NCBI RefSeq assembly: GCF_003851125.1
Contig: NZ_BGOW01000001.1
Location: 62,001 to 126,000 of the forward strand
Length of the DNA stretch: 64,000 bases
Direction of reading: 5' to 3'
Source of the DNA: Sulfuriferula multivorans
Lineage (GTDB): Bacteria > Pseudomonadota > Gammaproteobacteria > Burkholderiales > Sulfuriferulaceae
This document shows, one piece after another, positions 1-64,000 of this stretch; the first letter of the stretch is position 1; every line of letters starts with the position of its first letter. The notes under the pieces are model-generated. The model ran no database searches, was not told where the DNA came from, and saw only the letters and a program-made list of their open reading frames with translations. A program made the translations under genes and the position numbers.

Positions 1-2
1 AA

Positions 3-323
3 GTCAGACGCGTACTGAAGCCCGGTGGATTCTTCATCGGAACAGTACCAGCCAATGAAAGATTGATGGATAACCAGGTTGTATGTCCGCATTGCGGGGA
101 ATCATTTCACCGCTGGGGTCATGCACAAAGTTTCTCGTTATCGCGACTGAGAGAAGCTCTATCCTCAAACTACTTCACTGTTCAACGGATTGAAACCAGA
201 GCCTTTCCAGATTGGCGCCGGGAAGGTTTGAAAAACCTTATCAAAAGTTCATTTAGGTATGTGCTGGGCAGGGCTGGAGCTCCTATCGCCAGCCCGAATA
301 TTTTTTTCAAAGCCCGGCGGTGA
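3..323 (+). CDS. Class I SAM methyltransferase, C-terminal part (5' end outside window)
   Basis: The reading frame is already open at base 3, upstream of the first in-frame ATG at 63, so this is the last 106 residues of a longer protein. The visible start, V-R-R-V-L-K-P-G-G-F-F-I-G-T-V-P, is the post-motif strand and turn of Methyltransf_11-type SAM-dependent methyltransferases (xxLKPGGxxxxTVP). A Cys-Pro-His-Cys pair follows about 20 residues later, as in many glycan-locus methyltransferases. It probably methylates a sugar or lipid-linked glycan intermediate, judging from the glycosyltransferases downstream. The SAM-binding half lies outside the window, so the substrate cannot be assigned. 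Confidence 0.75.
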   Translation, partial: VRRVLKPGGFFIGTVPANERLMDNQVVCPHCGESFHRWGHAQSFSLSRLREALSSNYFTVQRIETRAFPDWRREGLKNLIKSSFRYVLGRAGAPIASPNIFFKARR

Positions 324-375
324 TTTCTTAAATCACAAGCTCAATTAAAAAAAAATGATTCAGGGAAATGTATAA

Positions 376-1215
376 ATGGCCACGCACGCAACAGAAGTCG
401 CAAGAGGTGATCGATTCGAATTCGGTGCCAATTGGGCGCAATTTTTGAATGTGCTCAACGACGAGCGCATCGTATTGGCGGAACAATCACTGCGCAACAT
501 GCTGGGCGTAAATGATTTACAGGGAAAGCGCTTTCTGGATATCGGCAGCGGCTCTGGGCTGTTCAGCCTGGTGGCGCGTAGGCTGGGGGCGACAGTGCAT
601 TCCTTCGATTACGATCCGCAATCGGTGGCTTGCACTGCGGAACTGAAGCGACGTTATTTTCCGGACGATCCTGACTGGATTGTCGAGCAAGGCTCGGCAC
701 TCGACAAAGGCTATCTGCAAACGCTTGACCAGTGGGACATTGTTTATTCCTGGGGTGTGCTGCATCACACGGGCGCCATGTGGCAGGCGTTGGGTAATGT
801 AATCCCGTTGGTGCGCCATGGAGGCACGCTTTTTATCGCCATCTACAATTATCAACGGGTAATGACCCCCGTATGGACTTGGGTAAAGCGCGCCTATAAC
901 CGGTTGCCAAATGAATTGCGCTGGCTGGCGCTTGGACCTGCGCTGATCTGGCTTTGGACTCCCCGAACAATTTACGATCTGCTGCGCGGAAAACCTTTTC
1001 ACACCTGGCGGAATTATGCAGAGCACAGCGTTCGCGGCATGTCCGCCTGGCGCGATGTGGTTGACTGGGTCGGCGGTTATCCTTTCGAAGTAGCCAAACC
1101 CGAGGAGATTTTCCGTTTTTATCATGACCGGGGATTTGCGCTCAGGAACATGGTGACTTGCGGAGGTAGATTGGGTTGTAATGAGTTTGTGTTTACCCGT
1201 GCATCCAATCCCTGA
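376..1215 (+). CDS. Class I SAM-dependent methyltransferase
   Basis: 279 residues. SAM-binding motif I is visible at residues 53-61 (F-L-D-I-G-S-G-S-G), followed by an acidic strand end (F-D-Y-D, 77-80) and a motif IV-like stretch Y-S-W-G-V-L-H-H-T-G at 124-133, typical of Methyltransf_11/23 enzymes. The C-terminal half (Trp- and Arg-rich, about 145-240) is a lid region seen in methyltransferases of polysaccharide loci. It follows the truncated methyltransferase by 52 bases and overlaps the next glycosyltransferase by 35 bases, so it is probably co-transcribed and acts on the same glycan. The acceptor is unknown. Confidence 0.85.
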   Translation: MATHATEVARGDRFEFGANWAQFLNVLNDERIVLAEQSLRNMLGVNDLQGKRFLDIGSGSGLFSLVARRLGATVHSFDYDPQSVACTAELKRRYFPDDPDWIVEQGSALDKGYLQTLDQWDIVYSWGVLHHTGAMWQALGNVIPLVRHGGTLFIAIYNYQRVMTPVWTWVKRAYNRLPNELRWLALGPALIWLWTPRTIYDLLRGKPFHTWRNYAEHSVRGMSAWRDVVDWVGGYPFEVAKPEEIFRFYHDRGFALRNMVTCGGRLGCNEFVFTRASNP

Positions 1216-2335
1216 AACCATCCTGTTCCTTGCGCGCTCGCTTGATCGTGGTGGTGCGGAGCGCCAGTTGGTTGTACTGGCCAAGAGTTTGGCGAGTCGC
1301 GGCCACGCTGTTTCTGTGGCGGTGTTTTTTGGTGGCGGAGTATATGAGACCGAACTAGCCGAGTCAGGGGTGCGCGTCCTTAACCTGGGTAAAACTGGCC
1401 GTTGGGACATTCTGCCATTTCTATACAGGCTGGTGCATCTCTTGCGCAAGAAACGCCCCACCGTGTTGCATAGCTACTTGGGTGTACCCAATATTCTGGC
1501 GACCGTACTAAAGCCGCTACTGCCCGGCACTCGTATCGTATGGGGCGTGCGTGCTTCGAACGTAGATTTGTCCCGTTACGATTGGCTCTCGCGCTTGGCC
1601 TACGCGTTGGAACGCAGCCTGGCACGTTTCGCTGACCTCATCATCGCCAATTCCCATGCGGGCGCTACTTATGTGGTTAAGCATGGGTTTCCGGCGCAAC
1701 GTGTCGTCGTCATTCCCAATGGCATCGACACGCAACGCTTCCGCTTTGACCTGCAAGGCCAGGAACGAATCAGGGCGAAATGGCACATACGCGAGAGTGA
1801 GCTACTGATTGGCCTTGTGGCGAGGCTTGACCCGATGAAGGGTCACACCATGTTTCTTCAGGCGGCAAGCCTACTTGCCGCAAAATTTCCCAATTTACGT
1901 TTTGTATGTGTTGGAAATGGCGCGCCCGATTATTCAGAAAATCTGAAACAGATGGCAGTAGAGCTGGGTTTGAGAGAGCGCATGATCTGGGCGGGTGCGA
2001 TGGATGATATGGCGGCAGTATATAGCGCATTGGATATTTTCTGTTCTTCTTCAGCTTATGGCGAAGGATTTTCCAACACCATCGGCGAAGCCATGGCCTG
2101 CGGCGTGCCCTGCGTGGTGACGGATGTGGGCGATTCGGCGCTCATCGTCGGGGACACGGGCAGTGTCGTCCCACCCGGCGATCACAACGCATTAGCCGCC
2201 GCAATTGGGCGCCTGATCGACCGGTCTCCTGAAGAGCGTCGAGGGCTGGGCGAGGCGTGCCGGCCACGCATCGTGTCTGAATTTGGTATCGACAGATTGG
2301 TACAACGTACCGAACAGGCGTTGGGTCTGGTTTGA
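1181..2335 (+). CDS. Glycosyltransferase family 4 (GT-B fold)
   Basis: 384 residues, a full-length GT4 retaining transferase, expected to move a sugar from a nucleotide-sugar donor to a lipid-linked glycan at the cytoplasmic face. Seen: the N-terminal glycine loop L-D-R-G-G-A-E-R-Q-L (21-30), V-I-P-N-G-I-D (177-183) at the domain hinge, and the E-x7-E donor site with E295 and E303 (G-E-G-F-S-N-T-I-G-E). The ATG at 1181 overlaps the methyltransferase by 35 bases; a GTG at 1199 is an alternative start. It shares a nearly identical C-terminal block with the next gene, which suggests tandem duplication. Confidence 0.9.
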   Translation: MSLCLPVHPIPETILFLARSLDRGGAERQLVVLAKSLASRGHAVSVAVFFGGGVYETELAESGVRVLNLGKTGRWDILPFLYRLVHLLRKKRPTVLHSYLGVPNILATVLKPLLPGTRIVWGVRASNVDLSRYDWLSRLAYALERSLARFADLIIANSHAGATYVVKHGFPAQRVVVIPNGIDTQRFRFDLQGQERIRAKWHIRESELLIGLVARLDPMKGHTMFLQAASLLAAKFPNLRFVCVGNGAPDYSENLKQMAVELGLRERMIWAGAMDDMAAVYSALDIFCSSSAYGEGFSNTIGEAMACGVPCVVTDVGDSALIVGDTGSVVPPGDHNALAAAIGRLIDRSPEERRGLGEACRPRIVSEFGIDRLVQRTEQALGLV

Positions 2336-3471
2336 TGCGCATCGTTTTCATCATCACCGGTCTTTCCACTGGGGGTGCGGAAATGATGCTGCTCAAGGTG
2401 CTGGAGCGCCTGGATCGTCAGCGCTTTGCGCCCCATGTCATTTCCCTGACGACACTGGGCGAGCTTGCCCCGCGTATCGCGGCGCTCGGCATTCCTGTGG
2501 ACGCAATAGGTATGAAATCCGGTCTGCCCAGCCCGTCAGGCTTTTTCCGGCTGGTGCAACTACTCAAACGACTGAACCCCGATGTGGTACACACCTGGAT
2601 GTACCACGCTGATTTACTGGGTGGGCTGGCAGCACGTCTTGCAGGGGTTTCTGCGGTAGGCTGGTGTATTCGTAACAGCAATCTGGATAAGGATAAAACT
2701 AAATTTTCAACCCGTGCAGTCGTTAGTCTGTGTGCGTCGATGTCGAAATGGGTGCCGTCACGAATTCTCTCTTGTTCCGAGAAGGCACGGCAAGTCCATG
2801 TGAGGTACGGTTATGCAGCAGAAAAAATGGTGGTTGTGCCCAATGGGTTTGACCTGACCCGATTCAAGCCGGATGGTCATGCACGAAGCATGATTCGCAC
2901 CGAACTGGGGATTGAAGTTGATACGCCGCTGGTGGGGCTGATCGGCCGATTTGATCCACAGAAAAATCATGCGGGATTTTTTGAGGCGGCGGGTACGCTG
3001 CATCGCCGCATGCCGCAAGTGCATTTTGTGCTCGCAGGCCAGGATATTGATATGAGCAACGCAGCATTAATGCAGGCAATTACCCAGGAAGGTGTGCTGT
3101 CCAATACCCATCTGCTGGGTTTGCGAAACGATATACCCGCGTTGATGGCGGCACTGGATGTGCTGGCTTCATCTTCTTACGGCGAGGCCTTCCCCAACGT
3201 GCTGGGTGAGGCGATGGCTTGCGGTGTGCCGTGCGTGGTAACGGATGTGGGTGATTCGGCTTACATCGTCGGCGATACCGGGCGTGTCGTCGCATCGAGC
3301 GATATGACCGGCCTTGCCGCCGCTCTGGAAGAATTACTGGTATTGCCCCCCTCTGAAAAGGCGGCACTGGGCGAACGCGCGCGCGCACGGGTGGCGGCGC
3401 ATTTTGAGATTGGCAAGGTGGTGCAGCAGTATGAGGATTTTTATGAAACCGTGTTGGCACATATCCGGTAA
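2335..3471 (+). CDS. Glycosyltransferase family 4 (GT-B fold), paralogue of preceding gene
   Basis: 378 residues from the ATG at 2335, which overlaps the previous stop by one base (TGATG); the TTG just before it is unlikely to be the start. GT4 hallmarks: S-T-G-G-A-E near the N-terminus, V-V-P-N-G-F-D mid-protein, and the E-x7-E motif in G-E-A-F-P-N-V-L-G-E. The stretch M-A-C-G-V-P-C-V-V-T-D-V-G-D-S-A is identical in the upstream GT4. It is expected to act in sequence with its neighbours on the same undecaprenyl-linked oligosaccharide. Donor and linkage cannot be deduced. Confidence 0.9.
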   Translation: MRIVFIITGLSTGGAEMMLLKVLERLDRQRFAPHVISLTTLGELAPRIAALGIPVDAIGMKSGLPSPSGFFRLVQLLKRLNPDVVHTWMYHADLLGGLAARLAGVSAVGWCIRNSNLDKDKTKFSTRAVVSLCASMSKWVPSRILSCSEKARQVHVRYGYAAEKMVVVPNGFDLTRFKPDGHARSMIRTELGIEVDTPLVGLIGRFDPQKNHAGFFEAAGTLHRRMPQVHFVLAGQDIDMSNAALMQAITQEGVLSNTHLLGLRNDIPALMAALDVLASSSYGEAFPNVLGEAMACGVPCVVTDVGDSAYIVGDTGRVVASSDMTGLAAALEELLVLPPSEKAALGERARARVAAHFEIGKVVQQYEDFYETVLAHIR

Positions 3472-3501
3472 CGCTGCGTTCATGCCAAAAAGTACGCAAA
3501 C

Positions 3502-5454
3502 ATGTGCGGTCTGACGGGATACTGGAAAGCCACCAGCCACTCGGCCGAAGCGGCGGAAGCGATTGTGGGGGCAATGGCTCGTCAAATCACCCATCGCGGC
3601 CCGGATGATCAGGGTGTGTGGACAGATGCCGATGCTGGGCTTGCCCTCGCCCACCGTCGCCTTTCCATTCTCGATCTCTCACCGCAAGGTCATCAGCCCA
3701 TGTCGTCGCACTGCGGACGTTACATGATTACGTTCAACGGCGAGGTGTACAACTTTTCCGCATTGAGGGACCAGTTGGAGCAGGCTGGTTTTGCACCCGC
3801 GTGGCGCGGGCATTCCGACACCGAGGTGATGCTGGCGGCGATTTCCGCATGGGGGCTGGAGGCGGCGCTGAAAAAATTCGTCGGCATGTTCGCGTTTGCG
3901 CTGTGGGATCGGGAAACGCTCACGCTGTCGCTTGCCCGCGACCGGCTGGGCGAGAAGCCGCTGTATTACGGCTGGCAGGGTGATACCTTCCTGTTCGGTT
4001 CGGAACTCAAGGCGCTCAAGGCGCATCCGGCGTTTCGCGCCGAGATTGACCGCGATGCACTGACGCTGTTTCTGCGCCACAACGCGATACCTGCGCCCTA
4101 CTCGATTTATCAGGGCATACACAAACTGCCGCCCGGCACATTCTTGCAGGTTCACGCTGGGCAGAAGGATGCACGCCCGCTGGCCTACTGGTCGGCGCGG
4201 TCCATAGCTGAGGCAGGACAGCGCAGTCTGTTTCGGGGAAACGATGCGGAAGCGGCGACGGAACTGGAACGCCTGCTCAGTCAGGCGGTGGGCGGGCAAA
4301 TGGTGGCAGATGTGCCGCTCGGCGCGTTTCTGTCCGGCGGCATCGATTCCACCACCATCGTGGCGCTGATGCAGGCACAGAGTGCCCGCCCGGTGAAAAC
4401 CTTCACCATCGGCTTTAACGAGGCGGGCTACAACGAGGCCGAACACGCCCACGCGGTGGCGCGCCACCTGGGAACCGAACACACCGAGCTATATGTCACC
4501 CCGCAGGACGCGATGGACGTGATACCGAGCCTGTCATCGGTTTACGATGAACCCTTCGCCGATTCGTCGCAGATTCCCACTTTGCTGGTTTCGCGCCTGG
4601 CGCGTAGCCATGTGACGGTCAGTCTGTCTGGCGACGGCGGCGATGAACTATTCGGCGGCTACAACCGTTATTTCTGGGCGCGCAATTTGTGGCGCAAGCT
4701 GGGCTGGATGCCGCGCCCGCTGCGCGCGGCGCTGGCCGGAGTGCTGACCACGCTGCCGCCCGCGGCGTGGAATACGTCCTTCCAAAAACTGGAGCGGTGG
4801 CTGCCGGCTCGGCTGCGTTATGCCAACCCGGGCGACAAGCTGCACAAGGCGGCGGAGATTCTGGCGGTGCGCTCGCCCGAGGAGATTTACCTGGGGCTGG
4901 TGTCGCACTGGAAAAATCCGGCGCAACTGGTGCCGGGCAGCCACGAACCCGTGACGCTGCTCACCGCCACCAGCCAGCAAGCCGATCTGCCCGATTTCGA
5001 GCACCGCATGATGTATCTGGATACAGTCACTTATCTGCCGGACGATATTCTCGCCAAAGTGGACCGGGCAGCCATGGCAGTCAGCCTGGAAACACGTGTG
5101 CCGCTGCTCGACCACCGGGTGGTGGAATTCGCCTGGACCTTGCCGCTGGACATGAAAATCCGCCACGGCCAAGGCAAGTGGCTGTTGCGTCAGGTGCTCT
5201 ACCGTCATGTGCCGCAGCTGCTGATGGATCGCCCAAAAATGGGCTTCGGCGTGCCCATCGACGTCTGGCTGCGCGGCCCGCTCAAAGCCTGGGCGGCGGC
5301 GCTTATCGAACCCGCGCGGCTGACACGCGAGGGCGTGTTCGACCCTGTGCCGATTCAGCGCAAATGGGCCGAGCATCAGTCCGGCAGCCGCAACTGGTCC
5401 TACTATCTGTGGGATGTACTGATGTTCCAGACATGGCGGGAGAACAACGCTTGA
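3502..5454 (+). CDS. asnB: Asparagine synthase (glutamine-hydrolysing)-like amidotransferase
   Basis: 650 residues. The N-terminal class II glutaminase domain begins Met-Cys-Gly-Leu, giving the Cys2 nucleophile after Met removal, and keeps R-H/HRGPD (about 31-35) and N-G-E-V-Y-N (79-84). The synthetase domain has the ATP pyrophosphatase loop S-G-G-I-D-S at 278-283 and S-G-D-G-G-D-E-L-F-G-G further on. AsnB makes asparagine from aspartate, ATP and glutamine; this longer form is common inside exopolysaccharide loci, where it may amidate a uronic or amino-acid substituent (inference). It lies 30 bases after the GT4 pair and overlaps the next GT4. Confidence 0.9.
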   Translation: MCGLTGYWKATSHSAEAAEAIVGAMARQITHRGPDDQGVWTDADAGLALAHRRLSILDLSPQGHQPMSSHCGRYMITFNGEVYNFSALRDQLEQAGFAPAWRGHSDTEVMLAAISAWGLEAALKKFVGMFAFALWDRETLTLSLARDRLGEKPLYYGWQGDTFLFGSELKALKAHPAFRAEIDRDALTLFLRHNAIPAPYSIYQGIHKLPPGTFLQVHAGQKDARPLAYWSARSIAEAGQRSLFRGNDAEAATELERLLSQAVGGQMVADVPLGAFLSGGIDSTTIVALMQAQSARPVKTFTIGFNEAGYNEAEHAHAVARHLGTEHTELYVTPQDAMDVIPSLSSVYDEPFADSSQIPTLLVSRLARSHVTVSLSGDGGDELFGGYNRYFWARNLWRKLGWMPRPLRAALAGVLTTLPPAAWNTSFQKLERWLPARLRYANPGDKLHKAAEILAVRSPEEIYLGLVSHWKNPAQLVPGSHEPVTLLTATSQQADLPDFEHRMMYLDTVTYLPDDILAKVDRAAMAVSLETRVPLLDHRVVEFAWTLPLDMKIRHGQGKWLLRQVLYRHVPQLLMDRPKMGFGVPIDVWLRGPLKAWAAALIEPARLTREGVFDPVPIQRKWAEHQSGSRNWSYYLWDVLMFQTWRENNA

Positions 5455-6557
5455 AGCTGCTGTTCGTCGTCACTGAAGACTGGTATTTCGTCTCGCATCG
5501 ACTGCCGCTCGCCGTGGCGGCACGGGAGGCCGGTTTCGATGTGGTCGTGGCGACCCGCGTGGGAGAGCATGGCGAGACCATCCGGGCAGCAGGCATTCGC
5601 CTGATCCCCCTTGGGCTCTCGCGCCGCCGCGGCAATCCATTTCAGGAGATTGTGACACTCGTGCGCCTGTACCGCCGGGAGCGACCGGACATTGTGCATC
5701 ATGTGGCGTTGAAGGCGGTTTTGTACGGTGCGCTTGCGGCCCGGGTGGCAGGCGTGCCGGGCCGGGTCAATGCAGTCACCGGTCTGGGCTGGCTGTTCAC
5801 CTCGGCCAAAGGAATCACCCGCATCATCCGGCCGGCGGTGCGCTTGACCCTGGCATGGCTGCTCAAAGCACGCGGCAGCCTGACCATCGTGCAAAATCCG
5901 GACGACCGCGACTTACTCATCCGCTCGCATCTGCCGGAACACCGCTTGCGGCTGATTCGCGGTGCGGGAGTCGATACTGCCGCTTTTTACCCCGTCCCGG
6001 AACCCACCGGTACAGTCTGCATCATGCTGGCAGCCCGCATGCTGTGGGACAAAGGCGTGGGAGAATTCGTCGAAGCTGCGCGCCTGTTGACACAAGCAGG
6101 CGTTCACGCACGCTTCATCCTGGTGGGCGACCCCGATCCCGGAAATCCGGCTTCAGTGCCGGAAGCAAGTTTGCGCGCATGGCATGAAAAAAATGGCGTG
6201 GAATGGTGGGGGCGGCGCGACAATATGCCCGCCGCGTTCCACTCAGCACATATAGCCTGCCTGCCATCCTATCGCGAGGGCTTGCCAAAATCACTGCTGG
6301 AAGCGGCGGCCTGCGGACTGCCGATTGTGACCACTGACGCGCCTGGCTGCCGCGAAATCGTGCGCGATGGCGACAACGGTTTTCTGGTACCAGTGCGCGA
6401 TGCGCAAACGCTTGCCGTCGCACTCCAGGGTTTGATCGATAATCCCGTGCTGCGTGCCGAAATGGGCCTGCGTTCGCGCGAGATCGTTCTGGCACAATTC
6501 TCCCGCGAGCAGATCATCGCGGAAACGCTGGCGGTTTATCGGGAATTGACTCAATGA
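5451..6557 (+). CDS. Glycosyltransferase family 4 (PglA/WbpT-like subgroup)
   Basis: 368 residues from a TTG at 5451 that overlaps the asnB stop (TTGA) with a GGGAG ribosome site about 8 bases upstream; an ATG at 5433 is the alternative. Begins L-K-L-L-F-V-V-T-E-D-W-Y-F-V-S-H-R. V-T-G-L-G-W-L-F and the E-x7-E motif (R-E-G-L-P-K-S-L-L-E) identify the GT4 subgroup that adds HexNAc sugars to undecaprenyl-linked di- or trisaccharides. Its stop overlaps the ATG of a broken epimerase start (ATGA at 6554), so it was once translationally coupled to an epimerase gene. Confidence 0.88.
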   Translation: MKLLFVVTEDWYFVSHRLPLAVAAREAGFDVVVATRVGEHGETIRAAGIRLIPLGLSRRRGNPFQEIVTLVRLYRRERPDIVHHVALKAVLYGALAARVAGVPGRVNAVTGLGWLFTSAKGITRIIRPAVRLTLAWLLKARGSLTIVQNPDDRDLLIRSHLPEHRLRLIRGAGVDTAAFYPVPEPTGTVCIMLAARMLWDKGVGEFVEAARLLTQAGVHARFILVGDPDPGNPASVPEASLRAWHEKNGVEWWGRRDNMPAAFHSAHIACLPSYREGLPKSLLEAAACGLPIVTTDAPGCREIVRDGDNGFLVPVRDAQTLAVALQGLIDNPVLRAEMGLRSREIVLAQFSREQIIAETLAVYRELTQ

Positions 6558-6628
6558 AAGCATTGATAACCGGCGCTTCCGGCTTTGTCACTGCTGAGAA
6601 AAAAACAATTGCATGGTTGAATATTTAA
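6554..6628 (+). pseudogene. 5' remnant of a nucleotide-sugar epimerase gene
   Basis: An ATG overlaps the GT4 stop (ATGA). The first 12 codons read M-K-A-L-I-T-G-A-S-G-F-V, the Rossmann start of an extended SDR, then diverge and stop at 6626. The intact epimerase at 7369 begins M-K-V-L-I-T-G-A-S-G-F-V. The two 36-base starts differ at 7 positions, mostly third codon positions. The vapBC pair lies exactly between them, so this is read as the stub left by the event that placed the TA module here, or as the ghost of a second epimerase. Confidence 0.75.
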
Positions 6629-6701
6629 AATATTCGCATTTTGTCATTTCAGTAAATCCCACCGCAATGATTTGAGCAATTCGGCGATATCTCAATAAAT
6701 A

Positions 6702-6746
6702 TTGAACTGTATCTTGCCGTCTTGTATTCTTACAATGTTCAAGACG
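6702..6746 (+). promoter_or_regulatory. vapBC promoter with palindromic operator
   Basis: A sigma70-like pair is visible: TTGAAC (6702-6707), 17-base spacer, TATTCT (6725-6730). Across the -10 box lies an inverted repeat CGTCTTG (6718-6724) / CAAGACG (6740-6746), with an inner TTGTA/TACAA pair. The position suits autorepression by the VapB-VapC complex (family knowledge). A TAAGGAG ribosome site (6752-6758) precedes the vapB ATG. Confidence 0.6.
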
Positions 6747-6763
6747 ATACCTAAGGAGTAAGC

Positions 6764-6973
6764 ATGCATGCCGCAACCCTCACTGAGAAATTTCAAATTG
6801 GCATCCCTAAAGCTTTTCGCGACGACCTCGGGCTTAGAGCCGGGCAGCAATTCGTCTTTGTTGCCAAGGGTGATGCCATCATCATGATTCCGCGCCGCGA
6901 GATTAGCGAAGTGCGTGGCTTGCTGAAGGGCGCCAACACTGAAAATGTGCGCGACCGCACGGAGCGAAGCTGA
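6764..6973 (+). CDS. vapB: VapB-like antitoxin (AbrB/MazE swapped-hairpin DNA-binding)
   Basis: 69 residues. The N-terminal half (T-L-T-E-K-F-Q-I-G-I-P-K-A-F-R-D-D-L-G-L) is an AbrB/SpoVT-type DNA-binding strand-loop in which Ile-Pro-Lys is the family core; the charged C-terminus would wrap the toxin. It is expected to neutralise the downstream PIN toxin and to repress its own promoter. The stop overlaps the vapC ATG by one base (TGATG). A strong TAAGGAG site sits 5 bases upstream. Confidence 0.85.
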   Translation: MHAATLTEKFQIGIPKAFRDDLGLRAGQQFVFVAKGDAIIMIPRREISEVRGLLKGANTENVRDRTERS

Positions 6974-7350
6974 TGCATGTAGTGGATACTTGTGGCTGGA
7001 TAGAATGGTTGACCGACGGCCTGCTAGCAGAAAAATTCGCGCCGTTTCTGGCTGACAGTGCCAACCTGATTGTTCCGACACTGGTGCAGTTTGAGTTGTA
7101 TAGATGGTGTCTGCGCGAAAAAAACGAAGCTGTAGCGCTCGACATCATCGGTCTCACCGAGGTTTGCCTGGTGCGGCCTCTTGACACTCGCATCGCGCTG
7201 TCGGCAGCCGATCTTTCCGCACAGTACAAACTTGCCATGGCAGATGCGATGGTCTATGCCAGCGCACTTGCCGCGGGGGGCCAATTACTCACATCCGACG
7301 CCCATTTTGCAGGCCTGCCGAACGTATGCTACTGGCAGAAAACGGCTTAA
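6973..7350 (+). CDS. vapC: VapC-like PIN-domain ribonuclease toxin
   Basis: 125 residues, normal VapC length. Acidic PIN residues are visible: D5 in H-V-V-D-T-C-G-W, Glu in Q-F-E-L-Y, Asp in M-A-D-A-M-V-Y, and a final Asp in T-S-D-A-H-F. Four conserved acids coordinate Mg2+ for single-strand RNA cleavage in this family. It is coupled to vapB by one-base overlap. The pair stands between an epimerase stub and a complete epimerase, inside an otherwise continuous polysaccharide operon. Confidence 0.87.
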   Translation: MHVVDTCGWIEWLTDGLLAEKFAPFLADSANLIVPTLVQFELYRWCLREKNEAVALDIIGLTEVCLVRPLDTRIALSAADLSAQYKLAMADAMVYASALAAGGQLLTSDAHFAGLPNVCYWQKTA

Positions 7351-7368
7351 CCTCCCCGTGATTTCCCC

Positions 7369-8352
7369 ATGAAGGTATTAATTACCGGTGCTTCCGGTTT
7401 CGTCGGCCGCGCCACCTGCACCTGGCTCGTAACTCAGGGGCTAGAGGTCGTCGGCACGGTACGCCACAGCCACACGCCTGTCCAGCCAGTGGCGGGCGTG
7501 AGCTACCGCATCGTAGGCGACCTGAATGCCGACACTGACTGGCGCGCCACCCTCGCGGGCGTGCAAGGCATCATCCACTGCGCCGCGCGCGTGCATGTGA
7601 TGCGCGAAACGGCTGAGGATCCGCTGGCTGCATTCCGATCCGCCAATGTGGCCGGAACCGAGCGGCTTGCGCGTCAGGCCGCAGCTGCAGGGGTAAAGCG
7701 ACTGGTTTTCATCAGCAGCATCAAGGTAAATGGCGAGGAGACGGCGTCCTCCTCCCCTCTCCCGCAAGGGGAGAGAGTGAGCTTTCGCGAGGACGACACG
7801 CCGGCGCCGCAAGACCCCTACGGCCAGACCAAATGGGAAGCAGAAGTCAAGCTCGCCCAAGTGGCACAGGAGACTGGCCTGGAAGTGGTGATCGTGCGGC
7901 CGCCCCTGGTGTACGGGCCCGGCGTGAAAGGCAATCTGGCGCGTTTGTTGAGTTGGGTCGAACGCGGCGTGCCGCTGCCGCTGGCGGGGATCCGCAATGC
8001 ACGCAGCCTGATCGGCATAGACAACTTCACCAGCGCGCTGCACGCCTGCCTCACCCACCCCGCAGCGGCGGGACGGACTTATCTGGTGCGTGATGGCGAG
8101 GATATTTCCACGTCCGAACTGGTGCGCCGGCTGGGCCGACACCTGGGTAGGCCGGCACGGCTGTTTGCACTGCCGACGCCATTACTGGAAAGTCTGGGAG
8201 GGTTGACAGGACGCCGCACCGACGTGCAGCGCCTGACCGGCTCATTGACCGTGGATGACAGCCGGATTCGGCACGAACTGGGCTGGATGCCCCCGTACTC
8301 GCTGGATGAGGGTCTGGGACAGATGGCGCGCGCCTGGCTGGACAACGCCTAG
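7369..8352 (+). CDS. Extended-SDR nucleotide-sugar epimerase/reductase (WbpV/WreQ-like)
   Basis: 327 residues. Rossmann glycine motif T-G-A-S-G-F-V-G at residues 6-13, catalytic Ser in F-I-S-S-I-K-V-N-G, and the Y-x-x-x-K pair in P-Y-G-Q-T-K. It resembles the UDP-sugar 4-reductases and epimerases (WbpV, WreQ, GalE-like) that work with a WbpM dehydratase to make UDP-QuiNAc or UDP-FucNAc; the following WbpL-like and WbpM-like genes support that. No good ribosome site precedes the ATG, as expected if this gene originally relied on coupling to the GT4 stop at 6557. An in-frame palindromic mini-repeat lies inside the gene (7751-7776). Confidence 0.88.
   Translation: MKVLITGASGFVGRATCTWLVTQGLEVVGTVRHSHTPVQPVAGVSYRIVGDLNADTDWRATLAGVQGIIHCAARVHVMRETAEDPLAAFRSANVAGTERLARQAAAAGVKRLVFISSIKVNGEETASSSPLPQGERVSFREDDTPAPQDPYGQTKWEAEVKLAQVAQETGLEVVIVRPPLVYGPGVKGNLARLLSWVERGVPLPLAGIRNARSLIGIDNFTSALHACLTHPAAAGRTYLVRDGEDISTSELVRRLGRHLGRPARLFALPTPLLESLGGLTGRRTDVQRLTGSLTVDDSRIRHELGWMPPYSLDEGLGQMARAWLDNA
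7751..7776. repeat. Palindromic mini-repeat inserted in frame in the epimerase gene
   Basis: The stretch has a hairpin, CTCTCCC / GGGAGAG around a GCAAG loop, and encodes S-S-P-L-P-Q-G-E-R. This peptide and its DNA are recognised as a dispersed palindromic repeat found in many proteobacterial genomes, usually between genes. Here it falls between N-G-E-E-T and F-R-E-D-D, the loop that directly follows the catalytic serine strand in SDRs, and keeps the frame. Confidence 0.7.
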
Positions 8353-8416
8353 TCCGGCTTACGCCACAAGCACTCCTGGGTTAAAATCCGGGTACCCCAT
8401 TGGAGGATAACCCGCC

Positions 8417-8992
8417 ATGTCACACGCCCAGTCCCACGTGTTTTTAAGTGAAGACGATTACCTGCGCCGGGAAGAGCAAGCCAGCGCCAAGCATGAACTG
8501 GTCAATGGCGAAATGTATGCCATGGCGGGTGCCAGCGAGCGGCACAACCGCATCACGCTCAACATCGCTTACCATCTGCGCACAGTGACGCGCGGCAAGC
8601 CCTGCCGCGCTTTCATGGCCGACATGAAGCTGCGCGTAGACGCCGGGACAACGTATTACTACCCGGACGTGATGCTGGTATGCGACCCGGGTGACGATCA
8701 CCCGATTTATAAACGCGCGCCATGCTTCATCGCTGAAGTGCTTTCACCCGCCACTGCCAGCGTGGATCTGCGCGAAAAATGGCAGGCTTACCGCACCCTG
8801 CCCGGCCTGCGCTATTACCTGTTGGTAGATGCCGAGCGCCTGTGGGCAAAGGTATTTTTCCGGCATGAGGTCGAGGGCTGGTTCGAGCAGGAACTCTCCA
8901 CCGAGGACAGCCTGGAAGTGACGTGCGGCGATCTTCATCTGGTGCTGACGCTGGACGATCTCTACGAAGACACGGGCTTGCTGATTGTTTAA
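8417..8992 (+). CDS. Uma2 family endonuclease-like protein (DUF820)
   Basis: 191 residues, matching Uma2 proteins, a PD-(D/E)xK nuclease fold common in mobile and multi-copy settings. Seen: H-E-L-V-N-G-E-M-Y-A-M near the N-terminus, the metal-site Asp in Y-Y-P-D-V-M, Glu in I-A-E-V-L-S-P, and Lys in R-E-K-W-Q-A-Y. A GGAGG ribosome site precedes it. It separates the epimerase from the WbpL-like transferase, and its 3' end overlaps that gene's TTG start by 8 bases. The cellular role of Uma2 proteins is poorly known; a passenger origin is likely. Confidence 0.88.
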   Translation: MSHAQSHVFLSEDDYLRREEQASAKHELVNGEMYAMAGASERHNRITLNIAYHLRTVTRGKPCRAFMADMKLRVDAGTTYYYPDVMLVCDPGDDHPIYKRAPCFIAEVLSPATASVDLREKWQAYRTLPGLRYYLLVDAERLWAKVFFRHEVEGWFEQELSTEDSLEVTCGDLHLVLTLDDLYEDTGLLIV

Positions 8993-9986
8993 TCCGGGCG
9001 GCGTGTGGCTGGCATTGCTGGCATTGCCGGTTAGCGCGCTCGCCGTGTGGCTATTCTCGAGAGGCCGCGCGGCGCGACTGGCGCTGGACCATCCCAATGT
9101 GCGCTCTCTGCATACCACACCCGTACCACGTACCGGTGGACTGGGCATGATCGCCGGCATCGCAGCCAGCTGGTTTGCGGCCGGCGTCCACCTACCCATT
9201 CCCTTATCCGTCGGCGCCGCGCTGCTTGCGGTCTTGTCTTTTGCCGACGACCGTCACAACCTGCCAACCAGCTTGCGCTTCCTCGCTCATGCCGCTGCCG
9301 CAACGTGGCTGGTAACCACTTTAGGTACGAATTGGAGCACATGGCTATGGCCGCTGGCGGTACTTTTCATCGTCTGGATGACCAACCTGTATAACTTCAT
9401 GGATGGCTCGGACGGTCTGGCAGGCGGCATGGCGCTGTTCGGTTTCGGGACTTACGCGCTGGCTGCCTTGCTACAAGGTCACCCCGACCTGGCTCTGGCT
9501 GGGGGTGTGATTGCGCTGGCCGCTCTGGGCTTTCTATTATTCAACTTCCCGCCCGCAAGGGTATTCATGGGTGACGCGGGATCCATTCCGCTGGGGTTTC
9601 TGGCCGCCGGACTGGGACTATTGGGCATGGTGCGCGGGAGCTGGCCAGCCTGGTTTCCCGTGCTGGTCTTCGCGCCTTTTGTGCTCGATGCCAGCATTAC
9701 CCTGGTGCGCCGCGGATTGCGGGGCGAGAAAGTATGGCACGCGCACAAGGAACATTATTATCAACGTCTGATCCGCATGGGCTGGAGTCATCGCAAAACC
9801 GCATTGGCCGAATATGTCGTCATGGGTGGCGGCAGCAGTATCGCGCTGCTCGGGTTATTTGTCCCCGCATCCATGGCAATGGGCATCGCGGCGCTGTGGG
9901 GTGCCGTACTCATTGCGCTGATGCGGCTTGTGGACAAGCGCTGGCGCGAGTTTCAGGTAAATCAAGCTGCTCATCCACCTGATTGA
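8985..9986 (+). CDS. WbpL/WecA-like undecaprenyl-phosphate sugar-1-phosphate transferase
   Basis: 333 residues, very hydrophobic with about ten predicted membrane segments, of the MraY/WecA/WbpL polyprenyl-phosphate transferase superfamily. Signature stretches: R-S-L-H-T-T-P-V-P-R-T-G-G-L-G near the N-terminus, T-N-L-Y-N-F-M-D-G-S-D-G-L-A-G-G mid-protein (catalytic Asp region), F-M-G-D-A-G-S and H-K-E-H-Y-Y-Q-R near the end. It would transfer HexNAc-1-phosphate from UDP to undecaprenyl phosphate, starting the glycan. The TTG at 8985 overlaps Uma2; GTG at 9003 is an alternative start. Followed, after a TA pair, by WbpM. Confidence 0.9.
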   Translation: MFNPGGVWLALLALPVSALAVWLFSRGRAARLALDHPNVRSLHTTPVPRTGGLGMIAGIAASWFAAGVHLPIPLSVGAALLAVLSFADDRHNLPTSLRFLAHAAAATWLVTTLGTNWSTWLWPLAVLFIVWMTNLYNFMDGSDGLAGGMALFGFGTYALAALLQGHPDLALAGGVIALAALGFLLFNFPPARVFMGDAGSIPLGFLAAGLGLLGMVRGSWPAWFPVLVFAPFVLDASITLVRRGLRGEKVWHAHKEHYYQRLIRMGWSHRKTALAEYVVMGGGSSIALLGLFVPASMAMGIAALWGAVLIALMRLVDKRWREFQVNQAAHPPD

Positions 9987-10003
9987 TTGCTGCAATGATG
10001 GAT

Positions 10004-10021
10004 TAAGACTATATTGTCTTA
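10004..10021 (+). promoter_or_regulatory. Palindromic operator upstream of AbrB/PIN pair
   Basis: A perfect inverted repeat TAAGAC (10004-10009) / GTCTTA (10016-10021) surrounds TATATT, which could itself be a -10 box. Partial half-sites recur just downstream (ACGTCTTACC). It lies 35 bases before the antitoxin ATG, which has an AGAAGGA ribosome site. Autoregulation by the antitoxin is inferred. Confidence 0.5.
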
Positions 10022-10055
10022 CTTACGTCTTACCAGATAAAAGAAGGACTGATCC

Positions 10056-10316
10056 ATGGACACCACTAAGTTATCCAGTAAAGGACAGATCATATTACCG
10101 ATGCCAATTCGCGCTGCGCACAAATGGCTACCAGGAGTCGAATTTTCGGTGGAGGATACACCTGAAGGAATATTGTTGCGCCCTTTGAAACCATTCAAGC
10201 CAACACGCCTTGAGGATGTCGTGGGCTGCGCAACTTACACGGGGCCGGCAAAAACGCTGGATGAAATGGATGCCGCCATCGCGGCCGGCGTTAAGGCCAA
10301 TCATGATCGCGATTGA
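10056..10316 (+). CDS. AbrB-family antitoxin
   Basis: 86 residues. The N-terminus T-K-L-S-S-K-G-Q-I-I-L-P is the canonical AbrB/MazE swapped-hairpin signature (xxSSKGQIxxP); the C-terminal part after residue 60 is a toxin-binding tail. It is the antitoxin for the overlapping PIN toxin (14-base overlap) and the probable repressor at the palindrome 35 bases upstream. The pair interrupts the WbpL-WbpM gene order. Confidence 0.88.
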   Translation: MDTTKLSSKGQIILPMPIRAAHKWLPGVEFSVEDTPEGILLRPLKPFKPTRLEDVVGCATYTGPAKTLDEMDAAIAAGVKANHDRD

Positions 10317-10695
10317 TACCAACGTTCTCGTCCGCCTGCTTACCGGTGATGACGCTGCGCAAACCAGGCGGGCGGCTGCTCTATTTGAGCAAGGCAATAT
10401 TTACATAGGCAAGACCGTACTCCTTGAAACCGAGTGGGTGCTGCGTTTCAGTTATGGCTTGGGCTCGCCGGCGATTATCACTGCGCTAAAAAACGTGCTC
10501 GGTCTGCCCCAAGTAACGGCTGAGGACAACCTTGCCATCGCCGATGCGCTCACCCTGTTTGAGGGCGGGATGGATTTTGGCGATGCGCTGCATCTTGCCT
10601 CCAGCAAAGAAGCGACACAGTTTGCCACTTTCGACGGACGTCTGAAAAAGCGTGCGGATCAAAATGCGCCAAATCATCATGTTGTCCTGTTGTAG
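10303..10695 (+). CDS. vapC: PIN-domain ribonuclease toxin (VapC family)
   Basis: 130 residues from the ATG at 10303, inside the end of the antitoxin gene; no upstream in-frame start fits the family N-terminus. It begins M-I-A-I-D-T-N-V-L-V-R, with later acids in L-E-T-E-W, M-D-F-G-D-A-L-H and T-F-D-G-R-L, the usual PIN acidic set. Expected activity is Mg2+-dependent RNA cleavage. Intact by length and motifs. Confidence 0.88.
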   Translation: MIAIDTNVLVRLLTGDDAAQTRRAAALFEQGNIYIGKTVLLETEWVLRFSYGLGSPAIITALKNVLGLPQVTAEDNLAIADALTLFEGGMDFGDALHLASSKEATQFATFDGRLKKRADQNAPNHHVVLL

Positions 10696-10753
10696 CGCTA
10701 TGAAAATCGTGACTCTGTGCAAGCCCCAAGTTACGCGGCCTTCCTGAACTCCA

Positions 10754-12586
10754 ATGACATCCCTTCCCCGCTTTAATTCCCGTACCGCTCTCGCCTTCCT
10801 GCACGACCTCAGTGCCGCTGCGGCCGCTTGGCTGATTGCCTACTGGCTGCGCTTTAACCTCGCCATTCCGCCGGAATTCTGGACCAGTGCACTGGCTACA
10901 CTGGTCTGGGTAGTGCCGCTGCAGGCGCTCGCATTCTGGTTTTTTGGCCTGTACCGCGGCATCTGGCGCTTTGCCAGTCTGACAGACCTGCGCCGCATCT
11001 TGATGGCTGTGGGTGTCGCCGCGCTGCTGGTGCCGCTCGGCCTGTTGATGTTCCGCATCCATGCCGTGGTACCGCGCTCGGTGTTGCTGCTCGACCCGCT
11101 GCTGCTGGTGTTGTTCATGGGCGGCAGCCGCCTTCTGTACCGAGCCTGGAAAGAACATCGCTTTTCCAGTCTGCTGCAGACGGAGCGCGAACCCCTGCTG
11201 GTAATAGGTGCTGGCAGTGCGGCAGCGTCGCTGGTACGCGAACTCTCGCAAAGCAAGGAATGGCGCGTAGTCGGTTTGCTGGATAACAGCGCCACCAAGC
11301 TGGGGCGCGATATCCATGGTGTAGCAATACTGGGCACGCTGGACAGCCTGCCTGTCCACGCCAGCCGGATGGGTATAAAACACGCAGTCATCGCCATGCC
11401 TTCTGCGCCGCATTCTGTGCGCCGCCACGCTGCCCAGCTGTGTAACGAAGCCGGCGTCACGGCGCTCACCGTACCCGCTTTTGAAGACCTGGTAAGCGGC
11501 AAAGTAACCGTCTCAAGCCTGCGCAAGATCGAGCTGGACGACTTGCTCGGGCGCGACCCGGTGCAGCTCGACGACGCCGGATTGCATGGCCTGCTGTGGG
11601 ATCAAGTCGTCATGGTAAGCGGCGCGGGCGGGTCGATCGGCTCGGAACTCGCACGGCAGATTGCGCGTTACCAGCCCCGGCTATTGATCCTGTTCGAGCT
11701 GAGCGAGTTCGCCCTGTATCAGATCGAGCAGGAATTCAGCAGTCGTTTCGCCAGCCTGCCCATCCTGTGCATCATCGGCGACGTTAAAAACCGCGCCGTG
11801 CTCGACGACCTGATGCTGCGTCATCGCCCCGCCGTGGTGTTCCACGCCGCCGCCTACAAGCATGTGCCGCTGATGGAACAGCAAAACGCCTGGCAGGCGC
11901 TACAGAACAATGTGCTCGGCACCTATACCCTGGCCAGCGCCGCACAGGCGCACGGCGTCGCCAAATTCGTGCTGATTTCCACCGACAAGGCGGTCAACCC
12001 GACCAACGTGATGGGCACCAGCAAACGCAGCGCGGAAATGGTATGCCAGAGCCTGCAGCAAGCCGCCGGCACGCGCTTTATCGCAGTGCGTTTCGGCAAC
12101 GTGCTGGGCAGCTCGGGCAGCGTGATTCCGAAGTTCCAGGAACAGATTGCCAAGGGCGGGCCGATTACCGTTACCCATCCCGACATCACGCGCTACTTCA
12201 TGTCCATCCCGGAAGCCTGCCAACTGGTACTGCAGGCCGGATTGATGGGCACAGGCGGCGAGATTTTCGTGCTCGACATGGGCGAGCCGGTCAAAATCGC
12301 CGACCTCGCGCGCGACATGATCCGCCTCTCCGGCTATACCGAGCAGGAAATCAAAATCGTCTATTCGGGCCTGCGCCCCGGCGAAAAACTGTTCGAGGAA
12401 CTGCTCGCCGACGACGAACACACCCTGCCCACTCCTCACCCCAAGCTGCGCATCGCTCAGGCGCGCGATGTGGATGCCGAATGGCTAACGGCGGCGCTGC
12501 ATTGGCTGATGCAGGGTGGCGTGGTGGCGGAAGCGGAAGTGAAGCAGAAACTGCGCGAATGGGTGCCGGAGTACACGCCGAAATAA
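10754..12586 (+). CDS. WbpM/CapD-like membrane UDP-HexNAc 4,6-dehydratase
   Basis: 610 residues. Four predicted membrane helices occupy about residues 12-115, then a first Rossmann-like domain (V-I-G-A-G-S-A-A-A-S, about 152-161) and the catalytic SDR domain starting V-S-G-A-G-G-S-I-G-S near 284. The active-site stretch I-S-T-D-K-A-V-N-P-T-N-V-M-G-T-S-K (about 405-421) carries Met where ordinary SDRs have Tyr, the Ser-Met-Lys arrangement known for WbpM-type enzymes. It makes a UDP-4-keto-6-deoxy-HexNAc, the precursor that the upstream SDR (7369-8352) would reduce or epimerise. Last gene of the + strand glycan operon. Confidence 0.93.
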   Translation: MTSLPRFNSRTALAFLHDLSAAAAAWLIAYWLRFNLAIPPEFWTSALATLVWVVPLQALAFWFFGLYRGIWRFASLTDLRRILMAVGVAALLVPLGLLMFRIHAVVPRSVLLLDPLLLVLFMGGSRLLYRAWKEHRFSSLLQTEREPLLVIGAGSAAASLVRELSQSKEWRVVGLLDNSATKLGRDIHGVAILGTLDSLPVHASRMGIKHAVIAMPSAPHSVRRHAAQLCNEAGVTALTVPAFEDLVSGKVTVSSLRKIELDDLLGRDPVQLDDAGLHGLLWDQVVMVSGAGGSIGSELARQIARYQPRLLILFELSEFALYQIEQEFSSRFASLPILCIIGDVKNRAVLDDLMLRHRPAVVFHAAAYKHVPLMEQQNAWQALQNNVLGTYTLASAAQAHGVAKFVLISTDKAVNPTNVMGTSKRSAEMVCQSLQQAAGTRFIAVRFGNVLGSSGSVIPKFQEQIAKGGPITVTHPDITRYFMSIPEACQLVLQAGLMGTGGEIFVLDMGEPVKIADLARDMIRLSGYTEQEIKIVYSGLRPGEKLFEELLADDEHTLPTPHPKLRIAQARDVDAEWLTAALHWLMQGGVVAEAEVKQKLREWVPEYTPK

Positions 12587-12638
12587 GTTGATGACAGAAA
12601 AGATATACGGGCCTGATTAAAAATAAGGGTACCGCTGA

Positions 12639-12860
12639 ACATGGCTGCCCCCCCCGGCTCACCCCGTCGAAGTCAAGCGCATCACGAGCTTTTTTCGACA
12701 ACGCCTCGCTGTGCTCGATGACCCGCGCACCACAGGCAAGGCGCTCACCATCCTGCGTCTCGGCGCATACAGGCGCTACCGCATCGGCGGCTATCGAATC
12801 ATCTGCGACATACTGGACGGCGCGCTTTGCGTGATCGAGACCAGCAACCGGAGCAACTAA
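12639..12860 (+). pseudogene. RelE/ParE-type toxin remnant, N-terminus lost
   Basis: The frame opened after the TGA at 12636 runs without ATG to TAA at 12858. It reads E-V-K-R-I-T-S-F-F-R-Q-R-L, D-D-P-R-T-T-G-K-A-L, then A-Y-R-R-Y-R-I-G-G-Y-R-I-I-C-D-I, an almost complete RelE core (helix, L-x-D-P-R-x-x-G-K-x-L, YR(V/I)GxYRII). The first strand, a start codon, any antitoxin and the usual C-terminal G-H-R-x-x-x-Y are missing (it ends E-T-S-N-R-S-N). Read as a decayed toxin. Confidence 0.75.
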
Positions 12861-12916
12861 TCGGTAAGCACCAAACATGCTGGGCGAGGTGGGTGAGCGA
12901 GATTCAATTCATTAAG

Positions 12917-12954
12917 TTGACAACCATCCCAAAATAAATATACTTACTAAGTAA
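12917..12954 (+). promoter_or_regulatory. mazEF promoter and operator
   Basis: Near-consensus sigma70 promoter: TTGACA (12917-12922), 16-base spacer, TATACT (12939-12944). Abutting the -10 is TTACT-A-AGTAA (12944-12954), a perfect small palindrome suited to MazE/MazF repression. An AGGTGA ribosome site (12963-12968) decides the mazE start at 12974. Confidence 0.65.
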
Positions 12955-12973
12955 TTACATTTAGGTGATCGAT

Positions 12974-13222
12974 ATGGAAGCGAAACTAGTAAAAATCGGC
13001 AACTCGAAAGGTGTGCGTTTACCCAAAGCCATGCTCATCCAGACGGGCATGACTGAGCGTATCGAGATTGAGGCGCGTGGGCATAACATTATCCTCAAGC
13101 CAGTCAAAGAGCCACGCAGCGGATGGGAAGCGAGCTTTGCCAAAGGTGGCTGTGATCTGACCGAAGAAGACCATGCATGGCTGGATGCTGATCTTGTCAC
13201 TAGCGATAGTGATAGCTGGTGA
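12974..13222 (+). CDS. mazE: MazE-like antitoxin
   Basis: 82 residues from the ATG at 12974, chosen over the GTG at 12965 because AGGTGA lies 5 bases before the ATG. A-K-L-V-K-I-G-N-S-K-G-V-R-L-P-K is the typical MazE DNA-binding N-terminus; the acidic C-terminus (L-T-E-E-D-H-A-W-L-D-A-D) is the MazF-binding tail. The stop overlaps the mazF start (GTGA). It should neutralise MazF and repress the promoter just upstream. Confidence 0.88.
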   Translation: MEAKLVKIGNSKGVRLPKAMLIQTGMTERIEIEARGHNIILKPVKEPRSGWEASFAKGGCDLTEEDHAWLDADLVTSDSDSW

Positions 13223-13527
13223 AGCGCGGTGAAGTCTATTGGGTCAATCTCGACCCGACGGTGGGCAGCGAAGCGAAAAAACGCCGTCCCGCCGTTATTT
13301 TGTCGCCGGATGAAATGAACCGCAGTCTGCCGGTGGTAATTGTGGCGCCGATTACCAGCAGCAAAAAGTCATGGCCAACTAGAGCAGATGTCACGTTAAG
13401 CGGCAAAGCGGGGCAGATCATGCTGGATCAGATTCGCACCGTGGACAAATCCAGACTGATGAAGCGCATTGCCGAAGTTGAAATTGTTGAAGCACTGGAC
13501 GCATTACAAATCACGTTTTCTCCATAG
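13219..13527 (+). CDS. mazF: MazF endoribonuclease toxin
   Basis: 102 residues, GTG start overlapping mazE. It begins M-K-R-G-E-V-Y-W-V-N-L-D-P, then R-R-P-A-V-I-L-S, V-A-P-I-T-S and G-Q-I-M-L-D-Q-I-R-T-V-D-K, all conserved in MazF/PemK mRNA interferases. Full length for the family and presumably active. Its last 17 bases overlap the end of the convergent truncated ATPase ORF. Confidence 0.9.
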   Translation: MKRGEVYWVNLDPTVGSEAKKRRPAVILSPDEMNRSLPVVIVAPITSSKKSWPTRADVTLSGKAGQIMLDQIRTVDKSRLMKRIAEVEIVEALDALQITFSP

Positions 13528-14053
13528 CCGGAGCAATCCTGAATGGTGCACGCCAGCGATCGGCCTGCACTGAGTCACTCGCCAGGCACGGCTCCGGAAA
13601 GCCGCCTCTTTCCAGCAAATGATCCAAAGCATCGGCGGGATCCACATGCTGCTGTTCACACCACTCGCGCACCGAAAACGGATGCAGGCGGAAAGCAAAA
13701 TAACGACCCGCCAGCGAATCGCCCCCTTGGCGAAATGTTTCCATGTGCGCACTACCCGTCACCAACAATGCCTGCTCGGGCGAACGCCCGTCCACCACCC
13801 CCTTCAGCCAGCCCTTCCAGTCGTGCATTTTGCGAATCTCATCCATGACGAGTAGCTTGGCGCGTGGATTCCATGACTGGCGCTGCAACACACCCCGGTC
13901 CGGCAACACATCCCAGTTGAGGTATTGAGCATTCCCGAACAACTGCATCAACTGACGAGCAAGCGTAGTTTTCCCCACCTGCCGCGGTCCAGTCAACACT
14001 ACCATCTTGGCGGTCAAATCTTTCAATACCAACTCTTCAAGGTAGCGTTTCAT
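13511..14053 (-). pseudogene. AAA-14/DUF4143 ATPase, C-terminal half lost
   Basis: 180 residues. Walker A G-P-R-Q-V-G-K-T-T (22-30), Walker B L-L-V-M-D-E-I-R-K, then sensor region L-V-T-G-S-A-H-M and F-S-V-R-E-W, matching the AAA_14 domain of proteins usually near 400 residues that end in a DUF4143 domain. Homology stops around A-D-R-W-R-A (about base 13545); the last 11 codons run into sequence next to mazF. Arrival of mazEF probably removed the C-terminal half. The ATP-binding part may still be made. Confidence 0.75.
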
Positions 14054-14150
14054 TGACTAAGCGCACAACAAATGCAAAAAAGTCGCAAATAAAATACGAA
14101 TTCGATGTCATTCCAACGATCGATAAGAACGAGAATAATTTGATGGATGT

Positions 14151-14202
14151 AGGAGCGGCTTTAGCCGCGATGTATTTGAGTTTCGTGGCTAAAGCCGCTC
14201 CT
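14151..14202. repeat. REPIN-like paired palindromic element
   Basis: Two inverted 16-base arms, AGGAGCGGCTTTAGCC (14151-14166) and its exact reverse complement (14187-14202), flank a 20-base spacer. Each arm contains its own GGCTTTAGCC-type palindrome. GTAGGAGCGGCTTTAGCCGCG-type units are recognised as REP sequences in several proteobacteria; two in inverted order form a REPIN, moved by RAYT transposases. No RAYT gene was seen in the window. Confidence 0.8.
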
Positions 14203-14295
14203 GCAATTAATGCCGGGGAACGAGTGCAGCTTTTATAAAGAGGTACCGTATTACGCGATAAATATCAACCCGGCATATCCAAAGTCGCCGCTGGA

Positions 14296-14667
14296 TCAAT
14301 GAGTCATGTTCACGCACAACCCAAGCCGGACACTCTCTGCCAACAACCGCTTGTCACGCGTCCATAGCCACGCGCCGGGAGAAAGCCGCGCAGCCGCCAG
14401 CAAGTGTGCATCGATATAACCAATTCCTCTGCCGAAGAGCGCATGGTTTTCGATGAAATGCAATACTTCCTCATCCGAGGCGACGGTGGCCTGCGGCAGG
14501 TTTTGCAAGGTAGTTAGCACGATATTGCGATTCTGTAAGCTACCCAAGGCCAGCTCACCAATGACAAACCGGTGAGTCAGGACCTGACCTGTGTTCAGAA
14601 GCCTCGTCAATTCCACATCACCATGCCGTAAATGGTCTATCCAGACCGAGGTATCGACCAGAATCAT
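14296..14667 (-). CDS. vapC: VapC-like PIN-domain toxin
   Basis: 123 residues. M-I-L-V-D-T-S-V-W-I-D-H-L-R at the start, Glu in I-G-E-L-A-L-G, Asp in G-Y-I-D-A-H-L-L and Asp in T-R-D-K-R-L: a complete PIN acidic set. It overlaps its antitoxin by four bases (ATGA). Expected to be an Mg2+-dependent ribonuclease. Intact. Confidence 0.9.
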   Translation of the reverse strand: MILVDTSVWIDHLRHGDVELTRLLNTGQVLTHRFVIGELALGSLQNRNIVLTTLQNLPQATVASDEEVLHFIENHALFGRGIGYIDAHLLAAARLSPGAWLWTRDKRLLAESVRLGLCVNMTH

Positions 14668-14861
14668 GCCGGTTCAGACTGGCGCCGTGGCACATAATCA
14701 AGCAAAGGTTCTGATCCACCGAGCAATGCCAATCGTTTGGCACTCTCGCGCTGGATCAATGCCTTGAGAGCTTCGCGAACCAAGGCAGTCTTTTCCATAG
14801 GGCCGGCCAATGCCTGGGCTTTTTCCATCAAGTCGTCATCAAGTGCAAGGGTAGTACGCAT
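14664..14861 (-). CDS. vapB: VapB-like ribbon-helix-helix antitoxin
   Basis: 65 residues from the ATG at 14861 (M-R-T-T-L-A-L-D-D-D-L), the usual start of the type II VapB family with a leading DNA-binding strand; a second ATG two codons upstream (14867) is nearly as good, with GGAG just before it. Helices K-T-A-L-V-R-E-A-L-K-A-L follow, and the tail after residue 45 binds VapC. It differs from the AbrB-type antitoxins elsewhere in the window. Confidence 0.85.
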   Translation of the reverse strand: MRTTLALDDDLMEKAQALAGPMEKTALVREALKALIQRESAKRLALLGGSEPLLDYVPRRQSEPA

Positions 14862-14889
14862 GATCATTATCTCCGTTAATGATGCATAC

Positions 14890-14918
14890 TTTATAACATC
14901 GAATGATGCTGCAATCAA
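14890..14918 (-). promoter_or_regulatory. Likely promoter of the 14.3-14.9 kb vapBC pair
   Basis: On the minus strand TTGATT (14918-14913) and TATAAA (14895-14890) are separated by 17 bases and sit about 30 bases before the antitoxin start. Called by eye only. Confidence 0.4.
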
Positions 14919-14990
14919 TGCATGCCATGGATCCTAACTGCATCACACAACACCTCAGTTCCTATCAGCACAAAGCATTGCGCTGGCGCT

Positions 14991-15728
14991 TCATTTGGCA
15001 ACAGGCAGCCTGAATAAATACTTACGGAAATAGCGCGTCATGCTCTGCAAATGCCAGCGCATGTGGCGTAAATCCCGACGGCTGGCGCGTTGCGCATTAT
15101 GTACAACCGTCACCTGCGGGCAGGCAACAACCCGGCGATGGGCTTTCCACAAACGTGCGCAAATATCCACATCTTCATAATAAAGAAAATACTTTTCGTC
15201 GAAACCGTGGATAGCTTTGAAATCCGCTGATCGAAACAGCATAAACATGCCCCCCACCCAGTCGGCGGCAAAAGGTTCTGCGCCGGGCCTGCTTCGATAG
15301 CTCCCGTCCGTCAGTCCAAATGCTTTTGCTGCCAGGCTACGGGGGTGCGGAAAGTGCCGAACACTATCTTCGACCACTCCCTCAGCGTTCACTGAAATCG
15401 GCGCCGCCGCGCCCGCATTGGTCTTTTTCAGCACAGACAGCAACACCGGGAAAGGATTCGTAAGCAACCTGATATCCGGATTAAGCACACAGAAATAATG
15501 CGTTTGGCAATGGCGGAAAGCCGCATTGTGATTCGCACCAAAGCCTTTTGGAACGAGGTTATTTACGTTGACCACCTTGCTGGCCAGCGTTTCCGGTATG
15601 GCAACCGCTGCCTCGTGCATGTTGTGCGTCAGCACGATACGTGTTACCTCGGGGCATTGCGTGAGATCGCGCAGCAATTGCGCCACCATTGCAGCGTGAC
15701 CATGAGTAACGATAGACACGGTAATCAT
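14991..15728 (-). CDS. Glycosyltransferase family 2 (rhamnosyltransferase-like)
   Basis: 245 residues. GT-A fold start I-T-V-S-I-V-T-H-G-H, then F-G-A-N-H-N-A-A-F and the divalent-metal N-P-D motif in C-V-L-N-P-D-I-R-L. The later F-D-E-K-Y-F-L-Y-Y-E-D-V-D-I-C-A-R-L is the acceptor-side motif of WbbL-type rhamnosyltransferases. It uses a nucleotide sugar to extend a lipid-linked glycan on the cytoplasmic side. Last gene of the coupled run that begins at 21733, overlapping the previous GT2 by four bases. Confidence 0.88.
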   Translation of the reverse strand: MITVSIVTHGHAAMVAQLLRDLTQCPEVTRIVLTHNMHEAAVAIPETLASKVVNVNNLVPKGFGANHNAAFRHCQTHYFCVLNPDIRLLTNPFPVLLSVLKKTNAGAAAPISVNAEGVVEDSVRHFPHPRSLAAKAFGLTDGSYRSRPGAEPFAADWVGGMFMLFRSADFKAIHGFDEKYFLYYEDVDICARLWKAHRRVVACPQVTVVHNAQRASRRDLRHMRWHLQSMTRYFRKYLFRLPVAK

Positions 15729-16759
15729 GTCCCGGCGCCATTTCTACTTATTTTTCCTCGCAGGGCCACCCATAGGCGCCCCACCTCACCATTTATCAGC
15801 CTGCCCAGGATAATCCAGCCATAGCCCCAAAGACGCGCCAAGCGGGCTGGGAATTTCAAAATGGGCATGCAACAGAGCCAAAACAAAGGTTCCCGATAAT
15901 AACGCCCATGCAATTCCGCATAGACTTCTGCAACGCGGTTTTCTGGCGTATCGGAGGCGCGAAGAAGCTGCAAATGGAAAGGCAGGAATAACCACAACAG
16001 CTTGCGATTGATTGCGCTCACAGTGACAGGCGAGAGTCCCCGATCCAGGAAAGCTTCAAGCACGCGATTATATTGGCCGCAAAGAATCCCGATTACATCG
16101 TAATCCTTGCGTTCAATACGCTTTGCTGCCAACAGGTATTCGTTGACGTATACACATTCCGGCCGGCTAAAGGCCGCTTCATAAAACAGATAGGTTTGAA
16201 CCAGCGACGTACCGACAAACTTGTTCGCATCCAAATCTTTGCAACTGGATTTATTTATAATCAGGAATGAAATAAATGTCGCCCTAACAAAACATTTTTT
16301 GATGAACTCATTGGCATCGCGATAAACTTTTTTCCCCGCAAAAAACTGGGTAGGCTGTTCCTTGAGAAAATCAAAATTGTAGCCATAGGCGTTCACAAAA
16401 ACAGCTCCATAGTCGCCGGTTCCCAGCAAGGCCAGGATTTTCTGCAATGCACCGTCCAGCAAAACATCGTCATCCCCTAGGATGAGCACATAATGCCCTT
16501 TCGCAAGATTAAAACATTGTGCGATATTCCTGTCGGAGCCGATATTCTCAGCGTTACGAAAATAGCCGAGCGGAAATCCTTGCGCGATAAAGGATTGAAC
16601 AACCTCCTGGGTATGATCCGGCGAGGCATTGTCATATACAGTTACCTCAACGTCATTTCCCACCGCAGCCAGCTGCGGTAGAAGCTGCGTCAGACATAAC
16701 TGTAGCCACGCCGCCCGATTAAAAGTCGGGATTGCTATAGAAAGCACGACATCACTCAT
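15725..16759 (-). CDS. Glycosyltransferase family 2
   Basis: 344 residues from the ATG at 16759, which overlaps the flippase stop (ATGA); ATG at 16786 is possible but less economical. GT-A features: L-S-I-A-I-P-T-F-N-R, Y-D-N-A-S-P-D-H-T and the catalytic-metal I-L-G-D-D-D (DXD-like). The C-terminal third contains hydrophobic, Arg-rich helices that may lie on the membrane. Between a Wzx-like flippase and another GT2, it should add one sugar of the repeat unit; donor unknown. Confidence 0.87.
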   Translation of the reverse strand: MSDVVLSIAIPTFNRAAWLQLCLTQLLPQLAAVGNDVEVTVYDNASPDHTQEVVQSFIAQGFPLGYFRNAENIGSDRNIAQCFNLAKGHYVLILGDDDVLLDGALQKILALLGTGDYGAVFVNAYGYNFDFLKEQPTQFFAGKKVYRDANEFIKKCFVRATFISFLIINKSSCKDLDANKFVGTSLVQTYLFYEAAFSRPECVYVNEYLLAAKRIERKDYDVIGILCGQYNRVLEAFLDRGLSPVTVSAINRKLLWLFLPFHLQLLRASDTPENRVAEVYAELHGRYYREPLFWLCCMPILKFPARLARLWGYGWIILGRLINGEVGRLWVALRGKISRNGAGT

Positions 16760-18204
16760 TTGACCTGCCCTGCAGGCTGATGCCAAATCTTACGCAAACG
16801 CAGCCATAACCATAGCGCGCTTGGCAAGCCATACACCAGATTGATCACCAGCAGTGACATTACCATCCCGGTACTGCCATAACGGCGTCCAAAGTACCAC
16901 ATGGCCAAAGCCACCTGAATGGCTCCCAAGACGGACAAGAACATAAAGGGCTCCCGTTTATGCATCCTGAGGTAATAAGCCAGGGCTCCAATCACATGCG
17001 TCAGGGCGAATGCCGCCAGCAGATAAACCATATCGGTCATGGGCAACAACCGTTGTGCTAACGGATACGAGGAAAACAACTCCAACACCGCAAGTACCGC
17101 CACACTACCCACCCAACTGACTGCAACCGATTGCCAAAAAACCTGCGCAAATACCCGGTCCAGCGTTTGCCAATCAGCCCGCGCTGCAGATTGTGCCATC
17201 ACCGGCGTATTCGCCTGCAACCACACGAGCGCTACACTATTCAGCATATTGGCAATGACCAGACTCATCCCCATTTGTCCGGCCTGGGCGGGTCCGTGGT
17301 AATAAAACAAAATGGGCGTGAACAGCTGAAAAATAAAATATCCCGATGCCCAGCTCACCGCGATACGCCATTGCATGGGCCATATCTCGCGCTTCCAGGA
17401 AAACCCGGAAAGACCAGCTTCATCCTTTTGGTGTCGAATCGCGCTTAACAAGGCTGGATAAGTTCTGGCAATCCAACCAGAACCAAAAATCACATTGACA
17501 ATAAATGTGGCAGCCGCCGCATAAAGGCCTGCTCCTCCGGCAATAGCTGCCCAAGTCAACGCGCTTGAGAAAATCCCTTGAACCAATCGGAGCCGATTGA
17601 CCTGCGCCACCTGCCCGCTGCCTTCAATGGCCGCCAAAATGGGAATAATTGGCAAGTACGCAGATGCCGCCAATACCAATACCACCCAGGGACTTTGCCA
17701 GGATACAGTCGAACCTGCGGTTTCATGGCTACTAAAAAAAAACAGTCCGGCAGGGAGTATAAACAGCGCCATTAACAAGGCTACCCCACCATACCAGACG
17801 ACGGATCGTCTCAAGATGGCATGAAGACGGTTTATAGCCTTCTGATCGCCATGGACTTGTCCCGCATGACCCCAGGATAGTGCAGCGAATTCGTGGCTGG
17901 CGAACTGGGTAATAACAAATGCCAGGCCCAATTCGAATATCACCTGCAATGCAAGAACACTGCTGAAAGTATAGTAAAACCCTTGTTGAACCAAATTGAA
18001 ATAGTGTCCCACCAGCAACAAGGTGATGGGCGCGGCAATAATTTGCCAGCCTCGAGCAAACAGGGTGAACAGAATTGCCCGGCTTAACCCAACTCTATTG
18101 ACAATTCGTGTGACAGCTGAATGCAATGGATTCTTTGTGTGAATGGTCGGTTTGAAGAAATAAAAAGAACTAAAGTCTGGATCTGTCAGTATGGAGACCT
18201 TCAT
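16756..18204 (-). CDS. Wzx-like polysaccharide flippase (MOP superfamily)
   Basis: 482 residues with about 12-14 predicted membrane segments after an N-terminal soluble stretch of about 40 residues. The pattern (A-R-G-W-Q-I-I-A-A-P-I-T in helix 1, repeated paired helices, P-M-Q-W-R-I-A-V-S-W mid-protein) fits the polysaccharide export branch of MOP flippases. It would turn undecaprenyl-linked repeat units to the periplasm. The start overlaps the upstream GT2 by 35 bases, so a later start is possible. No clear Wzy polymerase was identified in the window. Confidence 0.8.
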   Translation of the reverse strand: MKVSILTDPDFSSFYFFKPTIHTKNPLHSAVTRIVNRVGLSRAILFTLFARGWQIIAAPITLLLVGHYFNLVQQGFYYTFSSVLALQVIFELGLAFVITQFASHEFAALSWGHAGQVHGDQKAINRLHAILRRSVVWYGGVALLMALFILPAGLFFFSSHETAGSTVSWQSPWVVLVLAASAYLPIIPILAAIEGSGQVAQVNRLRLVQGIFSSALTWAAIAGGAGLYAAAATFIVNVIFGSGWIARTYPALLSAIRHQKDEAGLSGFSWKREIWPMQWRIAVSWASGYFIFQLFTPILFYYHGPAQAGQMGMSLVIANMLNSVALVWLQANTPVMAQSAARADWQTLDRVFAQVFWQSVAVSWVGSVAVLAVLELFSSYPLAQRLLPMTDMVYLLAAFALTHVIGALAYYLRMHKREPFMFLSVLGAIQVALAMWYFGRRYGSTGMVMSLLVINLVYGLPSALWLWLRLRKIWHQPAGQVK

Positions 18205-19186
18205 CAGGCCGTCCTGATAAGCGGAAATAAATCCGTCGCAGCCACTTTGCAGCTGATGCAGGCAGCAATGAATAAATCATGATAATTCCCGCCAGGCGCA
18301 GCCGCCAACCCTTACCATATGCGAACATGGACAAAAGATATTCACCCTGTTTCATGCCGTGGGATTTGAATTTTAATGATATCTTGAGCAACAAGACAAA
18401 CTGCCTGACAAAACTTGGCTTATCTTTTGTCAGGAAATCCATACCATCCTGCAGAAATTTTTTCCGCAGAGAATCTGATTGAAAGAAACGGCTCGTTCTA
18501 AACCAGCTATTGTGCCACTCCAAATCCCCGAAATAATAGCTGGGTTCGTTACTTTGTTTATAAGTCATTATCTGATTCGGAATTGTATATAAAATCAGAC
18601 TGTCTCGACCAAGCCCAAGTATCACAGGCACGAGATGGGGAAACGCATCGCCTATATTCATATAGGCTTGCGGCAAGTACTTGATAAAAATGGCACGCCT
18701 GACAATAGTATTGGTTATTTGACTGATACTCGCAAAGAACATTTTTTCCGTGCCAGCAAGCTCAACGGCAGAAATGCTCCTGCCTTTGGATTCGGCGGAC
18801 GCAAGCCAACCCAATCTTATTAAATCCGCCTCACCTTTCTCGATGATGGCAATCAGATCTTCAATATTTTCCAGATGCCACTCATCATCATCACCCAATA
18901 TCCAGGAATATTCTGAAGACGAGATTTCAATCGCACGCAGAATATTGGCATTGCCGCCAATATTGTACCGGTTGCGATGATATGAAAGATTTGGCCACTG
19001 CACCTGAGCAGCAGCGACGACTGATGCCGTGTCGTCCGTCGAGGCATTGTCCAGAACATGCAGTTTGATGCCAGTCAGCCCGGCATCGAGAAAGGCGGCC
19101 AATGTACGCTGCAAATCAGCCGAACGATTGTAGGTAATCAGTACCGGTTCAAGTTTCTGGTTATCCCAAGTGATGTGGCTTTTCAC
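18170..19186 (-). CDS. Glycosyltransferase family 2
   Basis: 338 residues. P-V-L-I-T-Y-N-R-S-A-D-L-Q-R-T-L begins the GT-A fold; L-D-N-A-S-T-D-D-T and I-L-G-D-D-D-E provide nucleotide- and metal-binding acids. A-Y-M-N-I-G-D-A-F-P-H is in the acceptor half. It overlaps the stop of the cyclase-like gene by four bases, so it is the first transferase downstream of the aldolase-SDR-cyclase trio and a candidate for attaching that product (inference). Similar in layout to the GT2 at 15725. Confidence 0.87.
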   Translation of the reverse strand: MKSHITWDNQKLEPVLITYNRSADLQRTLAAFLDAGLTGIKLHVLDNASTDDTASVVAAAQVQWPNLSYHRNRYNIGGNANILRAIEISSSEYSWILGDDDEWHLENIEDLIAIIEKGEADLIRLGWLASAESKGRSISAVELAGTEKMFFASISQITNTIVRRAIFIKYLPQAYMNIGDAFPHLVPVILGLGRDSLILYTIPNQIMTYKQSNEPSYYFGDLEWHNSWFRTSRFFQSDSLRKKFLQDGMDFLTKDKPSFVRQFVLLLKISLKFKSHGMKQGEYLLSMFAYGKGWRLRLAGIIMIYSLLPASAAKWLRRIYFRLSGRPDEGLHTDRSRL

Positions 19187-20262
19187 GCCACACCAATAAG
19201 TTTCTGCAGTTCATGATTCGCCGCGTCCAGTTCAGCATAAGTCAAATCGTCAATCTTGATCATCTCAAAACCATTGATCAACATGATAAGAACCAAACCA
19301 TCGCCTGTCCGTTTTTTATCCATCTTCATTGCGGCAAACACGGCATCGGTATCGAGTTGGCCCTTGTCTGGTTGGGCCGTAAGCGCCGGTTTCAGCGCCT
19401 GTTGGTGTAGCTGTTCGAAAAGAGCAACGCTCATCAAGCCGCGATTTTTGGCAACGATATTGGCAAACATCATGCCAATGACCACAGCCTGCCCATGCGG
19501 GATGGCAAACGCTGAAGTGGATTCAACTGCATGACCGAAGCAATGGCCAAAATTGAGCAGGTTGCGCTTGCCGGTGTCGAACTCGTCGTCCTGCATATAA
19601 CCGAGTTTAACGGCGAGGGATTTTTCGATGGCGGAAAGCAATGCCGCGGCATTTTCGCGGCCTGCCAGTGCCGGCAGATTCAACATTAACTCGCGGGCGA
19701 GCTGCTCGCCACCCATCAGGTGCAGCTTGACGACTTCGCCCAATCCGCTGAAATAATCCTCGTTCTTTAAGGTCCTGGTAAACCCGGGGCTGAGAAATAT
19801 CCGGTTCGGCGGAAAGAATGTGCCGACGAGATTTTTGTAACTCTTGTAGTTAAGGGAAGTCTTGCTGCCTATGCAACTGTCAGCCTGTGCCAACAGGGTT
19901 GTCGGAACAAAAATCCAGTTAATGCCGCGATACAGGGTTGAAGCGGCGAAACCGGTAATATCCTGTACGATCCCGCCGCCTATCGATATCAATGTCATGT
20001 TGCGCTTGGCCGAACGCGACATCAGCGCATCGTAAACCTCCATGACCGTATAAAGATTCTTGCGATCTTCCTCGATCGGCAACACCATGACCAGTTCAGG
20101 ATCAAGCCGGGAAAACAGGGAGTCGCGATAGAGCTCCCACACATTGCTATCGATGACGTAGAAACGGTTGGGAATGTCTTCGAATGCCGTTAGAAAATCA
20201 AACGAACCGGAGAAATGCACCTCATAGTCACGAATTGCGGAATGAACCCTGATTACCTGCAT
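19183..20262 (-). CDS. 3-dehydroquinate-synthase-like sugar phosphate cyclase
   Basis: 359 residues, AroB-fold. NAD site I-S-I-G-G-G-I-V-Q-D-I-T-G-F (93-105) and V-P-T-T-L-L-A-Q-A-D-S (119-129) are clear. Metal ligands correspond to E176 (G-L-G-E-V-V-K), H240 (L-N-F-G-H) and H256 (I-P-H-G-Q), with catalytic-base candidate H244. True DHQ synthases read H-G-E-A-V-A at the last site; here Glu is Gln258. The family turns 3-deoxy-heptulosonate phosphate or related sugar phosphates into carbocycles. Placed in a glycan operon after an aldolase and an SDR, it probably makes a specialised cyclitol or quinate-like residue rather than serving the shikimate pathway. Confidence 0.82.
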   Translation of the reverse strand: MQVIRVHSAIRDYEVHFSGSFDFLTAFEDIPNRFYVIDSNVWELYRDSLFSRLDPELVMVLPIEEDRKNLYTVMEVYDALMSRSAKRNMTLISIGGGIVQDITGFAASTLYRGINWIFVPTTLLAQADSCIGSKTSLNYKSYKNLVGTFFPPNRIFLSPGFTRTLKNEDYFSGLGEVVKLHLMGGEQLARELMLNLPALAGRENAAALLSAIEKSLAVKLGYMQDDEFDTGKRNLLNFGHCFGHAVESTSAFAIPHGQAVVIGMMFANIVAKNRGLMSVALFEQLHQQALKPALTAQPDKGQLDTDAVFAAMKMDKKRTGDGLVLIMLINGFEMIKIDDLTYAELDAANHELQKLIGVA

Positions 20263-20921
20263 ACATAGCCCCCATCAACTACCAATACCTGGCCAGTCAT
20301 ATAAGAATTTTTTCCGGAACATAAAAAGGCCACCATCTCGGCTATCTCTGCCGGTTCGGCCAAACGCTGCAGCGGTATAGTGTCGCTGATGGCCTGGATC
20401 TGCTCCGCAGAATTATTCTGACGCGTCAACTCGGTATTGACATAACCGGGGGCGATGGCATTGACCAGTATGCCATGTGGCCCCAGCTCCAGCGCCAACG
20501 TACGCGTCACTCCATTGATGGCAGACTTGCTCGCCGCATAAGCCATCCGGCGCTCCTTCGAGACGATGCTCCAGATCGAGCTGAGGTTGACGATTCTTCC
20601 AAATCGGTTTGCCTTCATGCGCTCAGCAACCAGCCGGGTTAACTGCAACGGCGCAACCAGGTTAATCTGCAGTGTCGCATTTAACGTAGCGGAATCGAGT
20701 TCATCAATGCCGGCCAGAAAATTGATGCCGGCATTGTTGACCAGAATATCGATGGGGCCTTCTATAGTGTCCACATAACGCTCGATGGACTCGGGGACAG
20801 CCAAATCCATTTCTGTACGTGAAGGCGTTAGCACGTGTACGCCTGCGCGAGCCAATGCCGCAGCGATAGCGGCGCCAATACCGCGAGAGGCGCCCGTGAC
20901 CAGGGCGACGCGATTTTTCAC
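20253..20921 (-). CDS. Classical short-chain dehydrogenase/reductase
   Basis: 222 residues. T-G-A-S-R-G-I-G (9-16) cofactor loop, N-N-A-G (62-65), catalytic Ser near 114, Y128 and K132 (Y-A-A-S-K): a complete classical SDR site, with C-terminal V-D-G-G-Y. An Arg after the first glycines (A-S-R-G-I-G) leans towards NADP(H). It overlaps the aldolase by four bases and the cyclase by ten, so the three are translationally coupled. It would reduce or oxidise a keto group on the aldolase or cyclase product; substrate unknown. Confidence 0.88.
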   Translation of the reverse strand: MKNRVALVTGASRGIGAAIAAALARAGVHVLTPSRTEMDLAVPESIERYVDTIEGPIDILVNNAGINFLAGIDELDSATLNATLQINLVAPLQLTRLVAERMKANRFGRIVNLSSIWSIVSKERRMAYAASKSAINGVTRTLALELGPHGILVNAIAPGYVNTELTRQNNSAEQIQAISDTIPLQRLAEPAEIAEMVAFLCSGKNSYMTGQVLVVDGGYVCR

Positions 20922-21733
20922 TTCACAATCCCGTATTTCTCCATGGCGCTCTTGTAACGAGCCTCCAGCATTTCAATGCGCTGAGCATCCTCAGCGAAAA
21001 TCATTCCATAAAAGTCGCGCTTGTTCTTCAGCCACAGCAATTCAAAATACACGGCTTTCAGAATACCCTTCTCGGTGCCTGCATCCAGCGCTTGCGGACA
21101 GCTAAAAATAACCTTGCGTGTTTCATAATAGCTCAACGCCCCAGTCGGCAATCTACGCAGGAAGGGCAGCGCATCGGCCGAAACGCCGCCACCCACAGCC
21201 GCAATCAAGCCGTGAGCGTGGGCTTTGGCGACAATGTTACTGGTCAGGTCAAAAACGGCATCACTATTAATGTCATCGCGGCCCAGGCCGGCAGAGCCAC
21301 TCAAGTCAACACGCCCCACGACAATGCCATTCAGCTTCCTGATGCTGGGGATAGCCAGCATTTCATCAAAGTTCTGGCAAGTGGTCACCGTTTCAATATT
21401 AATCGAGAAAGACATTTGCTCGATTTCATCCTGAGGAAAGGCGAGGTCAATCGCAGCCAGGAATTTCTTCAATGCGTAAGGCGTTTCCACCATGGGCGCG
21501 ACAATGCGCGAGACACCCAGCACCCGCGCCTCATACATATCGCGGATGGCTTCGCAACCTCCGATCTTGAGCGTCAGCCCCAGACCCGCAGCACTAATCA
21601 CCTCCTTCAGGCGCATGGCTTCTTCGAGTCGCGTTCCCTCTGCTTCGAATTCGGCCTTCACGCCAACTACGTGATGGTTTTCCCTGAGGTCGGTTAGTAC
21701 TTCAACCATTTCACGCTCAATTTTGTTCAACAT
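20918..21733 (-). CDS. HpcH/HpaI-type aldolase family protein
   Basis: 271 residues, class II pyruvate-dependent aldolase/citrate-lyase superfamily. Recognised by A-P-M-V-E-T-P-Y (79-86), I-N-I-E-T (111-115) and V-V-G-R-V-D-L-S-G-S-A-G (138-149), the barrel loops that carry the metal-binding acids. Such enzymes join pyruvate (or release it) with an aldehyde to give 4-hydroxy-2-oxo acids. Directly coupled to an SDR and an AroB-like cyclase, it may supply a 3-deoxy-ulosonate for ring closure (inference). An AAGGAG site precedes the ATG, and the 283-base AT-rich gap upstream makes it the probable first gene of the seven-gene run. Confidence 0.78.
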   Translation of the reverse strand: MLNKIEREMVEVLTDLRENHHVVGVKAEFEAEGTRLEEAMRLKEVISAAGLGLTLKIGGCEAIRDMYEARVLGVSRIVAPMVETPYALKKFLAAIDLAFPQDEIEQMSFSINIETVTTCQNFDEMLAIPSIRKLNGIVVGRVDLSGSAGLGRDDINSDAVFDLTSNIVAKAHAHGLIAAVGGGVSADALPFLRRLPTGALSYYETRKVIFSCPQALDAGTEKGILKAVYFELLWLKNKRDFYGMIFAEDAQRIEMLEARYKSAMEKYGIVK

Positions 21734-22016
21734 AAACTCCTTAATTAGTTAATAAACTTGCTTAAATATGTTGTTAAATATTCAGAAATAAATCTCCTAG
21801 CATGTAAAACTGCCATTTCATAAACACTCAGGAATAAACATTGCAAATAACTCACAATATACCCATTCGCATTATCAGGACATCCGGAACATACGGCTAG
21901 AATATTTCACAAGATCGGAAACTCAAATAAATAATTAGCTATCTCAAACACTAATTCTGATATTTCATGATCTGTAAATATTAGTGGGGAGCGTGTCTAT
22001 GTTAATTATAATATAT
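21734..22016. other. AT-rich intergenic region with possible promoter
   Basis: 283 bases, strikingly AT-rich, between the gtr-type transferase stop and the aldolase start. On the minus strand TTGAGT and TATTCT with a 16-base spacer (near 21930-21900) could be a promoter for the aldolase operon; nothing stronger is visible. No ORF with coding character is seen. Confidence 0.35.
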
Positions 22017-24104
22017 TCAATTCCCATTAATATTAACGTCTTCTCTCAAATATATATTTACACTATTCCAATCTCTAGGTAAATCACGAGCCACACCCAA
22101 CTCATCTGAAACCGCCATCAAATCCTGATAATTACCTCGCAATGTCAGCATATCCCCGGCTTTTAATTTAAAACTTGGTGTAGGTTGATATATTAATGCG
22201 TTACGAATAACCTCCACTACTCTTACTTTGTTTTTAAGTGCTCCGATTGTTTGAACAGCGTTATCTAGATCTTCGCCAATAATGCTGACATTTTGGATTA
22301 AAACATTCTGAGTTGCCTTCGGCATAATTTCTAATTTCGAGATATTAAGTTTATGCGTAGGTAATGCAACGCTTCTGACTAGACGATATTTACCTTCGAA
22401 AACCCATTGATCTAATTGATTTCTAAAATCCTCTTGTGGCAAATTCTCGTTTTGCTTCAATATTCTATTTACGGCGAATGCGACAGGGGATGGTTCCAAA
22501 GCAACTATCACACGAGGTGGATGCTTTCTTAGTGCCCGCAATTCGTTTTCCATTTGTTTTGACGAAACAACATCAAACCATTGGACGACCTCTCTGAAGG
22601 GAGGGATTTTTTTATGTAGTGCATAAAAAATAGGCAAATTATAGAAATAGACATCCGATTGTGATAAAGAGTAACGATCCACATATAGCTTAATCATGTT
22701 AAATACATCTCTGTATTTAACATCAACATATATTCCGGCTAAGTCCGGGTAATTTGTTTGATACCTAGCCGAAAATACTGATCCCTGTGTATTTTCCCAC
22801 CAAGAGTATGGAACCAATAATTTACCAATTGCTATTCTCGGTAAAATTGCAAGAAAAAACAGGCTCGCTAGTAAGAAATATTTCTGCTGCGGAAATCGCT
22901 GGATTCTATTGAGAATCCACGCAACAGTGAACGCTATAGGAATTTGCATACCGTTAAAATCAAAGCTGGCAGTATTAGTATTACTGTAAGCCAGCGCAAT
23001 AAGCGGAAAAACAATCCCTACATATTTAATATTAATTTCAGAAGTAGTAGCATCGTCACGCAACCTTCGATAAATCTTGAAACTCAGAACAATTAAAAGC
23101 GCGATAGAAACCGGAATTATTAGCTCTCGTAGCAAATGGTATAGGCTATTTGTTATAGCAATGCCGATAATAAGCAGCACACTGGTGGCGAATAAAGCAC
23201 GCTGCGTAAGTTGTTTATTTAACAGCACATGGATAGAATTCATCCATTTTTTTTGCCAATCTGATTTAAAATAAAATAAATATCTGAAGAAAAAATACAT
23301 TCCTGCAATAAGCATTGATTTTTTTAAAATATTTCTATTTGTTGGGTCAATAAAAAAACGACCCAACACAGTTACTAGATTACCCTTAGCATCATTTGAG
23401 AATAATAAATTTTGCCAATCTGCAAATGATATTATTGGCAACATGGCTAGGACAGCAATTATCACGCCAAACGTCAGCCCTAACAACTTTGCTAACAACC
23501 ATTCCCCTTTTTGCAGTACAAAGCTCAGCATAAGTGCGGCATATAACAATACGCCAACATTCTGCTTGAGGAAAATCATGAGGCATACCAACATACCTAA
23601 CAGCAATGAACCACCAAAATTCTGTATTTTTGTTAATTTGGCATTCCCAGCTATCCAGCTATGCAGTAGCAAAGTTAACGAAACAATTAACAACTGATAG
23701 GTATGGTAATCTTTCGCGATAAATTGCGGTTCGGAAAACAAAAGAAAGCTCGCCACAATTACTGATATTGCGGATGCTTTTGCGGAAAAAAATTGCTCCA
23801 AAAATAACTGAAGACACAATATGGCCAACAAATAAACGGCCACGCCAAAAAGGCGCAAATAAAAAAACGAGTCTCCAAATATATCAAGCAAATACCCATT
23901 GATTATCGTAAACAAAGGGGTAAACGCCAAATCAAAGTCATGATATGGCTTTAGCCCCAAGTTATACAAATAACCGTATGTTTCCCACCATCCTTCACTT
24001 AGAGGGAAATAGCGATTGAATATAAGTAAGTTGAAAACACCAATAACGAATAGTGCAGACAATCGATACCGTAAATTTATCGGCATGCGTTCTAAAATTG
24101 GCAT
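22017..24104 (-). CDS. GT-C type membrane glycosyltransferase with TrkA-C-like C-terminal domain
   Basis: 695 residues. About 11-13 hydrophobic segments fill residues 15-430. The first periplasmic loop, S-E-G-W-W-E-T-Y-G-Y-L-Y-N-L followed by P-Y-H-D-F-D-L, has the acidic residues expected in GT39/GT83-like polyprenyl-phosphate-sugar transferases. A soluble domain follows. The last part (about 606-670) reads like TrkA-C/RCK_C: V-R-V-V-E-V-I-R-N, then F-K-L-K-A-G-D-M-L-T-L-R-G and a closing helix. With GtrA and GtrB encoded just upstream it would be the third, glycan-modifying component. DNA is clearly more AT-rich than the flanks, suggesting recent acquisition. Confidence 0.8.
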   Translation of the reverse strand: MPILERMPINLRYRLSALFVIGVFNLLIFNRYFPLSEGWWETYGYLYNLGLKPYHDFDLAFTPLFTIINGYLLDIFGDSFFYLRLFGVAVYLLAILCLQLFLEQFFSAKASAISVIVASFLLFSEPQFIAKDYHTYQLLIVSLTLLLHSWIAGNAKLTKIQNFGGSLLLGMLVCLMIFLKQNVGVLLYAALMLSFVLQKGEWLLAKLLGLTFGVIIAVLAMLPIISFADWQNLLFSNDAKGNLVTVLGRFFIDPTNRNILKKSMLIAGMYFFFRYLFYFKSDWQKKWMNSIHVLLNKQLTQRALFATSVLLIIGIAITNSLYHLLRELIIPVSIALLIVLSFKIYRRLRDDATTSEINIKYVGIVFPLIALAYSNTNTASFDFNGMQIPIAFTVAWILNRIQRFPQQKYFLLASLFFLAILPRIAIGKLLVPYSWWENTQGSVFSARYQTNYPDLAGIYVDVKYRDVFNMIKLYVDRYSLSQSDVYFYNLPIFYALHKKIPPFREVVQWFDVVSSKQMENELRALRKHPPRVIVALEPSPVAFAVNRILKQNENLPQEDFRNQLDQWVFEGKYRLVRSVALPTHKLNISKLEIMPKATQNVLIQNVSIIGEDLDNAVQTIGALKNKVRVVEVIRNALIYQPTPSFKLKAGDMLTLRGNYQDLMAVSDELGVARDLPRDWNSVNIYLREDVNINGN

Positions 24105-24544
24105 TGCTTATCTCTCTTTAGAATCTTAGAGGACTCTGTTGTATTAAGGGCTTGCTCAGGTGTTTTGAATGAAAAATGTTTATGCCCGAGGTAACTAGCA
24201 ATAACTGTGATGACCACAAACCATGCTTGCCCTACTATCGGACGGGTCCCCAGTAACTCGACCATAGCTGGCAAAGCGACCAGATTGATTGCCAGCACGC
24301 CGAGATAGACCGTATTGAATTTGCCAAATTCATGCAGCCAGCGCCCTTTGGTTTTGAAAACCAGAAACTTGTATGCCAGGTAGGCATTGGTAACAGAGAT
24401 CACATGGGAAATAACCAGAACAATCAGATAGTGGACCCGGTCTTTGAGCAACATCAGCAACAACGCAAACAAGATGTAGCCAAACGCCGTGTTATATCCA
24501 CCTACCAGCAAATAGCGAATTTTTTCATTTTTCAGGAGACCCAT
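24092..24544 (-). CDS. gtrA: GtrA-like lipid-linked sugar flippase
   Basis: 150 residues with four predicted membrane helices: R-Y-L-L-V-G-G-Y-N-T-A-F-G-Y in the first, V-I-S-V-T-N-A-Y-L-A-Y-K-F-L-V-F between helices 2 and 3, and Y-L-G-H-K-H-F-S-F near the end, the usual GtrA signature. GtrA proteins are thought to flip undecaprenyl-phosphate-sugar. It overlaps gtrB by 20 bases and the membrane transferase by 13. Length is normal; about 20 extra polar residues follow the last helix. Confidence 0.9.
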   Translation of the reverse strand: MGLLKNEKIRYLLVGGYNTAFGYILFALLLMLLKDRVHYLIVLVISHVISVTNAYLAYKFLVFKTKGRWLHEFGKFNTVYLGVLAINLVALPAMVELLGTRPIVGQAWFVVITVIASYLGHKHFSFKTPEQALNTTESSKILKRDKQCQF

Positions 24545-25499
24545 TTTTTAGAGCGCCTCCCTCTATCGTCAGCCCATGGGTTTGCGACACGATATAGTTG
24601 GGTCTCTGCTTAACTTCTTCGTATATCAATCCTACATACTCACTCACAATACCAAGCATTGTAAACAGAATGCCAAACATCAACAGCATGACAGCCATGA
24701 TCGTTCCAAAGCCCGCGAATGGAACCCCCCAGATGATTGCTTTTATAATGATCACCGCTAGCAATATGAATGAAAAGACAGAAACGGCGAGGCCCGTTAG
24801 GGTGATTAATTTTAGTGGTATGTAGGTGTGGGCAAAAATTCCTTTCAATGCCAGTTCAATGACCTTGAAGGTATGCGCGCCGGACACGCCAGCAAAGCGT
24901 TCTGCCCTTTCATGTTTAATGCCTATGGATTTATACCCAACCCAGGCAAAAATACCGCGCAGAAATCGATTCCGTTCATGTATTGAGTTGATTGTTTCAT
25001 AGACTTTTCTGTCCACCAGGCGGAAGTCGCTGACATTCTTTGGAACCATGCCTCCGGTTAGCCCATTTGCCACCTTATAGAACAGCTGAGAGTTAAATCT
25101 CCTAATCGCGTTGGTTCCATTGCGCTTGGTGACAATGCCATAGACGTTCTCGTAGCCTTCTTCCCATTTTTTGATGAATTCGGTGATAAGTTCGGGCGGG
25201 TCTTGCAGATCAGCGGTCATGATCACCGCGGCATCCCCACTGGCGTAATTCAATCCAGCCGTTAGCCCTCCATCCATTCGAAAATTTCTCGCCAATTGCA
25301 GGACTTTGAATCGATTATCTTGCTTATGAACCGCCAGCAATTTCTCGTAGGTATTATCCAAGGATCCGTTCTCAACGATGATGGCTTCGAAATCGTATGC
25401 AGGGTTGGCGGCAAAAACGCCTTGCAAGCGCCTTGCCAGTTCGTCGACGTTATCTTGCTCATTGTAGGCAGGAATAACAATGGAAATCAGTTTCTTCAT
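24525..25499 (-). CDS. gtrB: GtrB-like undecaprenyl-phosphate glycosyltransferase (GT2, DPM1-like)
   Basis: 324 residues from the ATG at 25499 (M-K-K-L-I-S-I-V-I-P-A-Y-N-E); the 23 codons upstream are not typical. A-D-L-Q-D-P-P is the metal-binding motif of DPM1/GtrB enzymes, N-F-R-M-D-G-G-L-T-A-G supports it, and two membrane helices (about 232-300) follow R-A-E-R-F-A-G-V-S-G. It makes undecaprenyl-phosphate-hexose for the modification module. Normal length. Confidence 0.92.
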   Translation of the reverse strand: MKKLISIVIPAYNEQDNVDELARRLQGVFAANPAYDFEAIIVENGSLDNTYEKLLAVHKQDNRFKVLQLARNFRMDGGLTAGLNYASGDAAVIMTADLQDPPELITEFIKKWEEGYENVYGIVTKRNGTNAIRRFNSQLFYKVANGLTGGMVPKNVSDFRLVDRKVYETINSIHERNRFLRGIFAWVGYKSIGIKHERAERFAGVSGAHTFKVIELALKGIFAHTYIPLKLITLTGLAVSVFSFILLAVIIIKAIIWGVPFAGFGTIMAVMLLMFGILFTMLGIVSEYVGLIYEEVKQRPNYIVSQTHGLTIEGGALKNGSPEK

Positions 25500-25510
25500 T
25501 GAGTCGGCAA

Positions 25511-26023
25511 TCAAGCAAATAAGTAGGGACGATACATATGATGAACCGGAATCAGATTTTTGGGGCACGTCTTATGCCATTGCCATTGGTCTTTTGCCGG
25601 GGGGACATGCGCCGCAAGCGTTTCAGCAAGAGGTGAAGCTAGGCGGCACGCAAAGAGCAGCGAAACAAAATGACCACGAATGGTGTTTGTGGGGTGTATG
25701 ACCTGATTGATGGCGATCGGCGCGGAGTCATGTACGACGCTGGCACCCAGCTCCTGCCGCGCTACGGCATGGATGCGGTCGCTGAAGGTTTCCCGGAAAC
25801 GGATAATGCCACCGGGTACATGCCAACCGGCATCATAGTGACCATCGTCCCGCCATGTCAGCAGGACGCCGTTGGCCTCATCCCTGATAAGCAGATCCAC
25901 ATTAACCAGCGGGGTAATCTGGCTGGCATAAAGAAACACCTCCTCCGGCAAGCCTTTGGTTGGGTCTCCGGTGAGAGCTTGCAATTCCTGCACCAGGTTG
26001 CCGAGGCGGTTAGCCGTCATCAT
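25511..26023 (-). CDS. Nudix hydrolase, GDP-mannose mannosyl hydrolase-like
   Basis: 170 residues. W-H-V-P-G-G-I-I-R-F-R-E starts a Nudix box that keeps G-x5-E but has A-V-A-R-Q-E-L-G where canonical boxes have RExxEExG; the same altered box is known in GDP-mannose mannosyl hydrolases. P-L-V-N-V-D-L-L-I and A-G-W-H-V-P-G-G also match. It would hydrolyse a GDP- or other NDP-sugar, tuning nucleotide-sugar pools. Its ATG overlaps a copied 3' end of the thiamine-diphosphate gene (ATGA at 26020-26023). Confidence 0.82.
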   Translation of the reverse strand: MMTANRLGNLVQELQALTGDPTKGLPEEVFLYASQITPLVNVDLLIRDEANGVLLTWRDDGHYDAGWHVPGGIIRFRETFSDRIHAVARQELGASVVHDSAPIAINQVIHPTNTIRGHFVSLLFACRLASPLAETLAAHVPPAKDQWQWHKTCPKNLIPVHHMYRPYLFA

Positions 26024-26122
26024 TTGCTGCTATCCCATGGCTCGATGAGCATATTTTCCATGAGCTCTGTTCTGTCGAGGGAAGGCACATGTCTACCAAT
26101 GGTTTCAGATTGCATGGTGGCA
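26016..26122. repeat. Imperfect direct repeat A (copy of the thiamine-enzyme/Nudix junction)
   Basis: About 107 bases matching 26935-27041 with scattered substitutions and two single-base indels. It includes the last 30 or so codons of the thiamine-diphosphate gene and the ATGATGAC that starts the Nudix gene. Together with copy B it brackets about 810 bases of foreign content. Confidence 0.8.
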
Positions 26123-26211
26123 ATGATAGACGGATACTGGGCAGCATCGCTGCCCAGTATCCAATTCACCCGGATATGCGTGTCGAGCACAATCATTTGA
26201 GGCAACCCCAC
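26020..26211 (-). pseudogene. Chimeric ORF: vapC 5' fragment joined to duplicated end of thiamine-enzyme gene
   Basis: 63 codons. The start M-I-V-L-D-T-H-I (from the ATG at about 26196) is a PIN-domain N-terminus. The end L-D-R-T-E-L-M-E-N-M-L-I-E-P-W-D-S-S-K matches the C-terminus of the protein ending at 26939 (L-D-R-T-E-F-M-E-N-M-L-I-E-P-W-D-G-S-K). So a toxin gene was cut and fused to a copied 3' end. No activity is expected: only the first PIN acid remains. Confidence 0.75.
26132..26162. repeat. Perfect 14-base inverted repeat hairpin inside the vapC fragment
   Basis: GGATACTGGGCAGC (26132-26145), loop ATC, and its exact reverse complement (26149-26162). A 14-bp perfect stem with a three-base loop is unusual within coding sequence. 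It lies near the junction of the PIN fragment and repeat A, so it may mark the recombination point; no U-run follows, so it is not a clear terminator. Confidence 0.75.
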
Positions 26212-26233
26212 CCGGTAACGATGCGGATTTCTC

Positions 26234-26779
26234 TCATTTGTTTTTCTTCTTTATCGTGTGTTTGAATTTCAAAACAGCGAAGTTCAGTTCGATTGAGGTT
26301 TCTGTGTCGCTCGCTTGCAAGTCGTCATCGAAGATTTCGGCGATTAGCTCGCCGCTTTTTTGCATGAGTGATTTTTGAACGGCTTTGTCTTGAACTGTTG
26401 ATAACTCTTTTATGCTTCTTGATAGCTCTCTGATTTTTGAGAAGGTCTCAACTATCGCGATGGTCGCCTGGGTTGCTTGTGGGCTTTTGAGTATTGTGGC
26501 AAGCATATAGAGCCCTTTTTCCGTAAATGCACTTGGGAGCTTTACTTTACCTCCTTTAATTGAAGTCGAAAATTTCGACTTCAACGAATCCCACTCGTTT
26601 TTATCAAGCTCCATGATGTATCCATCAGGAAATTTATCAGGGTTATTTTTCACCGCCTCATTAACTCTTTTTGTCTCAACCCCGTAAATCACTGCCACAT
26701 CAGCATCGAGCAAAACTTTTTTGCCTCTTATCTCGATGATCAACTCTTTTAGGTTCTCAAATATCACCATATCCGTCAT
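26234..26779 (-). CDS. ORF6N-domain protein
   Basis: 181 residues. The N-terminal I-I-E-I-R-G-K-K-V-L-L-D-A-D-V-A-V-I-Y-G and V-N-E-A-V-K-N-N-P-D-K-F-P form an ORF6N domain, a KilA-N-associated DNA-binding module of phages and mobile elements. Helical, Ser/Gln/Lys-rich C-terminus. It is the only complete gene of the inserted segment between direct repeats A and B. Its stop overlaps the ATG of a 14-codon ORF which in turn overlaps the vapC fragment, a compact chain typical of TA-like cassettes. Function unknown. Confidence 0.85.
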   Translation of the reverse strand: MTDMVIFENLKELIIEIRGKKVLLDADVAVIYGVETKRVNEAVKNNPDKFPDGYIMELDKNEWDSLKSKFSTSIKGGKVKLPSAFTEKGLYMLATILKSPQATQATIAIVETFSKIRELSRSIKELSTVQDKAVQKSLMQKSGELIAEIFDDDLQASDTETSIELNFAVLKFKHTIKKKNK

Positions 26780-26934
26780 ATCACACCATCCTCTCTGCTG
26801 TTCCTTTGCGCAATTTGCCCTATCACTTCATCACATCGCATAGGGCTTGATGCCTTTGCTCGGTTGTTTAGAGGTGACATCTTCGCCAAAAGCTTAAGGG
26901 GTACTCTAAAAATTCCAATTTTAGAGCCACTATA

Positions 26935-27041
26935 GTCATCATTTGCTGCCATCCCATGGTTCGATGAGCATGTTTTCCATGAATTCGGTTCTGTCCAGGA
27001 ATGGGTACATGTCTTCCAGCGGTTTAGACACCATGGTGCCA
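26935..27041. repeat. Imperfect direct repeat B (true 3' end of the thiamine-enzyme gene)
   Basis: Partner of repeat A. Copy B sits at the real stop of the thiamine-diphosphate gene and still keeps ATGATGAC, the first bases of the Nudix gene, before the sequence diverges. This shows the two genes once overlapped directly. Confidence 0.8.
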
Positions 27042-28756
27042 TCCGGCTTGATTTCGGATGCCAGTTTTGGATACAGCAGCTGATCGGAGGCCATCATGAT
27101 CTCGCACAGGGCTGGCCCTGGCACTGCTAGGGTCTGACGAATTTTTTCCAGCAATTCGTCATGGTTCGCGGCCCGGTTGGATGGAATGCCGTAGGCGCCA
27201 CAGATTTTCTGCATATCCGGAAAGGACACCCCGCTGCTCGGATCAGCCGCGATATAACCTCCAGGGAAATAGGCATCCTGGGTAAGGCGAATGGAGGTGT
27301 AGCCGTTGTTATTGAGCAAAAAAATCTTGATGGGCAGTTTGTGGTGGGCAATGGTCTGCAGTTCCTGCAGGTTCATCTGGATGCTGCCATCGCCGGCGAT
27401 GCAAATCACCCGCTTGCGGTCGTTGGCGAAGCACGCACCTATGGCGGCGGGTAGATCGTAGCCCATGGAGGCACAGCCGGAATTGGTGAACAGACGCTGC
27501 CCCTTTTTCAGTTTGACCGCCTGAAAAGTACAGGTGTTTGCCGCACCATTGGCAAGGACGATTACGTCACTGGGCGCCAACTCATCCGAGAGGGTGTCAA
27601 CGAAATGGAAGGAGTTTACATCGTCCTTCTGTGCGCGCCATTCCGGGGTCACGCTCGGGTAACGGCGACGCCGTTCGCGGCACCATTCAATCCAGCTTTC
27701 CTTACGCGGCAAAGGCTTGCCACGCAGTTGCCGCGCCATTTCTTCCAGTAGCACTTTGGCATCGCAGTGGACGGGCATGTCGGGGAAAATCGTGGGCTTC
27801 TTGAGCTCGGCGGGGTCGATGTCAACGACAATTTTGTACGCGGCACGAGCAAATGCCTTGAACAGATAGGAAACGGTTCTGACCCCAAGCCGCACCCCGA
27901 TGGTCAGCAGCGCGTCCGCGTTCTGGATGATGAAGTTGCTGGATCGGTCGCCGGTGACGCTGGGACGGCCGAAGAACAGCGGGTGGTCGGAATGAATAAC
28001 GTCATTGCCGCCCATGGCAGTTTGCACGGGTACGCCGAGCAGGTCGATCACTTCATGAAAGAGGGCCATGGCTCCAGCGAGACGGATGCCATTGCCGGCC
28101 AGAAACACAGGACGCTCGGCAGCGCGAAGGCGCTCGATGATGGTCGCCGCCTGCGCCTGGACGGTCTCTGGGTCGAAACATATCCGGTCTTCAGCCAGAC
28201 TGTAGGGTAACAACTCATCCTCATCAATCAGGGCCGCCTGGACGTCCAGGGGAATATCCAGCCAAACCGGGCCGGGCCGCCCATTGCGGGCGAGATAAAG
28301 CGCTTTTTCGAAGTGATAGCGAACGCTTTTGGGGTCGCGCACCATCACGGCGTATTTGGTAATCGATTCGACAATGGCGATGATATTGGCTTCCTGGTCG
28401 CCGAGCTGGCGCAGCGGCAATCCCGTACTCTCGACTGTCGTACCATATTTTATCTGGCCGGAAATGAACATTCCGGGAATGGAGTCGAGCCATAGCCCCA
28501 ATACACCGGTGAGGGTGTTGGTGCCGCCCGGGCCGCTGGTGACGACGGCTACGCCCAGGTTGCCTGTTATGCGAGCGTAGCCTTCAACGGCGATCGCGCA
28601 AGCCTGTTCATGGTGGTTGCAAACGTATTCCAGGTTCTTGTTTTTGCCGATGGCGTCATTGAGGTGCATGGCGCCGCCGCCGGAGATCATGAACACATGG
28701 CGGACACCCGCTTCGGCGATGCGTTTTGCCAGATAATCGGATACTCTGATTTTCAC
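26939..28756 (-). CDS. Thiamine-diphosphate enzyme, acetolactate-synthase fold (YerE-like)
   Basis: 605 residues from a GTG at 28756 that overlaps the upstream stop (GTGA). Catalytic Glu50 lies in N-H-H-E-Q-A; the diphosphate site G-D-G-S starts near 455 and ends with N-N about 27 residues later, the standard TPP motif; S-G-P-G-G-T-N is also present. The enzyme follows CDP-4-keto-3,6-dideoxyhexose genes. In Yersinia the flavin- and TPP-dependent YerE adds an acetyl unit from pyruvate to the C4 ketone of such a sugar, making yersiniose. That is the most economical role here, rather than acetolactate synthesis (inference). Confidence 0.8.
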   Translation of the reverse strand: MKIRVSDYLAKRIAEAGVRHVFMISGGGAMHLNDAIGKNKNLEYVCNHHEQACAIAVEGYARITGNLGVAVVTSGPGGTNTLTGVLGLWLDSIPGMFISGQIKYGTTVESTGLPLRQLGDQEANIIAIVESITKYAVMVRDPKSVRYHFEKALYLARNGRPGPVWLDIPLDVQAALIDEDELLPYSLAEDRICFDPETVQAQAATIIERLRAAERPVFLAGNGIRLAGAMALFHEVIDLLGVPVQTAMGGNDVIHSDHPLFFGRPSVTGDRSSNFIIQNADALLTIGVRLGVRTVSYLFKAFARAAYKIVVDIDPAELKKPTIFPDMPVHCDAKVLLEEMARQLRGKPLPRKESWIEWCRERRRRYPSVTPEWRAQKDDVNSFHFVDTLSDELAPSDVIVLANGAANTCTFQAVKLKKGQRLFTNSGCASMGYDLPAAIGACFANDRKRVICIAGDGSIQMNLQELQTIAHHKLPIKIFLLNNNGYTSIRLTQDAYFPGGYIAADPSSGVSFPDMQKICGAYGIPSNRAANHDELLEKIRQTLAVPGPALCEIMMASDQLLYPKLASEIKPDGTMVSKPLEDMYPFLDRTEFMENMLIEPWDGSK

Positions 28757-29796
28757 GAATGTTGCTCCCAACCGTGCCAACGGGCAGTTTTGATGATGGC
28801 TTGTTCCAGGGTGACGCTTTGTGTGAGGCCGAGTTCAGTTTCGGCACGCTGTGCGGAAGGCACATACCGTTTGGGCAGGGCTCCCGGCTGAGCTTGCTGC
28901 ATGATGCGCATGCCGCTGCCGCCAAGCGTTGTGTTGACGAGCGCGGCAAGCTCCGCAATGCTGATAGCCTCGCCCGCCCCTACGTTGTAGGGGCGGGCGG
29001 TCTGGCCACGTAGCAGGATGGTCCATAACCACAAAATCAGATCAGCCGCATACAGGTAAGAACGGTATGGCGTGCCGTCACCACTGATTTGGATCGTGTT
29101 TTTAGCCATGGCATCGCGGATGAAGTTGCCAATTGCAAAGTGGCTATCGATTGGCAAATAGGGGCCGACAAACGCAAAACAGCGCGCCAGTTTGGCCTCG
29201 ATACTGTACTGCCTGGCATATAAGCTGCACAGCAATTCCGCAACGCGCTTACCCTCTGCATAGGCAGATCCGGCATTGGTGCAATCCGGGCCGTTGAAGT
29301 TGGATTCGGACCAGTGTGATATGTGCGGGGGCTGGTCGCCGTATACCGCACCCGAACTGAGGAAGAGAAAATTTTTTGCCCCGGATTGCACGGCAAAATC
29401 AAGGGTTCGCCGTGTTCCCCCAACAATCGTGTCAAACATGCGGATAGGGTCTTCGGCATTCAGTTTGGCACTGGCATCGGTGGCGCCATGGATCACGAAC
29501 GAGAACTTCCCTTCCGGAAAAGCAAAGGTTCTTATGTCTCCTGTCAACAACGTGATGCTGGGGTGGGACGCCACATGGGGCACCTTTTCGGCGAATGCCT
29601 CGGCGTTGCGGGTCAGCACTACAGCACTCATGCCCAGGTTCAGACGATCATTCAACCAGACGAAGCTTTCCAGCAACCAGGTGCCGATAAACCCCGTGCC
29701 GCCCGTTATGAAAAATCGCGCGCCCTTGATATCTGGCCAAAGCGCACGCCCTCGATCGAGGATGTTATTCAGGTCTTCTGCCAGTTGGTTCCGCAC
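28753..29796 (-). CDS. Extended SDR acting on a CDP-sugar (YerF/RfbJ-like reductase or epimerase)
   Basis: 347 residues. F-F-I-T-G-G-T-G-F-I-G binds NAD(P); catalytic Ser in L-F-L-S-S-G-A-V-Y-G and Y-A-E-G-K as Y-x-x-x-K. The SDR fold is preceded by about 25 helical residues (L-A-E-D-L-N-N-I-L-D-R-G), as in some RfbJ-like CDP-abequose synthases. Placed 6 bases after rfbH and coupled to the TPP gene, it should reduce either the 4-keto group or the acetyl branch of the CDP-sugar. Which one cannot be told from sequence alone. Confidence 0.82.
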   Translation of the reverse strand: MRNQLAEDLNNILDRGRALWPDIKGARFFITGGTGFIGTWLLESFVWLNDRLNLGMSAVVLTRNAEAFAEKVPHVASHPSITLLTGDIRTFAFPEGKFSFVIHGATDASAKLNAEDPIRMFDTIVGGTRRTLDFAVQSGAKNFLFLSSGAVYGDQPPHISHWSESNFNGPDCTNAGSAYAEGKRVAELLCSLYARQYSIEAKLARCFAFVGPYLPIDSHFAIGNFIRDAMAKNTIQISGDGTPYRSYLYAADLILWLWTILLRGQTARPYNVGAGEAISIAELAALVNTTLGGSGMRIMQQAQPGALPKRYVPSAQRAETELGLTQSVTLEQAIIKTARWHGWEQHS

Positions 29797-29802
29797 TGTG
29801 CA

Positions 29803-31125
29803 TTACCACCCGCCCAACCCGAAGAAAGTTTCCAGTTTCTCACCCACATAATCGAGCATGGTTTCGCTAAGCCCGGGATAGACGCCAAGCCAGAAAGTCT
29901 GGTTCATCACGATATCGGTATTCTTCAACTCGCCACTAATGCGATAGGCACGGTCCTGGAAATACGGTTGCCGTGTCAGGTTGCCGGCGAACAACAGGCG
30001 GGTACCCACTTTGTTCTGGTCCAGGTATTTGAGCAGATCCACTCGCGCCACTTGTGACTCCTCGCGCAAGGTGATGGGGAAGCCAAACCAGGACGGCTCG
30101 CTGTTCGGTGTCGCTTCGGGCAGGATCAGGAAGTCTTCCATTCCGGCCAAGCGGTTTTTCAGAAACTCGAAATTCTGTTTGCGGGACTCGATGAACCCGG
30201 GCAACCGGTCCATTTGCGCCAGCGCACAGGCGGCCTGCATATCGGTAATCTTGAGGTTGTAGCCCAAGTGAGAATAGGTGTACTTATGATCGTAACCGAA
30301 AGGCAATGATCCAAGTTGCCAGCCAAAGCGCTTGCTGCAGGTGTTGTCCTTGCCCGGCTCGCAGTAGCAATCTCTCCCCCAGTCACGGAAAGATTCGATG
30401 ATGGTTTTTAATTGACCGTCATTGGTAAATACCATGCCACCCTCACCCATGGTGATATGGTGCGCCGGGTAGAAGCTGCAAGTAGCAATATGGCCAAAGG
30501 TGCCGACAAGTTTGCCATTGTAAGTTGAACCGAGCGCATCGCAGCAGTCTTCTACAACCCAGAGGTTGTATTTCCTGGCCACTGCCATGACCGCATCCAG
30601 ATCGAAGGGGTTGCCAAGAGTATGGGCAATCATGATGGCGCGAGTTTTGTCCGAGACGGCAGCTTCGATAAGCGCAGGGTCGATATTGTAAGTCGGGATA
30701 TGCACATCGACAAAGACCGGCACCATGCCATTCTGAATAATCGGGTTGACCGTGGTGGGAAAGCCCGCTGCTACAGCGATAATCTCATCACCCGGTTTCA
30801 ATGCACGATCGCCCAGTTTTGGTGAGGTTAGCGCTGTGAAGGCGAGCAGATTGGCCGATGAGCCTGAGTTGGTGGTCAGCGCGTGCTTGACCCCGAGAAA
30901 TTCGGCGAAACGTTGCTCGAACGCTGTATTAAAGCGCCCGGTGGTAAGCCAGCCATCCAGCGAGGCTTCCACCATATTGCTGATTTCCGCAGCACCGATA
31001 ACCTTGCCTGAAGGGGGAACAACACTTGTGCCGGGCTGGAAAGGCTTGGGTGCATGTGCAAGCTGGGCGTACTGTTCGACAAGTGCGAGGATTTGTTTGC
31101 GGAGTTCAGCTTCTGTCATTTCCAT
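29803..31125 (-). CDS. rfbH: CDP-6-deoxy-4-hexulose 3-dehydrase (E1)
   Basis: 440 residues, aminotransferase fold using PMP and a [2Fe-2S] cluster to remove the C3 hydroxyl of CDP-4-keto-6-deoxyglucose. The Schiff-base lysine position is His ([13 protein letters not shown], 219-230), the diagnostic change of this enzyme. Cluster cysteines fit C195-x57-C253-x-C255-x7-C263 exactly. It needs an E3 ferredoxin-type reductase (DdhD/AscD), which is not in this window. Middle of the rfbF-G-H operon; 70 bases separate it from rfbG. Confidence 0.95.
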
Positions 31126-31195
31126 TCCTGTTTTCTATTGCGGGCAGCGCCCATTCTAAAACCATTCAAAGTAATTCAATTTTATTACAACGGTT

Positions 31196-32263
31196 CTATG
31201 CCTGACTGTAGCCTTGTATCTGGCGCAGGCACAATGCGCGCATGTCTTCCCCGCGTTGCCAGGCCCGATGCCACTCAACAATGCGTTCCAGTGTGTGCAA
31301 CAAATGCCAGCGCGGGCGCCATCCCATGCGCATGCGTGCCTTGGATATGTCGAGCTTGAGGTAATGAGCCTCATGCGGCTGCGGGCGGCTATCGAGTTCC
31401 CAGGCTGCACCATCCCCCCACAGACTGGTCAACTGCTCAACGATCCACTCTACTGGTTTGGCATCTTCATCTACTGGACCAAAATTCCAGCCTTCAGCAA
31501 AGGCAGGGCCGTCTGTCCACAGATGCTGTGCCAGCAGCAGGTAACCGGATAGCGGTTCGAGCACATGTTGCCATGGCCGGATGGCGTGGGGGCTGCGAAT
31601 GACGACTGGCCGCCCTGCCATGATGGCACGCATGAAATCCGGGATGAGCCGATCCTCAGCCCAATCGCCACCACCAATAACATTGCCGGCACGCACCGAA
31701 GCCAGGGCAACACCATGCGTCTCAAAGGCTTCAGGGTTGAAGAACGAATTGCGATAAGCAGCGGCTACCAGTTCAGCGCAGCCTTTGCTGCTGCTGTAGG
31801 GATCATAGCCACCCATGGGATCATGTTCGCGATACCCCCAAATCCATTCGCGATTCTCGTAGCACTTGTCACTAGTAACGTTGACAACTACGCGTACACC
31901 GCCGACTTGACGCACCGCTTCCAGCAGGTTGACCGTTCCCATGACGTTGGTGGCGTAGGTTTCAACAGGATTGACGTAGGAGTGGCGAACGAGGGCTTGG
32001 GCCGCCATGTGGATCACAATCTCAGGCTGAGTTTCGCGCATGACTGCCACAAGGCGGTCGAGATCGCGTATATCGGCAATGTGCGAACACATACCATCGC
32101 TTACCCGCGCTACTTCATAAAGACTCGGTTGTGTTGGGGGGTGCAGGGCATAACCTGTGACATTGGCTCCCAATGATTGCAACCACAAGGACAGCCAACC
32201 GCCCTTGAAACCGGTATGCCCGGTTAACAGGACACGCTTTCCTTCCCAAAAATTGGCAAGCAT
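31196..32263 (-). CDS. rfbG: CDP-glucose 4,6-dehydratase
   Basis: 355 residues from the ATG at 32263, which overlaps the rfbF stop by one base (TAATG). V-L-L-T-G-H-T-G-F-K-G-G-W-L is the characteristic CDP-glucose dehydratase Rossmann motif (the Lys after G-F is typical). V-T-S-D-K-C-Y-E-N and Y-S-S-S-K give the catalytic residues. Converts CDP-glucose to CDP-4-keto-6-deoxyglucose with internal NAD cycling. Confidence 0.95.
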   Translation of the reverse strand: MLANFWEGKRVLLTGHTGFKGGWLSLWLQSLGANVTGYALHPPTQPSLYEVARVSDGMCSHIADIRDLDRLVAVMRETQPEIVIHMAAQALVRHSYVNPVETYATNVMGTVNLLEAVRQVGGVRVVVNVTSDKCYENREWIWGYREHDPMGGYDPYSSSKGCAELVAAAYRNSFFNPEAFETHGVALASVRAGNVIGGGDWAEDRLIPDFMRAIMAGRPVVIRSPHAIRPWQHVLEPLSGYLLLAQHLWTDGPAFAEGWNFGPVDEDAKPVEWIVEQLTSLWGDGAAWELDSRPQPHEAHYLKLDISKARMRMGWRPRWHLLHTLERIVEWHRAWQRGEDMRALCLRQIQGYSQA

Positions 32264-33030
32264 TACCACACCTTCCAAGGTGCCTTGTCGGAACTCCAGA
32301 GTTCTTCAAGATGCGTTTTGTCGCGCAGAGTATCCATAGGCTGCCAGAAACCACGGTGAAAATAGGCGGTCATTTGTCCATCGCGAGCGAGGCGTTCCAT
32401 CGGCTCACGCTCCCAAACAGTATGGTCGCCTTCGATGTAATCCAGTACCTTTGGCGAGAGTACAAAAAAACCGCCATTGATCCAGCCGCCATCACCCTCG
32501 GGTTTTTCCTGAAACCCGGTAACCTGCTCACCGTCGAGATTAATTGCCCCAAACCGGCCTGGGGGCTGGGTCGCTGTCAATGTTGCAAGTCGGCCGTGCT
32601 TCTGATGATGGGCAATTAATTCGCCAATATTAACATCACCGACACCGTCACCGTAGGTACAACAAAAGTCTTCGCCATCAAGGTAGGGTGCAATGCGCTT
32701 AATCCGTCCACCGGTCATCGAGCTATCCCCTGTGTCAACCAAGGTGACTCGCCACGGTTCTGCGTTGTGCTGATGGACTTCCATGTTGTTCTGCGCCATG
32801 TCGAAGGTTACATCTGACATATGCAGAAAGTAGTTGGCAAAATATTCCTTGATGACATAGCCTTTGTAGCCTAGGCAAATAACAAATTCGTTTATGCCAT
32901 ATGCAGAATAGGTTTTCATGATATGCCATAAAATCGGCCTGCCTCCAATTTCTACCATGGGTTTGGGGCGAACAGCCGTTTCCTCGCTAATCCTTGTTCC
33001 CAAACCTCCGGCCAGAATGACTGCTTTCAT
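32263..33030 (-). CDS. rfbF: Glucose-1-phosphate cytidylyltransferase
   Basis: 255 residues from the ATG at 33030 ([14 protein letters not shown]). Nucleotidyltransferase signature G-G-L-G-T-R, then [16 protein letters not shown] and T-Y-G-D-G-V-G-D-V as in RfbF/DdhA. It makes CDP-glucose from CTP and glucose-1-phosphate, the first step of the CDP-sugar branch. First gene of the minus-strand run reaching at least to 26939; its long leader holds a nested hairpin. Confidence 0.95.
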
Positions 33031-33085
33031 AAATTTAATGACCAAATCGTTAAAAAATTAAAGCGAGCTTACCTTACTGAATTGA

Positions 33086-33133
33086 TGGCCTTGCAGAGCC
33101 TGTTCGGCGGGAACAGGCAGATAAACAAGGCCA
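33086..33133 (-). other. Nested hairpin in the rfbF leader
   Basis: Outer arms TGGCCTTG (33086-33093) and CAAGGCCA (33126-33133) enclose an inner perfect stem GCCTGTTC (33098-33105) / GAACAGGC (33111-33118). It ends about 55 bases before the rfbF ATG, so it would be in the mRNA leader or at the promoter. It could be a regulatory RNA element or a palindromic repeat; no matching family is recognised. Confidence 0.6.
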
Positions 33134-33336
33134 TGGATGGTGAAAATTGCGATCAAGGCAGGATTGTAACCGATTCGAGGAGGATGGTATTGTGCGCTAG
33201 CCCGCTTTTGGAAAATCGCGAGCTTGCTTGAAGTATTGAATACCGTTTAACCGGGATTTTTCATAAATTTATGCGGGCATCGCGCAGGGCTTTGTTGGAT
33301 AGGCAATATTTTCTCAGCAGGGCGGGATGGGTTGAA
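33134..33336. other. Intergenic stretch without identified features
   Basis: Lies between the rfbF leader hairpin and the hepT remnant. On the minus strand a TACAAT near 33167 could be a -10 box, but no convincing -35 partner is visible. No coding frame with family resemblance is seen. Confidence 0.3.
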
Positions 33337-33462
33337 TCATGGTTCCATACCATAATCATTGCGGTCTTCGCCGTCCGCGCCTTCTCGAATTTCGGGCAAG
33401 CGTTCCAATAACTGCGGCAAGGCCGTCTGCACGGTTTCCCGCACCAATCGAGTCGGGATCAT
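33337..33462 (-). pseudogene. Detached C-terminal piece of a HepT (DUF86) gene
   Basis: A 41-codon frame reads L-V-R-E-T-V-Q-T-A-L-P-Q-L-L-E-R-L-P-E-I, which is the last helix of HepT/DUF86 proteins (typical: V-W-x-T-V-x-x-x-L-P-x-L-x-x-x-L). The N-terminal part of a HepT gene, broken just before this region, is found about 980 bases upstream on the same strand (34439-34705). The TumE/TumA pair lies between. Detected only by joining the two pieces. Confidence 0.7.
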
Positions 33463-33570
33463 CAGGTGATCCTTGCTATCGCTCTGGCTCTACCGCCATA
33501 CGGGCCGTTTCGCGGGTAAGTTTCTCATCTATATTGTCGTGAGCGGCACCCTCGGGGTTTAAGCCCATCG

Positions 33571-33921
33571 CTATGCCGCAAGAATCTGGAATTCCGTGGC
33601 CTTGACGATGGGCCGCACGTGGCGATTCTCCCGGCGCATTTCCACGATCCCATAATTGGACATGGTTTTCAGGGTACGGGAAAGATTACCTGGTTTGCGC
33701 CCAGTAATGACAGCCAGGCCGCTGATGGATTCCGGCTGTGCATCGCGTATGGTCTTGAGCAAGGCGCGGTTTTCGTCGCTCAGAACTTCGGCTAAAGACT
33801 TCATCGAGGTGAACCAGATTTTGGGTTCGCCAGGTTTGGGCTTGTATTCGCCCTTGGCGATTGCCAACATACGCTCGCGGATTTTCTCTTGGGGCATGAT
33901 CCCGATTGCGATTTTTTTCAT
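33571..33921 (-). CDS. Winged-helix antitoxin-like regulator (TumA / HVO_A0114 type)
   Basis: 116 residues. After a basic N-terminus, L-L-K-T-I-R-D-A, then I-S-G-L-A-V-I-T-G-R-K-P-G-N-L-S-R-T-L and Y-G-I-V-E-M form a MarR/ArsR-like winged helix. Such proteins are encoded directly after DUF6516/TumE proteins and are taken as their antitoxins. It overlaps the tumE stop by four bases (ATGA). In this order (toxin first) it would also repress the palindrome upstream of tumE. Confidence 0.75.
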   Translation of the reverse strand: MKKIAIGIMPQEKIRERMLAIAKGEYKPKPGEPKIWFTSMKSLAEVLSDENRALLKTIRDAQPESISGLAVITGRKPGNLSRTLKTMSNYGIVEMRRENRHVRPIVKATEFQILAA

Positions 33922-34280
33922 TTTCGTGCTTCCTCTAATACGCAGTCTACTTCGGTGAAAAAGTCGGCCAGTAACTGGTAGACATCCCTGAATTCATAAG
34001 GAACGCCCTTGTCCGCCACGTGGCGGTGTTTGTGGTCATACGGCAGACGCTGACCCACAAACTTGAATTTCCTGGGCGGCTTTATGGCGTGGCTGTTGTC
34101 GTAGCCCAAAACCCGCTTTCCGTATGGCTCGTGCAGTGTGAGCGAATAGCGGATGCCGTGCGGAATATCAGCTGTTGCCGGGACTCGCCAAGCTTCAACT
34201 TTGACCCAGTAGCCACCCTCCTGGTCGATGGTATAGCCGTTGAGATCCAGAAGAGTTTCAAGTCCGGTATCAGCCTGCAT
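33918..34280 (-). CDS. TumE-like toxin (DUF6516 family)
   Basis: 120 residues. It shows the family pattern: W-V-K-V-E-A-W near the N-terminus, I-R-Y-S-L-T-L-H-E-P-Y-G-K-R-V-L-G-Y-D-N, then H-K-H-R and F-x-D-V-Y-Q-L-L-A-D-F-F. It starts 9 bases after a clean palindrome and an apparent promoter. Biochemical activity of this family is not known to me. The pair has landed within a hepT gene. Confidence 0.72.
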   Translation of the reverse strand: MQADTGLETLLDLNGYTIDQEGGYWVKVEAWRVPATADIPHGIRYSLTLHEPYGKRVLGYDNSHAIKPPRKFKFVGQRLPYDHKHRHVADKGVPYEFRDVYQLLADFFTEVDCVLEEARK

Positions 34281-34288
34281 AACTTACC

Positions 34289-34335
34289 TTATCACCAGTT
34301 GATAAACATTGTATGCCGTTTGAAAAAGAACTCAA
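34289..34335 (-). promoter_or_regulatory. tumE promoter and operator
   Basis: On the minus strand TTGAGT (34335-34330), 16-base spacer, TACAAT (34313-34308). Between the -10 and the tumE ATG lies TTATCA-CCAGT-TGATAA (34289-34305), a perfect six-base inverted repeat well placed as operator for the coupled winged-helix protein. Confidence 0.6.
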
Positions 34336-34438
34336 GAGGTAACCGTTGATCCATTGCATTGGCCCCCCGCGTCCTTAATGATATAGGCCGCCGTTACTTC
34401 ATTGCTGAAGTAAGCTGACGACCCAAGGCCATACCATA

Positions 34439-34705
34439 TCACCTCGTACAAGCACATGCCCCGCGCGGCAGCATGCCTTTCATGTTTTTCCACGGCAAAT
34501 CGGTGTGTTGTTCGAGGAAGTCAGCGTGGCTCTGCAGCAGCTTGGTCGCAGCTTCGCCGATGATGACGATATTCAGGATCACGGCTGGCTGAGTACGCTT
34601 GTCGGCAAGAAAGTCTTCCTTGACCATGCCTTCGACGTAGCTGCATGCTTGCTGGGCGGCTTCAAGCATGTGATCGAGGTAATCAACAAGGCGGCTCTCA
34701 CTCAT
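34439..34705 (-). pseudogene. HepT (DUF86) HEPN toxin, truncated
   Basis: 88 codons. L-V-D-Y-L-D-H-M-L-E-A-A, V-I-I-G-E-A-A-T-K-L and P-W-K-N-M-K-G-M are the standard HepT landmarks, but the frame then reads L-P-R-G-A-C-A-C-T-R and stops. The expected continuation R-N-x-x-x-H-G-Y, which holds the HEPN ribonuclease residues, is missing; a piece of the last helix survives at 33337-33462. Overlaps mntA by four bases. The toxin should be inactive. Confidence 0.85.
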
Positions 34706-34992
34706 ACCGGAATGGCCTCTGCAAGCACTTGATCGCGGAACTTCGGTGGCAAGTCGCCGGGGGTAAGCAGATCGACAGGGACGCCGAGCAGTTCTTCCAA
34801 TTCGACTTGCAAGCCGCCAAGGTCGAACAGGGTAGCGCCGGGCAAGGCGTCTACCAGCAAATCCAGGTCACTGCCGTCGTGGTCATCGCCGTGCAGCGCG
34901 GAACCAAATACACGCGGGTTAGTGGCGCGGAAGCGACTTGCCGCAGCGCGCACAGCGCTGCGTTTCTGGTCAAGCGCAACAGAAGGTTTCAT
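34702..34992 (-). CDS. mntA: MntA-like minimal nucleotidyltransferase antitoxin
   Basis: 96 residues from the ATG at 34992; an upstream start at 35010 would add six residues. V-F-G-S-A-L-H-G-D-D-H-D-G-S-D-L-D-L-L-V-D carries G-S-x-x-x-G and the D-x-D metal pair of MNT proteins. MntA AMPylates HepT in functional pairs. Its partner here is broken, so it is an orphan, though its own frame looks intact. Confidence 0.87.
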   Translation of the reverse strand: MKPSVALDQKRSAVRAAASRFRATNPRVFGSALHGDDHDGSDLDLLVDALPGATLFDLGGLQVELEELLGVPVDLLTPGDLPPKFRDQVLAEAIPV

Positions 34993-35101
34993 GCGAGATT
35001 CCCATAACATAATCCGGTTTCATGATAAACGAACATCGACCTACGTCAGTATTTTCTCTGCTGGGCAAGATACATCTCACGAAGCGGTTTCCCCCCTGTC
35101 A

Positions 35102-35629
35102 TCACCCCGGTCGTGGCAAAATCAGCGCTTCAGGCAAGTTTTCCGCTTTATGCCCCATGCGCGCGATTGCATCCTGGCGCAAACCGTTGAAGGTATTCAG
35201 CAGCATCAGGCTATATTCTTTGACCAGCGCCAGGTCTTCGGCAAACTTTTCTGGCTCGGTCAGGTATTCATGAACCAGGCGATTACGCAGATTGCGCGCT
35301 TCAAGCCACTGTTCCGTGCTGGTTAATACGCCCAGCCGCTCGGCGCGATTGAGTGTTTCGATTTGACTGCCTGGCGTCTCGGCAAGCGCAAGCAGCCAAC
35401 GCGGGAATAACTTATTCGCCATCGTATCCTGCATTTTGCCAAAACGGGACACGAAGGCTTCGAGTCGCTCGGCAATTGCCGGCGCATGTTCCAGATTGCG
35501 TACCCACTCCGCATCGATCGTCTGACTGAACAGGCTGTTCCAGCTATACGACAGATGCTTTCCTTCGCGTGCGACTATTTCCAGGGTTTGCAGAAAACGC
35601 GCAATTGGCAAGCCGGTAGTCTGGTTCAT
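35102..35629 (-). CDS. HEPN-like toxin partner of a nucleotidyltransferase
   Basis: 175 residues, mostly helical. R-N-L-R-N-R-L-V-H-E-Y (about 113-123) holds an R-x4-6-H HEPN ribonuclease motif. A four-base overlap with an MNT gene makes a HEPN/MNT module, distinct in sequence from the HepT/MntA remnant next to it. The protein is longer than HI0074-type partners (about 130). Toxic activity is inferred from context. Confidence 0.72.
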   Translation of the reverse strand: MNQTTGLPIARFLQTLEIVAREGKHLSYSWNSLFSQTIDAEWVRNLEHAPAIAERLEAFVSRFGKMQDTMANKLFPRWLLALAETPGSQIETLNRAERLGVLTSTEQWLEARNLRNRLVHEYLTEPEKFAEDLALVKEYSLMLLNTFNGLRQDAIARMGHKAENLPEALILPRPG

Positions 35630-35925
35630 AGCTTTACCCCTGTACTGGCGGCTTGCTCATGGATCGGTTTTCGTGGTGTTGACGGGTCAAGCACCAGAAC
35701 ATCGATAGGCTGGTCGCCGATACGTAACTGCAGCCTGGCGACCAGCTGCATGGTTTTGCGTTCCAGCTCCGCGGTGATCGAAGGTAGCTCAACGAGCAGA
35801 TCAATATCGCCGCCCCGCGCATCGTCGTCAATCCTCGAACCGAACAGCTTCACATTCGCCTCGATACCGAAAACCTCATGGACGGTATCGCGGATAATTT
35901 TCTGTGTTTTCTGGGAAAGCCGCAT
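35626..35925 (-). CDS. Minimal nucleotidyltransferase (MNT) antitoxin
   Basis: 99 residues. V-K-L-F-G-S-R-I-D-D-D-A-R-G-G-D-I-D-L-L-V-E contains the G-S-R and D-I-D metal-binding motif of MNT enzymes. Pairs with the overlapping HEPN gene. The motif is complete, so the module may be functional, unlike its neighbour at 34.4-35.0 kb. Confidence 0.88.
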   Translation of the reverse strand: MRLSQKTQKIIRDTVHEVFGIEANVKLFGSRIDDDARGGDIDLLVELPSITAELERKTMQLVARLQLRIGDQPIDVLVLDPSTPRKPIHEQAASTGVKL

Positions 35926-36004
35926 GGTTTAGCTATTCGTTTTATCAATTACTTAACGGCATGTATTTTACCTGAACCTGCAAACAGCCCTTGCGCACCT
36001 GTTG

Positions 36005-36745
36005 TTACAATCGCACGCTGCGCCCGCCGTCCACCGTCAGCACCTGCCCGGTCACATAGCCGGCATCGGATACCAGATAGCGCACCGCACGTGCGATGTC
36101 TTCGGGTTCGCCAGCCTGTTTGAGGATGGTGTGGGAGATGATGCGCTGGCGTGACAGCTCATCGAACATGGTATCGTCTTCAGGCCATAAAATCGGCCCC
36201 GGCGCGACGGCATTGACGCGTACTTCCGGCCCCAGCTCCCGAGCCAGCGAGCGCGTCAACCCGACCACGCCGGCCTTGGCGATGCTGTATACCGCGTAGC
36301 TTTTCATAGGCCGCTCGGCGTGGATATCGGCGATGTTGACAATGCAACCGTGGCGACGGCGCAGCTCATTGGCCGCCGCCTGCGACAGGAACAGCGGCGC
36401 TTTCAGGTTGGTGCCGATCAGGTCGTCCCAGTTGGATTCGTTGATTTCGCCGATGGGCGTGGAGTAGAAACTGGAGGCGTTGTTGATCAGCACGTCCAGG
36501 CTGCCGTAGGTTTCCACGGTAGTCGCGATCATGTTGGGGAATGCTTCGGTTTTGAGCAAATCACCCTGGATCAGGGTCACCGAACCCGCACGGATGGTGT
36601 TGAGTTCATCCTGTAGCGCGCGTGCCTGCTGCACCGAGGTATGATAATGCACCATCAGATTGGCGCCTTCGCAATGCAATAGGCGGCAGATTGCTGCGCC
36701 CACTCGTTTTGCCCCACCCGTAATCAATACCGTTTTGCCTTGCAT
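36005..36745 (-). CDS. Pteridine-reductase-like SDR (FolM/PTR1 type)
   Basis: 246 residues. T-G-G-A-K-R-V-G replaces the classical T-G-x-x-x-G-x-G and is typical of PTR1/FolM, NADPH-dependent dihydro(mono)pterin reductases. N-N-A-S-S-F, Y-S-I-A-K (catalytic Tyr/Lys) and V-D-G-G-R complete the fold. It diverges from the MidA-like methyltransferase across 59 bases, a pairing I recognise from betaproteobacteria. Likely role in folate or biopterin reduction. Confidence 0.85.
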   Translation of the reverse strand: MQGKTVLITGGAKRVGAAICRLLHCEGANLMVHYHTSVQQARALQDELNTIRAGSVTLIQGDLLKTEAFPNMIATTVETYGSLDVLINNASSFYSTPIGEINESNWDDLIGTNLKAPLFLSQAAANELRRRHGCIVNIADIHAERPMKSYAVYSIAKAGVVGLTRSLARELGPEVRVNAVAPGPILWPEDDTMFDELSRQRIISHTILKQAGEPEDIARAVRYLVSDAGYVTGQVLTVDGGRSVRL

Positions 36746-36804
36746 GGCTTAATTCCTTATCCTCTCGGTTTCGCCGATGATCAACCCAGCACCTTGTACA
36801 TCCT

Positions 36805-37953
36805 ATGTCTTTGCCCACACCTGGCCCTGAAGCGCTCGCCCATAGTACCGCGCTCTCCCATCATATAGCGGATGTTATTCACCAAACCGATGGCTGGATC
36901 AGCTTCGCCCGTTACATGGAGCTGGCGCTGTATGCGCCCGGCCTGGGATATTACAGCGGCGGCGCAGCCAAATTCGGCGCTGCAGGGGATTTTGTCACCG
37001 CGCCGGAAATTTCTCCACTGTTTGGCCGCAGTCTGGCGCGACAGGTAGCGCAGGTGCTGCAAATATGCAGCGGTGACGTGCTGGAGGCCGGCGCCGGGAG
37101 CGGACGATTGGCATGCGACCTGCTCAACGAACTGGCCACGCTGGGCTGTTTGCCGCAGCACTATTACATCCTCGAACTGAGTGCCGACTTGCGTGAACGC
37201 CAGCGCGCGACCATCCTGAAACAGGCTCCGAAAATGCTTGCGCGCGTGGAGTGGCTGGATAGACTACCGGAATCTTTCACCGGCTGTGTAGTGGGCAACG
37301 AGGTGCTGGACGCCATGCCGGTGAATGTGGTGCACTGGACGCAGGATGCCGTGTTCGAGCGTGGTGTGGCATGGGCGGACAACACTTTCGTGTGGCACGA
37401 CCAGGCCATTACCAGCGGGCGTTTGTACGATGCGGCGCGTGCGCTCGATGTACCTGCCGGCTATGTCAGCGAAATCAATCTGGCGGCAAGCGCATTCATC
37501 AAGAGTCTGGCGCAGTGCCTGCAATGCGGTGCGCTGGTGTTGATCGACTACGGTTTTGGCGAGCGCGAGTACTATCACCCGCAACGCAACCGAGGCACGC
37601 TGATGTGCCATTACCGTCATCGTGCGCATGACGACCCGTTCTATTTTCCCGGTCTGCAGGACATTACCGCCCATGTGGATTTCACTGCGATTGCCGTGGC
37701 CGGCATCGAGGCAGGAATGCACCTGGGCGGCTATACCAGTCAGGCGCAATTTCTGATCAATTGCGGCATCACTGATCTGTTGGCGCAAACTCCGGCGAGT
37801 GATGCAGGCAAGTATCTACCCCAGGCCAGCGCGCTGCAAAAACTGATGAGCCCCGCCGAAATGGGCGAACTGTTCAAGGTGATTGCCTTGTGCAAGGGCA
37901 TGGACCCAGCCTTGCTTGGCTTTGTGCAGGGCGATCAACAACGTAAATTGTAG
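36805..37953 (+). CDS. MidA/NDUFAF7-family SAM-dependent methyltransferase (DUF185)
   Basis: 382 residues. M-E-L-A-L-Y-A-P-G-L-G-Y-Y, G-D-F-V-T-A-P-E-I-S-P-L-F-G and V-L-E-A-G-A-G-S-G-R-L are classic MidA features; G-N-E-V-L-D-A-M-P-V follows. The eukaryotic relative NDUFAF7 methylates an arginine of a complex I subunit; bacterial targets are not established. The last 19 bases overlap the convergent PEP-CTERM gene. Confidence 0.92.
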   Translation: MSLPTPGPEALAHSTALSHHIADVIHQTDGWISFARYMELALYAPGLGYYSGGAAKFGAAGDFVTAPEISPLFGRSLARQVAQVLQICSGDVLEAGAGSGRLACDLLNELATLGCLPQHYYILELSADLRERQRATILKQAPKMLARVEWLDRLPESFTGCVVGNEVLDAMPVNVVHWTQDAVFERGVAWADNTFVWHDQAITSGRLYDAARALDVPAGYVSEINLAASAFIKSLAQCLQCGALVLIDYGFGEREYYHPQRNRGTLMCHYRHRAHDDPFYFPGLQDITAHVDFTAIAVAGIEAGMHLGGYTSQAQFLINCGITDLLAQTPASDAGKYLPQASALQKLMSPAEMGELFKVIALCKGMDPALLGFVQGDQQRKL

Positions 37954-38816
37954 GGTTCATGCAGAGGCTGGCGCCGGTCACGTTTTTTTCTAAGCCACGC
38001 CATACCCAGCAAACCTGCGGCAATCAAGGCCAGCGATGCAGGCTCCGGTACCGGATTGGGCGTCACCCGATCAGTCAGAGTGGAAACGGGTGCGGCCGTA
38101 CCGCGCAAGACAGGCGGGGTTGCAGGCGAGTCGCTGAGCGGCACATTTAGTGGCATAAACGGGCCGAGAGGTGGATTGCCTGCAATGGGCGGGTTGTCAG
38201 CCGGGCGCTCAGGTTGCTGCTGCCCGCCAGGTGGCGCGGGGCTTACGCCGGGATCCGTGTTAGGTCCGGGATTGCCACCGGGCTGCAGTTTACCACCCCC
38301 ACCACTCGCTGGCGCGTTACCACCAGGCGGAGTGCTGCTACCACCTGTGCCTGGACCGGGCTGCGCATTACCTATAACCGGCTCACCCGTGCCATTTTTC
38401 TTATCCGTGCCAGGCGCTCCTTTGCCCTTTGGCGAATTTCCTGCATTCGATCCCGGGCCGGAGATGAAGAAACCGGAATGGTCGTCGAGCGCAATGAAGT
38501 CACTACCACTACACGGAATGGCGCAATCATCCGCTCCCCGTATATCTCCAGCCTGACCGGCAAGATTGCCCTGTGGGTTGTCAGCGAATTGTTGCAGTGG
38601 GTGTGTCGCTGGCTTGTTACCGGACAATAGCGCATTACCCGCCGAATCCAGTCCGCTCACGAACACGGGGTGATGGTGGTCGCCAGGCTTGTTACGTGCA
38701 GGCGGCACACGATCGATGGCAGTGCTGCTCTGAAAATAACTTCTCACACCCTGCGCCAGCAGGATGCTCAACAGCATCAGCACGATGGCCAGGATAATTC
38801 TTTTTCTGGTAAACAT
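37935..38816 (-). CDS. PEP-CTERM sorted surface protein, Pro/Gly-rich
   Basis: 293 residues from the ATG at 38816 with a GAGG ribosome site (a TTG at 38831 is the alternative). An N-terminal membrane anchor or signal (I-I-L-A-I-V-L-M-L-L-S-I-L-L-A) is followed by a long low-complexity Pro/Gly/Asn middle. It ends V-P-E-P-A-S-L-A-L-I-A-A-G-L-L-G plus a basic tail (W-L-R-K-K-R), the PEP-CTERM signal processed by exosortase. PEP-CTERM proteins are usually linked to exopolysaccharide production, in keeping with the locus upstream. No exosortase gene is in the window. Confidence 0.87.
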   Translation of the reverse strand: MFTRKRIILAIVLMLLSILLAQGVRSYFQSSTAIDRVPPARNKPGDHHHPVFVSGLDSAGNALLSGNKPATHPLQQFADNPQGNLAGQAGDIRGADDCAIPCSGSDFIALDDHSGFFISGPGSNAGNSPKGKGAPGTDKKNGTGEPVIGNAQPGPGTGGSSTPPGGNAPASGGGGKLQPGGNPGPNTDPGVSPAPPGGQQQPERPADNPPIAGNPPLGPFMPLNVPLSDSPATPPVLRGTAAPVSTLTDRVTPNPVPEPASLALIAAGLLGMAWLRKKRDRRQPLHEPYNLRC

Positions 38817-39174
38817 GGTATGCCTCTTCAATGGTTCACTGAAAATAGCAAAACCTGTGCCGACTTGCTTATCCTGCGGATGATCCTCGTGTGATTGCAG
38901 AAAACGCTATAAAACCGGGCGGTATCGGTACATCAGTAGTCGACATGCGCCAACAGCCGTTTACCCGCTGCAGGGCGGTGTCGAATTTTCAAAGCAATTG
39001 CCGATTTCCTGGCGCAGGCGGCGTGGTTTGTTCAACCGGGGAAAGATAATCGTGAACCACGAAGCAACACAGGGAAGACAAAAGGTAAAAAATCAAGCCG
39101 AAGAGTTGTCTTCGATTCTACTTCTCGTTTTCTCTGCGCCCTCTGTGTTCTCGGAGGTTGGTACTGTTTTTAGT
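38817..39174. other. Intergenic region, no gene recognised
   Basis: 358 bases. A stretch on the plus strand near 39055-39160 (G-A-A-C-C-A-C-G-A-A-G-C-type opening, pyrimidine-rich end) resembles dispersed intergenic sequences seen in many Gram-negative genomes, and a short ORF over it has no family resemblance. On the minus strand TTTTATAG near 38910 may belong to the PEP-CTERM gene's promoter. Confidence 0.3.
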
Positions 39175-40335
39175 TCAATGCAGAGGCGGTGTGGGTTCGG
39201 CTGATTCGGGGATTTGCGCATGCACCAGTTCGCCCTCTGGATTGGGAAACAGCGGTGCACCACAATCGTCGCAATATTCCAGCGGCATGCGTTCATTCAG
39301 CAGCAGTACTTCGCCAATCCCGGCGGCGCGTACGATGGTCTCGATTTCGTTAGTCACTTCGGTGGCTTCATCTTCATTTCCAATCAGCGGCCACACCACG
39401 CCATGCAGCACGTCGTTCGAACCCACGCGGGTAAAACTGACCCGGTATTCTTCCAGCACATGATCATAGAAGGGCGCAATCACCACCCGCAGATTTGCTG
39501 CAGGCAAGGCGAGTACGGCTTTCAGGTAGTCCACGGTGGAACGCACACCCCAGCCGCGCCCGGACAGGTCAGACTCGCGCCAGGCATTGAAATACGCATT
39601 GGGCAACAATGTTTCGATGGCGCAAGCGGGCAACATGGTTTGCAGCACAGCACCGCCATAGGCCTGCCAGTCGCGCAACACCTGTTCGCGGCTGTGCTGC
39701 GCTTCCTGCCAGCGAAACACCGCCGCATCCGGCGCGACCATCACCGCGCCCACCACATAGCGCACATCGGCAACGAACGGGATGGCTTGAGCCAAACCAG
39801 CCGCATCCACATGCAAATCCTGTTCATGCTCTGCCGCATCCATCAAGCTGCGCGCAAATTTACGCGTGGCGGCGAACCCGCGCGGCAACTGATCCGGGCT
39901 GAACAGCACATCCACAAGCGCCAGACGTACATCCGCGGCCAGTACATGTCCGTGCAACTGGGTGCGCAGTTCCGCTAGCCGCGCTGGCGCAATCGCTCCG
40001 GCCGCAATGCTGTAGCGCGACCATGCCTGCACCGGTATGGCGATCAGCAGCAACTCCTGTCCATCTGCCTTGATCAGGCCGCTGCTACGCGCTTCGATGG
40101 CCTGCGCCAGGGCATCGTAGGCCGGCGGGTTGGCGGTCCAGAGTTGATCCAGGGCGGATTCCAGCGTGTCTTCCTGGCCCTTGTCGAGCACGCTATCAAT
40201 TTGCGCATCCAGTTGATGTACCCAAAAGCGGTCTTCCAGGCGACTGGCCGATACGCTGAGTGCGATAGCAAGCCGTAACAACTGTGTGGTGTCACGGCTC
40301 AAGCGCGGTGTGCGGGGAAGGCGGGGTCGTTTCAT
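39175..40335 (-). CDS. DUF2863 family protein
   Basis: 386 residues from the ATG at 40335 (M-K-R-P-R-L-P-R-T-P-R-L); longer starts run into the secA 3' end. This is a betaproteobacterial family without known function. Visible: an Ala-rich helical N-terminal half, then S-G-R-G-W-G-V-R-S-T-V-D and a C-terminal Cys pair Y-C-D-D-C-G-A-P-L-F with zinc-knuckle character. It follows secA on the same strand. Confidence 0.8.
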   Translation of the reverse strand: MKRPRLPRTPRLSRDTTQLLRLAIALSVSASRLEDRFWVHQLDAQIDSVLDKGQEDTLESALDQLWTANPPAYDALAQAIEARSSGLIKADGQELLLIAIPVQAWSRYSIAAGAIAPARLAELRTQLHGHVLAADVRLALVDVLFSPDQLPRGFAATRKFARSLMDAAEHEQDLHVDAAGLAQAIPFVADVRYVVGAVMVAPDAAVFRWQEAQHSREQVLRDWQAYGGAVLQTMLPACAIETLLPNAYFNAWRESDLSGRGWGVRSTVDYLKAVLALPAANLRVVIAPFYDHVLEEYRVSFTRVGSNDVLHGVVWPLIGNEDEATEVTNEIETIVRAAGIGEVLLLNERMPLEYCDDCGAPLFPNPEGELVHAQIPESAEPTPPLH

Positions 40336-40388
40336 CAGGATCGGTGTGTTGAAATGGGGCGGCCCGGTGAGAGCCTCCCCAAAGCGCG

Positions 40389-43115
<2,727 letters not shown>

Positions 43116-43196
43116 GGCTAAAGGGTAAATCCTTGACGCGTTGCGAGAAAATCAGGCAATGTTACCATACTCAGTCTTGCATTCCGAAGACAGTCC

Positions 43197-43643
43197 ATGC
43201 GCCCCACCCTACCCGCTCGCAAAGCCAACGCTTTTCTTGCCGAGAATGACAAATTGCGGCAACTCTCCACCCAGGTTCAGACGCTGCTCACCCTGCAACG
43301 CATCTGGGAAACGGTGGCTCCAGCAAATCTGGCCGGGGTATCCCATATTGGACAAGACGAGTTCGGTCAGACCACCATTTATTGCGACAATGGCGCAGTG
43401 GCCGCAAAACTGCGCCAGCAATTGCCTACTCTGGCAGAAGCATTACGCAGCAAAGGTGTCGCAACGGCATATCTGCAGGTGAAGGTGCGCGCTCAGGCCC
43501 TGCCGGTGCCAGAACGCACGGTGCAAAAACGGGAAATCAGCCGTGCCGGATTGGACAACATTGCTCGACTGAGCGATGGGCTTGAGGCTGGCGAGCTCAA
43601 GTCCGCACTGGACCATTTGCTCGCCCGCCACCGCCCCGATTAG
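43197..43643 (+). CDS. dciA: DciA family protein (DUF721)
   Basis: 148 residues. An N-terminal basic segment, L-T-L-Q-R-I-W-E-T-V-A-P and L-A-G-V-S-H-I, then I-Y-C-D-N-G-A-V-A-A-K-L-R and V-K-V-R-A-Q, matching the DUF721 domain. DciA loads or stimulates the replicative helicase DnaB where DnaC is absent. Divergent placement from secA is a pattern I recognise from betaproteobacteria. The polar tail is short. Confidence 0.82.
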   Translation: MRPTLPARKANAFLAENDKLRQLSTQVQTLLTLQRIWETVAPANLAGVSHIGQDEFGQTTIYCDNGAVAAKLRQQLPTLAEALRSKGVATAYLQVKVRAQALPVPERTVQKREISRAGLDNIARLSDGLEAGELKSALDHLLARHRPD

Positions 43644-43739
43644 CGAATTAAATACAACCCCTAAACACCGCAACAGAAAAGTTGGACGGCCTGGCCTGTT
43701 GGTGAGTTCAGGAGAATTCGCTGGGCAGCAAACCTTATA

Positions 43740-44522
43740 TCAGAAAGACCGCGTGAGCATTGCACCCGCGCCCCAGTCCGGGCTGGCGTTCGAAAAACCA
43801 TCCACGGCGTACACCTGGGCTTTCCAGTCCTGGTTGATCTTATGGCTGACAAATGCAGTCACGTCACGCTGCGACGCTCCCGCTGGGGTTACCTTCTGAC
43901 GCAAATCCAATATCAGGCCGCCACTGGTTTGTTGCGAGATTTTGTATACTCCGCCCAACGAGCCATAGAACACGTTGTCCAGTTTAAGTCCGGGCGCGTT
44001 GCCCATCACCTTGTAACCCACCGTGCCCAGGGCGGTGAACAGACCCATGGTTTTGTACATATCTACTTGTGCGGCATAGTCGTTCGAGCCGGTACCCAGG
44101 CCTTTTTTCTCATCCGCCGTTCCGAACTTGACTTTGCCGGTCAGGTCGATGAGGAATGGATTCGACCCGGTTTCACTATAGACGTTATAGGTGGCACCCG
44201 CCACGACATCACCCAGACCCGCTTCGGTAGTACGGGCAGTCTTGGCAGACCCCAGCACAATACCTCCCTGAGTCACGTTGCCGGGACCCGTAATCCGGAC
44301 ATAGGGAACGGTCAGCTGGAAAACCCAGCGCCCGGTTTCGTACTTGCCGGTAAGCGGGATATACAGGATGTCGGTGGACTGCGTGCCACCGTACTTGCCC
44401 GAACTGTAGTCCATGCCGGTGGTGAGACTGAAGCCGGAGTCCCCGGCGACTGCTTGGGCCGAGACCATAATCATGGCCGCGAGTACGCCAGCCCGAATAA
44501 CACTTTGAGTCATGTTTTTCAT
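43740..44522 (-). CDS. Outer-membrane beta-barrel protein
   Basis: 260 residues with a cleavable signal (A-G-V-L-A-A-M-I-M-V-S-A-Q-A-V-A followed by G-D). The mature part shows alternating hydrophobic strands, aromatic girdle residues and a terminal Phe (M-L-T-R-S-F), typical of barrel insertion signals. The pattern fits the alkane/phenol-type small transporter barrels, without a certain family. It follows a secreted repeat protein by 26 bases on the same strand, so the two are probably co-expressed. Confidence 0.7.
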   Translation of the reverse strand: MKNMTQSVIRAGVLAAMIMVSAQAVAGDSGFSLTTGMDYSSGKYGGTQSTDILYIPLTGKYETGRWVFQLTVPYVRITGPGNVTQGGIVLGSAKTARTTEAGLGDVVAGATYNVYSETGSNPFLIDLTGKVKFGTADEKKGLGTGSNDYAAQVDMYKTMGLFTALGTVGYKVMGNAPGLKLDNVFYGSLGGVYKISQQTSGGLILDLRQKVTPAGASQRDVTAFVSHKINQDWKAQVYAVDGFSNASPDWGAGAMLTRSF

Positions 44523-44548
44523 TACCTTACCTTAGAATTGCTGGAATA

Positions 44549-44995
44549 TTACGAATGTTCTGGACGTTCGACCTGCTCCGGACGTTCGACTCTCTCCGGG
44601 CGCTCGACTCTCTCGGGACGTTCGACCTTCTCCGGCCGTTCAATCTTCTCTGGACGCTCGACCTTCTCCGGCCGCTCCGCTTTCTCTACACGTTCAGCTT
44701 TCTCGACTCGTTCCACCTTTTCGTGTTTTTCGGCTTTTTCAATGCGCGTTTGATTGCGCTCCAGGCGCTCCCTGGCGTTTTTCAGTCCTCGGTTGTCCGG
44801 ATTTTTGTCCAGGTTTTTATCCACACTGGTCAATGCCTGACTCAACGGCTGTTTGGATGGAGTAGTTGTACTGGAGGTGCTGGTTGTACCACTGGAAACT
44901 GTGGTAGTGGCGGTATCAGCGGCCAATGTTAAATTAGCACCGCTGATTAAAAATATTGAGCTCAGCGCGACTGCAATGCGGGTTTTGGTAAACAT
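44549..44995 (-). CDS. Secreted protein with tandem E-R-P-E-K-V hexapeptide repeats
   Basis: 148 residues. A signal peptide (V-A-L-S-S-I-F-L-I-S-G-A-N-L-T-L-A-A) is followed by a Ser/Thr-rich linker (about 28-48), a helical charged segment (N-A-R-E-R-L-E-R-N) and about nine six-residue units of the form P/V-E-K/R-V/A/I-E-R to the C-terminus. The i/i+4 charge pattern could form a single alpha-helix, but the prolines would kink each turn. No family is recognised. CTCC-rich 18-base DNA units encode the repeats. Confidence 0.75.
   Translation of the reverse strand: MFTKTRIAVALSSIFLISGANLTLAADTATTTVSSGTTSTSSTTTPSKQPLSQALTSVDKNLDKNPDNRGLKNARERLERNQTRIEKAEKHEKVERVEKAERVEKAERPEKVERPEKIERPEKVERPERVERPERVERPEQVERPEHS
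44553..44720. repeat. 18-base tandem repeat array inside coding region
   Basis: Units of 18 bases recur about nine times (GACGTTCGACCTTCTCCG and variants on the plus strand). Substitutions between units are mainly synonymous or exchange Lys/Arg and Val/Ala. All units keep frame. Slippage could change copy number without frameshift. Confidence 0.8.
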
Positions 44996-45247
44996 ACGTT
45001 TCTCCTGTCAGGTAATGGTCCTTGGCCCACCGAGGTTTAACTAAAGCTTTAATAGCCCGGGTGCGCGATATCACAACCCAACACGGGAATCATGTCCACC
45101 ATAGGCCGATAGACGGTATGGTATGGGTGACGAGCGGCAACTTGAAAATTACAGGTTTGGAGGCTATAAAAATTTACGGCCATCGGCAAAAAGCCGGCGG
45201 CCGTATGTTCAGGAGGGCTATCTCCTGTTAATTCATGGAGTGGCTAC

Positions 45248-45718
45248 TTATGGGCGAATATAAGCGTAGCCTTGTCTTTGTTTTTCCATCAGCTCCACCA
45301 CACCCGCTTTCACGTAGCCAATATTCGGCAACATATCTTCTTTGGTGAGCTTCGTATTGGTCATGGTATTCTCGCAGGCAACGACACGCACACCGGTGCC
45401 TAGCGCTTCTGCCACGCGCGTGCCGACCTCCGAATCCATTTTCAGCATCCCGATGCCAGGGCCATAGGCAACGACTTCAATATCCGTGTTGCCTTTGCCC
45501 AGATCATGCTGGATATTTTTCACATTATTAAGCGTCAGATTCCATTTTTTTGGGTCCGCATCACTGACCTGAAACACCACCTTCTGCTTGCCCACGCCCT
45601 GCATTTCTGCGGAGGTCGCGTTGACCGGCTGGGTGCCGGCAGCGGTTGCGGTTAATGATGTGCCTGCTGCAAACACGGCTGCGGCCATCACTAAACTGCC
45701 GATAAGATTTGTCTTCAA
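45248..45718 (-). CDS. Periplasmic DsrE/DsrF-like protein
   Basis: 156 residues with a signal peptide (L-V-M-A-A-A-V-F-A-A-G-T-S-L-T-A-T-A-A). The mature domain has V-V-F-Q-V-S-D, L-N-N-V-K-N-I, E-V-V-A-Y-G-P-G-I-G-M-L and V-R-V-V-A-C-E-N-T-M, the DsrE fold with one conserved Cys. Cytoplasmic relatives relay sulfur; the exported subgroup has no proven function. Single gene. Confidence 0.82.
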   Translation of the reverse strand: MKTNLIGSLVMAAAVFAAGTSLTATAAGTQPVNATSAEMQGVGKQKVVFQVSDADPKKWNLTLNNVKNIQHDLGKGNTDIEVVAYGPGIGMLKMDSEVGTRVAEALGTGVRVVACENTMTNTKLTKEDMLPNIGYVKAGVVELMEKQRQGYAYIRP

Positions 45719-45891
45719 TTTTGTCTCCTTGGATTCACGGGTGTCATTGTAGGTATTTACGAAAGCAGCCGATTAAAATTGGCCGCCCCGCATATATAGA
45801 CGATACCCAAGGCAGTTATATTCCATCCACGAGCATGTTTTTAATATGCTGATCATGAAAATAATACAAATCAGGAAGTTATTGAAAGCAG

Positions 45892-46074
45892 TCAGAGCAT
45901 GAGAAATCGTTCAGCCACCACCAGGGCACCGAAAATAAGCACCAGAACGACGCCGAATTTGAGGACATTCCAGACGAACTGCACGTAGCGCCGGTCGCCG
46001 GTGAATAGATACAGTCCGCCGGAAACCACCAACGCCAGCAGTGTCAGCACAAACAGCAGGCGAATAATTATCAC
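45892..46074 (-). CDS. Small two-helix membrane protein
   Basis: 60 residues: a membrane helix (I-I-R-L-L-F-V-L-T-L-L-A-L-V-V-S-G-G), a short polar turn (F-T-G-D-R-R-Y) and a second helix to the end. It lies 6 bases after lpxC, so probably co-transcribed with it. The coding-like turn and position argue for a real gene. Function unknown. Confidence 0.65.
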   Translation of the reverse strand: MIIIRLLFVLTLLALVVSGGLYLFTGDRRYVQFVWNVLKFGVVLVLIFGALVVAERFLML

Positions 46075-46080
46075 GCAGAT

Positions 46081-46995
46081 TTATATCGCTGCGGCGTGCA
46101 GTTGCTGTATCCCTGCAGGCGCGACGGTTTCATCGTCAAAACTGACATACTCCCAGGCGCTCTGATCCTGCAGCAAAGTGCGCAACAGGCGGTTATTGAG
46201 TGCGTGGCCGGACTTGTACGCATAGAACGCGCCAATGATGGGATGTCCGAGAATATACAAGTCGCCGATGGCGTCCAGCACCTTGTGCTTGACGAACTCG
46301 TCTTCGTAGCGCAGGCCGTCGTTGTTCAGTACCCGAAATTCGTCCATGACGATGGCATTGTCCAGGCTACCGCCCAGCGCAAGACCATTGGCACGCAGCC
46401 ACTCAACCTCCTGCATGAAACCGAAGGTACGCGCGCGGCTGACTTCCTTGATATAGGAAGTGTTGGCAAAATCGAGCGTGATTTCCTGGCCGGATTTTTC
46501 GAACACCGGGTGCTTGAAATCGATGGTAAAGCTGATCTTGAACCCCTCAAAAGGCTCGAAACGGACCCATTTGTCCCCCTCTTTCACCTCGACGGTTTTC
46601 TTGATACGCACGAATTTCTTCGCCGCGTTCTGCGCTTCTATTCCCGCCGACTGCAGCAGAAATACGAACGATGAAGCCGAGCCATCCATAATCGGGACTT
46701 CCGGGCCATCCAGATCCACATATACATTATCCACACCCAGGCCAGCCAGGGCCGACATCAAATGCTCGACGGTAGCGACGCTGGTTTGACCATTGTCCAG
46801 CGTGGAGCACAGCCGGGTATCGCCCACCAGTTCGGCAGAAACGGGCATATCCACCGGGCTGGCCAGATCAACGCGACGAAACACCACGCCCGTATTGGGC
46901 GCAGCCGGGCGCAACGTCATCAGGACTTTTTCGCCCGTATGCAGACCCACGCCCGAGGCGCGGATCACGTTTTTCAGTGTGCGTTGTCGGATCAT
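46081..46995 (-). CDS. lpxC: UDP-3-O-acyl-N-acetylglucosamine deacetylase
   Basis: 304 residues. It catalyses the committed step of lipid A synthesis in the cytoplasm. Zinc ligands are visible: His in V-A-T-V-E-H-L, His and Asp in [10 protein letters not shown], and the later catalytic His in K-S-G-H-A-L-N. It begins [18 protein letters not shown]. The position after ftsZ is as in E. coli. Confidence 0.97.
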
Positions 46996-47071
46996 GCAAA
47001 TATCTCTAATGAATCAGCGCATTATAGCGCGGATTCGGAAATCCTGACTGGCTGATTACGCCAGCCGGGAT

Positions 47072-48226
47072 TCAGTCGGCCTGTTTGCGCAGGAATGCCG
47101 GAATATCCAGCAACTCCATCCCTGACTGCCGCATTGCCTCGACTTGTGCTTCACGACGGTTGTTGCGGAATACGGCGGGTTCGGCTTCCGTGTTTTGATA
47201 TTCCACCGCTGAAGCAGCGTAGTGATCCGTACCGGTTTTAACAATTACCGGTTTCGGCTGGCTGCGCGCCACCGGGCTGCCCAGACCTGTCGCCACCATG
47301 GTCACCCGAAGTTCTTCACCCATATTTTCATCCACCACCGCGCCGACGATCACGGTCGCTTCTTCTGCCGTAAAGCTCTTGATGGTATTCATCACCTCAT
47401 GGATTTCGCGCATCTTCAGGTGGGCGCTGGCGGTAATATTCACCAGCACGCCACGCGCTCCAGCCAGGTTGATGTCTTCGAGCAGCGGACTCGCCACGGC
47501 TTGCTGCGCTGCCTGGCGCGCACGCTCGGCGCCACTGGCCACTGCGGAACCCATCATCGCCATGCCCATTTCCGACATCACGGTTTTCACGTCGGCAAAG
47601 TCGACGTTGACCAGGCCAGGGCAATTAATCACTTCGGCAATACCCGCCACCGCGCCATGCAACACATTATTGGCCGCCGTGAATGCATCCAGCATGGAGA
47701 CATCCTCACCCAGCACCTGCATCAGCTTCTCGTTGGGGATGATGATGAGCGAATCCACATGACGTGACAGTGCCTCGATGCCGGCATTTGCCAGGCGTAC
47801 GCGCTTGCCTTCGAACATGAATGGCTTGGTCACTACCGCTACAGTCAGAATACCCATTTCCTTGGCTACTTCGGCAACCACCGGTGCAGCACCCGTGCCG
47901 GTACCGCCGCCCATGCCGGCAGTGATGAACAGCATGTCCGCGCCTTCGATCAGTTCGGCGATACGCTCGCGGTCTTCCAGCGCAGCTTCGCGACCGATTT
48001 CCGGATTGGCGCCTGCGCCCAGTCCGCGCGTCACGCCCGTCCCCAGTTGCAGCTGGATTTTGGCCTTGTTGCGCTGCAGCGCCTGCGCATCGGTATTGAT
48101 GCTGATGAACTCCACACCCTGCACACCAAAATCGATCATGTGGTCGACCGCATTACCGCCGCAACCACCCACACCTATCACTTTGATAACTGCATCCTGC
48201 GCTTGTGTATCCACGATTTCAAACAT
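47072..48226 (-). CDS. ftsZ: Cell division tubulin homologue FtsZ
   Basis: 384 residues from the ATG at 48226; the AAAGGAG site lies 6 bases before it and abuts the alternative ATG at 48232. G-V-G-G-C-G-G-N-A and G-M-G-G-G-T-G-T-G-A-A-P bind GTP; N-T-D-A-Q-A-L also fits. It ends with the FtsA/ZipA-binding peptide L-L-D-I-P-A-F-L-R-K-Q. Assembles the division ring. Confidence 0.98.
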   Translation of the reverse strand: MFEIVDTQAQDAVIKVIGVGGCGGNAVDHMIDFGVQGVEFISINTDAQALQRNKAKIQLQLGTGVTRGLGAGANPEIGREAALEDRERIAELIEGADMLFITAGMGGGTGTGAAPVVAEVAKEMGILTVAVVTKPFMFEGKRVRLANAGIEALSRHVDSLIIIPNEKLMQVLGEDVSMLDAFTAANNVLHGAVAGIAEVINCPGLVNVDFADVKTVMSEMGMAMMGSAVASGAERARQAAQQAVASPLLEDINLAGARGVLVNITASAHLKMREIHEVMNTIKSFTAEEATVIVGAVVDENMGEELRVTMVATGLGSPVARSQPKPVIVKTGTDHYAASAVEYQNTEAEPAVFRNNRREAQVEAMRQSGMELLDIPAFLRKQAD

Positions 48227-48296
48227 TGCCATCTCCTTTATCAACAAATCAAAATTTACCCGAACCCCTTACTGCTCAACCCGCTACTGCTATCCC

Positions 48297-49532
48297 TCAA
48301 AAATTCTTGAACCAGCCCCTCATACGCTCCAAAATTTGCTTTACCGAACTCCCCGAGAACTTCATCGGCTGATGCCGATCTTGTTGATCCATACCTGCCA
48401 GCAGCAAGCCCACGCCCGTTGCATAGCGTGCGTTGCGCATCATCTCCGACAAACCGCCGGTGTATTGCGGCAAGCCCAGCCGCACCGGCATGTGAAACAC
48501 CTCTTCGCCCAAATCCACCATGCCCTGCATTGCCGCAGAGCCTCCGGTAATGACAATGCCGGAACGCATCAGCTCCTCGAATCCGCTGCGCCGCAACTCG
48601 GCCTGCACCAGTTCATAGAGTTCCAGTACGCGCGGCTCGATCACCTCGGCCAGGGTCTGGCGCGATAGCTGGCGCGGTCCGCGTTCGCCCACTCCGGGCA
48701 CTTCAACCATGTCGTGCGCCCCGGCCAATTGACGCAGCGCGCAACCGTGAGCGATCTTGATGTCTTCTGCGTCCTTCAGGGGAGTGCGCAGCGCCAGTGC
48801 AATGTCGTTGGTAATCTGGTCGCCGGCTATCGGTATGACTGCGGTATGGCGAATCGCCCCCTGGGTAAACACCGCGATATCGGTGGTACCGCCGCCGATG
48901 TCCACCAGCGCTACGCCCAGATCTTTTTCATCCTCGGTCAGTACCGCCAGTGCCGAGGCGAGTGGCTGAAGTACCAGGTCGCGCACTTCCAGGCCGCAGC
49001 GGCGCACGCACTTGATGATGTTCTGTGCGGCGGACACCGCACCGGTCACGATGTGCACTTTCACTTCCAGACGCACGCCGCTCATGCCAAGCGGTTCGCG
49101 CACATCCTCCTGGCCGTCCACCAGATATTCCTGCGGCAGGATGTGCAGGATTTGCTGGTCGGTGGGAATATTCACCGCGCGCGCCGTTTCAATTACCCGG
49201 TCCACATCGAGCTGGCTGACTTCCTTGTCTTTGATCGGCACCATACCGTGCGAGTTGAAACTTTTTATGTGGCTGCCGGCAATGCCGGTGTAAACCTCGC
49301 GGATCTTGCAATCCGCCATCAACTCGGCTTCCTCCAGTGCGCGCTGAATTGCGCTGACGGTGGATTCGATATTCACCACCACCCCTTTTTTCAGGCCGCG
49401 CGACGGATGGCTGCCCATGCCGATCACTTCCAATCCGCCTTCCGGTGTGACTTCGGCAACGATTGCAAGAATCTTCGAGGTCCCAATATCGAGTCCCACG
49501 ATCAGTTCGCGTGTATCTTTGTATCTGCTCAT
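48297..49532 (-). CDS. ftsA: Cell division protein FtsA
   Basis: 411 residues, actin-like ATPase that tethers FtsZ to the membrane. V-G-L-D-I-G-T-S-K and L-V-D-I-G-G-G-T-T-D-I-A are the phosphate loops; the inserted 1C domain lies between about 85 and 165. The C-terminal amphipathic membrane anchor is L-E-R-M-R-G-W-F-K-N-F. Starts within the end of ftsQ (four-base overlap). Confidence 0.97.
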   Translation of the reverse strand: MSRYKDTRELIVGLDIGTSKILAIVAEVTPEGGLEVIGMGSHPSRGLKKGVVVNIESTVSAIQRALEEAELMADCKIREVYTGIAGSHIKSFNSHGMVPIKDKEVSQLDVDRVIETARAVNIPTDQQILHILPQEYLVDGQEDVREPLGMSGVRLEVKVHIVTGAVSAAQNIIKCVRRCGLEVRDLVLQPLASALAVLTEDEKDLGVALVDIGGGTTDIAVFTQGAIRHTAVIPIAGDQITNDIALALRTPLKDAEDIKIAHGCALRQLAGAHDMVEVPGVGERGPRQLSRQTLAEVIEPRVLELYELVQAELRRSGFEELMRSGIVITGGSAAMQGMVDLGEEVFHMPVRLGLPQYTGGLSEMMRNARYATGVGLLLAGMDQQDRHQPMKFSGSSVKQILERMRGWFKNF

Positions 49533-50326
49533 CCTTGCTTTCCTTGCCCAGAGACCAAGCGGGCGCTATGTAATAAATCTCGGCGTAATTGAGGTTGACT
49601 GGAAGCTTCGTGCAATCCAGCATGTTTGACGGCAGCGACCGGTACACGCACCGCAAACCCGTTGGGGTAACGCAAATCCACATAAGTTACCGGTGTCGCC
49701 ACGTTGGCCAGCGTGCGCGGATACAGTTCCACGAAACTGCCCAGACGCTGGTCCATGTGCTCACGTCCCAATGCGATGTTCATGCCGTCATCCAGACGGA
49801 TACTCCAGGCCCGGCGTGCGCTCAGTTCCACTTCGACCGGCCGGCGGTGCAAGGGCAGCAGAATGCGGCTGAAATCGGCATAGCGTTGTGCCACTTCCTC
49901 CGCACTGCCGGGCGGCCCCGACAACAGCGGCAAGGTTTGTCCGGTCGCCGCCTGGAATACTTCGCCATAAGTGTTCAGCAAGCCTTCATCACCCCAGCGC
50001 GCCAGGGGTTTGTGTTCCTCCAGCGTCACTTCCAGCGCATCCGGCCAGTGCCGGCGCACACTGGCGCTGCGCACCCACGGCAGTTTGGTGAATGCGGCAC
50101 GGGCTGAATCCAGATCAACCGAGAAAAAATTGCCGCGCAAGTGCTGGTACACCACCAGATTCACCTGCTCGCGCGTCACATGCTGGGCACCATTCACCTT
50201 GATCTGGCGCAGATCAAACCAGGGCAAGCGCGACGCCAGCACCAGCAGCGCCCACAGCACGATGAGCGCGGTTGCCCACAGGCTCCAGCGGGTCAGGCGC
50301 GCCAGCGCGGCTTCGTCATCCCACAC
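49529..50326 (-). CDS. ftsQ: Cell division protein FtsQ
   Basis: 265 residues, GTG start overlapping the ddl stop by 11 bases. One membrane helix ([17 protein letters not shown]), then a POTRA domain ([14 protein letters not shown]) and the beta domain. A bitopic divisome protein that bridges FtsL/FtsB with cytoplasmic proteins. Confidence 0.95.
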
Positions 50327-51239
50327 GGGCCAACTCCAGAATTTTCAGCACCAGCGTGTCAAAATCCATTCCTGCCGCGCGCGCCGCCATCGGCACCAGG
50401 CTGTGATCGGTCATGCCGGGGGAAGTATTGGCCTCCAGGAAATACGGCTTGCCTGCTGCATCCAGCATCACGTCCAGACGCGCCCAGCCGCTGCACCCCA
50501 GCACTTTGAAAGCCTTGAGCGCCAGCGCCTGGATCGCCTGTTCCTCGGCTGCGGGCAATCCGCAAGGCACACGGTACTCGGTGTCGTCGCGCAAATATTT
50601 GGCTTCAAAATCGTAGAAATCCTTTTTCGGCACCAGGCGGATCATCGGCAATACGCTGTCGCCGAGAATCGCGCAGGTATATTCGCCCCCGGCAATGAAA
50701 CGCTCCGCCAGTACCAGCGCGTCAAACTTTGCCGCCTTTTCCCAGGCGGGTTTCAGGTCGGCTGCCGCAGTCACCCTGCTCATGCCGATACTGGAACCCT
50801 CGCGCGCCGGTTTGACGAAAATCGGCAATCCCAACTGCTGCACGACCGCCTCAAAATCCGTTTCGGCATCGAGCAACGCATACTCCGGCGTGGGCACGCC
50901 GGCGGCCTGCCACAGCAGCTTGGTACGCCATTTGTCCAGCGCCAATGCCGACGCCATCACGCCGCTGCCGGTGTAAGGAATGCCCAGCAATTCCAGCGCG
51001 CCCTGGATCGTGCCGTCCTCGCCATAACGACCATGCAGCGCAATGATGACGCGGTCAAAATGTTCGCGCGCCAGTTCCGGCAAATCACGTTCGGCCGGAT
51101 CAAACGCATGCGCATCCACCCCCTGGCGCAACAGTGCGGCCAACACCGCGGCACCGCTTTTCAGCGACACTTCGCGCTCGGCCGAACGTCCGCCCAGCAG
51201 CACCCCGACTTTTCCAAATGCTTTCATTACTTCGCTCAC
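50316..51239 (-). CDS. ddl: D-alanine-D-alanine ligase
   Basis: 307 residues. ATP-grasp fold: [12 protein letters not shown] near the N-terminus, [24 protein letters not shown] and E-A-N-T-S-P-G-M-T at the Mg-ATP site. The GTG at 51239 overlaps the murB stop (GTGA); ATG at 51227 is the alternative. Makes D-Ala-D-Ala for MurF. Confidence 0.96.
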
Positions 51240-52219
51240 AATCTTGTCCCGATGATGCGTACTTCGCGTATCAGCCTCACCCCGGTATGCTTGCCCACCA
51301 GGTATTCCACTTCGTCAATCAGATCCTCGATATTGGCTGCCGTTGCTCCACCGGTATTGACGATGAAGTTGGCGTGTTTTTCCGATACCTGGGCGCCGCC
51401 AATACGCATCCCTTTCAGGCCGCATGACTCAATCAGGCGCGCGGCGAAATCGCCCGGCGGATTGCGGAATACCGACCCTGCATTGGGTAGATTCAGCGGC
51501 TGGCTGGCAATGCGCCGGTTCAACAAATCCTTGATACGCTGCCGCGATACGGCGCCGTCGCCGCGCGCCAGGCGGAACCAGCCGCCGACGAACCATTCTT
51601 CTGCGCCGCTGTGCAATGCCACATGGCGGTAACCCAAGGTGTATTCGGCTGCGCTGCGCTCGGTGAGATGCCCCTGACGATCGAGTGTCAGCACCTGCGC
51701 CGCCACATCCCAGGTTTCGGCACCATAACAGCCCGCGTTCATTGCCAGTGCGCCGCCCACGGTGCCGGGAATGCCGGCCATGAATTCGGCACCGACCAGG
51801 TCATGGCTGGCGGCAAAACGTGCCAGTTTGGGTGCCGCCACGCCAGCCTCGGCATACACCACGCCGTATCCCTCAACCGGCTCGTTTTCCCAGCTTGTGC
51901 CTTTCAGGCGCGACTCCAGCGCAATGCGCTTCAATGCGCCATGCAACAGCACCACCACGCCCTGCACGCCGCCATCGCGCACCAGAAGATTGCTGCCCAG
52001 TCCGGCGAACACCACCGGCAAGTCGGCAGGCAGTCCACGCAGATATTCGGCCAGATCGCCGATGTCGGCGGGAATATACACGCGCTCGGCACTGCCTCCG
52101 GCGCGCCAGCTCACATGTCTGGCCATCGGTTCGTGCAGTCGCGTCTCGCCACGTGCGGCGGGCAGGCTGCTGATCGCTCCGCCCGAGGCGGCATGACCGA
52201 GTTCTTCGCTACGTCGCAT
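51236..52219 (-). CDS. murB: UDP-N-acetylenolpyruvoylglucosamine reductase
   Basis: 327 residues from the ATG at 52219, which overlaps the murC stop by 11 bases; the open frame further upstream lies inside murC and is not coding. FAD-binding [11 protein letters not shown] and [15 protein letters not shown] are present; S-V-F-R-N-P carries the serine that protonates the substrate. Reduces the enolpyruvyl group to make UDP-MurNAc. Confidence 0.96.
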
Positions 52220-53606
52220 TGGCCGCCTCCACAATCTGGGCCGGTATCTGGCCGATGGAACCGGCCCCCATGCATAACACCACGTCGCCGTCCTGCACCG
52301 TATCCAGCACCGCGCGCGGCATTTCATTGATGTGCTCGACAAACACCGGTTCGGTCTTGCCCGCCACGCGCACCGCGCGCGCCAACGCACGTCCGTCTGC
52401 CGCCACAATCGGTGCTTCGCCTGCGGCATACACTTCGGCCAGCAACAGCACATCCACACCGGATAGCACTTTGACGAAATCCTCGAATACATCACGGGTA
52501 CGGGTATAACGATGCGGCTGGAATGCCAGTACCAGACGTCGCCCTGGAAATGCAGCACGCGCCGCCGCCAGCGTGGCGGCCATTTCCACCGGGTGGTGAC
52601 CGTAGTCGTCGATCAGCGTGAAACTGCCGCCAGTGGCAATTTCAATTTCACCGTAGCGCTGAAAGCGCCGGCCCACGCCGCTGAATTCAGCCAGGGCCTT
52701 GACGATGGCGCCTTCTGCCGCGCCGACTTCGAGGCCGACTGCAATCGCCGCCAATGCATTGAGTACGTTATGCAGGCCGGGCAAGTTGAGGGTGACTTCC
52801 ATCACACGGCGACCGCCGCCATTGATGACGCCGAAACGCATCTGACCGCCGCTGTGGGTGATATCCACGGCACGAATATCGGCACCGTCATTCAATCCAT
52901 AAGTGGTAATCGGTTTGGTAATGCGCGGCATGATCTCGCGCACGTTGGCGTCGTCACTGCACAGCACCGCCATGCCGTAAAAAGGAATGTGCTGCACAAA
53001 ATCCACGAACGCCTGCTTCAGGCGACCGAAATCGTGACCGTAGGTTTCCATATGATCGGCGTCGATATTGGTCACCACCGCCAGCACCGGAGTGAGGTGG
53101 AGAAAGGACGCATCGGATTCATCTGCTTCGGCCACGATGAATTCGCCCTTGCCCAGACGTGCATTGGCCCCTGCCGCTTCCAGGCGGCCGCCAATGACGA
53201 AAGTCGGATCCATCCCGGCCTCTGCGAGAATGCTGGCGATCAGCGAAGTGGTTGTGGTCTTGCCATGGGTACCGGCCACACCGATGCCTTGGCGCAGACG
53301 CATCAATTCCGCCAGCATGATTGCGCGTGGCACTACCGGTATGTGTTTTTCGCGCGCCGCCATGACTTCCGGGTTGTCGTCTTTCACCGCGGTGGAAACC
53401 ACCACGGCATTGGCACCTGCGATTTGTGTTGCGGCATGGCCGCTAAATACCTTGACGCCCAGCTTTGCCAGATGTCGCGTCGCCGCGTTCTCGGCCATGT
53501 CTGAACCGGTGACGACAAAGCCCAGGTTGACCAGCACTTCTGCGATGCCGCTCATGCCCGCGCCGCCGATGCCGACAAAATGCAGTTGTTTGACTTTGTG
53601 CTTCAT
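52209..53606 (-). CDS. murC: UDP-N-acetylmuramate-L-alanine ligase
   Basis: 465 residues from the ATG at 53606, overlapping the murG stop (ATGA). [14 protein letters not shown] binds the UDP-sugar; G-T-H-G-K-T-T-T-T is the ATP loop; D-D-Y-G-H-H-P is typical of MurC/Mpl. Adds the first amino acid of the stem peptide. Confidence 0.97.
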
Positions 53607-54697
53607 GACGCCAGCTCCATGCATACCCGCGCTACGGTTTCGGTGGCATCCGGCTTCGCCAGGGCGCGCGCATGCTGCGCCATGACCAGCAGCTTTTCCC
53701 GGTCCAGGCTGCGCAACACCGCCGCCAGCCTGTCGGGGGTCAGTTCGGATTGCGGCATGAGCAACGCTGCGCCGGCTGCGCTCAAAAATTTCGCATTGCC
53801 GGTCTGGTGGTCATCCACCGCGTGAGGATAGGGCACCAGTACGGCCGGCACGCCCGCCGCTGCCAGTTCGGCTATGGTCAGCGCACCCGCACGGGTAACC
53901 GCAATATCGCACCAGGCATACACTTCGGCCATGTCGGCGATGTAGTCGCGCACCTCGGCAATCACTCCTGCTGCTGCGTAATTGGCGCGCAGGCTGTCTG
54001 CGTGGCGGGTGCCGGACTGGTGGATGACTGCGGGGCGCTCGGCTGCGGGAATCAGCGCCAGCGCGCGCGGCACGATGTCATTCAATGCCGCAGCGCCGAG
54101 ACTGCCCCCCACCACCAGCAAGTGCAGTTGCGGCGCCGTGCGCGTTTGCGGCGCCGGCAGTGCAGCAATGCTCGCACGCACCGGATTGCCCACCCAGGTG
54201 CTTGCCACCTTGCCGCAGGGCAACGGCTTGTCGCGCCCGCTCCTGAATACATCCGGGAAGCCAGTCAGCACGCGGTCGGCCACGCACGCCAGCACACGGT
54301 TGGCCAGCCCCCCCACCGAATTCTGTTCATGGATCACCAGCGGCTTGCCCAGCAGCACGCTCATCATGCCGCCCGGAAAACTCGGGTAGCCGCCCATGCC
54401 CAGCACCACATCGGGACGGTGCCGCAGCAACGCGCCGAGCGCCTGTGCAAACGCGACCAGCAGCGTCACCGGCAACAGCAATTTGCGCAGCACGCCATTG
54501 CCGCGCACACCGCCCAGCGACAGCCATGCCATGGTGTAGCCATGCTCCGGCACCAGGCGTGACTCCATGCCGTGGCGGGTGCCCAGCCAGACAATGTTCC
54601 AGCCGTGATTGCGCAGCGCAGCGGCGGCGGCAAGACCCGGATAGATATGCCCGCCCGTGCCGCCGGCCATGACCATGAGCGTGCGTGCGGTGCTCAT
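53603..54697 (-). CDS. murG: UDP-GlcNAc:lipid I GlcNAc transferase MurG
   Basis: 364 residues, GT28. [13 protein letters not shown] at the start, [11 protein letters not shown] and the C-terminal donor site [11 protein letters not shown] are all conserved. Makes lipid II on the inner membrane's cytoplasmic face. Overlaps ftsW by four bases. Confidence 0.97.
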
Positions 54698-55866
54698 GAG
54701 CCCTTCTTTCCGCGCATCAGGCAGCGCGTTTCATGATCCACACGCAGCAGCAGCGCGATGGCGATACAGTTGGCGACGATCCCGCTGCCGCCGAATGACA
54801 GTAGCGGCAGGGTCAGCCCCTTGGTGGGCAGCAGCCCCATGTTCACGCCCATGTTGATGCACGCCTGCACGCCCAGCCATACGCCCACGCCCATCGCCGT
54901 CAGCGCGCAGAAATGGCGTTCCAGCACCGCCGCTTGGCGCCCGATCTGGAACGCGCGCAGCACCAGCCAGCCAAACAGCAGAATCACCGCGAGCACGCCG
55001 ACGAAACCGAGCTCCTCGGCAATCACCGCGAGCAGAAAATCGGTATGCGCCTCCGGCAGGTAGAATAATTTTTCCACGCTGCCGCCCAGCCCCAGGCCAA
55101 ACCACTGGCCGCGCCCGAACGCGATCAGCGCATGCGACAACTGGTAGCCCTTGCCGAACGGATCCGCCCACGGATCCATGAAGCCGACAATGCGCTGCAG
55201 GCGATACGGCGAACTCCAGATCAGCGCCACGAACCCGACGATCAGCAGCACGATCAGTCCGGCGAAAATGCGCAGATTCAGGCCGCCGAGGAACAGTGCC
55301 GACATGGCGATGGCAATGATCACCACGAACGCGCCGAAGTCCGGCTCGCGCAGCAACAGGAAACCGGTCAGCAGCATGACGATCAGCATCGGCATGAAAC
55401 CTTGCTTGAAGCTGTGCATGAAGGCGGCCTTGCGCACCGTGTAATCGGCGGCATACAGCACCGCTACCAGCTTCATCAGCTCGGACGGCTGCAGATTGAG
55501 AAGACCCAGCGGCAGCCAGCGCTGGCTACCGTTGACATTGCGCCCGACGCCCGGAATCAGCACGATCGCCAGCAACCCCAGACCGCCAATGAACAGCCAC
55601 GGCGCGGCGCGCTGCCACTCGCGCATCGGCACCTGAAATGCGGCAAAGCCTGCCGCGATACCGAGGCCGATGAACATCGCCTGACGAATCAGGAAGTAGG
55701 CCGAATTGTGGCCGGTGCGGCGGCTCGCCTCGGCGATGTCTATGGAAGCCGAATACACCATCACCAGACCGAAGGCGAGCAGGATCAGCGTGATCCACAT
55801 CAGCACAAAATCGTATTCCGGTGCCGCGCTGCGGCGCGGTATGGCGGCTGCGGTAGCGGTACTCAT
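54694..55866 (-). CDS. ftsW: SEDS peptidoglycan glycosyltransferase FtsW
   Basis: 390 residues with about ten membrane helices. [15 protein letters not shown] and [14 protein letters not shown] are SEDS landmarks; the Asp essential for polymerisation falls in E-P-D-F-G or its neighbouring loop. Polymerises septal glycan with FtsI. Overlaps murD by four bases. Confidence 0.96.
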
Positions 55867-57209
55867 GCGGATGCTCCTGGCAGGGCATGCACTGCGTCAA
55901 TGAACACCTGGGCGCGATGGGCATAATTGTTGAACATGTCGAAACTGGCGCAGGCGGGCGAGAGCAGCACGGCATCGCCTGGCAGAGCGGCTGCAAATGC
56001 GGCTTGCACTGCGTCCTGCATGCTTTCGGCGCGCAGCACGGGCACGCCGGCGCCGGTGAGCGCAGCGGCTATCAATGCACCGTCGCGTCCAATCTGCACC
56101 ACGGCACGCGCATGCTGCGCCACGGCATCCCTGAGCGGACTGAAATCCTGCCCCTTGCCGTCGCCACCGGCGATCAGAATCACCTTTTTATCCATCCCTT
56201 TCAGGGCAGCCTCGGTAGCGCCCACATTGGTGCCTTTGGAATCGTCATAGAATTCAATGCCATTGATCGCCGCTACCCACTCAACCCGGTGCGGCAGACC
56301 ACGGAATTGGCGCAAGGCCTCGACCAGTGGCTCAATCTGCAAACCTGCTGCACGACATAGCGCAAACGCGGCCAGCGCATTCGAGACATTATGCAGACCG
56401 GTCAGCGGCAGTTGCGCCAGTGGCATCAATCGAAACTTGCCCTCCCACATCCAGCCGTCCTTGACGCCGAATTCGTTGAGCATCGCTGGAGCACCCAGGC
56501 CAAAGGTCAACACCGTGCGCCACGGCAATGCCATGCCCAGGCTGCGTGCGTCATCGCGGTTCAATACCTGTACGCCGTCGCCGCTAAAAATTCGTGCCTT
56601 GGCGGCGACATAGGCGTCGAGATCGGCATAACGATCGAGATGGTCTTCGCTGATATTCAGCACGGTAGAGGAAGCGGCATTGAGACTGGCCGTGGTTTCC
56701 AGCTGAAAACTGGACAATTCCAGCACAAAAATATCCGTCTCCGGATGGTCGTCCAGCGCATCCAGCACCGGCAGGCCAATATTTCCGGCCATGATGGTTT
56801 TTTTGCCTGCCGCCGCGCACATCGCCCCGACCATGCTGGTGACGGTGCTTTTGCCGTTGGAACCGGTGATGGCGATGACTGTAGCTGTAGCGGGAACAGC
56901 CTGGGCGAACAGCTCGACATCGCCCTCCACGGCCACGCCGCGCAGCATGGCCTGCTGGATCAGCGGCTCGGACACGGCGACACCGGGGCTCACCACGATG
57001 CGTTCGGCCCAGTCAAAATCCGCGCTGCGAAACGGGCCGGTGGACACCGCCACATCAGGCAGCAATTCATGCAGACGCGCCAGATTGGGCGGTGCGTCGC
57101 GGCTGTCTGCCACACGCACGGTGGCGCCGCGCCGCGCCAGCCAGCGCGCCGCAGACAGGCCGGTATCGCCCAGCCCGAGCACCAGAATATTTTGTCCGTA
57201 CAAATTCAT
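55863..57209 (-). CDS. murD: UDP-N-acetylmuramoylalanine-D-glutamate ligase
   Basis: 448 residues from the ATG at 57209, one base overlapping the mraY stop. [11 protein letters not shown] binds [15 protein letters not shown] is the ATP loop; [12 protein letters not shown] is the MurD-specific central motif. Adds D-Glu. Confidence 0.97.
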
Positions 57210-58294
57210 CAACGCAGCTTCAACGTAGACAAGCCGATCAGCACCAGCATCATGGTGATGATCCAGAAACGGACGACGACTTGCGTCTCCTTCCAGCCCT
57301 TCAATTCATAGTGGTGATGCAACGGCGCCATGCGGAACACGCGCTTGCCGGTAAGCTTGAACGACGCCACCTGGATCACCACCGACAGGGTTTCCACCAC
57401 GAACACGCCGCCCATGATGAACAGCACTATCTCCTGACGCACGATCACGGCGACCACCCCCAGTGCGGCGCCCAGCGCCAGCGCGCCGACGTCGCCCATG
57501 AACACTTCAGCCGGGTAGGCGTTGAACCACAGGAAAGCCAGCCCCGCCCCCGCCATGGCGGTGCAAAACACCACCAGTTCGCCCGCGCCGGGAATGTGCG
57601 GCACGCCAAGATATTTGGAAAACACCGCGTTGCCGGCCACGTAGGCGAAAATGCCCAGTGCCGAGGCCACCATCACCGTGGGCATGATCGCCAGCCCGTC
57701 GAGGCCATCGGTCAGGTTGACCGCATTGCTGGAGCCGACGATGACGAAATAGGTGAGGATGACAAATCCCACTGCGCCCAGCGGAATGCCGATATGTTTG
57801 AAGAACGGCACGATCAGCTCGGTCTGCGCGGGCAGATGGGTGGAGTAGGCAATAAATAGCGCCGCAGCCAGCCCGATCAACGACTGCCAGAAATACTTGG
57901 CCTTGGCCGACAGGCCCTTGGGATTGCGATGCACGACTTTCCGGTAATCATCCACCCAGCCCACTGCGCCAAACCCGAGTGTAGTGAACAGCACCACCCA
58001 GACATAATGGTTGGACAAATCCGCCCACAGCAAGGTGGAAATGGTAATGGACACCAGGATCAGCGCGCCGCCCATGGTCGGTGTGCCCGCCTTGATCAGA
58101 TGGCTTTGCGGACCGTCGTCGCGTACTGCCTGGCCGATTTTCATCGAAGTCAGCTTGCGGATCACGGCAGGTCCGACCACAAACGAGATGGTGAGCGAAG
58201 TCAGCGTGGCCAGCACTGCCCGCAGCGTGATGTAGTTGAATACATTGAACGCACGCACATCCTGCGCCAGATATTGAGCAAACCAGAGCAGCAT
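57209..58294 (-). CDS. mraY: Phospho-N-acetylmuramoyl-pentapeptide transferase MraY
   Basis: 361 residues with about ten membrane helices. [20 protein letters not shown] and F-M-G-D-V-G-A are the catalytic loops, and H-H-H-Y-E is the conserved histidine cluster. Forms lipid I. It belongs to the same superfamily as the WbpL-like protein at 9 kb. Confidence 0.97.
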
Positions 58295-59640
58295 TAGTGT
58301 TTTACCTCGAAACTCTTCACCACCCGTTCCATCTGCATGAAACGGGATCCTTTTACCAATACAGTCACTCCGGCATCCAGCCGGTTTTCCAGTTCCGCCA
58401 GCAACTCTTCGATGCGCTCGAAATGCATCGCGCCTGCGCCGAATGTCGTCACGGCGGCCGCACTCATTTCGCCCAGCGCAAGCAGCCTGTTAACGTTTGC
58501 CGCACGCGCAGCACGGCCGATATCCGCATGCATGGCGGCCGCATCCTCACCCAGCTCACCCATGTCGCCCAGCACCACAATCTTCTTGCCGGGTATGGCC
58601 GCCAGCACTGCCAGTGCAGCGTTTACCGAATCCGGGTTGGCGTTGTAGGTATCGTCAATCAGCGTGGCGCCATGCAGCGCGAGCTTGAATTGCAAACGTC
58701 CGGCGACTCCCTCAAATCTGCCCAGTCCATCAACGATTGCGCTGGCGCCCACTCCCAACGCCAGTGCGGCAGCGGTAGCAGCCAGGGCATTGCGTACGTT
58801 ATGCTCCCCCGCCACGCGCAGATTGAATTGCAGTGGCCCGATCGGCGTGGCCGCTGTCACTTCGCTGCCGCGCGCGCTGGCCCGGTAGCCGCCACGGACT
58901 GCGCCGTGCTCCAGGCCAAAATCCATTATCTGATGCTTGCCTGCCAGGGCGCGCCATAGTCCGGCGTTGGCGTCATCGGCATTGATAATCGCTGTGCCGC
59001 TTTCTTCCAGCCCCGCAAAGATTTCGCCTTTGGCGCGCGCCACGTTTTCTACCGAGCCCAGCATGCCCACATGCGCAGCACCCGCGTTGTTGACCAGCGC
59101 CACATCGGGTCTGGCCAGCCGGGTCAGGTAGTCAATTTCGCCGCTGTGGTTCATGCCCATCTCGATCACCCCGTACACATGCTGCGGGCGCAGGCGCAGC
59201 AACGTAAGCGGCATGCCGATGTCGTTATTGAAATTGCCCTGGGTAGACAGGACCGCCGCGCTGGAACTCGCAGCGCTCAGGATCGACGCGAGCATTTCCT
59301 TGACGGTGGTTTTACCGTTGCTTCCGGTAATGGCCACCAGGCGTGCGGGCATTTGCGTACGCCACCAGGCCGCCAACTGGCCCAGCGCCAGCCGCGTATC
59401 GTCGACCAGCAGTGCAGGTTGCGCGCTGCAGCCGCTGTCTGCGGCGATCATTACCGCTGCCGCGCCGTTATCCAGCGCCTGCTGGGCAAAGTAATGCCCA
59501 TCAAAATTCTCGCCTTTGAGCGCTACAAACAAATCGCCCGGCTGGATGGTGCGGGTGTCGGTGGCGACGCGATCAAATTCCACATCCGTGCCGCGCATAT
59601 CGGCATGGATGGCGGCGGCGGCCATAGCCAGCGTGGTCAT
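58294..59640 (-). CDS. murF: UDP-MurNAc-tripeptide D-Ala-D-Ala ligase MurF
   Basis: 448 residues from the ATG at 59640, overlapping the murE stop (ATGA); four upstream codons from 59652 are probably not used. [12 protein letters not shown] is the ATP loop, and [10 protein letters not shown] the MurF-specific motif. Completes the pentapeptide. Confidence 0.97.
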
Positions 59641-61118
59641 GTGCATGTCCACCCCTCCAGTGCCTGAGTGGCAACGTCAACATCGCTGAACGGGTACTTC
59701 ACGCCGTGTATCTCCTGATAATCTTCATGCCCCTTGCCCGCCACCAGCACCACATCGCCGGCCCCTGCCGACCGCACTGCGGCCGCTATGGCCGCGCCCC
59801 GGTCAGCTTCGATGCAATAGTCGCCGCTCATGCCCGCGGTGATGTCCGCGATGATGGCCAGCGGGTCTTCGTTACGAGGATTGTCCGAAGTGACGATCAC
59901 ATGGTCTGCCAGAGCTGCAGCAATGGCGCCCATCAGCGGGCGCTTTCCCGTGTCGCGCTTGCCACCGCAACCGAATACGCAGATCAGCTTTCCGTGCGGA
60001 TTTATTTCACGCAGGGTGCAAAGCACTTTTTCCAGCGCATCGGGGGTATGCGCATAGTCCACCACGACCACAGGTTTGCCGTCGCCTCCCAATGCCTGCA
60101 TGCGGCCTGCCACGGGCTTGACCGTCGCCAGTTGCCGCACCGCTTCCGCCATCGACACACCGCTGACCAACAGCGTTGCCAGCGTAGCAAGCAGATTGTG
60201 GGCATTGAAACCGCCCAGCAGAGATGAAACCAGATGTGCATTACCCCATTCGGATTCGATATCCATTTCCTGCCCGCTGGCGCTTAGCTTGAGGGCGGTG
60301 CCGCGCACCCGGCTGCTACACATGCCGTAACTCACCACCTCAACCTTGCTGCCGCTTAACTGCCCGGCCAGGGCGCGGCCAAATTCATCATCCATATTGA
60401 GCACCGCGTAGCGCAGCCCGGGCCATTTAAACAGCACAGCCTTGGCCGCTGCGTAGCCGTCCATGTCGCCGTGGTAGTCAAGATGGTCGCGTGACAGGTT
60501 GGTGAATACGGCCACGTCGAATTGCACGCCATTGACCCGGCCTTGCGCCAGTCCATGCGAAGACACCTCCATCACCGCAGCAGTTGCGCCCTGCTCGACA
60601 TATCCGGCCAGCGCCTGTTGCAACACAATTGCATCGGGGGTGGTATTGACTGACGGCGTCAGCGCATCGGGAAAGCCATTCCCCAGCGTGCCGATCACCG
60701 CGCTGCGCCGACCGCTGCCGGTCAGGCTTTGCGCCAGCCAGTGTGCACATGAAGTTTTGCCATTGGTGCCGGTCACACCGATCACCCACAATTTGTCGGA
60801 TGGATTGCCATATACCGCTGCGGCAATTTCACCAATGCGATCTTTCAGGCCGGTCACCGCCACATTGGGCAACTGCGACCATTCCTGCGGCCAGGCATAG
60901 TCACGCTGCTCCCACAGCACACCTGCCGCCCCGGCTGCAATCGCCTGATCCAGATAATTGCGGCCATCGCTCGTATCACCCGGGTATGCAGCAAAGCCGC
61001 AACCTGGCGTGACTTTACGGCTGTCGGCGGTGAGCGCAGTCAAACGCGCGCCCTGGCGTGCCAGCGCGGCCAGGATACCGGCGGCAGTCTGCTGTTGGGC
61101 ATCGGATGCGGCGATCAC
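59637..61118 (-). CDS. murE: UDP-MurNAc-L-Ala-D-Glu meso-diaminopimelate ligase MurE
   Basis: 493 residues, GTG start overlapping ftsI (GTGA). G-V-T-G-T-N-G-K-T-S is the ATP loop. D-N-P-R-N-E-D-P is the DNPR signature that selects meso-diaminopimelate over lysine, as expected for a Gram-negative wall. Confidence 0.97.
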   Translation of the reverse strand: MIAASDAQQQTAAGILAALARQGARLTALTADSRKVTPGCGFAAYPGDTSDGRNYLDQAIAAGAAGVLWEQRDYAWPQEWSQLPNVAVTGLKDRIGEIAAAVYGNPSDKLWVIGVTGTNGKTSCAHWLAQSLTGSGRRSAVIGTLGNGFPDALTPSVNTTPDAIVLQQALAGYVEQGATAAVMEVSSHGLAQGRVNGVQFDVAVFTNLSRDHLDYHGDMDGYAAAKAVLFKWPGLRYAVLNMDDEFGRALAGQLSGSKVEVVSYGMCSSRVRGTALKLSASGQEMDIESEWGNAHLVSSLLGGFNAHNLLATLATLLVSGVSMAEAVRQLATVKPVAGRMQALGGDGKPVVVVDYAHTPDALEKVLCTLREINPHGKLICVFGCGGKRDTGKRPLMGAIAAALADHVIVTSDNPRNEDPLAIIADITAGMSGDYCIEADRGAAIAAAVRSAGAGDVVLVAGKGHEDYQEIHGVKYPFSDVDVATQALEGWTCT

Positions 61119-62863
61119 ATCGATTCCTCTTCCGCATGGCTTGCCGCCGGCGGCAGCACCACATTGCCGGTGGGGTTGTCCGGCGGCACGTCGAGCACGC
61201 GCAGCGCGCCGCTCATCACGCTGCTGAACACCGGCGCCGCGACGATGCCGCCGTAATACTGACCGGCGTCGGGCTCATCGATCATCACTGCGACAATCAG
61301 ACGCGGATTACTCGCCGGCGCCATGCCGATAAACGAGGCAATGTATTTGTGGGCGGAGTAGCGTCCGTCTTCCGGCTTGTGCGCAGTGCCGGTCTTGCCC
61401 GCCACCCGGTAGCCGGCCACCTGGGCACGCGGTGCAGTACCTTCCGGCGACACCACCGTTTCCATCATGGCGCGCACCGCACGGGCAGCGGCAGGGCTGA
61501 ATACCTGCACGCCATTACCTGACGGCACATCCTGTCTCAGCAAAGAAACCGCTTTCATCACGCCGTCATTGGCGAACACGGTATAACCGCGCGCCATTTG
61601 CAACAGGCTGACAGCAATACCATTGCCGTAGGCCATGGTGGCCTGTTCGATGGGCCGCCAGTTCTGATACGGGCGCAAACGGCCGCTGGCGGCCCCTGGA
61701 AATCCGATCTTCGGCGCGGTACCGAAACCGGCCTTGTGTAATTCATCCCAGAAATATTCCGGCTTGAGTTCCAGCGCAATCTTGGCCGCGCCGATGTTGC
61801 TGGATTTCTCGATAATCTGCGAGATGGTGAGCATGCCGTTGGCGTGGGTATCGTGGATGCGCCGATTACCCAATTCATAAGTACCGTCACCGGTATCTAT
61901 CACCGTATCCGGCTTGATGGTGCCGGCATCCAGTGCTGCCGCCACGGTAAACGGTTTCATCGTCGATCCCGGCTCATATTCGTCGGTGACCGCATGATTG
62001 CGCATCTGCCAGAGCTTGACGCCTTCGCGGTTGTTGGGGTTGTAGGACGGCAGATTGGCCATTGCCAGTATCTCGCCAGTTTTGGCATCCAGCACCACAA
62101 TCGCACCATCCTTGGCTTTGTTGGCGAGCACGGCAGCCTGCAATTCCCGATAGGCCAGATACTGAATCTTCATGTCGATCGACAACGCCAGATCGCGCCC
62201 CGGTTTCGGGCTCTGGATACTTTCCAGATCCTCCACGATATTGCCGCGCCTGTCCTTGACGACACGCCGGCTGCCAGGTACCCCGGCAAGCCAGTTCTGA
62301 TAGGTCAGTTCCAAACCTTCCTGACCCACGTCATCCACGTTGGTAAAACCCAGCAACTGGGCGGTGACATCGGCAGACGGATAGTAGCGCCGGTATTCGC
62401 GCCGCAGATACAACCCCGGTATACCCAGCTGGGTCGCGGCCGCGGCCTGATCCGGCGGCAACTGCCGTTTGATATAAACGAATTCACGGTCCTGTTCATT
62501 CAGCCGGGTTTGCAAGTCTTTCACAGGCATTCCCAATAGCTTGGCCAGATGTACGACCTGCCCCTGGGTGGCGCTGACCGAACCCGGGTTGGCCCACAGC
62601 GACTCCATCGGCGTACTGATAGCCAGCGGTTCGCCGCGACGGTCGGTAATCATGCCCCGGTGCGCGGGCAACACCAGGATGCGGTTCACCACTGCGTCGC
62701 CCTTGCGTTGCAGGAAGTCATGATGCACCCCCTGCAAATACACGGCACGCCCCACCAGCATCAGCAACCACAGTAATAGCAGCCCGGCCACCACGCGGCC
62801 ACGCCAGCGCTGCAAGTGCAGTTCCAGCAAATGGCTGGACGGGCGGGCGGCAATTCGACTCAT
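61115..62863 (-). CDS. ftsI: Septal transpeptidase FtsI (PBP3)
   Basis: 582 residues. A short cytoplasmic start and one membrane helix (V-V-A-G-L-L-L-L-W-L-L-M-L-V-G), a pedestal domain, then the transpeptidase with S-T-M-K (catalytic Ser), S-S-N and K-T-G-T. Cross-links septal peptidoglycan with FtsW. Overlaps ftsL by four bases. Confidence 0.97.
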   Translation of the reverse strand: MSRIAARPSSHLLELHLQRWRGRVVAGLLLLWLLMLVGRAVYLQGVHHDFLQRKGDAVVNRILVLPAHRGMITDRRGEPLAISTPMESLWANPGSVSATQGQVVHLAKLLGMPVKDLQTRLNEQDREFVYIKRQLPPDQAAAATQLGIPGLYLRREYRRYYPSADVTAQLLGFTNVDDVGQEGLELTYQNWLAGVPGSRRVVKDRRGNIVEDLESIQSPKPGRDLALSIDMKIQYLAYRELQAAVLANKAKDGAIVVLDAKTGEILAMANLPSYNPNNREGVKLWQMRNHAVTDEYEPGSTMKPFTVAAALDAGTIKPDTVIDTGDGTYELGNRRIHDTHANGMLTISQIIEKSSNIGAAKIALELKPEYFWDELHKAGFGTAPKIGFPGAASGRLRPYQNWRPIEQATMAYGNGIAVSLLQMARGYTVFANDGVMKAVSLLRQDVPSGNGVQVFSPAAARAVRAMMETVVSPEGTAPRAQVAGYRVAGKTGTAHKPEDGRYSAHKYIASFIGMAPASNPRLIVAVMIDEPDAGQYYGGIVAAPVFSSVMSGALRVLDVPPDNPTGNVVLPPAASHAEEESM

Positions 62864-63138
62864 TGCGCGGCACCGCCCATGTCATTCACCACCTGCACCT
62901 TGTCGGCGGATGGCACCTGCATGTGCAGGCGCTCCGTGGCCAGCTTTTCAATACGTCCGTGCATTGCCCAGGTGCTTTGCTCCAGCTGCAATTGCCCCCA
63001 CTCCACATCCAGCTGACGCTGACGTGCCTGGTCCTGCTGCAACTCAACGAACAGCAGGCGCTCGTGATTTTGGCTATTCACCACACCCAGCGCACAGATG
63101 ACGACGAGTGCCAATAGCACCAGGTTGATCCGGCTCAC
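62860..63138 (-). CDS. ftsL: Cell division protein FtsL
   Basis: 92 residues: one membrane helix ([17 protein letters not shown]) followed by a periplasmic coiled coil rich in Gln/Leu/Glu. A bitopic FtsQLB component. Short and variable in sequence, so the call rests on topology and its fixed place between rsmH and ftsI. Confidence 0.9.
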
Positions 63139-64000
63139 GCATCACCCCCACATCGTTCGACAATGCGCAGGGTAGCGCTGCGCGCGCGGGGATTTGCGGC
63201 AATTTCGGAAGCTAGCGGACGAATTGCGCGCCCCACCAGACGCATTTTTGGTGCAGGGATATCGGCAGCACGGACCGGCAAGCGGCGCGGTAGCGGGGGC
63301 GGGCTTGACGCTTCACGCATGAAGCGCTTGACGATGCGGTCTTCCAGCGAGTGAAAGCTGATCACTGCCAGGCGCCCGCCGGGAGCGAGCAACTGTTCAG
63401 CCTGGGGCAATGCTAGCGACAACTCCTCAAGCTCCCGATTGATGTAAATCCGTATAGCCTGAAAGGTGCGGGTCGCCGGATTCTGCCCTGGCTCGCGCGT
63501 GGGTACGACTCCCGCCACGAGATCCGCAAGCCTTTTGGTGGTTGTAATCGGCGCGCCCGCTCTCTGCGCAACAATCGCGCCTGCAATCGATTTAGCATAC
63601 CGCTCTTCGCCATAATCCTTGATGACCCCCCTGATCTCCCCTTCATCGGCATCAGCCAGCCAGGCGGCGGCAGACAGCCCGCGCGTGGTGTCCATACGCA
63701 TATCGAGCGGCGCATCGAAACGAAAGCTGAAACCTCGTTCAGCCTCGTCCAGCTGCGGTGAAGACACACCCAAATCCATCAACACACCACTCACCTGAGT
63801 TAAGCCACGCGCGTGCAATGTTTCTGTCATCTGCGCGAAGCTGCTATGAACAATCTCGAAACGAGGATCTTTCCAGCCTTGGCCCACTGCCATGGCTGCC
63901 GGGTCTTTATCGAACGCTATCAACCGCCCGCCCGTTCCCAATCGCGCCAATATGCTGCGACTGTGCCCGCCGCGGCCAAAAGTTGCGTCCACATACACGC
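63135..64000 (-). CDS. rsmH: 16S rRNA m4C1402 methyltransferase RsmH (5' end outside window)
   Basis: 288 codons visible; the frame stays open at the window edge ([14 protein letters not shown]), which in RsmH is about 20-30 residues after the start. [10 protein letters not shown] and [11 protein letters not shown] are family signatures, and V-I-S-F-H-S-L-E-D the catalytic loop. First gene of the dcw cluster seen here; mraZ, if present, lies beyond the window. Confidence 0.96.

Follow-up and report, generated by a model that had tools for sequence, protein, structure and literature searches.

The question raised by this locus is why a membrane glycosyltransferase that appears to belong to a Gtr-type surface-glycan modification set should carry, near its C-terminus, an RCK_C (TrkA-C) domain, since such domains are usually located in the cytoplasm and are generally treated as ligand sensors for ion transport. 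The window analysed here is a 64,000-nucleotide stretch of contig NZ_BGOW01000001.1 from Sulfuriferula multivorans, and positions are counted from its first letter. The gene lies on the minus strand at 22017-24104, where an ORF of 695 amino acids with an ATG start matches exactly the position and length given in a first-pass annotation made from the sequence alone. On the same strand it is accompanied by gtrA (24092-24544; PF04138, 65.1 bits), which encodes a probable flippase for a lipid-linked sugar, and by gtrB (24525-25568; PF00535, 95.9 bits; GtrB-like PHROG 841, 266 bits), a family 2 glycosyltransferase gene for loading of the lipid carrier, whose true start may be an in-frame ATG near 25499. 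Profiles and coordinates thus place a complete Gtr-type set, consisting of gtrA, gtrB and a specific transferase gene, together in the window. The first 13 bases of the GT-C-like gene are shared with the end of gtrA and the first 20 of gtrA with the end of gtrB, and therefore the three genes look co-translated. There is a single copy of the GT-C-like gene in the genome, and promoter and terminator scans at the locus gave results at about chance level.

The G+C content of the GT-C-like gene is 0.366 and that of the gap downstream of it (21734-22016) is 0.297, compared with 0.559 for the window and 0.44-0.46 for gtrA and gtrB. Judged from these values, the GT-C-like gene was possibly acquired separately.

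The membrane part of the protein comprises residues 11-427 (22824-24074, minus strand). It is drawn with 13 helices and a cytoplasmic N-terminus in a hand-drawn model that was based on hydropathy and an uncalibrated topology program, and the helix count is not settled. A first large loop at residues 30-79 (23868-24017, minus strand), presumed to be periplasmic and catalytic, contains the conserved acidic residues E37, E41 and D56; its catalytic role is our assumption by analogy with GT-C enzymes in general. Residues 24-64 are the best conserved of five regions compared, with 76 and 80% identity to the two relatives that have a tail domain, and E41 is not kept in a more distant relative that lacks such a domain. 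The membrane part is followed by a soluble C-terminal domain (residues 428-580; 22365-22823, minus strand), which hydropathy, alignment and modelling delimit and which is presumed to be periplasmic. The PMT_2 profile reaches 22.4 bits on this protein, under its cut-off of 26.1. From the anatomy of many helices, a conserved acidic first loop and a soluble C-terminal domain, together with the gene neighbours, we infer that the protein is a GT-C-like transferase, and it probably adds a sugar to a cell-surface glycan. The first-pass annotation had likewise described a GT-C membrane glycosyltransferase beside gtrA and gtrB, and the GT-C-like anatomy and the PF04138 and PF00535 matches of the neighbours agree with that description.

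An RCK_C fold occupies about residues 597-673 (22086-22316, minus strand), as indicated by profile and structure models. In the whole protein, the TrkA_C profile (PF02080) aligns to residues 619-670 and scores 25.3 bits, slightly short of its cut-off of 27. The 97-residue tail alone scores over this cut-off (29.7 bits, E 5.9e-7), as does the same place when all six frames of the genome are scanned (29.6 bits). That scan found four TrkA_C matches in the genome, all over the cut-off, and the other three are located in a TrkA protein (two matches) and in a KefC-like protein, both named from their sequences. No TrkA_N match accompanies the domain in the window protein. Other sequence comparisons gave little. 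An NCBIfam model for Asp/Ala antiporters touches the tail with 20.4 bits, far below its cut-off of 546.95, and a profile-profile comparison with one KefC-like RCK_C domain was weak (probability 9.7 over 25 columns). Sequence searches of the PDB returned a single match for the whole protein (E 0.5), no chains at E<=1 for a four-row family profile, and six matches up to E 1 for the tail, none of which is named RCK.

Two AlphaFold2 models were compared with the PDB by Foldseek. The first was a full-length model built from three sequences, namely the window protein and its two relatives, and thus contained no transporter sequences. This model is poor overall (mean pLDDT 40.9), and among its longer stretches the tail fares best, with ten-residue means of 46-68 for residues 601-690. 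Its top nine matches are all RCK, TrkA or BusR entries, and the tenth is not. The best of these is 5f29_B (TMt 0.67); five of the nine are compact (rmsd 2.5-2.8). Because no E-value is better than 0.15 and the rmsd of the other four matches is above 15, the support from this model lies in the consistency of its matches.

The second model, of residues 579-695, was built from 14 sequences and is far more confident, with a mean pLDDT of 80.0 and ten-residue means of 84-97 over residues 599-668. It returned 562 PDB matches at E<=10, including 43 at E<=0.001. Among the 50 matches listed, 48 are titled RCK, MthK, TrkA, KtrA, GsuK, BusR or as related to potassium channels, and the remaining two (2bko and 2bkn) are titled as being of unknown function. 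Examples are 5f29_B (TMt 0.87) and 4ys2_A (rmsd 1.0), and the matches include an entry titled as a solved BusR RCK_C dimer (7b5u). This result is partly circular, because 11 of the 14 sequences were RCK_C domains of other proteins. A chance match to TrkA_C can nevertheless be rejected on the basis of the tail and genome-scan scores and the RCK fold matches of both models. Profile and predicted structures together indicate that the tail carries a true RCK_C fold. The earlier proposal of an RCK_C-like tail at about residues 606-670 is therefore upheld, and the comparison of an AlphaFold model with the TrkA_C fold, which had been suggested as a check, gave RCK proteins as the best matches of both models.

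A search for the same architecture had also been suggested, and a scan of genome contigs gave 10 pattern matches, two of which encode relatives that have a tail domain in the corresponding position. One is from a Coxiellaceae metagenome-assembled genome (locus L002) and the other from the gammaproteobacterial metagenome-assembled genome GWF2_41_13 (locus L003), and over nearly their full lengths they are 32 and 33% identical to the window protein, respectively. The tails of these two relatives are clear homologues of each other (55.5 bits). The L003 tail scores 26.3 bits with TrkA_C, slightly under the cut-off, and the L002 tail has no TrkA_C match at E<=1, so its fold is recognised only through homology to L003. 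In pairwise comparison, the window tail shows weak similarity to that of L002 (17.3 bits, E 0.043) and no significant similarity to that of L003 (E 43). The case for a common domain in the window protein and its relatives therefore comes from the RCK_C profile together with the position within the protein. The RCK_C fold, the gene run and the retention of a tail domain in relatives are all direct results of computation.

Both relatives are flanked by genes for proteins resembling GT87-family membrane transferases (L003, 1140-3736; L002, 6845-9046; PF09594, one gene tested per locus), and an additional family 2 transferase is encoded at L003 (325-1080). No gtrA was seen at L002 or L003 among the listed ORFs of at least 90 amino acids, part of which were scanned with profiles.

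The architecture that joins a GT-C-like protein to an RCK_C domain is rare in the genomes searched, the window gene, L002 and L003 being the three loci recovered. Matches were confined to the source genome in samples of 61 genomes (E<=1e-5), 300 genomes of its order (E<=1e-10) and 274 genomes of its class (E<=1e-10), to the L003 genome in a further sample of 274, and to the L002 genome in a sample of 11. Seven genomes of the L003 order yielded the L003 genome and one other, G859, which encodes a relative without the tail domain, and the same two were the only matches among 369 genomes. These samples overlap, and the strict E limits could hide distant members. Among 84 pattern matches in viral contigs there are no relatives, and since the phage and plasmid collections gave no protein match either, an origin from a phage or plasmid was set aside. 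The open literature searched yielded no description of an RCK_C or TrkA-C domain joined to a glycosyltransferase.

The G859 relative (loci L007 and L012) has 625 residues and is 23.7% identical to the window protein over 582 columns. It stops matching at profile position 584 and lacks the RCK_C domain, and its alignment passes directly to a strand resembling that found after this domain in the proteins that have it. That last strand (residues 681-686; 22047-22064, minus strand) lies beyond the RCK_C domain and appears, from the alignment and the low-confidence full-length model, to close the soluble domain. It is a strand in the full-length model and not in the domain-only model, as would be expected if its partner strand lies outside the domain. 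In a shuffle test the similarity of the strand gave P 0.028 with a three-row profile and 0.31, 0.03 and 0.17 with single rows, two of which are not significant. The argument for nesting is based on about 12 residues; alignment and model together are suggestive of an RCK_C domain that was inserted into the hairpin with which the soluble domain ends.

On which side of the membrane would this domain be found? Hydropathy shows no hydrophobic helix beyond residues 409-427. A simple home-made topology program, which was not calibrated on known proteins, preferred a periplasmic tail in eight of nine runs on the three tail-domain proteins (all three settings for the window protein and for L003, two of three for L002). 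This tail position was also the best for the three-protein average at all three settings and for the four-row average at two. A cytoplasmic tail was preferred for the L007 protein, which lacks the RCK_C domain, at all three settings, and at one setting each for L002 and the four-row average.

The individual solutions differ in their details. The top-ranked tail-outside solutions for L002, L003 and the averages contain 14 helices, place the N-terminus outside and count residues 59-76 as a helix; wherever the helices were printed, 12 of them follow residues 59-76. The solution for the window protein alone has 13 helices with the N-terminus inside, wherein 59-76 is counted and 259-279 is skipped. 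The N-terminus-outside solutions and the assignment of 59-76 as a helix conflict with GT-C enzymes, because in these the N-terminus is inside and the first loop outside. If 59-76 is instead treated as a non-crossing segment that is followed by 12 helices, the result is the 13-helix hand-drawn model with the tail outside. In this model, with the soluble tail left out, the density of lysine plus arginine is higher in the presumed cytoplasmic loops than in the presumed periplasmic loops for all four sequences (14/73 versus 7/115, 8/66 versus 11/116, 14/77 versus 9/115 and 18/70 versus 10/117), the difference being small for L002 (8/66 versus 11/116).

Mapped relatives point in the same direction. 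According to the available text of PMC5377068, ArnT has 13 helices and a C-terminus that cysteine labelling places in the periplasm. Similarly, the available text of PMC3259042 describes long periplasmic C-terminal ends for Shigella GtrI, GtrII, GtrV and GtrX, as well as a hypothesis that periplasmic C-terminal regions of Gtr proteins set serotype specificity, and it also reports that the C-terminal ends of GtrIV and GtrIc are cytoplasmic. Taken together, the topology runs, the GT-C anatomy and the mapping of ArnT and Gtr proteins make it quite probable that the tail is in the periplasm. An extracytoplasmic RCK_C domain would be unusual.

The first-pass annotation had envisaged a cytoplasmic ligand switch, in which a nucleotide or cyclic dinucleotide bound by the tail would turn the transferase on or off. 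The fold does resemble RCK domains that were solved with a ligand labelled 'cda' (5f29 and 4ys2), which we read as c-di-AMP, and a cytoplasmic tail is favoured by some topology runs and has precedents in GtrIV and GtrIc (PMC3259042, available text). However, most topology runs on the tail-domain proteins, the GT-C anatomy and the mapped relatives all point to the periplasm. In addition, there is no match to the diadenylate cyclase (c-di-AMP synthase) family in the source genome, whereas 11 of 14 control genomes have one. The c-di-AMP signature described in the available text of PMC10117811 is absent from all three tails, but this is a weak test because it is also absent from all 11 other RCK_C domains compared. 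A second signature is absent too. Thus, c-di-AMP is disfavoured as a ligand, and we regard a cytoplasmic switch as very unlikely. That annotation had also tied the fate of its proposal both to the side of the membrane and to the existence of relatives with this architecture, and here the outcome is mixed: topology speaks against the proposal, and such relatives do exist.

The pattern of conservation bears on the alternatives that accept a periplasmic location. Among the three tail-domain proteins the tail domain is 16, 26 and 32% identical, compared with 35-40% for the membrane part, 37-56% for the soluble domain and 76-88% for the first loop. The stretch with the last strand is similarly variable to the tail domain (23-54% over 13 columns). 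Perhaps the domain is a ligand switch on the periplasmic side, opening or closing the active site when it binds a small ligand such as an ion, a sugar or a lipid phosphate. A regulatory role is usual for RCK_C domains (PMC10117811, available text), and a tail domain has been kept in three diverged proteins. However, tail identities of 16-32% against 35-56% for the membrane and soluble parts are unlike a conserved binding pocket, and the literature searched, as far as its text was available, yielded no extracytoplasmic RCK_C switch. Such a switch is therefore judged to be improbable. A bolder possibility is that this would be the first RCK_C domain to function outside the cytoplasm, nested in a periplasmic domain, where it would respond to the glycan as it grows or to a ligand in the periplasm and so control the timing or the site of sugar addition; this idea is unlikely, but it is given slightly more credence.

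Another explanation is that the domain is a structural or nearly neutral insertion that was acquired once and at most stabilises the soluble domain, with no binding or switching role. The low conservation of the inserted domain is as expected from this explanation, and the G859 relative, located in a similar gene module, manages without it. However, a tail domain has been retained in proteins that are only 32-33% identical, even if the L002 fold is recognised only by way of L003. This explanation is not favoured, yet it deserves serious consideration.

We tentatively prefer, at a little under an even chance, the reading that the protein is a Gtr-type surface-glycan modification enzyme in which the RCK_C domain is an accessory periplasmic module rather than a cytoplasmic sensor of messengers. 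The low conservation of the tail domain relative to other parts of the protein fits an accessory part whose partner varies between species, for instance another copy of the enzyme or the acceptor glycan, more readily than it fits a switch for a fixed ligand, and thus favours such a module. In the proposed pathway, GtrB would load a sugar onto undecaprenyl phosphate, GtrA would carry the loaded sugar to the periplasmic side, and the GT-C-like protein would transfer it to a periplasmic glycan acceptor. RCK_C domains are able to dimerise. The RCK_C fold, putatively an insertion within the closing hairpin of the periplasmic C-terminal domain, might pair two copies of the enzyme, help to hold the acceptor glycan, or do both. 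We infer the activity, the membrane side, the nesting and the role alike.

Comparison with known systems underlines how unusual the combination is. ArnT resembles the window protein in its many helices, its two large periplasmic loops and its periplasmic C-terminal region, but no RCK_C domain is mentioned for it in the available text of PMC5377068. Shigella GtrI, GtrII, GtrV and GtrX each correspond to the third gene of a set consisting of gtrA, gtrB and a type-specific gtr, and have a periplasmic C-terminal end (PMC3259042, available text). Unlike them, the window protein has an RCK_C domain, and no phage match was found for its gene. TrkA, KtrA, MthK and BusR share the RCK_C fold and profile match (PF02080), whereas the window domain is part of a glycosyltransferase, is predicted to be periplasmic, lacks TrkA_N and lacks the c-di-AMP signature, the last being the weak test described above.

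RCK_C domains of transporters were also pulled out independently by the profile of the window family. When the four-row profile was run against 398 genomes of the phylum, five had matches, namely the source genome and, at E<=1e-4, four with transporters that were reached through their RCK_C domains. These transporters are AspT/YbjL-like and SLC13-like proteins, as judged from length and sequence. In contrast to the window protein, by our reading these carry the RCK_C domain mid-protein, between hydrophobic stretches. A periplasmic copy on a transferase would widen the role of the fold, and a match to TrkA_C need not mean that a second-messenger switch is present. The RCK_C tail also provides a compact and experimentally accessible way into the question of what sets specificity in Gtr-type enzymes.

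The genes around the GT-C-like gene (19183-21733, 24092-25568 and 26939-28780) encode a TPP enzyme, an HpcH/HpaI-type aldolase, a short-chain dehydrogenase/reductase (SDR), an AroB-like cyclase, GtrA and GtrB, and this module is shared with locus L012 of G859. The identities between the two versions are 51% for the TPP enzyme, 57% for the aldolase, 41% for the SDR, 35% for the cyclase, 30% for GtrB and 29% for GtrA, and 24% for the GT-C-like protein. The cyclase scores 399.8 bits with TIGR04425, a profile for AroB-like sugar phosphate cyclases with a cut-off of 400. The enzyme set points to the production and transfer of an uncommon sugar, which may be cyclised or branched. Bradyrhizose was considered as a product of the neighbouring genes and was dropped after no support was found in the available text of the literature. 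Near the module, an RfbH-type protein is encoded at 29803-31125 (NF011936, 773 bits), which we take to be a 3-dehydrase in 3,6-dideoxyhexose synthesis. Finally, a gene for an ORF6N-domain protein (26234-26779; PF10543, 104.5 bits) lies between the TPP enzyme gene and the nudix-like and gtrB genes, and is perhaps a mobile insertion.
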